This document shows, in pieces, positions 1 through 64,000 of a stretch of 64,000 nucleotides of DNA (within the stretch, counting starts at the first letter, position 1; the number at the start of each line of letters is the position of its first letter). Source of the stretch: Antedon mediterranea (lineage: Eukaryota; Echinodermata; Crinoidea; Comatulida; Antedonidae); NCBI RefSeq assembly GCF_964355755.1, contig NC_092673.1, forward strand, positions 31,749,001 to 31,813,000, in the 5' to 3' direction. Position numbers and translations under genes: made by a program. The notes under the pieces were generated by a model. That model saw only the letters and a list, made by a program, of their open reading frames with translations. It was not told the DNA's origin and made no database searches.

Positions 1-266
1 TTAGGAAGGAGTTTAATATTTAGGAACGAGTTTAATATTTAGGAACGAGTTTAATATTTAGGAACGAGTTTAATATTTAGGAACGAGTTTAATATTTAGG
101 AACGAGTTTTATATTTAGGAACGAGTTTTATATTTAGGAACGAGTTTTATATTTAGGTACGAGTTTTAGGAATGCAATTTTACCGTACTTTTAGCAAACG
201 GAAGCGCCCTCTATAATTACCGTATCTTTAGTTTTTAAAAGCATGGATACGGTACCGTATCTTTAG
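1..266. repeat. Right half of a dispersed TIR element with an internal 19-bp minisatellite
   Basis: The window opens inside a tandem array of a roughly 19-bp unit (core GGAACGAGTTTAATATTTA, about eight copies to position 165). A 64-bp terminal repeat follows at 203-266, containing the palindromic word TACGGTACCGTA. The same array, with the same spacing of 200 bases from its first unit to the terminal repeat, occurs at 33521-33784. There the matching left terminus is also present (33259-33322). The left part of this copy lies outside the window. The identical spacing argues for recent mobilisation. The element class is not known. Confidence 0.8.
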
Positions 267-1114
267 CAACGGCGAAAATTATAAAACAAAAACCCCAAAG
301 GCACTACAGTATGTTTGCAAAATGTTATACAGTTAGCACAAGCAACCAGAAAATAATATTGAAAAAAAAATTAAATTTGGAATAATAAATACTGTTCATT
401 GAGATAGCATTAGAAACACTGTAAAAAACTGTTTACTATTATGATGGGCAATATTCAGTATACAAATACAGGTACTGTACGCAGAAAATATATCTACAAA
501 AACTGTAACACTAACACATCACTTTCATATTTTCACTTCACTTTCACAAAATCAAAAATGATTATTAATATATTGAGTTGTTATAACAAGATAAAAAAGT
601 ACTTTTCTCGAGTGCTGTATAGTACTTACCTACTAGACTAGTCTTATACAAATCTACCGGAAAATAAACTGTGTTCAGTAATTGTGAAGAAGGTGGGTCT
701 GGTGTCAAATGATGAAGATGCTGGTAGAGAGAGCTGGTGGTGGGTGCAGAACCGTGCAGTGAGTGGTGGTAGGTTTGGCCTAAGTTTAAGGACAAATCAC
801 ACGGTAGTTTTCGTAGTATCTAATAGTAATACTATATAATTTAATAAAATCTTAACAATATTATTATCACTAATAATGAATTACCAGAAAAACTAGTAAA
901 TTAAACAACGAAACAAGTGAAAAACTTTCGTTTTTAAGGAAGTATAATCTTACCTTTATCAAAAACTGGTCTCCAACTGTGTTTTTATTTGTTGTTGAAC
1001 TTTAGCCACATAGCACATGTCGCCCTCATCGTAATTATTTTTTTATAGAGGGCGCTGATCAATATTATTGTTTCTAAAAAAAGTTTATTAAAAACGATGT
1101 GTTTAATACATTAA
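267..1114. other. Unassigned sequence upstream of Drosha
   Basis: No convincing gene or element is seen here. Short ORFs (for example at 441-641) have no recognisable similarity. This stretch should contain the Drosha promoter and 5' untranslated region, but I see no clear core promoter element. Confidence 0.4.
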
Positions 1115-4100
1115 ATGGAGAACAAAAACTACCATAATACTCGTTTACCTAATTTCAATTATAAGGTATATAATGTTAGGATCACTTTTAGAGCAAAATT
1201 ATGTTAGGGTCTCATTCATGTACAACTTTAGCCTAGAGACTCTAGCCTAGCTAGGCCTAACTAAACTTCTAATCCTATCTACTAAGTCTATACTCATACT
1301 GTACTGTATGCAGCAAGTGCCAAGGCAGCACCTACTAGGATATGGATAACTCCTCCATCTACACTTCATAAAGCCTAGTAATAGTAGCATAGCTTAAGCA
1401 TAGTGTTAACTACCCAGTATCGACAGGGGAAGAGAGAAGTGTGTGGAGTAAAAAATTATTTGTTGACCATTCTATTTTTTCAGAGAAGAGAACAAAGCAA
1501 TCCGACTGATCAACATTCATTTCACCAATCTGAAAAACCACCTTATCCAAGTTTCCGACAAAATGTTCCAGAAATCAGCGATTATTGGGACAAAAAAAGG
1601 AGGGAGTTTCCGCCAAGAGGTCACCAATCTTGGCTAGAGCATGACCAACCAAATCCACCCAGAAGAGAGGAAGAGTATCCTGGTCACAGGTTCGACAATG
1701 AACCTTGGACAAGTGGCAGCCGACATGAAAAGCGATTCTCAAATCGATATGATCACAGTGATAGTTATACATCAAGTTATCAAGAAGATCAGTGGAATCC
1801 CAGAATGACAGACTTTTCAAAAGAAGCAAGAGAAGGACACCGACTTGAAAGAGAATCTTCCTCTGAAGGAATTCAAAGAGATGATTATAACCAACAAAGA
1901 ACAAGATACAAACATCAGTCATATAGTGACAGAAGACCAGATGGATATTCCTCTTCAAAGTCTTCATCTGGACGCCAGACTTCTCATAAACGTCGATCAA
2001 GAAGCAGGTCACCACGGCACAGGTCATACCAATCTGGAAAACACCAGAGATTAAATCCCAGCTCTGTTTCATCACCAGTGTCAAACAGATCGCCATCACG
2101 GAAGGAATATCGTGGCAAGAGAGAGGATCATAGATATAGGAGAGAGAAGGAATCTTCATTGGCAAGTGAGCGGAGAGAAGATTCACCATTGAAAATGGAT
2201 GGTGTGGAGGATGATGTTTCCATGAAAGGGTGTGTAATTATAATTCTTAAGCTTTAAGATAGTGATATGACATCATCATGTCCATATATGGAAATATCAT
2301 TTTTTTTTTCACATAACGTTTGATAGTGTAGACAGAGCATTATTATCTTCAGACACTCCTATAAAAGAAGACCCTATTAAGACTTGTCTACACTATCAAA
2401 CTTTATGTGATGTGCCCATATATGGACATGATGATGTCATATCACTACCATATTTGGGCACATCACATTTTGTTGTCAAACTAGTTTGATAGTGTAGACA
2501 TAGCTTAATATTCATCATCTTTCATTCCTTTAACATCATTATTTTTTTTTTTTTAGGTCAATATCGAGAAAAGACAGGTGGGATAACCTAGAGAAAGAAG
2601 CTGCATTTTTCACCACATCTCAAAGCAGCAAAGAGAGGGTAAAAGATGATGAGCAAGAAGAGAAACAGGTAACCCCTCCCTGGATACAATGTTCACCAAA
2701 AGAGAACTTCTACATAAGTGAGCCTAGCAAACAGAAGGTATAAACTGTACTGCTTTCTCCTATTTATATGTATCATTATTATCATATCATCCTTATCATG
2801 TTATCATCATCATCCTCATTATATTCCATCAATATCACATTTAAACAGAAAAATTAATAGAAACTAAAATTCCTAAAAACTATTGTCTTCATTTAAAAAA
2901 AGAATCAATCAACGATGGCTGCAACAACTAAACTGGAAGAACTTCTTGAGAAATTTCAAACACAAATAGTTGAAAGGGGCAAGAGGGTACGGGCAAATCA
3001 ACCACCAGTTGAACTTCCAGCACCAAAACGACATTGGCATGTTCATAAAGGTATTTCTGATTACTGTTTTATCCTATCATATATTATAAAAAATTAAAGA
3101 TTCTGAGAAAATTAATCAATTACAATATCTTTTAAAAATCAATTATCTTTATTTAAATCGATGCAAATCTAGTTAAATAATTTTTTTTTACAGACTGTTC
3201 TGACTCATCATGCTCATCTTCCTCATCTAACTCAAGCACATCAGAAAGTGATTCTGAAGACTTTGATCCTCTGGAATCTTTTAAGATCAAAGAACAGCAT
3301 CCACATCGTCTTCACAAGAACCTCTGGTACAATGATGCTGGAGAGGTTGGTCATGTTTACTATCAAAGCTTCAGTGTCAGCAAGGGAATTCAAAATAAAT
3401 GTTGTTTTTAAAAGTTTAAAAAAAAAATTGATTCTTTATTTTTAGCTTAATGAAGGCCCATTGTGCAGTTGTACACCAACAGCAAGGAAGATAGGGATTC
3501 AACACAATATATTTCCAGGAGAAACAGCTATTCCTTTGTGTGACCCACTTACTAACAATGCTGGCAAACTTCATCACTATCGGATTACAATGTCTCCAGC
3601 TAAAAATTTCTTGGTGAGACTCAACAAACTTAAAATTGAAACTATCATTAGTTTAAACTTTTTCAGTTGCTGTTCCTAATATAATTTTAAAATTTAATTA
3701 TTTAATGGCCATTTTTAAAAATATATAAAAATGTTTTTTTGTTGTAGTTTTAGTTAATATAACCTATATGGATAACTAATTGGAATAAGCTCATGCAATC
3801 TTATTTCAAAAGAAGTATTATACTAATGATATTTTAATATAAAATGACGACATTAAAACATATTTTTTTGTAGAACATAACATTGGGAATGTTGATTGAG
3901 AGCATAGAGATGTGAACTAAACTATCTCTATGTTGAGAGCAAACATTTACTTTTTTTAGGCCTTATATCAGAATTTTTAATTTATAGACGCATCAGCCAA
4001 CGGTGATAGAGTACGATGACAGGGAGTACATCTTTGAAGGTTTTTCATTGTTTTCACATTTCCCGTTAGATGATATACCTACGTGTACTGTTATCAGATT

Positions 4101-7100
4101 CCAGATTGAATACACAATACACTTTTTACCTGAAGCCATGCCTGAGGTAGGATTATTGTTATGAGGACAGTATTATTTTATGATACAACATTAATGCTTA
4201 TTTACTGTCTGAGCCACTGTTACTACTGTAAATCTTGCACATTTTATTCAGTATAGTACTTGCTTTGTCTTTGCATCTACAAAGTCAATTATCGAATATC
4301 ATCTTGATTTTTTAGCATACTGTACTAATACAGAACATGCATATTAATTTTCAGGAAAATTGATAATTGCTGACTTCATAAAAGCTTGTTATATATTAGT
4401 CAAGTTATGTGTATCTTCAAGTATCTAGCAAGCCCTATGTCGCTTTGCATTTGTATTTTGTTCAGTTCCTTAATTTGTTTATTTTAATTAATTTGAAATA
4501 TCTAATTATATAGAATTTCACAATTTGTGGTATGGATTTGTTTGCCAATTTCCTGTTTGATGAGGTACTTGAACTACTTGATTTCCATTACAAAGGTATG
4601 TGAACTTTGACCTTTAAGGTACATTCACACTTTCGTTTCATGGAACTGAAGATACTGTTATCACATGTGATCAGATGTTATCATGCAACAATTTATTTTC
4701 AGCTAAAGAGGGTTGCCAGCTTTTCCATTTTATGCCTCGATTTGCCAGATCACTTCCCAACAATGGCAAAGAGATCCTATCTATGCACCATGTGATGCAG
4801 GCGCTTCTACGTAAAGGTCACAGCTTCATGGACGTCCTGGAGGAGATGAAATGGCAGCAGTACGATGACATTGATTGGCAGAGTTTTGCGGAAGACATGA
4901 AGAATTCAATCTTAACATTTCCTGGCAAGGTAACATACAATTTTAATTTGTCATTTTAATACTTGTAAATTGCTATACCTAGAGGTTAGAGGTCATTGAA
5001 TTTTAGGATTTCATTTTAGAACTCCCATCTCAAAAAAATGTTTACAGATCTGGAACTTTTTTCTGGCGGGGTAACTATTCAATTTTAGGTTTTTGTTTCA
5101 TTTCACATGTTATAGATAACAAAAAGTCTTTCCTTACAAAATTTTGTACAGGCAGAAATTAAGTTGATTTTCTATAATTTGTTTAGCTAAATTTGTTTGT
5201 TACTTCTTGTTGCAGAAGCCTAGTTCTATCCGTGTCGACCAGATAGACAGAGAAGAAGAAGAAATGGACCAGCCTCAACCATTTCCTACCATAGTTCACT
5301 TTGGAGTGCGACCTATTCAACTAACATACGCTGGCGACCATCAGTACGGCAAATATAGCTTTTTTCTAATTTATATTAATAGTTATGTTAGGAGTTAGGA
5401 CATTTACTATCATAAAAAAGACCTGAGTTCAATTCCTGATAACAACTCCTGTTCCACACAGTTGTCAATGAGTGTCTTGTTAGAAATACTAGAGGGGAAC
5501 GTTGAGGAAGGAACTGCCCACCTTACCACATAATACAAAGGTTTAGTACAATGAGCTCCTAACAGCTAACTCCTTTACGTTTAAAATGAATATGAGACTT
5601 ACTTTTTAATAGTCGTGTTAAGTAGCAGATGTTTGTTTTTTTTTCTGTTCTAACAACTTTTTTTTTACATTTAGATATCAAAAGTTGTTCAAGTCTATCT
5701 TAAAGCTACAGCATCTCATTTCAAATAAACCTAAAGTAACAGCAGCTGACCGACGAAAGCTTACAGAGCGATCGGAACAACTACAGGCCATACGTCTTTC
5801 AAAGAACATGTCTCGTGAGGTTACGGCAGAACTGAACTGTGAGGGCGCCTATGTGACTGGCCTAAAATCTGATATATGTCAGGTATGATATGCAGATTAA
5901 GGTCTCACTTGGAGTTATGTTAAAATTCATTTTTAATTTATTACATTGTTAATAAATCTTTTCTTTTTTCCCAGCATGCCTTAATGCTTCCTGTTTTGGT
6001 GGACCATATACGATACTTTACTTGTCTTCATAATTTGGAGAAATCTATTGGTTATGTATTTACAGATAAAGTTCTACTGAAGGTATCGCTCTTTCTTTTT
6101 ATTTGATTATGACTAATATTAAAAGGCAAAGAAAAGGTACTCTACACTCTTTTTGTGTAAATTTACTTAGAAATCTAAAGCAGTATTTATATGAATAAAA
6201 TTTGTTTGATTTTTCCCAGCATGCTATGACTCATCCGTCGTTCGGCCAAGGTTACGGCATGAACCCAGATCACGTCAGAAACTCGCTTTACAACTGCGGC
6301 ATGCGGCACCCGGACTATGGGGATGAAAAAGGCAAACAAGAAATGTACAACCGCAAGAAAGGAATCAACATACTCATAAACACGATGTCAAAAATGGCGC
6401 AGGATGATGAAACGCCCTCTCACATCCATCATTACGAACGGCTAGAATTTCTAGGTGATGCCGTTGTAGAGTTTATCACCAGCACGCATTTGTACTTGTT
6501 GTTTCCAGATATTGAAGAAGGAGGGCTGGCAACGTTTCGTCAAGCTATTGTGCAGAATCAACATCTTGCTGTTTTAGCCAAGGTTTGTACATAATGGTTT
6601 TTCTTAAAGTTTTTTTTTTTTAAATTAATTATTTTTCATTGACAGTGTCAATCATCACCAATCTACAAAATCGTCTTTGTTGTATTCATGTATATTTGTT
6701 TAAAGAGGTACAGTGTAGAGTTATGATAATTCATAGGCTATTACACTGTTTTTTGTGTCACTTTTTATACTTTAAAACTTAAATAAATAAAAAAGATGCT
6801 TTCTAACAAATACTCAATACATTTGAGATGTTTTATAAATCTACCTTGATTTATAATTAAATTAATACATTGTTATTTTTCAGAAATTGAAGTTAGACCA
6901 CTACCTACTCTACGCACATGGACCTGATCTTTGCCGTAAATCTGACCTTCGACACGCCATGGCTAACTGCTTTGAAGCGTTGATGGGTGCTATGTATCTT
7001 GAATCGGGCCTTGAATATGTCAATAAAACGTTCTCAAGTGTTCTCTTCAATAAACAAGTGCTAAGAGATATCTGGAATGGATGCCCTAGACATCCTCTGC

Positions 7101-10100
7101 AGGTGAGATCTAGCCGTGCATACAGTATGATTTTAAGGTTATTGGAAAAGTGTATGGCACAGCCCCTCTTTTGAGATACCTTTACTCGGGGAATACCCCC
7201 ATTAAGGGGACACTTTCCCATCAAAATATGTTTTAACACAAAAGTGAAATATAGGTTTTAACACTACGACCAACCCTTTGTTGGGTCCTGAAGGTGTCCA
7301 CTTAATACAGGTTCTAGTGTTACATAGTACTATAGTAAATTTAACTTAGATTTGGTTTATTTGTAGATTGAATGTCCTGATGGTGACCGTCACATGATAG
7401 AATCATATCCAGTCCTTCAGGTAAATATAAACAATATTAGACTTGCCAATAATAATGTTTACAACAAGCCGACAGTCAAATCAACCGGTGGAGTCTGTTG
7501 GTTTTAATGATTAGAATAATTATGATACCTTTTAAATATTTGAATGAATGATCCAAATTTCCATTTGTTTCAGAAATTAAACCAGTTAGAAGATTCAACT
7601 GGTATTTATTTCAAGAATATTCGTCTTCTGGCTCGAGCATTTACGCAAAGAACTGTGGGATACAACAACCTTACAAGGTAAAATAAGTATGTCCGGTAGT
7701 TCTTTATATACAGTATATTATACTGTAGTTAAGTATCTTGACAAACAAAAATGAATTTAGAACACCCCATTTCAGAATGGTATAGTCCACAGATGACCAA
7801 CTACAATAACAGTCCATCTATAAAGATAATGAACCACACTCTTCATAAAAACAGTTTTATTGTTTTAGTTCATCATCAATTGTTTTAATTATCAGTAGTA
7901 GTTATTACTAAATATTTTAATACATTCATATTACAGAGGCCATAATCAACGCATGGAGTTTCTTGGTGATTCAGTCTTACAAATTATCACGTCATGTTAC
8001 CTGTACAGGCATTTCCCAGACCATCATGAAGGACACTTATCGGTAAGTTGGTATTGACATTTTATAAATAAAAAATATAACATTACAAAGATAGACATTA
8101 TTTAAAAGCTGAAGTATGATGTGTATCTACCATTCAAATTATTTTATTACAACAACAAAATTATAATAATTACTCTAGTAGCTACAAAAAAAAAACAGCA
8201 TTACAAAGAAATTATTTATTGAAGTATGGTGTATCTACCAGTTAAATTATTTCATTACAAACAGCACAATTATAATAATAGAAGTTGTTGCTGGAATCAA
8301 TAGCATTTTAAAATATGCCTTTAGTAAATATATTTTGATTATTAATATATTAAACCTTTTTCATTTTAAGCTTCTTCGAAGTTCTCTAGTAAACAACCGA
8401 ACACAAGCAACAGTTGCACGAGAGCTAGGCCTAGATAATTACATAATTGATGTTGATACTCGTAGTAAAAAACCTGGACCGCAGCCTACGAAGACAATAG
8501 CGGATTTACTGGAAGGTATGTATGAAACGGTATGTGGATTGGTGGTTATGATGCTTGACTACCAATCTAAGGGTCCTGGGTCCAAGTCCTGTCCTATGTC
8601 ATGGTTTTTTCTCATGAAAATTTGCAATTTCACACTTGTAATAAGTCTTTGTTTATGTAGAGCATCTTTTGTATGTTTGTTGTGTGAACAGGAGAGCCAC
8701 CTTTGAGAGAAGGACAGTGATTGAGTTCACTTGTGGTTATCCTTGGCAATTTGCCTAAAGTTAAATAAAATATTTAAAAAAATAAAATAAAAAAAACGGT
8801 ACATGGATAAACCATTGGTATCTTATCACCGTTTGTTCATGATGATGTTTTATATTGACTTTGTTGAATCGACTATAATGTATTTTATCCGTTTATTTTA
8901 TATTGACACTGTTGATTCGTCTATTTGTTATTTAAATATTTTTATATAGTTTATTATATATCATTGTTGTTACTTTGGGAGTACGGAACCTGAACTCTTG
9001 TTATAGTGATTAGGTTCATTTTTAGGTTCCTGCCTACTCCCTTAGTTTCTGTGTTTTTGTTTGTTTGTAACTGGTTTTTGGCAATAAATAATAATAATAA
9101 TAATAATGATTGTTTATGTTGTTTTTGTTGGCAATAAAGTAAAGTAAAAAAAATGTATAAAACATAGCATCCAATGGTTGAATTGTGAATTATATTTACA
9201 ACATTACAATAAAAGAATTCATAAAATGGATCAGAATTTCTTTCATTAATTTATACCTAATCATTTTATTTAAACAGCTTTTCTTGGTGCTCTGTATGTT
9301 GACCGTGGACTGGAATTTGTCCAAGTTTTTTGTGATGTCTGTTTCTTCCCAAGACTAAGTGTAAGTTGCATGCTGAAAAGAAGTAAACAATAGACTAACT
9401 GCAGATATGCAATACATTGCCATGATTAATTTATTTTGGTATTGTTTGAAAAATAGTCATATTCTAATTTGAATATGGCTTAATAACATTGTGTGCTCAA
9501 TAAACATAATACATAATTGATAATCAGAATCGGCCAACCTAGCCTTCCTTCAAGTTTTGCTTGGCCAACAAATCAAGTTTTTTTAGGCTGGCAATAAGAG
9601 TGTGATAGGTATACTTTAAGTTCTGTCTACACTAACAAACTTTATTGACAAATAATGTGATGTGCCCATATATGGACATGATGATGTCAGCACTACTATA
9701 TATGGGCATATCACTACCATAATTGGGCACTTTTTTTGTCCAACTAGATAGTGTAGACAGAGCTTAAGATAACTTTTATAAGATTGCCATTAAACATGTG
9801 ACTTGATTTATATTGTATATGTCATATATTTATTTTTATCATCAACTAGGAATTTATCAGAAGTCAGGATTGGAACGATTCAAAGTCACAACTTCAACAA
9901 TGTTGTTTGACATTAAGACAAGAAAACAAAGAACCGGAATTACCTACCTATAAGTGAGTCTACATGTTTTGTACAATATAACATTACATACTGTATAACA
10001 TTATAGAGAAACTAGACATTAATTCATTAGTTTATAAACAGTAATAATGTATGCTATTTGTGATGTTAGGGAGAAATGCCAGGTCAATTTTGATATATAT

Positions 10101-11280
10101 ATATGTTTTGAAATAGCAGTTTTTAGTCCTCACTCGCTTTGATGTTTATACGCTAGCCCTACATACAGTATCTGCGCTTTGTTTAAATTTTTCTTGGATT
10201 ATATACTGTATAACATTATTATATAGAGGTATTACATTGTATCAATATAACATTGTTGTTTTCATGTGACAGGGTTATTCAACAGACTGGTCCAACAAAC
10301 ACTAGGCGATATACTGTTGCTGTATATTTTAGAAACAAACGAATTGGAACAGGAACAGCATCAAAGTAAGCATTTAACTTTAAAGACAGTTTAGATGATT
10401 ACCCAAAAAAGATTGCTAAATAATTGAAAAAGTTAAAGAGTAAACACAATGTAATTACTGGAGTAACTGCAGTAGCATGATCCCTAATTGTATGTACCGG
10501 TATTCATTATAACATTGCTAAAAAAACAATTCATAAACTCATAAACAATGCTCTTCTACAGCTAGTTTCAATCCCTCCCACTGTGTGAACTTGCCATTGT
10601 TTCTGGCTTTCACACCAGTCCCACCCTTTCCACTTATATTCCAAGTTTCCTGGACTTTCTGCATTCTCACTCCTGAGGACCATCAAAGCATATTGATTGA
10701 AACGTCTTTTCAGAACTAATATATGTGGTGTTGTACTACAAACTTATATCGACATTTATTGTTATTATTAGTGTTCAAGATGCACAGATGGCTGCTGCAA
10801 AAAATGCCCTGGAAACTTGTAAGTTGAGATTTTTTAAAGTATTTTGTTACAAAAAAAGGCACAATACACATACGTAGTAAATTCATCATGTTTGTAGTAT
10901 ACAAACTTATGATATTTATCTATAGGCTATTAACTTAGCAGACAACTGAAATAATAGACCAAACATCAATCAATCAATATAATAAGATTGTATTTTTTTT
11001 TACAATAAACTTAAATTATAAGTGATGATTTCTCTTTCTTTTTTTAGATGACTTTCCACAACTTCAGCATCAGAAACATCTTCTGGGAAAGGTTCATCCA
11101 GATCAAAATGAAAGGCAAGAAACATCACAAGGAAGGATTAAAGACAAAATGAGGAAAGATAGAAGAGAAGGAAGGAATAGAGACAGAAGGAAAAACGACA
11201 GAAGAGACAATGAAAGCTGCTATAGAGAAAGAGAAGCAGAAAGAACGTTTAAAAGAAGACGGATGGATTCACCATGGTAG
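1115..11280 (+). CDS. DROSHA: Drosha, class II ribonuclease III (Microprocessor catalytic subunit), 23 exons
   Basis: Nuclear enzyme that cuts primary microRNA hairpins together with DGCR8. Predicted coding exons: 1115-1165, 1484-2229, 2557-2737, 2903-3050, 3194-3345, 3446-3613, 3988-4146, 4514-4595, 4703-4929, 5216-5343, 5675-5882, 5975-6082, 6220-6582, 6884-7102, 7367-7420, 7574-7677, 7937-8042, 8371-8515, 9278-9360, 9850-9953, 10273-10365, 10772-10818 and 11048-11280. All junctions are GT/AG and phases match throughout, giving about 1302 residues (human about 1374). The order is: Arg/Ser-rich N-terminus (to about 265), acidic Ser tract near 380, central platform/PAZ-like region, RNase IIIa (about 787-980, [13 protein letters not shown] and [18 protein letters not shown] motifs), RNase IIIb (about 1000-1144, [25 protein letters not shown]), dsRNA-binding domain (about 1150-1225) and a basic tail. 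The metal-binding Glu/Asp of both RNase III signatures are visible. The first 17-codon exon is chosen because it starts with ATG, ends in a GT donor and is in phase; it is the least certain part. The human-type Pro-rich N-terminus is absent. Confidence 0.93.
2246..2508. mobile_element. Two adjacent copies of a TTAA-flanked MITE in a Drosha intron
   Basis: A complete copy runs 2377-2508. It is flanked by TTAA on both sides and has inverted ends related to GTCTACACTATCAAAC. A second, left-truncated copy at about 2246-2345 ends in the same word (GTTTGATAGTGTAGAC). Related copies are at 9616-9767 and 63708-63845. TTAA flanks suggest mobilisation by a piggyBac- or Kolobok-type transposase (inference). 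Confidence 0.75.
5370..5610 (+). repeat. Possible tRNA-derived SINE fragment in a Drosha intron
   Basis: The intron between exons 10 and 11 carries GAGTTCAATTCC near 5423, which resembles a pol III B box (GGTTCGANTCC). A looser upstream match to an A box lies near 5380. The following 150 bases look repeat-like, but no second copy is seen in this window. Weak evidence. Confidence 0.35.
8529..8800 (+). mobile_element. tRNA-derived SINE in a Drosha intron
   Basis: The 5' part reads like a tRNA: an A-box-like region around GGTTATGATGCTTGACTACC, then a B-box-like GGGTCCAAGTCC near 8578. A tRNA-unrelated body follows, ending in an A-rich tail (TAAATAAAATATTTAAAAAA, to about 8800). That order is the standard SINE layout. 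The 123-codon ORF that runs from the preceding exon into this repeat is not coding beyond the exon's donor at 8515. Confidence 0.6.
8940..9150. repeat. Possible retroelement 3' tail with AAT microsatellite
   Basis: Sequence ending in GGCAATAAATAATAATAATAATAATAATG (shown as an AAT run at about 9083-9110), followed by a second GGCAATAAAG. Such trinucleotide tails are common at non-LTR retrotransposon 3' ends. No coding remnant accompanies it. Confidence 0.35.
9616..9767. mobile_element. TTAA-flanked MITE in a Drosha intron
   Basis: Same family as the element at 2377-2508: TTAA at each end, inverted ends (TTCTGTCTACACTAACAAAC on the left and ATAGTGTAGACAGAGC on the right) and an internal GTGATGTGCCCATATATGG core. 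It lies between exons 19 and 20 of Drosha and does not touch a splice site. Confidence 0.75.
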
Positions 11281-12015
11281 AAAATGAATAAAAGTAGTAC
11301 AGTGCATAGTTTAATAAATGACAATCTATTTATAAAATTGTTTTACAGTGGCACCACGTTGAGTGTGAAAAGCAGAGGTTTTGTTAATTCTTTTGTCAAC
11401 AGGTGGAAAATACAGTACTGTAAAAATGTGTTACCACACCTCTACAGAATATTCCCTGGAAAAGACTTAGTTCAATCTAGGTTAAAAAACGTTGTAGTAC
11501 TTTTGTCAAATACTCTCCGTATAATGATAATAAAGGCAATTCATTGTGAAGCAAGGAAAGCAGACTTTAGGATGTATAATTTGTGCTATACTTTATACTT
11601 CACTTTTAGGCCATTATTTACTCTGCTCTTTGTTGTTATATTCCATATTGTACAGTAAATAGTGCTTTAAATTCCCAATAAAAAAACATGAATATTATTT
11701 AGTAAATCAAGTATTGTAACATGAAATTAGGCAAGTACTGTACAGTACTGCGAAATATTGTTTACAAATAAATATTTATGTATGCATAATATTTAAAATA
11801 ATATAAAGGCAACGCGCCTACTATATGACGTCACTAAATTCACGTCACATGCGAGGTATATTCAGAGCGTCATTTCGACGATCGAGCATTCTCTACTTCT
11901 ACGGAGCGCCATTTATGCCTTTATTTACTTACGAAATAGAAATAGTACTTCGGTAGCTGCTCCAGTGGACCAAATTTAGCACTAGTGGAGCGCAGTGATA
12001 TAAAATAGAAATAAG
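11281..12015 (+). other. DROSHA: Drosha 3' untranslated region and downstream spacer
   Basis: A 124-codon ORF here (11284-11658) has no recognisable similarity and follows the Drosha stop directly, so I treat it as chance. A canonical AATAAA at 11677-11682 is the best poly(A) signal; another AATAAA overlaps 11285-11290 but lies too close to the stop. Nothing else is recognised up to the LINE remnant. Confidence 0.55.
11677..11682 (+). terminator. DROSHA: Candidate poly(A) signal of Drosha
   Basis: AATAAA followed by an A run, about 400 bases after the Drosha stop codon, with no other gene on this strand in between. Confidence 0.5.
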
Positions 12016-12019
12016 TCAC

Positions 12020-13140
12020 TAATTTTAATATCTTAACAAATTCTATGTTTATTAGGCCAGTAAATGAACATGACATTAAGAAATATATTGATAATCTAGA
12101 TATAAGTAAGTCACCTGGTAATGATGGAATTGGTGCTCCTTATATTAAACCATTTTTGCAATGCCAACAATACCGATTAAACATATTGTTAATATATCAT
12201 TGACAACTGGTTGCTTTCCAGATGAATTAAAGATTGCCAGAACTGTGCCTATATTTAAGGGTGGCGATGAAAATGACATAAAAAATTATAGACCTGTTTC
12301 AGTCTTGCCTTGTATTTCTAAAATTTATGACAAAGAAGACCAAGTTTATCGAATTTAGAAGCATGTATAAGAAAAAAGATACCAATAACTAATGATTAAT
12401 GATGTTGAAATTGAAAGAGTTAGTAAAATTAAGTTCTTAGGTGTCATTCTTGATGAGTTTGTAACATTCCATGATCACATAGATATCATTACTATGAAAA
12501 TTGCAAGGGTCATTGGTGTAATGAACAAACTTAAATATATTGTTCAATCAGATGTTTTGTTAATAATGTACAACTCGTTAATTTTACCTCACCTAATATA
12601 TGCAATAACTATTTGGGGAGTTGCGGGGGCAACAAAGCTACAGAGAATACATATACTTCAAAAACGAGCGATCAGAATTATATGTAAAGTGCATTATCAG
12701 CATCCATCAGCAAATTTATTCTATAACAAAAACCTATTGAATATTTTTGACTTGTATGACAAGTACACTGCTGTATTTATGAGTAATTTCCGTATTCCTC
12801 TAAAAAGAACAAATATAGGACAAAGAAGTATATACAGTATTTGGAACCGTTTACCTGAAAACATAAAGTGTGAAACTAAAATCGGAAAATTTAAAAAGGA
12901 AATACAACAACTATTAATAAATAAATACTCACTCATGTAGAGTTCACTTTTGTTACTTTTACTTTTTATTTCTATTTGTACTTTTATTGTTTTATTTGCT
13001 AATTAGATATCTGTATTATAGGGTAATGCGCTTAAGAGCTTCAGCTCATTGCATATCCGTTTTGTATCAAATAAGTTTATAGAAATATTCTTGTGAAAGA
13101 AATACTGTATTATTTTGTTGTTGATACAAATAAATGGTAC
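12020..13140 (+). mobile_element. Internally deleted non-LTR retrotransposon (LINE) remnant
   Basis: The first part encodes the N-terminal fingers of a Jockey/CR1-type reverse transcriptase (motifs KSPGNDGIGAPYIKP, VPIFKGGDENDIKNYRPVSV). It stops near 12355. A second frame (12392-12940) encodes the post-RT thumb/C-terminal region (KIKFLGVILDE, LILPHLIYAITIWG, IWNRLPENIK). The catalytic palm with the YADD box is missing, so an internal deletion joined the two parts. The 3' flank to about 13140 is AT-rich and looks like LINE 3' UTR with AATAAA. It cannot retrotranspose by itself. Confidence 0.85.
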
Positions 13141-13387
13141 GTATATATATTTAAGTCCGAAACAAAAGGATGGAAGAACTATTGTACGGAAAACCCGAAC
13201 AGATCTGTTTTGTACGATATGATATTGTGTAAGGTGATATGTATTAAATTGCAAGATTAAACAAATATTTTATTTTTGTTCTGTATTATATTATTTTTTT
13301 GGTTGTTCAAAAAACACAAAATTATGCCAGATTATGCTAAAAACGGCTAAATAATGCCAAAAAGCATAATAATGCCAGAAATGGCAA
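13141..13387. other. Unassigned spacer
   Basis: AT-rich; contains short TTATGCCAGA / AATGCCAAAAAG repeats near 13320-13375. No gene is seen. Confidence 0.3.
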
Positions 13388-14319
13388 CTATGGTCTCAGT
13401 GCCCGACTAAAAATAAAGTTGTCTTTGGCTGCGGGTTCCTGTCCGCTGGATGTTGATTGATTTTGGCCACATGTTTTCATTCCTGTGTGTTTTCTAATAG
13501 GGACATGTTTCATAGCTTCTTTCCAATCATTTGTTTCTTTCATTGCTGATAGTATCTTAATTACTTGATCTAAAGTCAGAGACTTATGCCCACCACTTCC
13601 CCACTTTAAGTAGTAATCAATTGGTAATCGTACATGAGAAACATTTAATCTTTTTGCAATACCTAAAGACAATCCTTTTTGTATTTGAGTTGCATCAACA
13701 AAAGCACCAATAACGTACGTCTTAGTGTCATCAAATGTGCGCATTATGTTTGGTGAATCTGGCGACAGATAAATAATGTTCTCTTTTGGAAATTTTTCCA
13801 GTAAAGATTGTGAACTCATTGTCACCATCATCTTATTGTATGCGTCCTTTGTTGTTGTACGCACAAATTCTTTATGCGATAGTGAACCCTCTAGGTGGTT
13901 AACAAAGTGTATGTGAAAAGACTCCTTAGCTTTCTTATTTGCATGTATTACATAACCATTTGCATACTTAGGGCGATAGCATCTCTTCGTTGCATATACT
14001 GGTCATAGCAAAAATCAAACACAACATTCTGACCAAATTTCATTCCTTGAGACAGTTTCCAATTATCAGACTCCAAAATACGTTGATTCCTTTTGAGAAA
14101 CAACGTATTTGCTAATGGTGTTTCATACTCCTTACCCTTACCAAAGGAGAATGCTTAAATAGCCTTCGCTAACCATTCACTAGGCATTCGAATGCTAATT
14201 TACAGGTAATTTTTAGAATTTAGGCATTCATGGTTAAAACCACTTAATCGGAATGCTAAGAAAAGTTTCCAAGCATTCTTTAGGAATGCTTACAAGAGTC
14301 AATAAGCATTCAGAAGCTA

Positions 14320-14640
14320 TCCCGAATGGTAGTGTGAATGCTAAGTTCATTGGTAGCATTCAGGGAGATATTTTGAATGGTAGTGTGAATGCTAAGATCA
14401 TTGGTAGCATTCAGGAAGAGATTTTGAATGGTAGTGTGAATGCCAAGATCATTGGTAGCATTCAGGGAGATATTCTGAATGGTATTGTGAATGCTAAGAA
14501 CATTGGTAGCATTCAGGGAGATATTTTGAATGGTAGTGTGAATGCTAAGAACATTGGTAGCATTCAGGGAGATATGTTGAATGGTAGTGTGAATGCTAAG
14601 ATCATTGGTAGCATTCAGGAAGAGATTTTGAATGGTAAAC
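14320..14640. repeat. 51-bp minisatellite
   Basis: About six tandem units of 51 bp (core GGTAGCATTCAGGGAGATAT, then TTTGAATGGTAGTGTGAATG, then CTAAGATCATT). Because 51 is a multiple of three, both strands stay open for more than 100 codons, producing a 17-residue repeat peptide. I regard this as a by-product of the unit length and not a gene. Confidence 0.85.
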
Positions 14641-15442
14641 AGGGAAATAATTGAATGCTCAACCAATCAGATCAATCCTCACCAACTGCCAAAAAAACAA
14701 CCACCAATTCAAATTCAAGAGACCAAATGGCTAGAAAAAGGCTGAGTTGAGTGAGTGAGGATGCCTACAGTAGACTGCAGCCTTCCTTCTTTTTACAGCT
14801 TACCTGCTGGCAAACCTGACACAGATTTTGCTGATATAAAAGGTATTGTAGCTAGTTGCTATACTTGTTCTTTTATCATTCTGTATTTGGCTACTAACTA
14901 GCTAGGCCTAATAATAATAGGAGGATCAGTATAGCCACACACAGCCTACTAAGTTGAGTTCAGCAGAGAGGGACCAGGGCTAGGCTACAGTAGATAGTGA
15001 GTGGTTTGGGATTCAGTGGTGGTGATACTATCAAAAAGTCCTATCAAAAGTCGAATCCCCTAAGTCACTCCCTGGTTATATTGTGTAGCTGGCCTAGGCT
15101 AGTTATAGTATACTCTAGAACCACATTGTATCACTTATCAAAAAGAAGGGCTAACTAAACTATAAAAGCAATTTTAAATAAAAGCGGTTTTCACTCCATC
15201 GTTTATTTTATTATAAGACAATGGGATGATGGAGGCATTTTTATGCAATGGCAGATTATTTCCTTAATTCCAATATTTGAAATGAATAAAAACAGTAACA
15301 CAACATGTATTTATTTTAAAAAGGGTAAATATTAAATAAAATCCTTTTTATTAAACCTGAATGATACTAATATAATAGTCCTTCTACAGACTAGAGAATA
15401 TAGTGCATAATTCAGTTTTATCTGCTATATACTGACTGTTCA

Positions 15443-15834
15443 TAAAGGAACATAGAAAACAAAATAAAGAGTCCAACAGGAATGCATTGGACAAATCATC
15501 TGTTGATGCCATTAGAGGTATTTAACTATAAATTTTAAACCTATTTTAACATGTTCATGTCTTATAAACATGCCTTCAATGATCAATTAAATATGAGGGA
15601 AAATTGAATCCCACCATTTCTCTTTGTTTTAATTGCTTAATCATTCTTTTTATCTTTAATTTCTTTTCACAGGGTGTCGGTTTTTTATTTCATTAACATA
15701 TTTCAATATTTTTTTTTGCAGAGTATATCAAGGTCGTGGCAGTAAAAAATGATTGGACTCCTGTTAGCCTGGTAGAATTTAACAAGAAGTTTGTGTCTAA
15801 ATGCACCAATGCACGCAGGAGTCTATATAAATAG
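15443..15834 (+). CDS. BEN-domain C-terminal segment (two exons) carried by the TA-flanked element
   Basis: Exon A (about 15447-15517) ends in a GT donor after residues NALDKSSVDAIR. Exon B starts after a polypyrimidine tract and AG at 15721 and runs 15722-15834 to a TAG stop, with residues EYIKVVAVKNDW and FVSKCTNARRSLYK. Spliced, the phases agree. The pattern 'L-D-x-x-x-V-x-A-I-x-E-Y', then 'K-x-x-x-K-C-x-x-x-R-R' matches the last two helices of BEN domains, which bind DNA or protein in chromatin and insulator proteins (family knowledge). The N-terminal half of the domain and the start codon were not located; a possible earlier exon is 14812-14859, between an AG acceptor and a GT donor. Base use does not differ from the surroundings. 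Confidence 0.6.
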
Positions 15835-16556
15835 ATAAATATTTTATATATAATTTTTATTTTCATTTATCATATCTTTATATTCTCAATTTTGTCCAAG
15901 TATTCTCACTTGCACAGATAAAGTGCTAGTGTTGCCAATAGCTCTGCTAATTGATAATTTTTTAGCTTTTTGCTTACTTTAGTTTGTATCTCCATTGAGA
16001 TCCACAGCATTGTCATTTTTTTCAGTAATTTGCCTTTTATATATAGTGTATATATATATTTCTTTGAAGATGCCTCCATAAGGAAATTCATGGTGTCAAT
16101 TGAAGTTTTATATTAAATATTTTAAAGTAGTTAATTTTGATAATTGTTCATTTGTATATGGCCTTTTTGTCATATACAGTATAAGTATTACACTCTCTTG
16201 CTGTTTATACGTTTGATAGCTTTTTGATACTTTATTTCTGTTTGGGAATGTTAAATATCCAGTATCGACGAAAATATATTAATTAAATTTGATTTTTTAA
16301 TAATTAAAGTAAAGACATCTTTTATTTTAATGTCTCTTATTGTATATTTGAAGAATTTTTTCGCTTTTCATTTTAGATTCTTCATAAAAAAAGTGAGAAA
16401 TCTGGATCACAACATTTCCCACTGTAGAATTTGAATGCTTTAGCATTTAATTCGCTCACTAGCATTCACAGTGTAACAGTGTACCAATATTTGAATGTGT
16501 AGTTTTGAATGCTAGACCACGCCCACTAAAAAAGCTCAATAACACATTCATCTACT

Positions 16557-16960
16557 AGCATTCGAATGCTAGGCTAGCATTCGAATGCTAGCCTAGCATT
16601 CCCCTACTAGCATTCGAATGCTAGGCTAAGCCTTCCAGATTTAGCATTCGAATGCTAGTATAGCATTCAACTAGTAGCATTCGAATGCTACTTTTAGCAT
16701 TCGAATGCTAGTGCTACCATTCATGCTTAGCTCATTTACATAATTCGGCTCCCTGGAAGGCTTAGCGAAGGCTTAGTGAATGCTAAGAAGCATTCGAAGG
16801 AAGGCTTAGCGAAGGCTTAGCGAAGGCTTAGTGAATGCTAAGAAGCATTCGAATGCTAAATTCAGTCATTGAATGCTTATATACCACTAGTATTCGAATG
16901 CTAAGTATTAGCCCTTCGAATGCCAATAATAGCATTCCAGGAGTAGCATTCGAATGCTTT
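16557..16960. repeat. Cluster of perfect 14-bp palindromes AGCATTCGAATGCT
   Basis: At least six perfect copies (for example 16557-16570, 16576-16589, 16609-16622) plus near copies near 16845, 16888 and 16945. A related copy lies near the other end of the element at about 14192. Spacing is irregular (about 19-35 bases). Subterminal arrays of this kind are often transposase or cellular protein binding sites; here the role is inferred. Confidence 0.8.
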
Positions 16961-17334
16961 GTGAATGGTAAGCGAAGGCATTCAGCTTTGGTAAGGGTAC
17001 TTTCTTCGGATTCTATTTTTCTTTGTTCCCGTTTTTCAAGACGCTTTTCCTTATCCTTCAGTCGCAAACACTCTCTACGATACATGAAAGTCATAAAGTT
17101 TTTCCTTTGCTTTTTAGATTTGATAGAAGCAAAATGTTCTAAATCTGCATCACTGATTTGTTGTGGGACTTGTCTGCCTGAAAGCCTCATTTCTTCTATT
17201 AACTCTCTTGCCTCTTCAAGTCCTCTATCATAAGACGTTTCTTTACTAGATTCATTTGTAATAGAACAGTAATATCTTGATTGATAGATATGTTTCTTTT
17301 TAATTGTTCTTACCAATTTCAAGAGGTGATACAT

Positions 17335-17649
17335 TTCTATCTGTGAATTTAACGCAAAAATAATTATTGAATAACCATGGTAACCAATCAATGGCAATTC
17401 CAACTTTCATTATGCACAGACAGTTTAGTCATGAAAAGGGCAACTTCTTAATAAAACAAAGCCTAGGTACACTAAGCTATCGCCCCGTAAAATTTTATGA
17501 TATAAAATTTTATCAAGTATATGCTAAAATATTGATTAGGTTTATTCAGAAACTGAAGACCGCCCTCTGTGATAAGTGATGTTTTGTAGCGTTGAACATA
17601 TTGCGGAAGTTTTAACCCATTTAAATTTGTTTCTGGAAAGAAATATAGG
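17335..17649. other. Region upstream of TRMT10C
   Basis: Contains the probable TRMT10C promoter side. An alternative in-frame ATG 23 codons upstream (17403) exists but gives a hydrophobic extension that looks less like a targeting peptide. No other gene is seen. Confidence 0.35.
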
Positions 17650-17915
17650 CTATGTATATAACACTTAACATGTACTTGATATCATTTTAAATCATACAAG
17701 CCTACCGGGCCATACCAGGCGTAGATTAGTAGTATGAACACTATGTATTCAGGCCTAGGCTAGGCCTACTTAGAATGGGCTTACTTCTCAACTAACCTCC
17801 TGCTTAACTCTACCACTACTGTCACTCTAGTAGTACTATAGTAGGTAAGCAGGCCTGGTGTCGCGGCCTGGTCACTACGAGTAGGCCTACTAGCTTCGCC
17901 TTATTGTATTTGTAG
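17650..17915 (+). repeat. Left copy of a direct repeat flanking the 17.9-26.7 kb element
   Basis: From ACTTGATATCATTTTAAATC to CTTCGCCTTATTGTATTTG this sequence is repeated in the same orientation at about 26715-27008 with small indels. At some 250 bases it is too long for a normal target-site duplication. Confidence 0.8.
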
Positions 17916-18193
17916 GGGGTGTGTCGAAAGCGAAGACCCTACAAAATGGTAGTGTGCACAAAATTCGACCAAAATCATACAAAATCGTGATAACACCTTG
18001 AATTTACAGATTCTAAAAAAATATTTCGATTTTAATTGTTATGTTATCAAAAAACATGACTTTATCTATGAAAACAAGCTCACGCGTTTTCACCAATGGA
18101 GTTAATATGTGATATGGTTTTACGAACAAACACATCGCGCTATTTGCAAGGCGACGGACCTTGCACAGAGCATTGAATTGAATGCAATATTAA

Positions 18194-21100
18194 ATGTTAC
18201 TTGTTGCGATAACTTTGTAGCACACGTCGCCTACAATTTAAAACCATAGCCAATTGTTTATAAGTATAGAAATAAACTACATAAAAGTAAATTGTAAAAA
18301 GTAAAGGATGGCGGTAGGCTTTTTGAGGCTTATTTTAGAGCCTATATAAAAAGTGTCCGTATTTTGATTTCATATGTTGCTATGTGTTTTTTATCTATAA
18401 TATTTGCCTATTGTTTATTACTGTATCTAAATGTATAAATAAATACAATATATAGATATTCATTTTCCTGTATTGTATTTAAACTTTTACATTTTCCCAT
18501 TGTATACTATTGCTGTTTTACTTAATCGGCAGTTTCAAAATGTTTTGTAATGTATTCATAATAGACAAATAATATATCGGTATCAGAATATTTAGTGTGG
18601 TTGGTGAAACGACAGTACTATGTAAAGAAAAATTTAAAAAGTAAAATAAATATTTCATTAACCAACGTATAAACCACTAACAAAAAAATCCTACCGCAAC
18701 GTATCGTATCGATGCGCAACGTAAGAAAATATTCATCTATCTATTTTGCATCCCCTCCCGGTGTGTTGAACACGTCGATTCCCACTTGTGATGACACGCA
18801 ATAAAGGTTATTTCCTTACGGCGCACTTTGCGTGGATACGTTGTGTCGATCTGAAAACCAATTTCAGCTCTTAAAATATTTCCCGGGCCGATGACAGTTC
18901 GTCCCAATAGCTTACCGTGAAGTAACGAAACTTTATTTTATATTTTTTTATTGTCAAAATCAAAAATTATACTGTATTCAAATTATGATTTGACAAAAGG
19001 CTAATAGAAGGAACAATAGGCATCACATTCTGAAGATTTTGCTCGATCGTTAACCCGTTATAATAGTATATAATTCTCTTAGATTTGTTTGTGTATAGTG
19101 TCAATTCTATATTTAAATGGTCATTACACAACCGGTAACCTGTTTTTTTAATTTTGTTAAATTCATGGCAGGGATATGCAAACATTAGAAGCGGGACGTC
19201 GACAATCTGTTGAAAATCGGGAGACTGTTGAATAGTCGTCTCATCCACAAGTGAGATAGAAGGTTGGGGGTTAGAGTGGTTAAGCCCGATAAAAATTCAC
19301 CATCACTTAATAAAGATGTATAGAGAGTAACTCTTTTTGTATTCACCACAGGCAATGCTTCAGAAGTCAGTTTCTTTTTTTGTTTACTTTGATGATGAGG
19401 ACAATTGTGGTTGGCGGAAATGGAACTTCATTAAACATGTCTTTTGACAGTGTCAGTAAACGTAATACCGATATGAAAAAACACCCGTTTTAATATCGTC
19501 ACTTATCACATTGCAACCGTAAACAAAATCGACAACTTGTAATTTTGGAGCGAATATTTTTTATTTCAATCTTTGTTTTGTATGGCTTTTGTCTTTGTTA
19601 ACGTTGAAATAATGGCGTGGTTCCCACTAGCAACGCAACGCAAGGACATAACGCAACGCAAGTGAATTGACCAATCACAAGCGATGGCTTATTCGCTTGT
19701 GATTGCTAACAGGGGTGGCGCCAGGATCTTCCCGACGCGGGGGCTACATTCCCCGACGAGGGGGCTATGCGAGCGAAGCGAGCATCACTAGGCTGGGGGC
19801 CGCCAAGGGCCCCCGGCGGGGGTCCAGGGGGCGAAGCCCCCGGAAGCAACGCGTTCTAGCGTCATTTGAGGTCATTTTAATCAGATTTAGGGTAGCCATT
19901 TTTTCCATTTTTTATAATGCATAAATAAAATACTGCGTGCAAAAAAACGATGCGCGATGACTGTTTCAATCTATATTTTTCAATTTAAAAAATAAAAGTT
20001 CAAAGAAAATTTAGAAAAATAGAGTTTTGGAGGTCCCGGAAATTGAACTTATTATACTTCAAAACATGAAACAAAATATATAAGTCCCTATCAAGGTTGT
20101 GACTGAGCTAAGAAATGTTTGAAAAATAGATGTTAGGTCCCGGAAAATGCACTTCTTGTACTTCGAAATATGACCAGCTTTATTATTGGGGCTGAGCTAA
20201 GAAACTGTTTAAAACTAGAGCTGCAGGTCTTCAAAAAATTGCATTTTATACTTCGGAAAAATCAGGCCTAGAGGCTTAAAAAAAGCAAGCGTAGACCTTT
20301 TTCAGTCGGGGAAATAAGTTTATTCCTCCCAAGTGTATGAGTGCGTACCATCTGGACTCCCGAGTGGTGAGAAATTCATGACATACAGGACATTGAAAAT
20401 GTAATAACTTAGCTATAATAAGATGTTGGCTAAGCGAAAATGGCATGTTTTTTTGTTTAGTAATGGATGAAAAATTTATTTTAGGTGCCCCGGCCCACGG
20501 TACAGAAGGTTACTTGTAAATTTAAAAAATTGGTGAACATACGAACAATTAACATAATTCGTTTTTGCTGTAGTGTAGCGTACGTCGACGCAGTACACGA
20601 TGTAACCGTCAGTAAACTTCGCCTGGAAAATAACTACAGTACACATTTTGGTCCCTGGATGGAACATGATATCACGCGTCTCGACCCAACGTTGAACGAT
20701 TCGTACAAAGGGATACCGCCAGACAAGTGCGAACCTAGCTATTGTTTAGTAGTAAGTTAGATCGCTGGCAATAATGAATGCATATAAAGTGCATAATATC
20801 ACTCTGACGTACTCTCACGGTCATTGAAACGTCGCGGTTTTCTAGGCGCTGAAGCTAGCTACGAAGTGAACGCGAACGCTTTTTACTGTATATTATATTC
20901 CCCGACAAAAAGTACCCGTGTTCCCTTCGGTAACCGTCGGTAAACTTCGCCTAGAAAATAACTACATTACACATTTTGGTCCCTGGATGGAACTTGATAT
21001 CACGCGTCTCGACCCAACGTTGAACGATTCGTACTGAGGGATACCGCCAGACAAGTGCGTACCTAGCTAATGTTTAGTAGTAAGTTAGATCGCTGGCAAT

Positions 21101-21813
21101 AAATGAATGCATAAAAGTGCATAATAGCCCTCTGACGTACTCTCACGGTCAATGGAACGTCGTGGTTTTCTAGGCGCTGAAGCTATATGAAGTGAACGCG
21201 AAAGTTTTTTACTGTATATTATATTCCCCGACAAAAAGTACCCGTGTTCCCCGACGGGGGGGCTAGGCTCCCCGACGAGGGGGCTAGAGCCCCCGTAGCC
21301 CCCCCGCTGGCGCCACCACTGATTGCTAACTGTCATTGGTTAGTTCCGCCAACCACAATTGTCCTCACCATCAAACGGTAAAAAAAAAGAAACTGACTTT
21401 TGTTTTCAAGCATTGCCCGTGGTAAATACAAAAAGAGATACTCTCTATAAAGTGATGGTGAATTTTTATCGGGCTTAACCACTCTAACCCCCCACCTCCT
21501 ATCTCACAGGCTTGTGGATGAGATGACTATTCAACAGTCTCTCCCGACTTATTATAGATAATAAACATATATCAACATATTTAAATGCAAAAAAAAAAGG
21601 ATCTCTAAGTTGTATTCACGCGTATAACTTTTTTAAAAACAAGTGTAAAATCTATGATACGGACACTTTTTATATAGGCTCTAAAATTAGCCTAAATAGG
21701 CCTATCGCAATCCTTTACTTCTTACAATTTACTTACTGCTGTAGTTTATTTCTATACTTTTCTATACAATTGGCTATGTGACATAAAGTTATCGGAACCG
21801 TAGTAATACTGTA
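18194..21813. mobile_element. 3.6-kb TTAA-flanked insertion with long imperfect inverted arms
   Basis: TTAA occurs at 18190-18193 and 21814-21817, and the undisturbed counterpart on the right arm (near 26410) has a single TTAA at the corresponding position. Inverted arms include 18240-18370 with 21640-21790, and 19205-19430 with 21340-21555. The terminal bases match only loosely (shared CGATAACTTT). The GC-rich interior near 19730-19850 and 21240-21310 holds GCGAGCGAAGCGAGC and GGGGGCGAAGCCCCC. No transposase ORF is seen, so it is a non-autonomous piggyBac-type candidate (inference). Confidence 0.7.
20600..21260 (+). repeat. Tandem duplication of about 330 bp
   Basis: 20610-20930 and 20937-21255 are near-identical direct copies (shared words include GAACGATTCGTAC, AGTAAGTTAGATCGCTGGC and CCCCGACAAAAAGTACCCG). 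The first copy keeps a 91-codon ORF (20485-20760), which is broken in the second. I see no known domain. Confidence 0.8.
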
Positions 21814-22208
21814 TTAATTCGCCGTGGCTAAAGATACGGTACCGTATTCTAACTTCTGTTTACTAAAGGTACGGTAAAATTGCATTACGTCATAACCAGC
21901 CAATGGGGTGCTGGTACGTGTGTGACGTCATCGTATAAGGACTTTGTGGATTTTTTTCATATCGCGAAAACAGTGTGATCAACCGCATTTTCTTGATGCT
22001 TTATTTATCGCTATTATCGCCGTCGTGTGTGACAAAAACTAAATGTAGCCTACGTCTGTTATTATTATTGAAAAGCCAAAACATGTTGATTTTAATTCTA
22101 GAATACAGAAAACCGTTTCAAAAGAGGCCTAGGCCTACTTATTACGTACTATAACCTCATTATATGAGTTTAATTGTTTGTGTAGAGAGGGAAAGCGATG
22201 CCAGGCGG

Positions 22209-22590
22209 TGTACATCGTGTTCGGCCGCAAACGGTTTCGGCCGCAATGTTTTGAATGCCCATATAAGGCGTTAAGATTGTTAAGATTGTATATAATAAAA
22301 TAATTTTCATTTTTCTCTATCTGTGATGAATCTAACTGTATCTGAAAAGAAATCGTAATATTATATACAATAATACAAATGTAGAGAAAAATCGGTAAAG
22401 CAATGCACCCCTATTTTTTTAATGGAATAAGCCACGGAGATCGCTAATCTAAACAATGCATTTAATATAAACAATGCAAGCAAGCCTGGCGTTCCATACT
22501 AAATACATGCGGCCGAACACGACGGTGTACATCGTGTTCGGCCGCAAACGGTTTCGGCCGCAATGTTTTGAATGCCCATATAAGGCGCTA
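22209..22590 (+). repeat. 62-bp repeat pair enclosing a 250-bp dispersed repeat
   Basis: A 62-bp sequence (TGTACATCGTGTTCGGCCGC ... CCCATATAAGGCG) occurs at 22209-22270 and again at 22527-22590. Between them is a 250-bp unit (22275-22525) that recurs almost exactly at 25713-25970. GTGTTCGGCCGC and its complement also form an inverted pair near 22510-22550. Confidence 0.75.
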
Positions 22591-22599
22591 TGTATGGAG

Positions 22600-24520
22600 C
22601 GCCAACCATGCATCAACTTCAGTTTGTTCTGCTGGTCTTTTCATTGGGTTATTCCATTCAAAAAATGTGGGTGCATTCTATTCTAACGTGATCGATCGAA
22701 ATTGACCGACATAAAATGTACGGCGTATTATATTACTTTCTGTGATATAAGTATTATTTAGAATGCTGTGGTGTGGATATATATACGTTTATTATTATTA
22801 TAATAATAATTTTAAACGGGCAATAAACTTGTACTTGTGTCTTGTACATTTACTCTTGCAGGCCTAATGTGTTCTAATAAAAACAGAAATGACCATTAAA
22901 TCAGTTAATAATACATTAAGTATTTTAAAACTCTGGTTATATAGGCCTAATTGTATGTCTAATAATATTGTATATTATCAACAATACTTAAATAAGCCTA
23001 TGCCTTCGTAAGAAAATAGGAGGAACAAAATAACATTACAGTATTTCGAAATTCCTTTTTTATAGCGATTTTTGGAAAAATTAATATTTAGTAAGGCTTG
23101 AATTATTTCAGGATTATACAGTTCCACATTAAAACCTACCAACATTGGATTGCGAAAACTCTGAAAAGGCTACTACTGCTATTGTTTTAAAACAATGAGG
23201 GAGTGTCTTGAATTCCATCTTAGACAATGAAGGTGGTGTAGCATGGTTGTTTTTTATTAACATAACAATGAAATGTGTTACGTTTCGTGTCTTCAATTTG
23301 TTGAAGTGTTATTAACAGCAAAGTTAAATATAAAAATAATGGTGAATTATTTTATGTTTTTAATAATTGGAGGGAAGCTAGCTTGCTTGTTGTATGTGAT
23401 TAATGGAGATGTTGATATTAATGTTACATTTTATTATGTTATTTATCCAATATTTACTATTTTTATAAATTGTCACGATTGTTGTAATTCAGTTTGTTAA
23501 CTGCAAGAACAATTTAAATAAATAAACCTTGCTTATTATTGTTGTTGCGTCCGTTTTCACTTACGTTTCTTTTCTTACGTTATGTTAATATAATATGTTC
23601 TTTATTGGTTTTATATTTATTTTACTCTGTACAGTATTTGTAAAAATAAATGTTAATAAATTGAGGTATACATTACAAATTATAACTTATAGAAGTGCAT
23701 ATCCTTAAATTAATCTAATGACAGTACTGTATATAACTTGCATTCCTTTCAGTCTTAAATATAATCGTTGGGGCACATTTTCCGACCGGTACAAAAATGA
23801 AAACATTTCATTTTCTTATGTCATTATTTATAATTCAATCTTTATATAAGAAAAAAGAAAGCATGATTTTATGTTCAATATCACAAAATACACATTAAAT
23901 CTCATTTGATTTATAAATAACATTTTGTTGTACTTAGTTAATAATAAAACGTCAGATATTTAAGGTAAGGTAAGTGATCTAAGTATAACATCGAAACTTT
24001 GCTGTATAATGTCTAATTTCATAACGTGATTCACTAGTTATTACAAAAGTTAGTAAAAAGACTTAAAAAAAAAACAGTTGTTTGTTTGATTTCATCGTAG
24101 TGTTACATGAAAAAGGAAATTTTGTAAATATATAATTTTGTGTGTTTTCGCTTCCATCGTTATTCATTTTGGTTTGATTTATTACAGTTAGGCCTCTAAA
24201 GTTAAAGTTTAAAAGTATAGTCACCTACAAAAAGCGCATGATGACACAAGCGCAGTCGGTTACTTGCAAGAAATTTGGCTAAACAATGACCATTATTTAT
24301 TAATAACGCTTTTAAGTTAGGCGTTTACCGTCACACAATACACACACACAAAATTCGGTACATTTTAAGGATTCTTTTTTTGTAATCGGTAAAACAATAA
24401 CCGGAGCATGGAGGTCAATGACCGGAGTGCGCGCATCTTTATAAGAGAACCTCATTTTAGGGAATATTACTTATTTCTGAATTGCCATCTGAATTGTTAA
24501 CTACACTTTTACTGATTATC
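22600..24520. other. AT-rich interior without a recognised gene
   Basis: Short ORFs only, none with a recognisable motif. Several AATAAA words and microsatellite-like runs are present. It may contain the promoter or 5' exons of the PHD/FLYWCH gene that follows. Confidence 0.35.
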
Positions 24521-24532
24521 TACGAACCATGA

Positions 24533-25229
24533 ACGATTGTATTTGAATGTCGCGAACCCGTAACGGAACAGCAAGAAGGACCGTTTTGCGAAGAGTGTCA
24601 GAGATGGCAACATCGTCGGTGTGACTCAGGAGTGAAAAGAGGAGCAGCGTACAGGTTAGCCGTCGAAGAGGGTTTTATTGATTGGACATGTAGAGACTGT
24701 GCTCCAGAAAACAACGTCCAACCGGTGCCGCAACTAGAGATTTTTGCAGCCGACCTTGGAGACTTTTTGGAACCAATCGTTCATAGAAGAAGAGGTACTG
24801 AATCTTTACCCTGAACCGCAACCAATACAAGAGATGCCTGCTGTTGATGATGACATCGTTACTTATCGGCGATTAGCAGGAACAACAAAACGTGGGAATG
24901 TAAGTTCTTAAAATATTTATAATCTATTCTTTGTAAATTTTTTTTTTATTATCGCATTTTCTTGTGAAAACCAACTTAACCTTCTGTTGTTTCAGGACTC
25001 GCTTGTAGACAGTCATGGGTACCAATATACAGAGAAGATTGATAAAAGACGGGCAAATACAACATGGAGATGTTTTCTCAGAAACAAGAATGTGACGTGC
25101 AAAGCAACAGTGTTGGAGAAGAATGGAGTTGAAACATTGTGGGACGAGTACCGCGAGGGCCAACGTAGTGTACGTTCTCAAATGCTTGCCGCGAGTAAAC
25201 TTATCACTCGTGATGCTCGCGTTGAATAG
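24533..25229 (+). pseudogene. PHD-like plus FLYWCH zinc-finger protein, frameshifted
   Basis: Exon 1 (from the in-frame stop at 24530 to 24899) encodes a Cys/His cluster of PHD type (FCEECQRWQHRRCD, then DWTCRDC). It ends in a GT donor after an acidic segment. Exon 2 (24996-25229, after a TTTCAG acceptor) encodes a FLYWCH-like fold (VDSHGYQYTEKIDKRRANTT, WRCFLRNKNVTCKA), but the final His-x-His pair of that finger is missing. A one-base frameshift near 24770 separates the PHD frame from the frame that continues into exon 2. No in-frame ATG precedes the PHD part; a 5' exon may be missing. FLYWCH fingers are common in MULE transposons and in host DNA-binding proteins; which applies here is open. 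Confidence 0.6.
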
Positions 25230-25257
25230 TGCTAATGTTATGTATGTTAGTTAAATT

Positions 25258-25560
25258 AGTTAACAAATTAGTAAAAATCGTATGTTAGTAATAAACATTA
25301 AATATAATTTTTAAATATTTGCAAAATACGTTAGTTAAGAACTTTTGTAAAATAACATGTTATTGCTAGAAATAAAGTCAATTTTAATGTATGTAAAGAA
25401 GTAAGATATTAGTAAAAATCGTATGTTAGTAATAAACATTAAAAAAGATATTGTTTCATTGTTACATTTTAAACTATTTGCAAACTATATTACTTATTAG
25501 TTAAGTAGTTTTGTAATATAACATGTTATTACTAGTAATAAAGTCAATTTTAATGCATGC
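25258..25560 (+). repeat. Tandem duplication in the 3' flank of the FLYWCH gene
   Basis: Two related units (about 25268-25400 and 25412-25560), each with AAAAATCGTATGTTAGTAAT and an AATAAAGTCAATTTTAATG ending, so there are two candidate poly(A) signals. Confidence 0.65.
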
Positions 25561-25712
25561 TAGTGGTTAGGCCTATATATGAAAAAAACAATTATAAATA
25601 TAAATGTTATATTATATGTTTATTTATAAAATATGGTAGTTAAGTTAATTCGTTTGTAAATTCTCAAACTTATAACATGTCTAAATAAAAATACAGGAAT
25701 TGATAATAAATG

Positions 25713-25970
25713 TGTTAAGATTGTATATAATAAAATAATTTTCATTTTTCTCTATCTGTGATGAATCTAACTGTATCTGAAAAGAAATCGTAATATTCTA
25801 TACAATAATACAAATGTAGAGAAAAATCGGTAAAGCAATGCACCCCTATTTTTTTAATGGAATAAGCCACGGAGATCGCTAATCTAAACAATGCATTTAA
25901 TATAAACAATGCAAGCAAGCCTGGCGTTCCATACTAAATACATGCAGCCGAACTCGTTGGCGGCCGAACA
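25713..25970 (+). repeat. Second copy of the 250-bp repeat
   Basis: Nearly identical direct copy of 22275-22525 (shared starts GTTAAGATTGTATATAATAA and ends CATACTAAATACATGC). The 3.4-kb spacing could reflect two insertions of one small element or LTR-like ends; no TG/CA termini or polymerase were found to support LTRs. Confidence 0.75.
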
Positions 25971-26714
25971 AGACGGTATTCTGCCAGGCTGGGGCCAGCT
26001 ACATGTGTGCGCTGATTTCTGTGACTCGTCAGCCCTGGGACTACTGTCTAAATCATAGTATTTGAGGGCCCCTTTATTGTCCGCATTTGCTTGTTGTTTA
26101 TGGTCACCATTGTACAAACAAAGTTTAATAAAAAATATAGGCCTAAATAGGCCATTTGGAATAAAAATAAAACCCTCGTCTGCAGCGCACACACATCCAC
26201 ACAGCCTGGCGCCGCCGATAGGAATTCTACATATAATACAACAGACACGATATGAAAAAAAATCCCAAGTCCTTATACAATGACGTCACACACGTACCAG
26301 CACCCCATTGGCTGAATATGACGTAATGCAATGTTACCGTACCTTTAGTAAACAGAAGTTAGAATACGGTACCGTATCTTTAGCCACGGCGGTATTAATT
26401 AATATTGCATTCAATTCAATGCTACAGTTACAGTATGTGCGATGTCCTTCTTGTGCGTCCGTCGCCTTGCAAATAACGCAATGTGTTTGTTCGTAAAACC
26501 ATATCACATATTAACTCCATTGGCGAAAACGCGTAAGCTTGTTCATAGATAAAGTCATGTTTTTTGATAACATAACGATTAAAATCGAAATCTTTTTTTG
26601 GAATCTGTAAATTCAAGGTGTTATCACGATTTTGGTCGGATTTTGAGGACACTACCATTTTGTAGGGTCTTCACTTTCGAGGTCTTCGCTTTCGACACAC
26701 CCTACCTACTATGA

Positions 26715-27008
26715 CATGCATGCCTATATAACATGACACTTGATATCATTTTAAATCATACAAGCCTACCGCCGACCGGGCCATACCAGGCGTAGATTAG
26801 TAGTATGAACGCTATGTATTCAGGCCTAGGCTAGGCCTACTTAGGATGGGCTTACTTCTCAACCAACCTCCTGCTTAACTCTACCACTACTGTCACTCTA
26901 GTAGTACTAGTAGGTTAGGCAGGCCTGCCTGGTGTCGCGGCCTGGTCACTACTACGAGTAGGCCTAGCTAGCTAGGACGGCCTAGCTTCGCCTTATTGTA
27001 TTTGTAGG
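26715..27008 (+). repeat. Right copy of the flanking direct repeat
   Basis: Pairs with 17650-17915 in the same orientation; differs by small indels such as an extra GCCGACC near 26772. Confidence 0.8.
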
Positions 27009-27308
27009 CCTCATTATAGAGTACCTAGATATACATCGACACTAACTTTCATACAGTAAAACAACTCACTTCTTTTTATTGTATGGATCAAATTGAAAAT
27101 AAAAAAAAAGTTAAATTTAAAATACTGTTAATGACGCTCTGAATATACCTCCAATACCATATTTTTATAGTAATTTCTGAGAATGATTCAAAATTAAAGA
27201 TAAATATCGCATTTCCTTATTTTAGTAGTGCAAATATTGTTATAAGTTAGCATACCGTCGAAGAACCGAAGAAGGAAAACGAAGCGGTGGTGTTCCACCA
27301 GGCGGGCG
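27009..27308. other. Unassigned spacer
   Basis: AT-rich, no ORF or repeat recognised. Confidence 0.3.
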
Positions 27309-30300
27309 GCCGGCTGCGATTTTTTTTTTCGTACATAAGTTGGGGACCCTCTCATGAAACGTCACAAAATAAACATGAATAATTCATGATTAAATTTTCT
27401 TGTTCCGTGTGCACCCAAGCGTATAGCAACAAGAAGTGGTTACACAAGTGCGGTACGATTCTAGGCCTATCTCCGCTGTTGTTGCGGCGTGCGATTTCAT
27501 AGAAGAATAGCGGCGTTTTGTGTGGATTGTCGAAATAATCAGCCTTTAGTTTATGGTGTTTTTAATATAATTTATTACTAAAGAATTACGTGTTAAAATT
27601 ATAATTTCTATTAACATTATTAGGCCTAATTATTAGTCTCTAAACCCATGTCTATTCTAGGCCTAGTAGTAGCTGTGTGGGTGTGTGTTACGTGTGTGTG
27701 TTAGGTATGACACAATCCGAGTAATAAGTCAGCAAAATTAAACAATAAACATTACACAAAAATACATTTTTTATTCTCGTGGGTCTAATCTTCCCATCTC
27801 ATGTGTTCATATACGCGCATTTTTAAAGTTCCTGTAACTGCCCTAAAAATAATGCGAGTGATAGTCGTTATTCAAGTCCAACACCCAAGGTGCTCCTTTA
27901 TTCCTGTTTCTTGAATGTGAACCAGATTACTAAAACAAAACATAACAATGACCTATAAATGCATGTCTAGCAATATATGTGGCTCCTTAAGCGTCAAACT
28001 GAAAAGTTTTGTATTTAAGTTAAAACAAACAATATAAAAGACGATCCCTTAAACTAATTAAAAATGCAAAACCGTGTCGTCATAGCAACCGCTAACAAAA
28101 TCCTTGCGGTTAACTCCTCCTTCCTCTACAACGACGCGACACCTACATGCCATTGACATTGTATACGTAAATCAATTAAAATGATCACATGAACTATAAA
28201 GTTTTGCGAAGATTATTATAACTATAGTATCCAGGTGCTTAAAGGGGGGTTCCGGGTTTAAAATGAATAGTAAAAAATGTAAAATATATTTGTTTGTCTC
28301 TTGAACGGTAAAAGTTTCAATTTATATAAGCGCCCAGTGAAGCAGAACGAAGGCTGTGAAATCAGGCCAGATTACAAGTGCAGCTACGGCAAAATCACAC
28401 TGTGGTTACAAATTCGTGAAATGGTCCATCTTCCGACGACTCGTTATCAAAAACCATATCAATTACTTTTGTAAAATTATACTTATCTGATGTAATTTTA
28501 GTCGGTCTTCCCATTTATAAAGTCAATTTTTTATGAAAATTCATCAAAACAGTGAAAAATTAGATATGTTTGCACTTTACGTTTGCCGATTTTCGCACCG
28601 ACTTAGGAAAAAATCAAAATCAATGAAGCGTAACGTATACTGTACATTCCTGCTGAGGCTCGAGCGAGACGAAAATACACGTGCTCTCTCTGCTGCCCAT
28701 GCCTGGCATCGTCACGTGATAAGCAGATACAACAATACCAAACTGGTCGGGTCGAGTATACCCCGTCTATATAATCACAACATGAACGATGTACAGTATT
28801 TGATTGAAGGTCGACTTGACCTACCGGTATAGATAATATAGCTCGAATTAGAGAGTTGGAATATTTGTGTAGTGCAGCCTATAGTAAAAGGCCTGGTAGT
28901 ATCAATTCGCATAGGGTCTACTACACTAGCTAGCTCAATTTTTAACTGGGCCGGATCAGCTAGGTCTCCTTCCTACTACCTGGTCTACTTGCTTGATGCA
29001 TGAGTATCCGCTTTTTTGGAGAGTAAACTAAGCCTATTTTATTTTAGGCCTACTTAGACGATCGGGACACCATACGTGTGGACGGCGATCGGACCTTGTT
29101 TTGCTTCAATATTTACAGCCGATTTTGTAGAACGTTTTAGGTTTAGATTGTTTAGGAGTTTGGTTGATAGGATGGGTTTTGTTATTTATGGGCCAATCGT
29201 CTAGTAGTAGGCTAGCTAGGCCCATGGGCCCCATTGTTTTAACGTAGCCATCGTGGCATGGAATCCCTAGTCAGAATGGCTCTCGCCCATATTATTATTA
29301 GGCTAGGCCTAGAGTAGTATTGTACGTGAAGCCGATAATACGATCTGTACTATAGATAATAGAGGTATAAAAATAGTATAATTTATGACTCCGTATCTGT
29401 ACTAAATTTTGTATTTCATTAAATGTCAAATAAATATATGCTACTACTGTTATTATTACACTTTAGGCCTAGCTTAGAAAATCTACAAAAAATGTATTTC
29501 ACAATGATTGGGTGGTCGTCGTTTGACAGAGGAGAGAGATGTAAATTAGTTGACAAACACAACGTACATGACGTCGCGAGTTTGGAATCCACTGGTGACG
29601 TGATTTTGTGAATATCTCATGAATATTAATGAGCTTCCCTAAGCTGCTGAAAAACAGACTTTCCATGAATTTACCCTAAAATGTATATGAAATTTAATTT
29701 TTTTAATTTCTCGTTATTACTTCTTCATTCTGACATGTCTATATTGTTATAATATTTTTTATTTAATAAATAAACGATATTTAAAACCAATTTTAAACCC
29801 AGAATCCCCCTTTAATGCAATGCAGTAACTTTAACAATGAATTATTAATACTAATACTTTAGTAAATGATTAAATTAAGGTACAACGGGTCAAAGCCATA
29901 TCTCATCAATATATAGGCCTAGCTAGGCCTAGCTAGGTAACATAACCGAAATTAATGGCGTCTCAATAGAACTTGGCCTAATAACATTAAATCTGTATGA
30001 GTTATTGATCAATAAATGTAGCGGAATGCAGCTTACCGAAAATAGCAAAGTCACCCGCTATCTGCAGTACATAAACAATTCAAGTAAATATAAAAAATTA
30101 AACAATATACGTCAATATCCTATAATAAAAGTCACTAGCTGTGATCATACATCCTCTCCTCTCTAATGCAAGATACCTCTCTCCTCACATGGTCCTAAAA
30201 TGACGTCATTTTCTTAATAATGCGCCCTCTCTAAATATAAACTAGTTTGGGACCAAACAGTTCCTTTGAGTACATGCATATTGTTTGATAATAAAATAGC

Positions 30301-30661
30301 AGAATTAAAAAATTACAGTACACAAATATTATGCACATTTTTTATTCTTGTGGGTCTAAGCTTTCTTTGGGCTATGTCCAATGAATTTACTACTTAGTCT
30401 AATGTCTTGCCTAGCTGTCGATTAGCCTCGACACATTTTGCATAGTGGTGTGTGTGAGAAGAAGAGTGCGCGAGCGCGAAGGCAATCACGTCACGTGAAT
30501 TGACCTAGGATCCTAGGCCTACTGTAGAAAGAATCGTATCGCAGTTTAGTTGTGCTCACTTCTTGTTGCTATACGCTTGGGTGCACACGGAACAACAAAT
30601 TTAACTGATGAATTATTCATGTTTATTTTGTGACGATATGTACGAAAAAAAAAATCGCGGC
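27309..30661. mobile_element. Foldback/MITE-type element A, 3.35 kb
   Basis: The left end (GCCGGCTGCGATTTTTTTTT, then CGTACATAAGTTGGGGACCC) is matched in inverted orientation at about 30540-30661. The inverted end repeats near 30640 lack the block containing GGGGTCCCC. A 1.57-kb TTAA-flanked element is nested at 28243-29811. No transposase is seen. Confidence 0.7.
28243..29811. mobile_element. Nested TTAA-flanked element, Kolobok-like ends
   Basis: TTAA lies at 28239-28242 and 29812-29815. Ends are AGGGGGGTTCCGGGTTTAAA on the left and, reverse-complemented, AGGGGGATTCTGGGTTTAAA on the right. TTAA plus AGGGG ends is the pattern of Kolobok elements (family knowledge; assignment inferred). A 99-codon ORF (28533-28832) has no recognised domain. 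Confidence 0.7.
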
Positions 30662-31058
30662 CGGGAGTTTTTTTCGTACATAAGTTGGGGACCCCCTCAT
30701 GAAACGTCACAAAATAAACATGAATAATTCATCAGTTAAATTTTCTTGTTCCGTGTGCACCCAAGCGTATAGCAACAAGAAGTGATCGATACTTTTACAG
30801 TAGGCCTAGGATTCTAAGTCAATTCACGTGATTGCCTTCGCGCACTCTTCTTCACACACACACACACCACTATGCAAAATGTGTCGAGTCGATGCTAATC
30901 GACAGCTAGGCAAGACATTACACTAAGTAGTAATTCATTGGACATAGCCCAAAGAAAGCTTAGACCCACAAGAATAAAGAATGTGTATAATTTGTGTACT
31001 ACTGTATTTTTTTAATTCTGCTATTTTATTATCAAACAATATGCATGTAATCAAAAGA
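30261..31058. repeat. Long near-perfect palindrome centred near 30662
   Basis: Arms of about 385 bases (30261-30650 and 30672-31058) are inverted copies of one another with few mismatches, one 24-base gap and almost no spacer. They correspond to the ends of two elements of one family abutting head to head. A single strand could form a very long hairpin. Confidence 0.85.
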
Positions 31059-31552
31059 ACTGCGCGTATATGAACACATGAGATGGGAAGGTTAGACCCA
31101 CGAGAACAAAAAATGTATTTTTGTGTAATGTTTATTGTTTAATTTTGCTGACTCTAACACACACGTCACACACACCAACACAGCTACTACTAGAATAGAC
31201 ATGGGTTTAGAGAATAGTAATTAGGCCTAATAGTATCAATAGAAACTATAATTTTAACACGTAATTCTTTAGTAATAAATTATATTAAACACACCATAAA
31301 CTAAAGGCTGATTATTTCGACAATCCACACTAAACGCCGCTATTCTATTATGAAATCGCACGCGGCAACCACAGCGGAGATAGGCCTAGAATCGTACCGC
31401 ACTTGTGTAAACTACTGTAATCACTTCTTGTTGCTATACGCTTGGGTGCACACGGAACAAGAAAATTTAACTGATTAATTATTCATGTTTATTTTGTGAC
31501 GTTTCATGAGGGGGTCCCCAACTTATGTACGAAAAAAAAAATCGCGGCCGGC
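30662..31552. mobile_element. MITE B, 0.9 kb
   Basis: Its left end is CGTACATAAGTTGGGGACCC and its right end the reverse complement, finishing in GCGGCCGGC at 31552. The right half (31061-31552) also matches the first 512 bases of element A (27309-27820) in inverted orientation. Confidence 0.75.
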
Positions 31553-31574
31553 TATACTACTCTAGCCGGTTTCG

Positions 31575-32412
31575 ATCCAAGTCGGCCCTAAACCGTCTCG
31601 GCCAAAGTCAAGTCGGCCCCAAGTCAAGTCGGCCTCAAGTCAACTCGGCCTCAAGTCAACTCGGCCTCAAGTCAACTCGGCCTCAAGTCAACTCGGCCAA
31701 AAAATAATCGGTCAAATCGGCCCCGTTAAAGTATGGAACGCAAAAAGTGCAAATGAAGGGGATTGATAAAATAATATTTCTTCTTTTTTAACTATGAATA
31801 ATTCTGACTTTTAATGAATATTATTATTTAGACAATAATATATTTAGCAAAAAAAATAGGAATGATTTCACCAACTTTCCTTTAATTATTTACGTTTAAT
31901 ACAATTTCGTAGCTGAGCCTCCCTGCGCGTTTCCCAGCTTTTTCGATATCTACAACTGTTATGTGTTTTTGCTGACCGGGCGATTCCCCTTTTTTAAAAA
32001 CGCAAATCATGCACAAAAACGATGTACGATCATTTTTTCTATGGCCAAATGGTGGAACGTAGGCCTCCGTCTTCGATTTCCTAAAATACGGTACCTGCAC
32101 GTGTTTTTTTGTAACACGCGGGTACTTCTATTCATATCGGCAATGAGTTCATTTTTTTATAATTATGATATTATATTTTTTATTTCTTCATTTTTTTTAA
32201 AACGTGGATAGTAAGAATCGTAATAATATTAAGCACTTTTTGCGTTACATACTTTATTGTGGCCGAGTTGACCGATTAGTTTTTGGCCGAGTTGACGTGA
32301 GGCCGAGTTGACTTGAGGCCGAGTTGACTTGAGGCCGAGTTGACTTGGGGCCGACTTGACGTGGGGCCGACTTGACTTTGGCCGAGACGGTTTGGGGCCG
32401 ACTTGACCTGCA
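31575..32412. mobile_element. MITE with satellite-like arms (AAGTCAACTCGGCCTC)
   Basis: The left arm 31580-31735 consists of 16-17-bp units (AAGTCAACTCGGCCTC); the right arm 32255-32410 consists of the inverted units. Inner parts match too (AAAAAGTGC and its complement). The centre is AT-rich without a gene. Confidence 0.75.
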
Positions 32413-32664
32413 CCCCTCTAGGTCTGGACTACTAGCTAGGGTCTGGACTACTGATACTGAATAGGTTACATGGCCTAGCTTAAACTAATATTAAAAACTT
32501 AATTTTTACATTTATTTTGAATTATTTCAAGTTACAGTGATAATATTATTTAATTGTAATAATAAATGTTATGTATTTATTATACACATGTTATCTTCGC
32601 ATTTATTATGTTTTATTTTGAGTTATTTAGTTTCCAATAAATTATTATAATACCGATTGTCTGG

Positions 32665-32885
32665 TAGAATTTTGTTGCGCAATTTGAAAATTTACAGTTC
32701 GTTTTCAAATTGCGCAAAGGTGTCATATTGCGCAAGAACTATCTTGCGCAATTTACAAATTGTGCAGCGCAATTTAAAATTGCGCAAAGATTTTCTTGCG
32801 CCATTTTAAATTGCGCAAGAATTGTTTGCGCAATTTCAAATTGCGCAAGGATTTTTTTGCGCAAATCGTTCAAATCGCGCATAAC
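32665..32885. repeat. Cluster of TTGCGCAA-type palindromes
   Basis: About ten copies of a 15-20-bp unit built on AATTGCGCAA or TTGCGCAATTT in both orientations, for example AATTTAAAATTGCGCAA. It ends just before the Harbinger terminus at 32908. Confidence 0.7.
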
Positions 32886-33258
32886 ATAACCACGTTGTTC
32901 TTCACTAATAGCGAGCTTTCGTTTTAGTACGGAAGTAGTTCAGTACGGTAATTTGAACCGAAATGTGATCTACGCATGCTCAGAAATTTAAGACTCGCCG
33001 TAGCGCTAAATTTCAGAACGGTAGTGAGAAGAAATAGCGTCCTGTCTGAAACGAACATTCAGCTGTGTATTTTAATACAAAGGACACGATGGAAGCAGTA
33101 TCGTCAAAGGCAAAGCAGTTTAATCAGTCGTTATTATAGCTTTATGTAATCAAACATAGACTAGGCTATAGCATATTAAATGAATGTTCATTAATGTAGT
33201 GCTCTAGATCAGTGATGCCAAATATAAAATAAAAGGCGAAAGGCGAAAATCGTTATGT

Positions 33259-33784
33259 CTAAAGATACGGTACCGTATCCATACTTTTAAAAACTAAAGG
33301 TACGGTAATTATAGAGGGCGCTATGTAATGTGGATGTTAATCAAATACTGGTTATTGCATTGGTTTTCTGCAAGCCAGCTGTGTAGCCTAGTGGGCATGT
33401 GACGAGGCTTTGGCTTAAGGGGTTGGGGGTTCGATACTCTTCTTGACGTCTTTTTTTAATTTTTTTTTTATAGTTTTTAATTTAAGAGAGATTATTTAGA
33501 GGGTTAGGTTTTTAATATTTAGGAAGGAGTTTAATATTTAGGAACGAGTTTAATATTTAGGAACGAGTTTAATATTTAGGAACGAGTTTAATATTTAGGA
33601 ACGAGTTTAATATTTAGGAACGAGTTTTATATTTAGGAACGAGTTTTATATTTAGGAACGAGTTTTATATTTAGGTACGAGTTTTAGGAATGCAATTTTA
33701 CCGTACTTTTAGCAAACGGAAGCGCCCTCTATAATTACCGTATCTTTAGTTTTTAAAAGCATGGATACGGTACCGTATCTTTAG
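33259..33784. mobile_element. 526-bp TIR element with minisatellite and tRNA-like segment
   Basis: 64-bp terminal inverted repeats (33259-33322 and 33721-33784) differ at only about two sites and contain TACGGTACCGTA. The interior has, in order, a tRNA-like segment (about 33375-33445), a T-rich stretch and the 19-bp GGAACGAGTTTAATATTTA array (33521-33690). The right half is the same as 1-266 at the start of the window. Confidence 0.85.
33375..33445 (+). repeat. tRNA-like (pol III) segment inside the TIR element
   Basis: Contains TGTAGCCTAGTGGGC, like an A box, and GGGTTCGATAC, like a B box, about 50 bases apart, followed by a T run near 33450. No proper acceptor stem can be formed, so it is a SINE-type relic and not a tRNA gene. 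Confidence 0.5.
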
Positions 33785-33789
33785 CAACG

Positions 33790-34620
33790 GCGTAAAAAAA
33801 TTGGCTTAGAGATTCGGCCTAGGGCCTAGGCCTAGCCTAGCTAGCCTAGGCTAGTAGTAGTATAATAGAGGGCAAACCAGTGGCCTAATCGAACTAACTA
33901 GCCTAGGGCCTAGCTGCGATACCCTAGCTGCTGGCATTTAGGCTATCCCTACACGGTCCTACAAATAAACACAACTTGCACAAATAGGAGGTCTAGATAC
34001 GTAGGACCCCCTACTCAATAGATGACAGAAAATGACAAGTTCAATAATATTGATAAAAACTAGCTAATCAAATTATCTTCAATTCAATCCTGCTTTGCTT
34101 AAAACAAAGGAGTTGTTTACTTTATTAGATTTATAACAACTCCCTGCCAATGTAGCTTAAAGTATTTATCTTATTGTCATACAATATAAGATATATGTAG
34201 ATAAGCTTGTGTACATTTTATTATTTTTATCTTGATTTTTTATTTATTTTTTTTTCAAAACAGGCAGAAGAAATTAACACAAAAAAGAGTACAAACCGGT
34301 TAGTTAGATCTTTTTGGATAATTCAATAGTGCTCACTTTTTTACATTTATTTTAATATATTATTATTGTAAACTTTTTTTTTGTATGCATAAAACATATA
34401 ATATTATATATTAGTATGCTTTTTTCAGTCTGAAATAAATGTGTTATCAATGTCAATCAATATTAGCATTATTAATTGTATAAAGTGGATAGTTCATTCA
34501 AGCTATATTATTTATTTTCATTTATTACTTCATTAGATTAAAAACTCCTACACTGAATTGATGAGAAAAATATTACATTAAAAAACACTATCATAAATTA
34601 TGTGATTTTATTATTTATTT
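33790..34620. other. Harbinger 5' region without a clear gene
   Basis: Rich in TAGGCCTAG words. A possible short exon (34265-34299) lies between an AG acceptor and a GT donor (residues AEEINTKKSTNR), and could be 5' to the Myb-like exon. Confidence 0.35.
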
Positions 34621-34624
34621 CAGC

Positions 34625-35422
34625 ATGATCTGGGACAACCAAAAGGATCAGATTCTAATAGGAGAAGTAATCTTGGCTAGACCTTTTCAGTCCAAGAAGG
34701 GCACAACTGAGCGGGGAAAGGCATGGCAGGCTGTTGCTGATGCAATGAAGGCCCGTGAATACAAAGTTGACAGGCGGGCAGTGCGAGATCGCATATCTAA
34801 TTTGATGGATAAGGTGAAAGGAAAAAATAACAAAGAAAAGGCAGCCAGTGGAATTGCAGTGGAGGAGACAGATGCAAATAAGGGAAAGTATTGAAGAATT
34901 CATCCAAGAAGAGGAGGATATAGAAATGTTACCAAAGGAAAGAGGAGATGAAGAGAAGAAAAAGGCTGATGGTGCAGAAATGAGAAACATTTGGAGAAAC
35001 GCGGAAAAGGTAATGCCAAATTTATGTAAAATGTAGAGGCAGATTAAAGTGTTTTTTATCCCCCTCTTCCTTAGTTTAGTTCTTATTTTTGTAAATTTAT
35101 TTTTAGGCTTGATGTTGAAAGTAACACACCAAAAAGAAGGAATAGTGGGAATGACACAATCGGTATCATTAAAAAAAAAATGGAGATAGATCAGCAACTT
35201 CGAAGGGAGGAAATGGAGAGAAAAAAAGAGGAAGAAGAACGAAAGAGGGCAGAAGACAGAGGAAGAGAAAGACGATTTGAGGCCTTCCAACAGCAACAAC
35301 TGCAACAACAACAACAAATGCAGCAGCAAATACTTCAACAACAGCAACTCTTGCAACATCAAAACCAGCAAACGCAAACACTGATGATGGCATTTCTTAA
35401 GTCCATGGAAAAGAAAAACTAG
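34625..35422 (+). pseudogene. Harbinger-associated Myb/SANT-like DNA-binding protein, frameshifted
   Basis: Exon 1 follows a TTTCAG acceptor at 34623. It encodes the three-helix Myb/SANT-like module (WDNQKDQILIGEVI, ERGKAWQAVADAMK, VDRRAVRDRISNLMDK). A one-base frameshift near 34885 moves the reading into the frame with the acidic segment EEFIQEEEDIEM and NAEK at a GT donor (35009). Exon 2 (from about 35107) encodes a basic stretch (NTPKRRNSGND), a charged coiled coil and a Gln-rich tail ending at 35422. Its first codons do not join in phase, a further sign of decay. In Harbinger elements this protein brings the transposase to the nucleus and to the DNA ends (family knowledge). Here it is probably inactive. 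Confidence 0.7.
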
Positions 35423-37466
35423 ATCCTTGATATATTTTTTTATTGTGCTAATCTGTGCAATATACTTTCTACTATAGTTGTTTTTATATATATTTATGTG
35501 TTTATTAATGCATGCCTTTATTTATATATACTTATACCATTGTTTCTTTCAATCTATTAATTATTATCTTGAATGTTTTGAATACCATTGATGCCAAAGA
35601 ATATGTAGTTTAAATCAAAGAAGTTTTGTTTCTATATGAATGAGCATTAACAAAATATAATTAATACATGCTTTTCAATATCAATAAATAGAAACATTTA
35701 TTTACCTTACGACGTTTTAACATAATACCGGTAATTCAGCTATCACTTTAGTCACAATTACAATAATTTACATTTTAAAAATACACTAAATATTTGTTCT
35801 ATTGCAGGTGTATCTTTAGTGTTGGTATGTTATATACAGTTAAGTGTTTAAGAGTTTTCCAGGATTTTTATTTAAACTGGAACCATTTTATTTCTTTAAA
35901 TCTATTAAAGGTTCTCTTGTATTACAGTTAGATGTTTATGAATGTATATATGTATATGGTTACAATAAAAATATTTATATGAATAACTTCTTAAATTTAA
36001 ATGGAAACAGTTATTTACTTTATAATTATACAATTTTTAATAAATTCAATATCACTTCTATCACAATTATTTACAATAATTTAGAAAAAAAAATACATTC
36101 ATTGAAAATATTCTTCCAGCGATGGCGGTTCAAGTTCAAAATAGGCAGATGTATTGTTCTTATACACACATGTATGTGCATTTGTAAGTATTCCAGAAAC
36201 AATGTACATTTTGCCACATGCACTCAATTGCACTTTCTGAGACTTCTTATAGTCTGTAAATTTAAATATATTTACAATGTCACCAAATAGCCATTCAACG
36301 CTAATTCTGACTTTGGACATTGCCGCGTTGAAGGCCACTTGTTCTGGTGTTATTCGTACCGTCGGGAAAGGTGCTTGCAATTGTGGGCGCAATGGGTACG
36401 CAGGATCACCATACACGCACAATACATTTCCCTGTGGATCATGTGATCTGGCCTCAAGCTCTGTCAACAGACCCGATTCACGAAGGAGAAATGCATCATG
36501 TCTCTTCCCTTCCACAGGTCCATATAGGTGAGCTATGAGGCCATTGGGAGCTGTCACTGACTGGAATTTCATGGCATGGATTCTTTTGTGACCATTATAC
36601 ATAACTTGTTGATGCTGATTTGGTCGGCATATTGGCCTTACGGTTCCATCAACGAACCCCCAACAGTTCCTCAAAGCAGCACCCTTTGTGTGTGTTGCCT
36701 CAGAAAATTCCTGTAAATGTTGTGGGGATAACCATGGCTGATCTAAGGATGAGATCCGATGTCTATGGATGTCGAAGATGTAGTTGGTCATCCACTTAAA
36801 CGCCAAGTAAAGCTGTGGTACTGAACGTCCATAGTCCTTGATAAGATCTCCATATCTACAAGGATATGCATACCTTTGGAGTGTGATGCACAAAGCCTCA
36901 AGTCCATCAATTTTCGACTTATTCTCCAGAATTACAGTTGGTGGCACCCCCAAAGCATGTTTCAGCCGGTAGATATCATTTTTCTGGAATCTAAGGGAAA
37001 TAATAATACACAGTATATTTTAAATCTCATAATAGATAACATACATGATACTGGACATGTTATGGGCATCATATATTAATTTAATATTTAATCAACATTT
37101 ATTACTAAATAGTAGCTTCTGTAGATAGTATAGTAGCCTACTAGGGCTATACATAAAAGAAAGCAATACCTTCAAGGTATATGGAAGTATAATTGTTAGT
37201 AACCAATGTTAAATGTATTTAAGCTTTATAATGCCTTAACGTTATCTAGCCCTACCTAGTAGTAGATTATAAATTGATAAATAAAGTGCTACCCTGATTT
37301 AGCCTGATGGTCGGCTTACCTGAAATAGCTGTTGCATTCATCATCGTTGAATTTATCCAAGTTGAATTGATATTCATCACTTTTATACTGAAAATCAGGA
37401 TTACTTGGGGAATTCATACTATACAACATAATGAATTCTTCCTCGTCCAGAACATCTGATATATAG

Positions 37467-39978
37467 CAGGCCCGTAGCCAGGGGGGTTTTTTGGGGTTCG
37501 GGCGAACCCCCCCTTTTGCGCGAAATGCGAACCCCCCTTGAAAAACAAAGGCCCCACTTCCAAAATCGTGCAATTAATTATCAATTATAGCAGATTTTTT
37601 GGTCATTTTACTTCTATTGACTATGTTTAAATCGATCGAATATACAGATTGTCCGATGTCAAAGTCACTGCTGAGCGTGATATCGAGAGATTGTTGAGAG
37701 ATGATGGTTACTAAATATGACAGAAAAATGGACTGACCAATCGCGTGCTTCGGCCGGGCTTTTCGGAACGCACAAGATCACGTTCAGTTCAGTTCAATCG
37801 TTTTGGGGATTTTTATTTTTTTCCTGGAAATATTTTTCATTAAACCAAAGAATTTCACTCTTTAAACTTGAATAAAAATGGTGCTGAGTTAAATTGGTAC
37901 GTGTACGTAGGCCTACCGTATATTTCGGTGTATAAGACGCACTTTTGACACGCAAATTTGACCTCTAAATGTAACCCTAATTAATTTAATTACCTACTAA
38001 TACTTAAATTAATTAAAAATAGTGTAGGCCTACTACTCTGCAATGTAGGCCTAGCTAGTTACTCACTCCTGTCTAACCACAGTGTGGTAACAAGTTTATT
38101 GAATTTTTAGTTAAGGTAAATTGTCATCCTCGACTGTATTAATTAATATTACAGTACGCATTAGATATTCTACCCAGGCCTAGCAATACTCTCTGAACTC
38201 GCGGGTGTGTATTCTAGCAGCATGCAGCATCATCACAGCGCAACACATTTATGGAAGAGTCCATTAATTACGGTGGTGTCACATTTTATTTATTTACACA
38301 ATAACTATTTCCCTTGATCACGGTGGTTTATTTTTATTACATCTCTATGTCAACAATCACATAATTTTATAATCATGTAGTCAATAGTTCGTATGTCAAG
38401 CGATATCTAAAAGAGTGTGTTGTTATTGTGTTAAGTAGCTTCCCCTAATCTTATAGTGTATATGGCCAACAGTGCTGGCCACCAGGCAAGGAGCACATGG
38501 TTAGTGCTCTCTCCTCATATATTGCTGTAATGCATGCATGGAAATAGGAAAGATTTTCATATAGGCCTACCCAACATGATATTCCTGGTTTATTATCAGC
38601 CCAAAAAACTGAACATCATTTGGATTGATTTTATAATGGTCATACACGTCCACACAATAAGAAGGTATATATTTAAATAATATGAAATTAAAGTTACTTT
38701 TAAAGACCCCTTCCCTGCAATTTTGGACGTTTTTTGGAAAATAATACATATATATCACTTTAAAAACATTAAACCATGTCATTCCTTGTCTTAAATGTAC
38801 GTTTTATGGTAAATTATGATAAAAAGTGAGAAACAATGCACTACCTAAGTAGCTCGCGGCGATCGACTTCTCGTGGACGGTTTTGTAGGCCTAGCTGGTA
38901 AACATCGATAACGTACGAACATCGTACGCTAGCTATATACCTAACCTGACGTTGTATAGTTGCTGCATTAATTGTCTTTCTATTTTTGCCAGACTCCGTT
39001 GATACAAATTGGGGAAAACCCGGTATTTTCGCTGAAAAGTTAGGAGTCTTCCATTTGTTTTGGCTTCACGATCGATCGAAAAGTGGGCGAATTACAGGTG
39101 AAAAACAAAAATATCAATCCGCGCGCAATGCATTTTGGGATTTATAGCGGGCCGCTATAATTAGAATCGATTTATTTTTCACATTTTTAACCGTTTAAAG
39201 ACGAAAAAAGTTATCGCAATAGGACCATATAGTATTATTTTTACATTAAATATAGTTTGTGATCTTAAATTAAATCTAAAAAACGTAGGGAATGGGGCTT
39301 TAAATAGACATAGGCTAGCCCTACCCACACAGTGCATCGTAACTGAAACAATATGGGGATTTCCCTTTTCATTGAACGTTCAGTTGAAGTAGAGACTGAT
39401 TACGATGTAATAAAGGCAATCAAACAAAATTATATCATTTGATTCTAATATGTCTCAAATATCGTTGTTTTATTATTAAAATACCATTGTTTTGATTGTA
39501 AAATGTTTAAATTTCGGCCTAGAAATAAGTGCGTCTTATGCATCGACTACATAAAAAATACTAATATTTCAGTCTCCGTTATGGGTGCGTCTTATACACA
39601 GGTGCGACTTGTACACCGAAATATACGGTACTATTTGTTTTTTATGTTTATAGGATAAGAAATTACTTAGGGCCTAATATAATATACTTTTTTGCAACAA
39701 TAAAGCTGTATTTCATGATCAGTACTACTAACTTCCATACTGTACTATATAATTTCTCTGCATAACCCAAATTTTAGTGGGTAAAAAATGTCTCTGTAAG
39801 CTTATTAAAACAACCGAAATTGCTCTGAGAGCCAAAGCTTCCAGGGGGCGAAGCCCCCTGGACCCCAACCGGGGGCCCTTGGCGGCCCCCTGGCCCCCAG
39901 CCTACAGTTGCTCGCTGCGCTCGCAAAATACTTGGTGTCAAGAAAACCCCCCTCTGATGCATTCTGGCTACGGGCCTG
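37467..39978. mobile_element. 2.5-kb DNA element inserted in the Harbinger transposase exon
   Basis: Ends read CAGGCCCGTAGCCAG on both sides (inverted) and are followed internally by G/C runs. The 5-bp TATAG is duplicated at 37462-37466 and 39979-39983. The right end holds a GC-rich module (GGGGGCGAAGCCCCC, CTCGCTGCGCTCGC) like that at 19735-19850. A 1.7-kb TA-flanked element is nested inside. CAGG-type ends resemble hAT, but hAT normally makes 8-bp duplications, so the class is uncertain. Confidence 0.8.
37916..39628. mobile_element. Nested TA-flanked element, 1.7 kb
   Basis: 27-bp inverted ends beginning CCGTATATTTCGGTGTA with about two mismatches, flanked by TA at 37914-37915 and 39629-39630. 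A further copy of the inner word GTGCGTCTTAT lies near 39590. No transposase is visible. Tc1/mariner-type by target site only. Confidence 0.75.
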
Positions 39979-40249
39979 TATAGGCAGCAACAAGAGCATC
40001 TCGTACCCTATGTAGGTTCGCCATGTTGTGAGATGCTGAAAGTCGAGTCAACTGATGATGGTACCTGATACATCGCGCACATGTTCCCGTCGCGCCCGTG
40101 AACAAAACGAAACAGAAACAGACATGACGGGAGCCTAGTAAATGAGTACGGTCACGGTTGGTTAAACCGGCCGTACTGCACGTTTACCCATTTACCGTAC
40201 TAAAACGAAAGCTCGCTATTATGATAGAGATCCTGCTGCAGACTGTCTG

Positions 40250-40440
40250 CCATGCGGAATGTCTGCCAGGCGGTATGTCCGCCAGAGGAACACATTCTCG
40301 ACGATACCATTTTTTTAGAGGGAAAAATATTTGTACTTTGTTTCTGTAATGTCTGCAAGGCGGTATGTCTTCGAGGGGAACACGTTCCTGACGATACCAT
40401 TTTTTAGAGGGAAAATATATGTATTTTGTTTCTGTAAGTA
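40250..40440 (+). repeat. Tandem duplication of about 100 bp
   Basis: The block CAGGCGGTATGTCCGCCAGA ... GATACCATTTTTT ... TTTGTTTCTGTAA occurs twice in tandem (about 40266-40348 and 40357-40437). Confidence 0.7.
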
Positions 40441-41560
40441 AATTGCGTTACTAAAGCGTTACTTTTCCTAGAGTTGCGTCGACATATCCAAATGGCAGTT
40501 TGAAAGACCATTATTATTATTAATCCGAGGTGGTTTGTATATCGAATCTTTTCTGTTCCGTTTTTATATACAATATTTTTATCAGTAGAATATTCAGTGA
40601 ATCTAACCTGTTTCTTGCAGGCGGTTTATACCATATCTTACTCTTAGATCTCCACATAAAGAAGCGGATAAATACATTAAAAAATAACATAAAACTATAA
40701 CAACCTTAAAAAAACAAATTAATGCTAGACATCACACAACGTAGGCCTAAAAAATAACTGCATTGTCCGTAGGAACGGCTGAAAACCGTCGCCGGTGGCC
40801 ATCCTTTGCATGTAACTATTATTAACTAGCATAGCTAGGGGCCTCCTGCGCAGCATACGAAAAATATTACGGTAGTGTTATACTACTGTGTAGGCCTACT
40901 ACATTGGCCATTATTTACCGAATTACTGTATATCTTCATAATTTCAAAATCATATTAATTTTTCATATCATTTTTATTGTTTCACAGAACATACAGTAAA
41001 AAACAGATCACAAGAAAAAGACCAATTGTTAAAAATGATGTACGAATCTAAAAAAAAAGGCTTTTTATAGGCTGAGTTTCCAAAGGACATTAAACATTAC
41101 AATGTAAAACATAAAAATACTTCCTAAACTTAAGATATAATTTATAAATTCCATAGGAGCAATTAAGCGTATTAACTATCATGCATATTGATAGATTGAC
41201 TTATTGTTTGTATTTTTTAAAAGAAAGTTCGGATAATAATTTAATGTTTAATCAATGTAACCGTCATTATGATTATTGTTTTAAATACACCCTAATTAAA
41301 GTAGCATATCTTTCAGAATACTACAAAATACTGTAGCAGAAATTATTACAGACAAACTGTAAATTCAAGCATACTGCACCCTTCAACCACGGAGGTAAAA
41401 TAGATACCTCCATGCTTCAACACAGTGCATTTAATTAAGACATTTGTAATACTGTAAAACGATAGGCTTGCAGACGAATGGACAAATGATATCTCCAAGC
41501 AAAAATAAGGTTAAGTTAGTAAAAATTGATAAATTAGGTTATGAAAATATTCATGCCTGT
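40441..41560. other. Unassigned AT-rich region
   Basis: No ORF of note. A short hairpin word, CACGGAGGTAAAATAGATAC followed by CTCC, lies at 41391-41414. Confidence 0.3.
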
Positions 41561-41569
41561 ATCTACTAT

Positions 41570-43283
41570 TCTTTTTAATATTTTAAATCAACCAAAATAT
41601 CAATGTTGATTGTAGAATAATCAACTAAATCCAAGGTAGAAATCTTATCATTAATTCAATGTTGAATTCGCGTTGAGATAACATTAGTAAACAAACGTAG
41701 GCGCGCCTAATTGTATTGATTGAAAATACGGCATCATTTCAAACGTTAACCAATGTGAAAACATGTTGTCATTTCAACCAAAATTGTCAACTGGATTTCA
41801 ACGTTAAATTAAAGTTTATAAAAAAACATACTAACTTGTTTAAAACACAATCTAATTTTTAACCTTTATCAATGTTGAAAACATGTTGTCATTTTAACCA
41901 AAAATGCCAACTAGATTTCAACGTTGAATTAACGTTAAAACAAAGTTGATAAACAAACGTGTTATTTGTTAAAATCATGTTGCCATTTTACCCACCAGCT
42001 CGATTTTAACGTTAAATAGTCGTTGAAATGAGATTGATAGAGAAACGTAAATGGGGTTAAAACATAAAAACATAATTTCAACTTTTTTTTCAATGATGAA
42101 ATGTTGCCATTTTAACCAAAAATGCCAACTCGATTTTAACGTTAACTTAACGTTGAAATGAGATTGATAAAGAAACGTAATACTGTAATGGGGTTAAAAC
42201 ATGCCATCATCATTTACAACCTTTATCAAAGAATATATATCACAAGAATGAGTATTCCGCGATTTTTGCATGAGAAATTTGTAACAGAGAGCTCCAGTGA
42301 GTGATGCCCGCCCTCATAAGGGCGGATGTATACATACTAAATAAGACTTGATTTAATAGATATTATACATGTCACATTAAATAGAATTATGATAATAGTT
42401 TTTGCAATTTTAAACTATTTTATAATACATATTTATTAACAAACTAGTGTACATTCACTTTTACAGACAATTATTTACTAACATGCTAAGTTAGTTCACA
42501 AAAAAGGCCTAACACAGCAACACCAAAAATCAATGAATCGTTACTCAGCATGGCCTATTCTTTACCATTGCCGTGTACTACTCTACGCCCGGTAAATTAA
42601 GTATTGTTTTTATGATATAAATTAGTATAAAATACATGTTATTAATAGGACAAAATGTTAAATGTTATTAACATTTATTTGTTTTACCAGAAACAAGTTA
42701 AATATAGGAATATTATTAAACAATCCTTCGTGAAATCGCGTAAACACCAACACGCCCGGTCACGCTATCGTAGCGCCCGGTTGATAAAGCAAACTGTTTA
42801 TACGGCAGTTTTTACTAAATAAATTGCATAAAACGAACAATTAAATATCCAAATAGTATTTAACATGAAGTTGGCATGTAGTTGATAACATTTTTTATCA
42901 TGAAAATACTACCGGTGGTCTAGCCTTTGATTATTGAAACCGTCACAAAAAGTTGTATACATCCCAGATACATCCACACTTATGGCGGCGCCCTACCACA
43001 TGGACAATATTACTGTTACAGGGAAAATCGCGGATTACTCATTCTTGTTATATATATTCTTCTGCCTTTATTCAATGATGAAAACATTGTTAAAAAACAC
43101 TACCTACTTTCAATTTTTTGAAACACATTATTTTAACCAAAATCAACTGGATTTAAACGTTAAATTAACATTGATAAATAAACGTTAACGGTTAGTTATA
43201 AAGATAATTTTCAACATTGAATCATCGTTTTGAATACGCTGTTAACATGATGTTGAAATGATGTTCTGTGCCCGATGGGATAG
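41570..43283. repeat. GTTGAAA-type repeat element(s)
   Basis: Imperfect repeats built on ATGTTGTCATTTTAACC, CAACTAGATTTCAACGTT and ACGTTGAAAT recur at 41590-42200 and again at 43100-43260, ending in TGTGCCCGATGGGATAG (43267-43283). The family is widespread in animals as MITE-like repeats with this ending (from memory). The part between 42200 and 43080 is AT-rich and unassigned. The right end abuts the stop codon of the OTU gene. Confidence 0.55.
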
Positions 43284-43285
43284 TT

Positions 43286-46200
43286 TTAATTTGACTTGAA
43301 ATTCCGAATTACTTTCCGTTTACTAAATTCCGTGGCCACACACTCCGCATCGGCTTCTTGGTAGCTTAATCCGTATTTCTTGCGGACTAGGTAGATTATT
43401 GCTTCCTTTGCCGCAACTAGTGTTATGTAATTTTCAGTATTTCTATAAAGGGAAAAATAAAACAATTTAATAATATTCTGTATACCGTACCGTACTTTAA
43501 TGTTACAGTGTAGAGGCGGTATATTTTAGGGTAGGACTGGCCCGTCGAAGCTAAAGCGAGTCGAACGGTATTAGGGTGGGCAAATAACTGAAGTACGCAA
43601 TTCGTTTTTGGGACGTTGTACGGTTTTTTTTTCATTATGAGTGTATGGAGACTTATTGACAAATTACAACAACATTACGTGTAATTTGGAAACATATCTG
43701 CTATTGATTCCGAATTGATCATGGAGTTAAACTCTATCTAATGTACATTTTTTTTTTTTAAATAAAAACAATCCAAGATAAATTTGAAGTAGTGACGTGA
43801 ACCTCTTTCCTCCACTACGCATCCCCTCATCATCACCCCACCCAACACATCTTTCAACACCCTTTAGAGTCAAAATATCAGTTTACTTACAAAACATCTT
43901 CTCTGCAATGATTGCTGAGCCTTGTTGCTGACGGGGGAAGATTGTATATACATCTGATCGCCTTTGTTGTGTATGGTTTTCTGTTAAAGGTTAAAACAAA
44001 TATGATGGATAACAGTTAATCATTGGGTATATAGGCCTATGTAACAAGTTATGAGGATTGGACACCAATTGCATTTCAGAATATATTTTTTACCTTGGGT
44101 CTTGCCATGTGGAGTATGTCATTTTTCTTAGCATTTGCTCTACTAAATGAAAGTAATCCTACGTAGAAAATAAACTATTAACGATTATTTCATGTCATTA
44201 CTGCAAAGCACATCACAATACATTATATTTTATATTTCTGTTTTTCTTTAAAATTGCGTGTGTACAAAGTAACTTACGTCAGCATCCAAGAATTTGGAAG
44301 CAAACCCAAGTCAGTCCTTTTGAATGTACAGGTATTTATCATTGTCTGTATTTTGAAAATATTCCATATGCCGTTTCCTAAGAGAAAAACAATAGGCTAC
44401 TGATTGCAATGTTATGTTACATGTGTAGCATGAGACATTACAATAAGGAGTCTTTGCTTAACAAACTTGCTAATGTTAATTGGGAGTCAACTTTATCATG
44501 TAACAAAGTAAATGAGGCTTGGTTTAAGTTTAAAACTGTATTTTTAGGTGTCATTGACGAAATAGCTCCTGTGAAAGAAGTTAGAATTAAATGTAGAACT
44601 GAACCTTGGATGAATGATAATATCCTTCTGGATATTCGTCAAAGAGACAAACACCTATTTTTATTTAAGAAATTCCATTGTAAAGACATGTACTCTAAAT
44701 ATTGTAAATTAAGAAATAAGATACAAAGAGATGTTAAGAAAGCTAAATCAGAATATTTCAAAACTAAGATTGAGGAAAACAAGGGTAATCCCAAAAAACT
44801 TTGGCAAACCCTAAAATCTACAGGTTTTAGTCAACAAAGTAAATCTCAAAATACAATTGTACTTAATAATAATGGTCATCCATGCACTGAACCATTTTCT
44901 GTAGCTAATCTCTTCAACAAATTTTTCACTAATGTTGCTTCTTTGTTAACTGATAAATTACCAAATTGTAATAATATATTTGGTGTTAATACTACACCCT
45001 TCAAACAATACTATAAGAACAAAGGGATAAAGAAGAACAGTTTCGTTTTACAAACTATATCTAATGATTTTGTACTTGACCAACTAAATTCTTTAAATCC
45101 TAGCAAAAGTACAGGACTTGATAACATTCCTGCTAGATTTCTTAAGGATGGAGCTAATATTATTGTTCAGCCAATAACACATAATTGTTAATTTATCATT
45201 ATCTCTAAAGGTTTTTCCTAATGATATGAAATTTGCTAAGGTCACACCATTATTTAAAAAGAACAATAGGCAGGAAGTTAGTAATTATAGACCTATTAGC
45301 ATCTTACCAGTAATATCTAAGATAATCGAAAAAGCTGTTTTTGTACAATTACATAACTATCTCAATGAAAACAATGTAATTAATGATTTTCAATCAGGTT
45401 TTAGAGGAAATTATTCTACTGATACTGCTTTAATTAATTTAACCGATCATATAAGATCTGAAATATCTAAAGGTAACTTTACAGGTTTGGTAGTCCTTGA
45501 CATACAAAAGGCTTTTGATACAGTCAACCATCAGATATTATTGCAAAAACTGGTTCATATGGGCATTGATAAAGATTCTTTATTATTGTACAGAAAAGGT
45601 CGGACGACTACACACAGGTTAGCAAATGAGTAGATATACCACGGGAATAAGTTTGAGATGAATCTGTTTATTAAACGTCTCATTCAATTCTACAAATAAA
45701 TACAGAAAAGAATCATAAACAACCTTTAACCTTATACCATAGCATATAACCTCAATAATCATTTACAAATCTCCATACAAACATTCAATCATAAATAAAC
45801 TGTTAAAAGCATAATCAAATATAAACAATACTGAGTATTAAAATACAGATACAATAATGTTTCTCATACACTTGTCATTAATGTTCTTGGTAACTTTCAT
45901 CATAATACCACATTTTACATAGATTTTAACATGACTCACAACTTTGCCGGGCATAAATACTTCCAGATTATACAGCGTACAGTTTCTACAGTTACGTTCT
46001 CAGGTTAGCAAAAGCACATGAATAACTCCATAGCCTAAAACAATATAATTATATTCATTATGTATCAATATCCCTGCTTAACTCATACGTATAAACAAAC
46101 CTCCATTCAGAACAAAAGGCTGCGCAACTCTGATCTATAAATAATGTTAACCTACAGCAAAGTTAAGTCGACGCGAGGTCAGATACGAATCACCCATGCG

Positions 46201-49200
46201 TGACGGATCAAATTCAGAGTGAACATTCTTATGCAACCGGTCTATACCTAGAAATTCTAAGTTACATACATAGCATCTAAAGAATCAACATTATCATGTG
46301 AACCAATATATCGGATACTAAATTTAGCCTAAATATATTTTAGGAATATTACAAAATGTTTCGGTCTATCATCATAACAACCTTGTCTTATATGGTCTAC
46401 CGTATCACTCAAAATGGCGGCTACCACGATGCAGCACATGTTCAAGATAAATCTCATAATTAAAGGCAAAATATCGTAACTATGACTAAACAAATAGTAT
46501 CACATAAATATAATAAACTTACATTTATCATTGTAATTTACACAAGCAATCGTACGGAACAGATCACGGAAATATAGACGGAATTTCCGGACAGCTCAAT
46601 TACACATGTCTACAGTAACTCGACTATAGCTGAACTGTACCACACAACCGTAGGTGGCAGCAAATATTACTCGATCGTATATAAGATTATCGCAATAATC
46701 CTACAATTATGGTTTGAATCATATTTGAAAGATCGCAAACAAATTACATCAGTAAATGGCGTTCAGTCTCAACCATGTACTATATCTAGCGGAGTTCCGC
46801 AAGGTAGCATTTTAGGACCTCTTTTATTCATATGCTACATGAATGACATCCCAATTAGTGTAAATTGCAATATTATGTTATATGCTGATGATACAATATT
46901 GTTGTCTTCTGGTAATGATATTAGACAAATAGCTAATGATTTAAGTTCAAACCTGGAATCATGTAACAACTGGCTTATAAACAACAAACTATCATTACAT
47001 CCTGATAAAACTGAATCAATATTGTTTGGTACTAAAAGAAAACTTAAGAATGTTCATGATTTTGCTGTTATGTTTAAAAATAAGTTGATATGTAAGAAGA
47101 ATATGATCTCATATCTTGGTTGTTTGCTTGATGAAGACCTGTCTGGAGAATCTATAGTTCAAAAAGTTCTTAGTAAGACTAATTCAAGACTTAAATTTTT
47201 GTATAGACATTCTGCATGTCTAAATTTCTTTTCTCGTAAAATTTTATGTTCGGCACTGATTACTTGTCACTTTGACTATGCATGTTGCTCCTGGTTTTCC
47301 GGTGTTTCTAAAAAACTTAAACAAAGACTCCAAACCAGTCAAAATAAAGTTGCTAGGTTTATATTAAATAAAAATAATCGTGCACATATTGGTAAAGACG
47401 AACTGAACCAAATCGGTCAATTATGTCTAGAGGATAGAATTTGCCAACTCAAACTTAATCATGTTCATAAGATTTTTTATGGAAAATCAGTACCTTATTT
47501 GACTGAAAAGTTTCAAAGAGTTTCATCTAACCACCATTATATGACTAGAAGTAGTGTCAATGGTTTTTCAGTTCCTATATCTGATAGTCAGATATCTAAA
47601 ACGTTTTATTATACAGGCATAAAGGCATGGAATAACCTACCTCATTCCATTCAACAAATAGAAAACAAATTTAATTTTAAGAAAAATGTTAAATCACATT
47701 TCTGTTCTACCAAATAATTTTATAAGTCAATCATAATCTTTAATTTAACTTGTTTTTTATATTATTGTTTTTGTAATATTTACGTGTTTAATGCAATACT
47801 TTGTAATGTTTATATTTTTTATTTTAGATTGTAAAAGGATCCCAATGGAAATAAGCTGATAAGCTTTTTGGGCTATCCTGGAAAGTCTTTTATAAATGTA
47901 TTATTTGTAATGTCCGTAATTTATGTTATCACTTTGTATGTATTTTTTATGATGATTTTCCAAATAAATTCAAATCAAATCATAGTATATGTGCATAACC
48001 TTATTATTTCAGTTACTTTTTTTATTGGTTGTACTTACTTTGCTTCGGGCACATTCTCTGACATAACTGTCATTACGTATGACGACATATCATCAAACTA
48101 AAGATAATTTAGAAAGTGTAACAGTTATATGAACCAACACAGGATTTTCAACAGGGTAATGAATGGTTTAAAATGTAGATTAAACCGGGAAAATGGGGCT
48201 TAGGCCTACAGAAAATATTGTGTGTGATGTTGGTGATAGGAGTTGGTGTTTTAATTATTTTACACTTTGTAACCAAATTTACCTGTTCATTAATATTATT
48301 CGGATGTTAATAATGTGTCATCGCACCGGTTGTCACTGTGCGCTTCCTGACATAAAGAAATAATTAACTACAGTAATACCTTTTATTAATCGAACACCTT
48401 TGGTACCCAACGTATTGTCTTCCAAATAGCCCTGTTCAGAAGGAACTGAACAAGTACATACTTCCTAATTTATATGGTTTGAAAGGCAGAATAAACAGGG
48501 GAAAATGGAGCTCAGGCCTACAGGAAATAGTGTGTTTGATGTTAGTGATAGGAGTTGGTGTTTTATTTATTTTACACTTTGTAATCAAATTTACCTGTTC
48601 ATTAATATCTTCGGATGTGTCATCGCACCGGTTGTCACTCTGCGCTTCCTGAAATAAATAAATAATTAACTACAGTAATAACATTATTTATTTAATGGGA
48701 CCCCTTTGGCACCCAAAACATTGTCTTCCAAATATTGTTCAGAAAACAACAACAGAAATTGTCCTAATTTCGGAGGGCTTTACTTTACTGAATTTTTACA
48801 AATATTACATTAAAACGAACATTAGCTGTTACGAAATGTGTTTGGGCCTATTAGGTACTATTATAGGACTTACCGTGTGTTGTATTTGTTCTGCAGTAGA
48901 ATAGTGCAGCCCTTCTATGTATGCAAGATATATAGTTGGTAGCTCTGTGCCTACCATACAAGGTGGTTGGTTCTTGTCATTGTTGATGAAACGATCTTTA
49001 TGTTTGACTGTAACATCCATGCTGCAGCCGTTAGTACAACCTGATCCCCCCACACACCTGGCGTTCGGACTCCTTCAATATATGCATCCCAAGTCATTTC
49101 CATGTCATTTAAGTCATGCGCCACTCTTTCCTGTAAACAAAAACAAAATCCGTATTGTATAGTGGCATAAAATCAATTATTCCTTTTGGCGAGGCGGACA

Positions 49201-52200
49201 GAAGTAGAGTACAATATCACAACCGATCTTAATGTATGAGTGTTCAATTCTGATTCATTATTCAAACATATTATAAAGCATAATCAATGGAAACTTACTA
49301 CTTTGACCGGATGTAATTAACATTTAAACAAGTCTCTGATTAATTAACTTCAGTTCAGTATCTTAAGCAGATTAACAGTTGGTAGATCCCTAAACATCAC
49401 AGTATAAATATCTTAATGATATTTACTACAAACTGGTAAATTAACAGAATTAAATTACTTATAAAAACATCGATGCGAGTCAGCTGCTCGCCATGCTGGA
49501 TCTACGCTAGTTTATTAGAGACAAGAAAGGACGCCCTCAATGTTAACTAAATAAATATCTGTTTCACACGAAACATCCTCCCCCACGATGCGACAATGTC
49601 GCATCAAATCTAGCACTACATTGCAATACTAATAACTTTCGGCTGGGCATATTACAGCTATCTTGTTGATAGGTCGGCTGAAATGTCCGGTGGCAGTTTT
49701 TAGTCGCGTGGAAGCGACTCTATAGTTCACTATGTCAGTCGGTCGGTCTGTCTGTCTGTCTGTCGGTCTGTCTGTCTGTCTGTCGGTCCGGTATCACTAT
49801 GCGTTTTATCGCTTTATGACCTTATCTTGATATCAGTTTAATCTAGCTAAGTCAATTTTTCACAGAATATTCCTTATGGCCAGGAATCGATTTGGTTATG
49901 TTTTCACGGTGCGCAATAAAAAATTACGCGGTCTACGCACGATTTAACGAAATCACGTTTGTAATCATATCTTAACAACCATGAATCACAATTAAATAAA
50001 ATTTGGTACTCATAAATTTCAGGGCATAAATCATCATATGGCAATACAATTACGTGCGTAGCGCATGTAACGCATGCGTACGCGCGCTTAAAATTTTCAA
50101 AATTTATTTTCGATGAAATAAGAGTACGTTTCAGGCAATTTTAAGCGTTTACAAAATTGCCATGAGTGCGCAGATTTTTGCGCGCGCACTGCGCGTTATA
50201 TGTTATTGCGCACTCTTTTTGCCCGATTTCTCTTTTCTTGACTTACTTTTCAACTCGAAATTACGTTATACGAGCACGTCAAAAGTGACAGGCTACGCAC
50301 GTGTAAATTTAAAAAATACAAATGTTTTTTAACATTTCAACATTTTTAAACATGTTCAGTAATTTCGGTCAGTATAGTTCACTATGTCGGTCGGTCCGTC
50401 TGTCTGTCGGTCTGTCTGTCGGTCTGTTTGTCTGTCGGTCCGGTATCATTATGCATTGTAGCACGCGATTTAATGGCTGTTGGCCTTGTTACTTTAATGT
50501 TGCGGATTCGACCATCGGCTCCGGGATACACTTCGGTGATTCTTCCAAGGTGCCACTTCCCACGAATAGCATTCGGGTCTGAAAGTATTACCACATCATT
50601 CACTTTTACGTTGCGTCTGTCTACATTCCACTTGCGTCGAGGTACTAACAGTGGAAAGACGTCTCTAGTCCACCGCTTCCAGAATGCATTAACTATCTTC
50701 TGTACATATTCTAATCTTTCTCTCGGGTTCTTGCTTGGCCGGAATGGTCCTTGAGGTACTCTACTAGATGATCGACCTAACAAGATATCGTTGGGGCAGA
50801 TATATTTAACATCATCTGGATCATTTGGAATTCTTCCAATAGGACGTTCGTTGACTAGGTTGGCTATTTCTTGAAAACATGTATGAAGCTCAAATGGTGT
50901 CAGTTTCTGTTCACCTACAGCCTTCTTCAGTGCCAACTTGCAGCTTTTTACTAGTGCTTCAGCGCACCCATTTTGGTGTGGAGCGAGTGGGGTGGTGAAT
51001 TTCCAGATTACTTGTTGTTCAGCACAAAATTCCTTTAATTCCTCTTTGCTCCAACCTTGGATCATTTGTCGCAGTTGTCTTTCAGCACCAATAAACTGTG
51101 TACCATTATCACTCTGGATCATTTTCGGCTTTCCTCGGATTGCAAAGAATCGTCTAAGTACTAACAGAAACTCCATCGTAGAACAATCGGTTGCTACTTC
51201 CAGGTGTACAGCTCGGGTGTTGAGGCAAGTAAAGATGACTCCATAATGTTTTGCTGTCTTGTTTCGGCTAATTTTGACAATATATGGCCCGAAATAGTCG
51301 CATGCTGTATAATAGAAAGGTGATGTATCAGAAGCCATTCTTTCTACAGGAAGATCAGCCATAAATTGCGTCTCAGTTTGGTGTTCCATGGTTCTGCATT
51401 TTACACAACGAAATTTAATCGTCTTGGCTAAATTCGTCACACCAATTATCCAGTATCTGCTTCGGACTTTAGCAGCTGTGGTAGCAACTCCGTAGTGACC
51501 CCGCTCGTGAACATTCCGTGTAATCAGATAGGAAATATGGTTATCTCTCGGTAGTAATACTGGATGACGTTGGTCGTACGACAATAGACTTTTCGAAGCT
51601 CTTCCTCCTACGTATAGTAACTTATCTTTAAGGAACGGGCTTAAGGATTTCAACTCTCCTTTCTGAATTCTGACATTAAGTTGTTTCTGAGCATCAAAAA
51701 TCCAGTACTCTTCCGCTATGTTTAATTCTTCCGCGGAAAGTGAACCCTCATTTATACTGCATTTCGCCTTCAGGTTAGCAATAAATCTAAAAACATACGC
51801 TGTGACTCTGATTAACTTCCTCCAGCAGGAAAACCTTTCGCTGTCGATGACGACTTTCTTCTCTGCGCTTACCATTAACACCGTCTTATCTTTCTTCCTT
51901 TCTTGATCTATTTCTTTAGTGTCCGCTTTAGGAATAGACTTTGGCCACTGTTCTTCCGGTGACTTCAGAAAGGCTGGTCCATTTTTTCCATTCATTCTCC
52001 AGGTTCTTTATATTAATACCTCTGGATACTTGGTCGGCGATGTTGTTTTCTCCTGGTATATGACGCCAATCAGATGGATCTGTATGACCCTGAATTTCAG
52101 CAGATGCATTAAATACAATTCTTACAGGTGTCGATTTTTTCTCTGATCTGATAATGGCGTGGTGTGGCAGGTAACATATTGGTCCATCATAAGTCGCTAT

Positions 52201-55200
52201 TTCATTCTCTGACAGTTTCCAGGAAAAACCTAATTGTACCATTTCTTCCATTTGTTGCTGATAGCATTTCATGTGTGATGGGTCTTTTTTCAGTCGATTC
52301 TCAGTCGAGACTAGCATTCTCTCGGCAAGCAGTTGGTTGTCAATTAGCTTTGAAGCATCCTTTTTCCATGGGTATGGTATTTGCCACTTGTCTCCAACCT
52401 TTTTACAGGACTCCCACATCACGTTGTACTCTTGTCTCTCAGAAGGTGTCAACTTTAGTTTATCAGATGGTGATTGATTACAGGAACAATTTGGCAACTG
52501 AACCCCCATTTCTTCTGTTCTCCAAAACTTAGATAAATCGGTCTTCTCAGTTAAGTTGATAGTTAACACTGTCATATTATGTTTGTGGTGGTTGTTGGAT
52601 GACCCGAATGTTACCCAGCCTAATGGTGATTTTCTGAGTAAGTAGCCATCTACTTGCCTGGTCTCTCCGCTATGCATCATAGGATAGTCTACACCAATTA
52701 GAACATCAACCGCACCATCTCCTCGGCTCAACGTACAGCCTAACTCTCGTTCTAAACTCTTAATGACATTCTTGTTGGGCTTTTTCACATTGGCTATCTC
52801 AGGAACTCCAATAGCAGATATCGTATGCTCTTTCTGGTTAGCTAAGATTGTGACTCGGTAGATTTTGGTCTGATGGGCTTGAATTTCATCTCCTAGGGTA
52901 CCAATGTCAATACTTATTGGTTTTCCTTCCAGGTTGAGTCCCTCTGTTACAGTTTGTCGAATTAACGTTACGTTAGCTCCCGAATCGAGCATGACATTAC
53001 CAGCTATGTGATTGTCACCAACACCTAACCTCACAGTAATTACAGGTAACACAACATCATTGGCATTTGCAGCTACACTAGCTAAATTATTAGTAGGAGT
53101 TTGGTGAAGAAGTATATGATGGTATGACTCGCACTTGTCTTTGCTGCATTGCTTTCGTCGGTTGCAAGTCCTCATGTTGTGGTTTTTGGCGGCTCTCTTC
53201 AGACAACTAAAACAGGCATGTACTTCTTTTGCCATCTTTAGACGGGCTGCTGCATTTAATCCTGCTATCACGGTACACTGGTCTGGCCAATGATCATTGG
53301 TGTTACAACCCCAGCATTTCTTCCAAGTAGACTTATGTTGGTTTGCCTTCTGTTGATTGGATTTATGTTGGTTATCTGGTTTGGCTTGACCATCTATTTC
53401 CTGCTGTCCCATATTAACTTTACCTTGAGCAGGTGACTGGGTACTACGGACGGCTGCAGTGGCTCTCATTCTAGACCTCATTTCTACTTCAAGAAACTTA
53501 AGCAAACCTTCTAAGGAAGCGTCTTCTTCTTTTTGTTGTAGACATCTTGCATACACTTTCCTATCCTCTGTGGTTAGTTTCATCTCAATTAGGGCTAGCA
53601 TATGATTATTGTTCATATCCGCTTCCTTACCAACTTGTTTTAGTATGTTCAAACATCTTCTGACTAGGTGTGAGAACTCACAAAAGCGATGATCTTTTCC
53701 TTCTTTAAGCACTCTAAACTTTGATATATCTTGTGTCACAGCATCTGAAATTATTTTTGGATCCCCATAATATAGATCTAGGTACTTCCAGCATGCAACA
53801 TAGTCGGTTCCTATTCCCTTTAGTAACTCTAATGGTTTGCCTGTTAGACTGGTCCTCAGTATTGAAACAGCATCTCTTGGTTCATAGACAGGTTCAATCA
53901 TGTGTTTAAAGTCATCTCTAAAGGTCCAGTATTCTCTGACGTCTCCACTAAACACAGGTAACTTTGGTTTTTCAACCCTAGGTTTCAGTTTTATCTGGCG
54001 TGTCTGCATAGTTGATGAAGAATTCAAAGACTCGATGACTTCACTAACTGGATCTGACAGGGCTGCAGAATTAATCGAAGCAGGTGGTGACTGATTAGAC
54101 AGTCCGTGTACTTGTACTGGTAAGGGAAGTTGAGGTGGATTTTTTTTCAGAGCCATTTTGTATTTAGCCTTAATTGCTAAAAACTCATCCATACATGTCT
54201 GAATATATTCCTCCTCCTTGTTGTATGCTTCCTCATCTTTAATCATTTCGCAATACTCATCGTGTCTGTCTTGTAGTCCATGAAAGGCCAATTCCAGTTT
54301 TCCAAATTCTGTTTGGATTTCCTCAACGGATTCATCATGATCAATCAGGTTGTCCAGGTGTTTCTTCTGCCTGGTGAATCTGGACTTACTTGTTCGTCTC
54401 TTCATTTTCTTTTCCTCCATCACTCCTCAGCGGTTTACAATAGTAAATTGAATTGTGGCGAGGCGGACAGAAGTAAATATACAATATCACAACCGATCTT
54501 AATGTATGAGTGTTTATTTAACACCATTCAATTCTGTAAAGATTGAATAAAAACAAAGGTTACAGTAAAAGTCAACCTGACTAAAAAGCTCATGTAAATA
54601 TAAAGATGAAACATACATAAAACATTATTTCAATATTAGATTAATGCATCCATAATCATCAACCCTTTCAATAATGACTTGTCATTAGACAGTTAACAAT
54701 ATTCCTTTCATGTTCAATTCTGATTCATTAATTCAAACATATTATAAAGCATAATCAATGGAAACTTACTACTTTGACCGGATGTAATTAACATTTAAAC
54801 AAGTCTCTGATTAACTTCAGTTCAGTATCTTAAGCAGATTAACAGTTGGTAGATCCCTAAACATCACAGTATAAATATTTTAATGATATTTACTAAAAAC
54901 TGGTAAATTAACAGAATTAAATTACTTATAAAAACATCGATGCGAGTCAGCTGCTCGCCATGCTGGATCTACGCTAGTTTATTAGAGACAAGAAAGGACG
55001 CCCTCAATGTTAACTAAATAAATATCTGTTTCACACGAAACACCTTTGTTGTTGTACACGTTAGATAGTGCTTTAGAGGATTATTTAGAGTTCATCATAA
55101 TTCTATTACAAGGACTTTTAAATGACATAATAACTTCACACCTCCCAATCCTCCTTGTGGTCGTCGAGAAAATCTGCCACAGCATTCCTCATGTCAGCCT

Positions 55201-58200
55201 GAGTCAATCCATGCCATTGCAGAAGCATGTTGGATTCTTGTGCAAGGGCATGGTAGAGACAATTGCCATCACCAGGGGTTGGAGGGTCACATATTTTGAG
55301 TCTGGCATCATAAAGTTTTTTCTGTAATAGATTGTTTCTTTCTACTTCTTGCTTAAACGCTCTGCTTGTTTCATTTAAGGCATCTAACAATGCCAGAGAT
55401 TCTGCAACGTAAGCTAAAATAAATAATATTAGATAAATACCTTCATGAAAATGTATACGTAGGCTATGTGTATTTTAGCGTCGCTTATGATACATTGTTA
55501 TATAGTCATGCGTTCGTCTTAAACTAACTATAAGTTTTTGTACAAACACAAGCGATACAAACCATTCATTTCTTCTGTCCATTTTTCTGGGAGTGAGTAA
55601 AACAATCTGCTGACATCAGATTTATCAGGACCTTTAAAAATAAGAACAGTTAGTTATGCCAAAACTATAAATCGTTTAAAATTGTGTTATTTAAACTAAC
55701 GATAAGTCTCAATTTTATTACTTTTTAAAAATATTTTTACCTTCTCTTGAAGCATGGAGGTCTACTAAAATGTGTGCAATCTCGCTTTTTAAATCATCAG
55801 TGCCTGCAAATGTGTGAATAATAAACTTTACAAAACATAATATTACTTTTAAATATCCTTTTATCTATTATATATGCAAATACATTGTTGAAAATACTGA
55901 GATTTTTTTAATCTACAAAGATATATGTAAGTAATTATTGTGAGTGTTCTGTGTAACCTACTTCGATTTTTAGTCGCGTGCAAACGAGAATCTACAGCTC
56001 GCTATGTCGTTCGTTTGGTTGGTCGGTCGCTCGGTCGGTCGGTAAACATTAACTCAAATTTTAGCAGGCGAATGCAGCCATGTATATGACCTTATTTCAT
56101 TACTATTGACTTACTATCTTCCAGATTGGCATTAGTATTCATACATTTATGGTCTTCTTCTGGCACATGGGAGCGGGCTTCTTCTGACATAACATCAAAT
56201 GAAACAACATCATCTAACAAAATTCAAATGACATGGTGGGAAATTGTACTGTTTCATCTTAAAGTATGTTCGTTGTTTAGGGGTTTTCATGTTGTAGGTT
56301 ACATGTTTATCACATTAAACCATGAATTGTAAATGTTCTTATTGGCCTACATGATTACTTCTCGAATAGTATAAGTTGTAACGTTACTGTACCATTTATG
56401 TTTTCGACTGGAATAAAGAAACAACTATCAATTGATTTATAGTTATTTGTGTCAGAGTCGTCTGATTCTATAAAATAAAACACAATTATTTAAAAATGAT
56501 ATGACGGTACTCTTTACTACTGTACTGTGATGTGTCCAAAACTATTTCTAGTACAACTTACCATTACTTTCATCCGAAATTTCGGGTAAAGGCACGTCTA
56601 TAAAGAGAATAAAAAAGAGAAAAGAACAATTATATACATACATACAAATTATAACATTTGGGATATTAAAACAATTGGAACAAGTACGTACCTGTCGACA
56701 TACCGACAACTGCTTTATGGAATCGGTCGATCATAAGCTTCTTTCCAAATACTTTTTCCATATTTGCAATATTCTTCGTGTTCAATGATACATTATGACC
56801 ATCCAAGATATCCAAGGAAGGCAAAAATATGTGAAGATGCTTTCATATTGTTCAGAAAATGTATGTCCCTTACTCTAGACCTATGTAACTGCTCTGCAAC
56901 CTGTGTATTCAGCATGCCTTTTAGTTGTGGACATATGCCAACTCGACGCAATACTTCACTATCTTTATTTGTGTTGGACTGGTGGAACGTGTCATAAAGA
57001 CAAAGACTGGCATTATCGTCTACACTTTCTAAATATGTGGTAAGTGATGGATACATATCATCCAGTGACGGCAGGTGTACTGACACACATCCCTCCTTTG
57101 CAGCTTTGATGTTTTGTTCTGTTGGTTCTAATAGACGACCTTCGTGTGGTTTGAACATTTTGCCTTTTGTTCGTTTGTTACCATGTCTTGCAACCATATG
57201 AGGCATGTCGCATATAATAACTGGTGGTTGTTTTGCAAAGGACTTTATCAAATCTACGTGATCCCTAGGTCTCTCCGCACGAACTAAAAACTTCACGCCG
57301 TAAACAATTCTGTGGGGGCAACTTGCCGAAAGCCAACCGCCTAAAATGAAAATGGAGAATTCATTATTAATGTATTAAATTACTTATACATCTCTCATGT
57401 TCATAATCAAACTGTAATAGTGTATTAATTAGTAGTGGTAGTAATTATGTGTTATTACAGAATCCATTACCATTACTCAGTCTTACTAATATTTTTTTTT
57501 TTAAACTGATAAAAACATACCTGAAGCACCCCAGACATTACTAAAAACCTTGTTGAACACACTATCCTTCGATAAATGTGAGCGTATTCTCAGAACTATG
57601 TCATGTTTTGAGCCAGTTGCCTGTATGCCGCACGTTTTGCATAGATGTTTTAGCTGACTCACCTTAATTATTGTAAACAAAAATATTGTTGTTAAATATT
57701 GAAATATAGGTCTACATGTAAACTGTCTGAAATATTAGGCATTAGGCCTAGTTTTCATTTTGTTACTATGTTGATGTACGACTACACTATTTGTATTCCA
57801 GTTGAGCTATACGTACTTTAACATGACGAGAATGTAGCATTTCAAGTAGCCGCTCCTCAGATGTCTCACGACAGTCGACCTCAAGTTGAGATGTTTCTCG
57901 GATTACCTTTCGGTGTTCTGAATTAGTAGCCCTATTTGCTCTTGTTTTCTCACCAATATATGGAGCCCAGTTTGTGTACGCCGCTTTGACACTAAATGGG
58001 TTGTTTTCCTTCTCTGTTTAAAATATATAAAAAAAAACATCGATTTAAACAACAAATTAACTGTTATGCCTATTTGTATTAGTCATTTTTGTATTTTTAT
58101 TTACCTGCAAGTAATCCGTTGATAAGTTTTTCTTTTTTAATCTGTGACCAGAAACTCTGTACGTCTACCATGTCGTTTTCTTCATTAAGTTCTGGAAGTT

Positions 58201-61200
58201 CTAAACCTGAAACTTTAATTTGTAAAATTTCGCATTAAGTTAATGTAAAACTGTAATTGAGGCTGTAATAATTACTCTCCATGGATGGTTTTCTTATCTA
58301 ATATTCTTACAAAAAAAAGTAAAGGGTTGTACCATCCAATGAGAAACACGCCTTTTTCTGTAAATCTGTTATAAGTACAGGCGGTTCGATGCCACAGGTT
58401 ACACACGTAAAGTTGTAGGATCTTTGGCTTAGGGCCTCAAAGTGTTCCAGTCCACGTATTATTATGCTCGTTGGTAGTTTTTGGTTTAAAGTATTTTCCA
58501 AAGCTGCTATCACACTTCCGACAGCTGTATGACTCTGAAATGTAAATGTTCCCGATTAGTACAATCATTCACTATTAGATGGTGATATAAGATGCATGGT
58601 AATATCAAAATGTTACATTTCTCAAATTATTACATTCTTACAGGAGAAATAATTAAAACGTTCCAACAACGTACGAAATACACACAGAGAATCGAATTAA
58701 AATCTACTTAATACAATGTCATGCACAATACAAATAAATTTAAGTAAATATATTTTGATAATGCAGTATTACCATTTGGCTGTGACGCAAAAACTCCAAC
58801 AAATGCAGAGAAATCGTCCAATTGTCATTGAAATTATGAATACCATCTTTGTGTTCTTGGTATCGATAAGGCAATGCACATACGTTACAAACTTTTATGT
58901 ACATGTGCACATCTGTAAAAGGAAAAGGTAAAAACGGTATATAGATTGTAGATGACCAAACGATACAACTTCCGCAACGTTTTAACGTTTGCAAAAATTA
59001 TGCAATATTTGGCGTCCGTTCTTGTATACAGTAAATCTAATCCGTCTTTGGTATCTTAACACTTTGACTGCCAGAGGTTTTTCCAGTTAGAAAGTGCCAC
59101 CGCCAGCGTTTATAGCCCAATTCGATGTTTTTATCAAAGCTGATTGAAACTATGTATGTGATCTGATTTACATGTAATTTAGACTAAAATAATCAAAAAG
59201 ATTTTAGCTTTACAATGGTACCAAGAACGATTTTCAAATCGCAATATGTAAATCGTAATAGTAAAATGAAAGTAACCCACTTTTTGAGTTTTTCGTAGTT
59301 TTGCGCAAGAAAGTCGAGATATACGCGATTTTGTGCAAGACATCACAATATGAAAATATCGCCCGGTGAGATCAACAAACAACGAAAAATTACTTACACG
59401 GCACCGGTAGGCCTATAAAAACAAGTTATCACTATCGAAAAATGTATTATATTTTATAAATCTTACATCAATGTTTCGCCAAAATCCACATAGTAAAGAC
59501 ACCAGGCCTAGTTAACTAGGCCTAAAGTTGGTCCAGAACCGTTTTACGACCGGGCCTAGGCTATAGCCTAGTACTACTACTAGCCTAGCTAGTAAAATGA
59601 TGATAATATTCATACCATGTCTAAACAAGTTTGTTGCGTGAAACTCGGCCACTTACAGTGAAGCACCAAAACAATTAGGGTATACATACAATAATAAAAT
59701 TAAAGACTTCATATTGAAAATTCATCCATTATTTTTTATTCAGATAACAAACAAGCATTCCAATCCACATAAACCTTTGTAATGCTTCGGCGGCATAGCT
59801 AGCGCGCGACCGATACACAATGCGCCAAACCATCGCTGTACGCGCTACTGTGATGCGTGGTGTATATTATTTCTACAGGTACCATTATGACAATCGTTCG
59901 TAACCAGATTAGTTACTTTCAAAAAGTAAAATATTCACGGTCCAGACCGAATATAGTGTCCATATTTATAGTATATACCAATAATTAACCTATCTACCGG
60001 ATTTCGTAAAAAAACGCGAAAAACGAAGATCTTCGTTTTTGGCAGTCAAGCGTTGTGTTTCCAAAAACGAAGATCTTCGTGTTTGGCAGTCAAAGTGTTA
60101 AAAACAAAAACAAAAATGTGACCAACCTTTAATAATACCATTCATCGTTATGATAGATGCATGTCTATTGATGCATTTTGGCAATCCCAACAAAGGGTTA
60201 TTCAGACAAGAGGTGCAGGTAGTTTCGGCAGGAATCAGTTCATGAACATCACCTAGATCAACTTTCATTAATTCTTTTGGCAGGGGATAGGAAATTTTTT
60301 TTATTTTCCCAATGCATGACCATCTTTTCCTTTAAGAATCTTGTTGGAGGGTACCCATGATTTCTAGAATGACTAGGTACTTGACTTTCTTCGAGAAAAG
60401 AGCTAGTGTTTACTTGATGATATTCCGTGTCCGATGCTGTCTCAAATGAGAACCACCTAGCCAACACCTAATGTAAACTCGCTTTCCCCTTGGACACTTA
60501 CAGTGCCATTCGTTTTCTGCTTGTGCGTAGTACACTACAACTCTTTGCAATCTGCTGTAATAGCTAACAAGACCACAAAAAACTGAATAGAAAAAGCAAT
60601 TGTTTGTTTTGTAAAAATTTAAAATTGGATAAACACTGACATGTCCTGAACACGTTGCTGTTGAGTTCAACGTTATTGCCGATTTAATAGTTTCTTCTGT
60701 GTACAAGTTGTGAATTTCAGACATCTTCTTTAGGTTTTCAGGGGCCAAACGGGGCTGTTGCACGTGTGGTTGACTTCCTGCAACAGACAGAAGATGCTTG
60801 CATTCAAACCACGTTATGCCACTGTGCTTTGCTACATTTGATGACATGCAACATTCGTCTACCTCACAGTACAACGTGGTGTCTCGACCAATTGTTTTTT
60901 TCTTAACGTGTATCGGATGCCCAGACCTATTATCCAGTTTAACTGCAAATATACCTTCTTGCAAATCTACACAAACTGCAGGTAGAAAATGAGTATGTAT
61001 GCTTTCTGATTCTTTGTGCGCTCTCATCTGGTGCATTTTAAAATTTTTTTTAAGCATTGATCTGCCACAATCTTTGCAAATTGTTTCTATTATCAAAACT
61101 GGCTCTGCAGAACTACTTTTCTTTCTGTGTTCTTTCTTTTTTCAGCTTTTTGAACTGGCTTTCTACTTGGTTTCTCCGTCGTAGTGTTGACCGTTTTTAC

Positions 61201-61672
61201 TTCTTTGCCCAAAGCAAAATGTTTTACAGTACCCGATGGTTGATGACTGCGATTTATGTGTTCTTCTAGTCTAGATGCCTTTGGAAAAGACTTATAAGTG
61301 GGTTTACAGTACGGACAGTGCCAGTGACGACGGTTACTTGGTACACCGGAAAAACACTTACATAGTAATGACTTGTCATCTAAAAAAGTGAACAATGAAT
61401 AATGCACAAAGTTGTGATTCCATTTAACGCATTTATTTATTGAATTAAAGACAATACCTTAACCGTTTTTATAATAAAATAATGCAATAAAAAAATCCAC
61501 ATACCATCTACCTCGATGTGTGAACCCCAATGTACAGATCGCAAGTGACGTTTCACTTTCCATCTGATATTGGTAAACGAACACAGTGCACAGTGCCATC
61601 CCTGACAATGACGTTGTTCATTACAGCGAATAACCCTGCTTCCAGCATCCTCCACATTGACAATCGATAGAC
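43286..61672 (-). CDS. Multidomain C2H2 / SWIM-like / KDZ-associated Cys cluster / SAP / OTU protein, 21 exons
   Basis: Exons on the minus strand, in order: 61672-61505, 61379-60127, 58912-58773, 58534-58333, 58206-58105, 58013-57817, 57662-57521, 57340-56692, 56597-56562, 56467-56393, 56213-56115, 55803-55741, 55631-55563, 55413-55142, 49130-48874, 48648-48595, 48097-48039, 44377-44278, 44158-44094, 43980-43891 and 43442-43286. All have GT/AG borders and phases that agree. Domains: three C2H2 fingers (HCALCSFTNIRWKVKRHLRSVH; HWHCPYC...HINRSH; CKDCG...HQMRAH), a SWIM-like ENEWHCKCPRGKRVYIRC, a Cys-rich region like that of HMGXB3 and KDZ-associated proteins (ETTCTSCLNNPLLGLPKC, VCNVCALPYRYQEHKDGIHN, NFTCVTCGIEPPVLITDLQK), SAP (VSQLKHLCKTCG), and OTU with Cys (GDGNCLYHAL) and His (YIEGLHYST). 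The C-terminal part is unrecognised. Damage: frameshifts near 61110, 60460, 60300, 56825 and 49015, and an in-frame TGA at 44313-44311. About 1,400 residues; the start exon was not found. Confidence 0.7.
44400..47985 (+). mobile_element. 5'-truncated LINE (Jockey/CR1-like) inside an intron of the OTU gene
   Basis: ORF pieces 44409-45191 and 45226-45586 are joined by a one-base frameshift near 45185. The piece 46711-47717 continues after a solo LTR. Reverse transcriptase motifs: STGLDNIPARFLK, NYRPISILPVISKI, LVVLDIQKAFDTVNH (domain A), SGVPQGSILGPLLF, and YADDTILLSS (catalytic box). The C-terminal segment IKAWNNLPHSIQ is typical. The endonuclease is missing. The 3' end carries CAAATAAATTCAAATCAAAT, a LINE-like tail. 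It lies on the opposite strand to the host gene, between exons 17 and 18. Confidence 0.88.
45587..46705. mobile_element. Solo LTR inserted in the LINE
   Basis: 1119 bp from TGTACAG to CCTACA, with the 5-bp duplication ATTAT at 45582-45586 and 46706-46710. Removing it and one ATTAT leaves the LINE reading frame open across the site. No internal retroviral-type genes are present, so recombination between two LTRs is the likely origin. It is not the same LTR as that of the BEL element at 49187. Confidence 0.85.
48163..48760 (-). repeat. Tandem duplication carrying a duplicated 54-bp exon of the OTU gene
   Basis: Units of about 300 bases (48163-48440 and 48472-48755) are about 85% alike by eye. 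Each contains an AG-GT bounded exon on the minus strand. The upstream copy (48648-48595, 54 nt, residues EAQSDNRCDDTSEDINEQ) is open. The second (48346-48283) has a 10-base insertion and an in-frame stop. If used, it would truncate the protein or trigger decay. Confidence 0.7.
49187..49575 (-). repeat. BEL 3' LTR (internally deleted)
   Basis: Starts TGGCGAGGCGGACAGAAGTA and ends CACACGAAACA, like the LTR at 54456-55042, but lacks the block corresponding to about 54517-54713. Otherwise it shows few differences. Confidence 0.88.
49690..50450. repeat. Dispersed repeat with GTCTGTCGGTC microsatellites
   Basis: Begins TTTTTAGTCGCGTGGAAGCG and has TATAGTTCACTATGTC followed by a GTCGGTC/GTCTGTC run (49738-49795). 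A similar start and run recur at 50366-50445 and, more diverged, at 55969-56043. It lies between the BEL pol gene and its 3' LTR and reads into the pol ORF end as a TDRQ-type peptide, so the annotated C-terminus there is not native. Confidence 0.65.
50450..54423 (-). pseudogene. BEL/Pao gag-pol, defective
   Basis: The first frame (54423 to about 51928) holds a Gag-like coiled coil, a Zn knuckle (CWGCNTNDHWPDQC) and an aspartic protease with the DSG triad (VMLDSGANVTLI). It then holds only the beginning of the reverse transcriptase: most of RT and RNase H, including the catalytic YxDD box, are deleted near 52090, where the frame jumps to the end of the RNase H region. A one-base frameshift in an A/T run near 51985 leads into the second frame (to about 50450). 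That frame holds the integrase zinc-binding HHCC region and a DDE core (first Asp in ACDYFGPY, second in QSDNGTQF, Glu in NGCAEAL). The 3' end of pol is replaced by a microsatellite. The element cannot be autonomous. Confidence 0.9.
54456..55042 (-). repeat. BEL 5' LTR (full length)
   Basis: 587 bp. In the element's own sense it begins TGTTTCGTGTGAAACAG and ends CCGCCTCGCCA. The gag ATG follows about 30 bases further on (54423). Confidence 0.88.
55969..56043. repeat. Diverged copy of the TTTTTAGTCGCGTG / GTCGGTCG repeat
   Basis: TTTTTAGTCGCGTGCAAACG, then ATCTACAGCTCGCTATGTCG and a TCGGTCGG run. It lies in an intron of the OTU gene between exons 11 and 12. Related to 49690-49795. Confidence 0.6.
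58935..60120. other. Intron of the OTU gene
   Basis: Between exons 2 and 3. Contains a repeated word AAAACGAAGATCTTCGTTTT / TTTGGCAGTCAA (60005-60100, two tandem copies) and TTTGACTGCCAGAGG near 59058. This resembles the two ends of a small element (about 59050-60100), but I could not define termini. Confidence 0.4.
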
Positions 61673-62147
61673 CTGCAAATTTGTTTTGACACTCATTTTT
61701 CGAATAGTATTAATTTTGTTCAAAATACTTTCACTCGACCGCAATGATATACAAACATTCGGAAGATTAAACAATTTTAATTATAAAATATGAATTAAGT
61801 TATAGAATAATAAAAGTACGGCTACTTACGGACACAAACTCTAAATTAATGATGCCCTCGGACACAAACTTTTTAAATTGTGGATGTATTTTATGCGCGG
61901 CCCATCAATAAACACAGTGTGCAAAATTTGAGCACGCTGTTTAGTGGTTTTTGAGGAGATACGTAAAATACGCGAAATGTAGTAGCGTGATGAAAATGGT
62001 CTTGGGCTGAATGCGTGACAATTGTTTGATCGATTACGCCGAGTGCATATTTTTTTTCCAACAATGCGTGAAAGGGCCGCCGTAGCGATAGGTTTGAAAC
62101 AGACGAGGAAAAGATGCTTTGAATATGATTATTAATATAAAACATGA
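61673..62147. other. Upstream side of the OTU gene
   Basis: Should contain the first exon(s) and promoter. One candidate exon end (minus strand, GTGTCC before GTAAGT at about 61827) is visible, but no initiating ATG could be tied to it. Confidence 0.35.
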
Positions 62148-62825
62148 CGATCTCTGCTGGGGAATTGGGGTGGGTGGGTAGTGAAAATTAAAAATTTTAG
62201 ACAAGACATCATACCATATGTATGCTGTATAATGCTTCCTCGCGTGATTCATTAAAAATCATTTAGATATTGTCCGGGGCCAAAATCGGTCCGGCCGGAC
62301 CAGTTTTGGCTCTACATTTGTGGCCAAAAGCAGTCCGCCACTGCCAAAATCTGTCTTGGTTTTTCTTCTGTCGATTTTAATTTTAATTAAATTATTACTA
62401 GGTCTAAGATATTGTTATAATGTTGGATAAATACTATATATAGATAGATGTATTTTCTCCAAAAATATATGAATAATTTCGATATGCGCACCATAATATT
62501 TGTAAGACCGGACCATATTTGGCTGCCAAAAACAGTCCTACTGCCCAGACTGATTTAATCGAGGCCGGACCAGTTTTTGACGACCAAAATTGGTCCCGCT
62601 GCTCATGTTTTAGCAGCCATTAATGGTCCCCCGGGCCGATTTTGGCAGCCAAAACTGGTCCGTCAGACCGATTTTGGCCCGGACCGATTTTGGTGTGACC
62701 GTCCCGGCCCGAATGATGAAAAGATAGTTGGCCGACCGTAGCCAGCATGAGATAGGCGAGGCGTTCATCTCGTCTGAAATTTTCAATTTTCACTACCCAT
62801 CTAAATTCCTCACCACAGATCGTCA
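62148..62825. mobile_element. MITE with a repeated GGTCCGGCCGGACC-type core
   Basis: Outer arms are inverted: ACGATCTCTGCTGGGGAATT ... GTAGTGAAAATTAAAAATTT (62150-62205) against 62770-62822. The interior (62270-62715) is built of inverted and direct copies of CCAAAACTGGTCCGGCC-like words, again roughly palindromic. A 68-codon ORF on the minus strand is made of these repeats and is not a gene. Confidence 0.65.
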
Positions 62826-62839
62826 TACTCTATATCAAT

Positions 62840-63700
62840 AAAGTAATTATATTTAAAGCAAATTTGCCTCGTCATTTTTTTAACCTTTTGTTATGGTCTT
62901 GCTAACACAAATACAAATTGAAAAAGTAATATACTCACTCAGTGGTTTATCCATTTCGTGGTGTGTGACAATCATTAAACTTACGTATGTAGTAATATTA
63001 GCGTAAGGGAAAAGTTCAATATAAGACAAGTACATGGTAAGATGACGTGACAAATTTATTCATAGAAATTCAGCCAATAAACGGGTTGGGCAGATTTGTT
63101 GAACTACTGCACTATTGCAAAATATTGAAATGAATCCACATTGTAACTGTTGAGTAACTCCTGGTGGTCCATTTGTTTTCCCTAACAGCGGAATTTTATT
63201 TGTTTTAATTTTTATTTTCTAGGCAACAGCCTAATATATTTACCGAATTTCAATCATTATGTACAAGTTTCTATATTATTAGAGCCGGCCTATAAACTAC
63301 TTCGGATATCTGTTGTGGGGACTTTTCCTTCTTTATCATTTTGATCTTTCTCAACACGACCTAACATGAACTCCCTCCCATCCCCTCCCCAACCAAGCTA
63401 AAGTACATTCAAAACCAGAAAAATGATTTAGTTTTAAAATAACGTAGGCACTAAGTCCAAATATTCCGTCTGGTGGACAAACTGCATTTTTTTTTTATAG
63501 AGAGAAAAGAGAGAATGAAAGTGATAAGGTTACACTTCATAGTCAGCGGCTAACTCAATTTTTTTTTATAATGTGTATTACTAAGCGGTTTACACAACTT
63601 TAATTTTGCATGCCACTATTATAAGCATTTTTTATATTTTAAATAGATTATTATTACAAATAAAGAGGAACCTGGATGTGAATTATGTAATGATGTAGAA
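62840..63700. other. Unassigned AT-rich region
   Basis: No ORF over 60 codons with any similarity and no clear repeat. Confidence 0.3.
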
Positions 63701-63707
63701 TATAATC

Positions 63708-63845
63708 TAAAGCCTTGTCTACACTATCAAACTTTATGTGACAAAAAATGTGATGTGCCATGTATGGGCATATCACTACCTTATTTTAATTTGGCACATC
63801 CCACTTTTTGGGTCAAACTAGTTTAATAGTGTAAATGGAGCTTTA
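63708..63845. mobile_element. MITE of the TTAA-flanked Drosha-intron family
   Basis: Ends AAGCCTTGTCTACACTATCA and, inverted, GTTTAATAGTGTAAATGGAG; inner core GTGATGTGCCATGTATGGGC. More diverged at the ends than the copies at 2377 and 9616. Confidence 0.7.
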
Positions 63846-64000
63846 TAATCAACATTTATATCATAATTCAATTGAGTTCACCAATTTGCCCCAGAAACGT
63901 TCAGTGAAGACATTGACCAGAGTGTCTTTGGGAACAAATAGTTCTCCAAAGAAATACACTTTGCATAACCTTTGAACTTTTCTATCATTTAAAATTCACA

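Follow-up and report, generated by a model that had tools for sequence, protein, structure and literature searches.

The window analyzed here, a 64,000-nucleotide stretch of the Antedon mediterranea genome (C4:31749001-31813000 of an assembly of 354 Mb), carries on its minus strand a coding sequence related to TRMT10C (mitochondrial RNase P protein 1), identified by its match to PDB 5nfj (E 3.8e-38) and by the Pfam tRNA_m1G_MT family. A 2,863-bp element (14135-16997, + strand) interrupts this sequence. The element is flanked on either side by TA (14133-14134 and 16998-16999), the two copies of a 2-bp target-site duplication (TSD) recognized from flank comparison and empty sites, and has inverted ends CCCTTACCAAAG that begin at 14135 and 16997. 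Its left terminal inverted repeat, CCCTTACCAAAGGAGAATGC (14135-14154, + strand), pairs with the right one at 16978-16997 (CCCTTACCAAAGCTGAATGC on the minus strand), and a further inverted block matches 14162-14197 to 16944-16979 at 92%. Three paralogues serve as empty sites with one TA, and excision of the element together with one TA yields the identical sequence ATACTCCTTACTTTCTTCGG; the joined sequence with a single TA is present at all three, which fixes the borders to the base and sets the length of the duplication at 2 bp. The length, flanks, and ends proposed in the initial annotation are thus borne out. Deletion of the element plus one TA also restores the TRMT10C-like reading frame. 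The interrupted copy spans 13388-17406, with the element inside a coding exon, and has a 1-bp deletion relative to its paralogues at C4:31929007, C9:122140, and C11:14276961, all of which are uninterrupted; given the insertion in an exon and the deletion, it looks like a pseudogene in a small multi-copy family.

The left 266 bp of the element recur at about 18 genomic places and the right 278 bp at about 27, and about 10 related full copies exist elsewhere in the genome. Matching TSDs flank 7 of 12 copies (TA in three, and AA, AG, AC, and AT), a frequency with P of about 2e-6 at a chance of 1/16 per copy. Because AA, AG, AC, and AT occur elsewhere, the TA at the window insertion is a 2-bp TSD and not an obligatory target, and Tc1/mariner, to which TA flanks might have pointed, is ruled out by this variability. 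The copies fall into two families. Family A, to which the window element belongs, comprises 11 copies with a segment resembling a BEN domain; family B (L020, L058, L057, L056, L062, L067, L071, and L072) has both ends and the 5′ module in common with A, a different 3′ part, and no BEN segment. A search for longer copies with a transposase, which the initial annotation had recommended, came back empty: the candidates for autonomous copies (L009, L010, L055/L056 of 15.8 kb, and L057) are longer because other elements are nested in them, among these an LTR retroelement and fragments that resemble LINEs, and no transposase is encoded in any element copy examined. In L055-L056 (C1:2694938-2711100), a family B copy, a nested LTR retroelement accounts for the length of 15.8 kb. 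L064, considered as a longer relative with BEN context, is a left-end fragment that stops at a splice acceptor and continues into unrelated sequence; its match to the 3′ part of the element is an interspersed repeat.

Animal TRC elements have been recognized by CCC ends and a 2-bp TSD, the latter in 7 of 14 copies (SmTRC1; DeMarco et al., PMC1636069), and the Spongebob study likewise uses CCC ends and a 2-bp TSD (PMC4298943). The window element has CCC...GGG ends, a 2-bp TSD without fixed sequence, and subterminal motif arrays, and together with the empty sites and related copies these features make it a new, nonautonomous member of the animal TRC-type CACTA/EnSpm transposons. About a dozen to 14 TRC-type transposase loci are present in the genome. 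Two of them, L068 (C4:23784644) and L069 (C8:7989765), contain identical intact frames of 684 aa with Transposase_21 (1.4e-5) and DUF4218 matches, as well as the sequence IDFMHQTCLG, which fits the eumetazoan TRC motif L/V/I-D-X-L/M-H-X3-L-G (PMC1636069); both begin with a CCCAGCTAAC end, which starts with CCC, and carry AACGTT arrays. The two loci are 99.8% identical over 8.5 kb, and these transposase copies are apparently young. In a search that covered the genome incompletely, no element with CCCTTACC ends contained a transposase; the family would be mobilized by a TRC enzyme encoded elsewhere.

Both ends of the element are densely packed with the half-site GCATTC/GAATGC, which occurs 51 times in its 2.86 kb, as compared with 24 occurrences across the remaining 61 kb of the window. 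The left subterminal array (14149-14660) contains 21 of these motifs, all counted within the left 700 bp, and includes a 51-bp tandem repeat in 6.2 copies (14324-14637); the right array (16425-16982) contains 29, within the right 600 bp. Perfect 14-bp AGCATTCGAATGCT palindromes, each a head-to-head pair of half-sites, start at 16557, 16576, 16609, 16643, 16676, 16696, 16844, and 16945, in line with the six or more noted initially; shuffled sequences lead one to expect 0.00 against the 8 observed, and genome-wide AGCATTCGAATGCT occurs 132 times versus 0 for a reversed control. The half-site unit is thus shared between the ends and the layout differs, with the 51-bp tandem repeat on the left and the palindromes on the right. 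Folded as single-stranded DNA, the right array is 15 SD better than shuffles. The 51-bp repeat, equal to 17 codons, leaves frames open on opposite strands (138 aa at 14238-14654 on the plus strand, 118 aa at 14310-14666 on the minus strand), which the repeat length probably explains. BEN-less copies of family B bear the same arrays (for example, 38 half-sites with 3 perfect palindromes in L020 and at least 17 palindromes in L067). Because these sister elements carry them too, the arrays were not acquired for a family A BEN protein, and a BEN protein is unnecessary to explain them since subterminal arrays that include palindromes and are bound by TNPA are a CACTA hallmark (PMC2613891).

The BEN-like segment consists of a partial exon (15448-15517), which encodes EHRKQNKESNRNALDKSSVDAIR and ends at a phase-1 donor at 15518, an intron (15518-15721), and a last exon (15722-15834) with the stop codon, all on the plus strand. 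Both exons are open, GT stands at 15518 and AG at 15720-15721, and the spliced translation reads EHRKQNKESNRNALDKSSVDAIR-EYIKVVAVKNDWTPVSLVEFNKKFVSKCTNARRSLYK up to the stop. The segment would be confined to the C-terminal portion of the domain: the first helices are absent, and helix α5, the C-terminal helix that recognizes bases in solved BEN structures (PMC11472053), would be encoded. The segment contains no in-frame ATG. With Pfam PF10523 (BEN), the window copy gives E=0.0038-0.0057 and the family consensus 0.0068-0.011; the score of 16-18 bits covers profile positions 23-76 of 76 and misses the curated cut-off of 23.2. A profile of 13 local BEN genes puts the fragment, at marginal significance, in the top 0.6% (matched by 32 of 4,973 shuffles), and its similarity to any single BEN protein of the genome lies within or near the shuffle range. 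By sequence alone, BEN identity is therefore suggestive only. Gene structure is stronger evidence than the Pfam score: position and phase of the intron are those of the BEN genes L046, L048, and L054, and the motif-plus-donor pattern LD...V.AIR-G followed by GT, drawn up with these three genes in view, is restricted to them and family A within the 361 kb searched and turned up not once in 20 shuffled windows. The spliceable C-terminal segment described in the initial annotation thus stands as regards open exons, GT/AG borders, and BEN-type intron, but not as regards a significant Pfam match. Upstream, a 44-nt mini-exon (14799-14842, + strand), recognized by alignment and predicted splice signals, with tttttacag before it and GT after it, is conserved between the two families and may be what is left of a gene that belonged to the element itself.

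BEN segment and palindromic arrays are paired in all 11 copies of family A, so the segment is not a random insertion into one copy. Divergence within the family is 2.2-2.4% in the BEN exons, 2.0% in the intron, and 1-1.6% in the flanks. The segment has accumulated 4 synonymous changes and 13 others, where the expected synonymous share is 20%. Of the 11 copies, 6 have been broken by frameshifts, stops, or loss of the donor, and the spliced segment is open in the remaining 5. The segment is a truncated, neutrally evolving relic.

Family A is a mosaic: a B-type 5′ module running to GAACA (15448-15452) is followed by the BEN-bearing segment and then by a stretch held in common with the L073 family. 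Homology to family B stops at GAACA, and the A-specific segment begins abruptly with TAG. Downstream of the BEN stop, a genome search revealed an interspersed repeat with many genomic copies (15892-16061, + strand), which would also suit captured host DNA. Alignment identifies 16280-16499 (+ strand) as 97% shared with the L073 family on C1, whose right end is of the type found here; L073 was considered as the parent locus and rejected, being a separate element family with only this stretch in common. Mean distances are 1.6% among A copies and 5.0% among B copies, and because family A is one young lineage nested within the diversity of BEN-less B, the BEN segment was gained by A and not kept from a common ancestor. 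DNA and protein searches of the assembly, in which gaps are possible, found no parental gene outside the element copies; with copies only about 2% apart, a missing host parent is odd for the recent capture of a single-copy host gene.

An intact gene with the same intron lies at L054 (C3:23357418-23360558), where a minus-strand gene for a coiled-coil plus BEN protein (C3:23358918), when spliced at the shared site, scores 23.8 bits with Pfam BEN, above the cut-off. About 320 bp past its stop begins an array in which the motif CCAGTT/AACTGG occurs 18 times, in either orientation and mostly with a spacing of 17 bp, with repeats of the type CCAGTTGG; it extends another 320 bp and ends in ...ACCTGGG. 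The order of BEN end, inverted-motif array, and GGG end is common to L054 and the window element. On the side opposite to the array, 2.6 kb from the BEN gene, lies a CACTA transposase fragment (C3:23361653, + strand), a 305-aa open frame that matches TRC transposase with E 1.6e-15, partially and at 28% identity. With 20 BEN genes and about 14 transposase loci, about 0.004 such neighbors would be expected by chance. Judged from this arrangement, L054 may be an element that is autonomous or close to it; alternatively, its BEN gene and transposase fragment may belong to two neighboring elements, given that the transposase match is partial and that the sequence covered takes in one end of the putative element. 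At L040 (2117-3195; C4, near 13823843), a BEN gene likewise precedes an array, here of 89-bp tandem units with CCGTTA...TAACGG palindromes, which runs past the end of the locus and may be an ordinary satellite. A near-identical, intron-containing BEN gene present in multiple copies (L042-L045, on C3, C11, C4, and C5; 94-99% over the compared loci) looks recently amplified, and similar element ends are absent within 1.5 kb of it.

What the BEN-like segment signifies could be read in several ways. It might not be BEN at all, with the Pfam score and splice pattern arising by coincidence in an otherwise ordinary nonautonomous transposon, and a solved-structure search with the fragment, in which no BEN structure was matched, would accord with this, as would the sub-threshold Pfam score and the shuffles that equal the fragment with the local profile; an intron shared in position and phase with three BEN genes, and a motif-plus-donor pattern confined to such genes and family A, make coincidence very unlikely. 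The initial annotation went further in the other direction and suggested that a BEN protein encoded by this element might recognize the element's palindromes and so have a role in mobility or silencing. The spliced segment is indeed open in nearly half of the copies, the part of BEN with the recognition helix α5 is encoded (PMC11472053), and, with an ATG at 14761, splicing of the mini-exon to a weak acceptor at 15469 could keep the frame. A product limited to profile positions 23-76 and lacking its own start codon, a near-neutral ratio of changes, exon divergence that keeps pace with that of introns, the broken majority of copies, and the arrays of BEN-less family B all argue against the window element as carrier of this function, which we consider highly improbable.

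A capture of the Pack-TIR kind deserves far more weight, although we lean against it. A TRC-type element would have picked up the 3′ portion of an ordinary BEN gene of the host (a partial exon, the intron, the last exon, and the repeat-bearing 3′ flank) and multiplied it as an inert passenger, with the palindromes unrelated to it. Capture has precedent in animals, with 370 cases in 100 genomes (PMC8277862), and would account for a single young lineage within BEN-less B, for an A-specific segment that starts abruptly between GAACA and TAG and brings along an intron and a host-type interspersed repeat, and for the neutral evolution of the BEN exons. It is harder to reconcile with a parent gene that neither DNA nor protein searches recovered despite the closeness of the copies, and with the fragment's place directly ahead of the array, the position that the BEN gene occupies at L054.

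The reading that we favor, if only by a little, is that the window element is a nonautonomous TRC derivative whose BEN segment is the relic of a TNPA-like end-binding protein from an autonomous relative. We posit that the GCATTC and palindrome arrays are putative binding sites for element-encoded proteins acting in trans, as TNPA does on Spm/En, and that a BEN gene carried by such a relative left the fragment as its 3′ remnant, joined to family A by recombination. The ancestral BEN protein would have had the end-binding role; in the window copy, the fragment would be a relic without activity of its own. The stretch C3:23357758-23362231 could model the intact state: there, a BEN gene with this intron has a CACTA transposase fragment on one side and an inverted-motif array on the other. 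A TNPA-like protein is favored because these neighbors are improbable by chance and because gene and array follow the same order as in the window element; L054 fits a transposon-encoded BEN protein that would bind element ends, in trans on window-type derivatives. The original idea of a BEN protein matched to palindromes therefore gains from the 11-copy pairing and the L054 arrangement, and loses from the relic state of BEN here and the arrays of BEN-less sisters. The broader proposal, that some TRC-type CACTA elements of this animal lineage encode a BEN accessory protein equivalent to TNPA that recognizes element-specific palindrome arrays, and that host BEN proteins may then partly descend from such proteins or the reverse, is tentative yet not far-fetched.

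With animal Pack-TIRs the window element shares the plan of a multi-copy TIR element bearing an intron-containing gene fragment; unlike them, it has no parental gene that could be found, and its fragment sits at the place taken by an intact BEN gene in a related locus. Of the BEN fold of Insv, BANP, NACC1, and BEND3, its fragment represents the C-terminal portion, and, in contrast to these proteins, the element has this part of one domain only. Sites of BEN proteins are short and frequently palindromic; unlike known BEN sites, the array motif GCATTCGAATGC lacks CATG and CGCG cores. In the literature searched, where papers on BEN domains and transposases were judged by title, no report appears to pair a BEN domain with a transposon and palindromes.

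Plant CACTA elements such as Spm/En and Tgmt* resemble the window element in their asymmetric arrays, in which one short motif in both orientations forms palindromes (24 repeats forming 12 palindromes at the right border of soybean Tgmt*, PMC2613891), and in nonautonomous derivatives that retain arrays and lose genes. They differ from it in having CACTA instead of CCC ends and a 3-bp instead of a 2-bp TSD, and the end-binding protein proposed here, a BEN protein, would be unrelated to TNPA. A further likeness is to animal TRC elements (SmTRC1, EnSpm-4N1_HM/Spongebob), which share CCC termini, a 2-bp TSD in about half of the copies, spliced internal sequence, and Transposase_21-type transposases, here present in the genome; the window element departs from them in its lack of a transposase, its 51-bp and 14-bp palindromic arrays, and its BEN fragment. 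The paper that defined TRC elements described fast-evolving accessory proteins of no assignable family and called for tests of whether they act like TNPA, and the PrA and PrB proteins of SmTRC1 have no recognizable relatives (PMC1636069). With a CACTA transposase and a palindromic array as its neighbors, a BEN gene would supply a candidate accessory protein with a known DNA-binding fold, which makes the accessory-protein question directly testable; if this holds at L054, an animal CACTA accessory protein gains a known fold, and the diversity of BEN chromatin factors gains a possible source.
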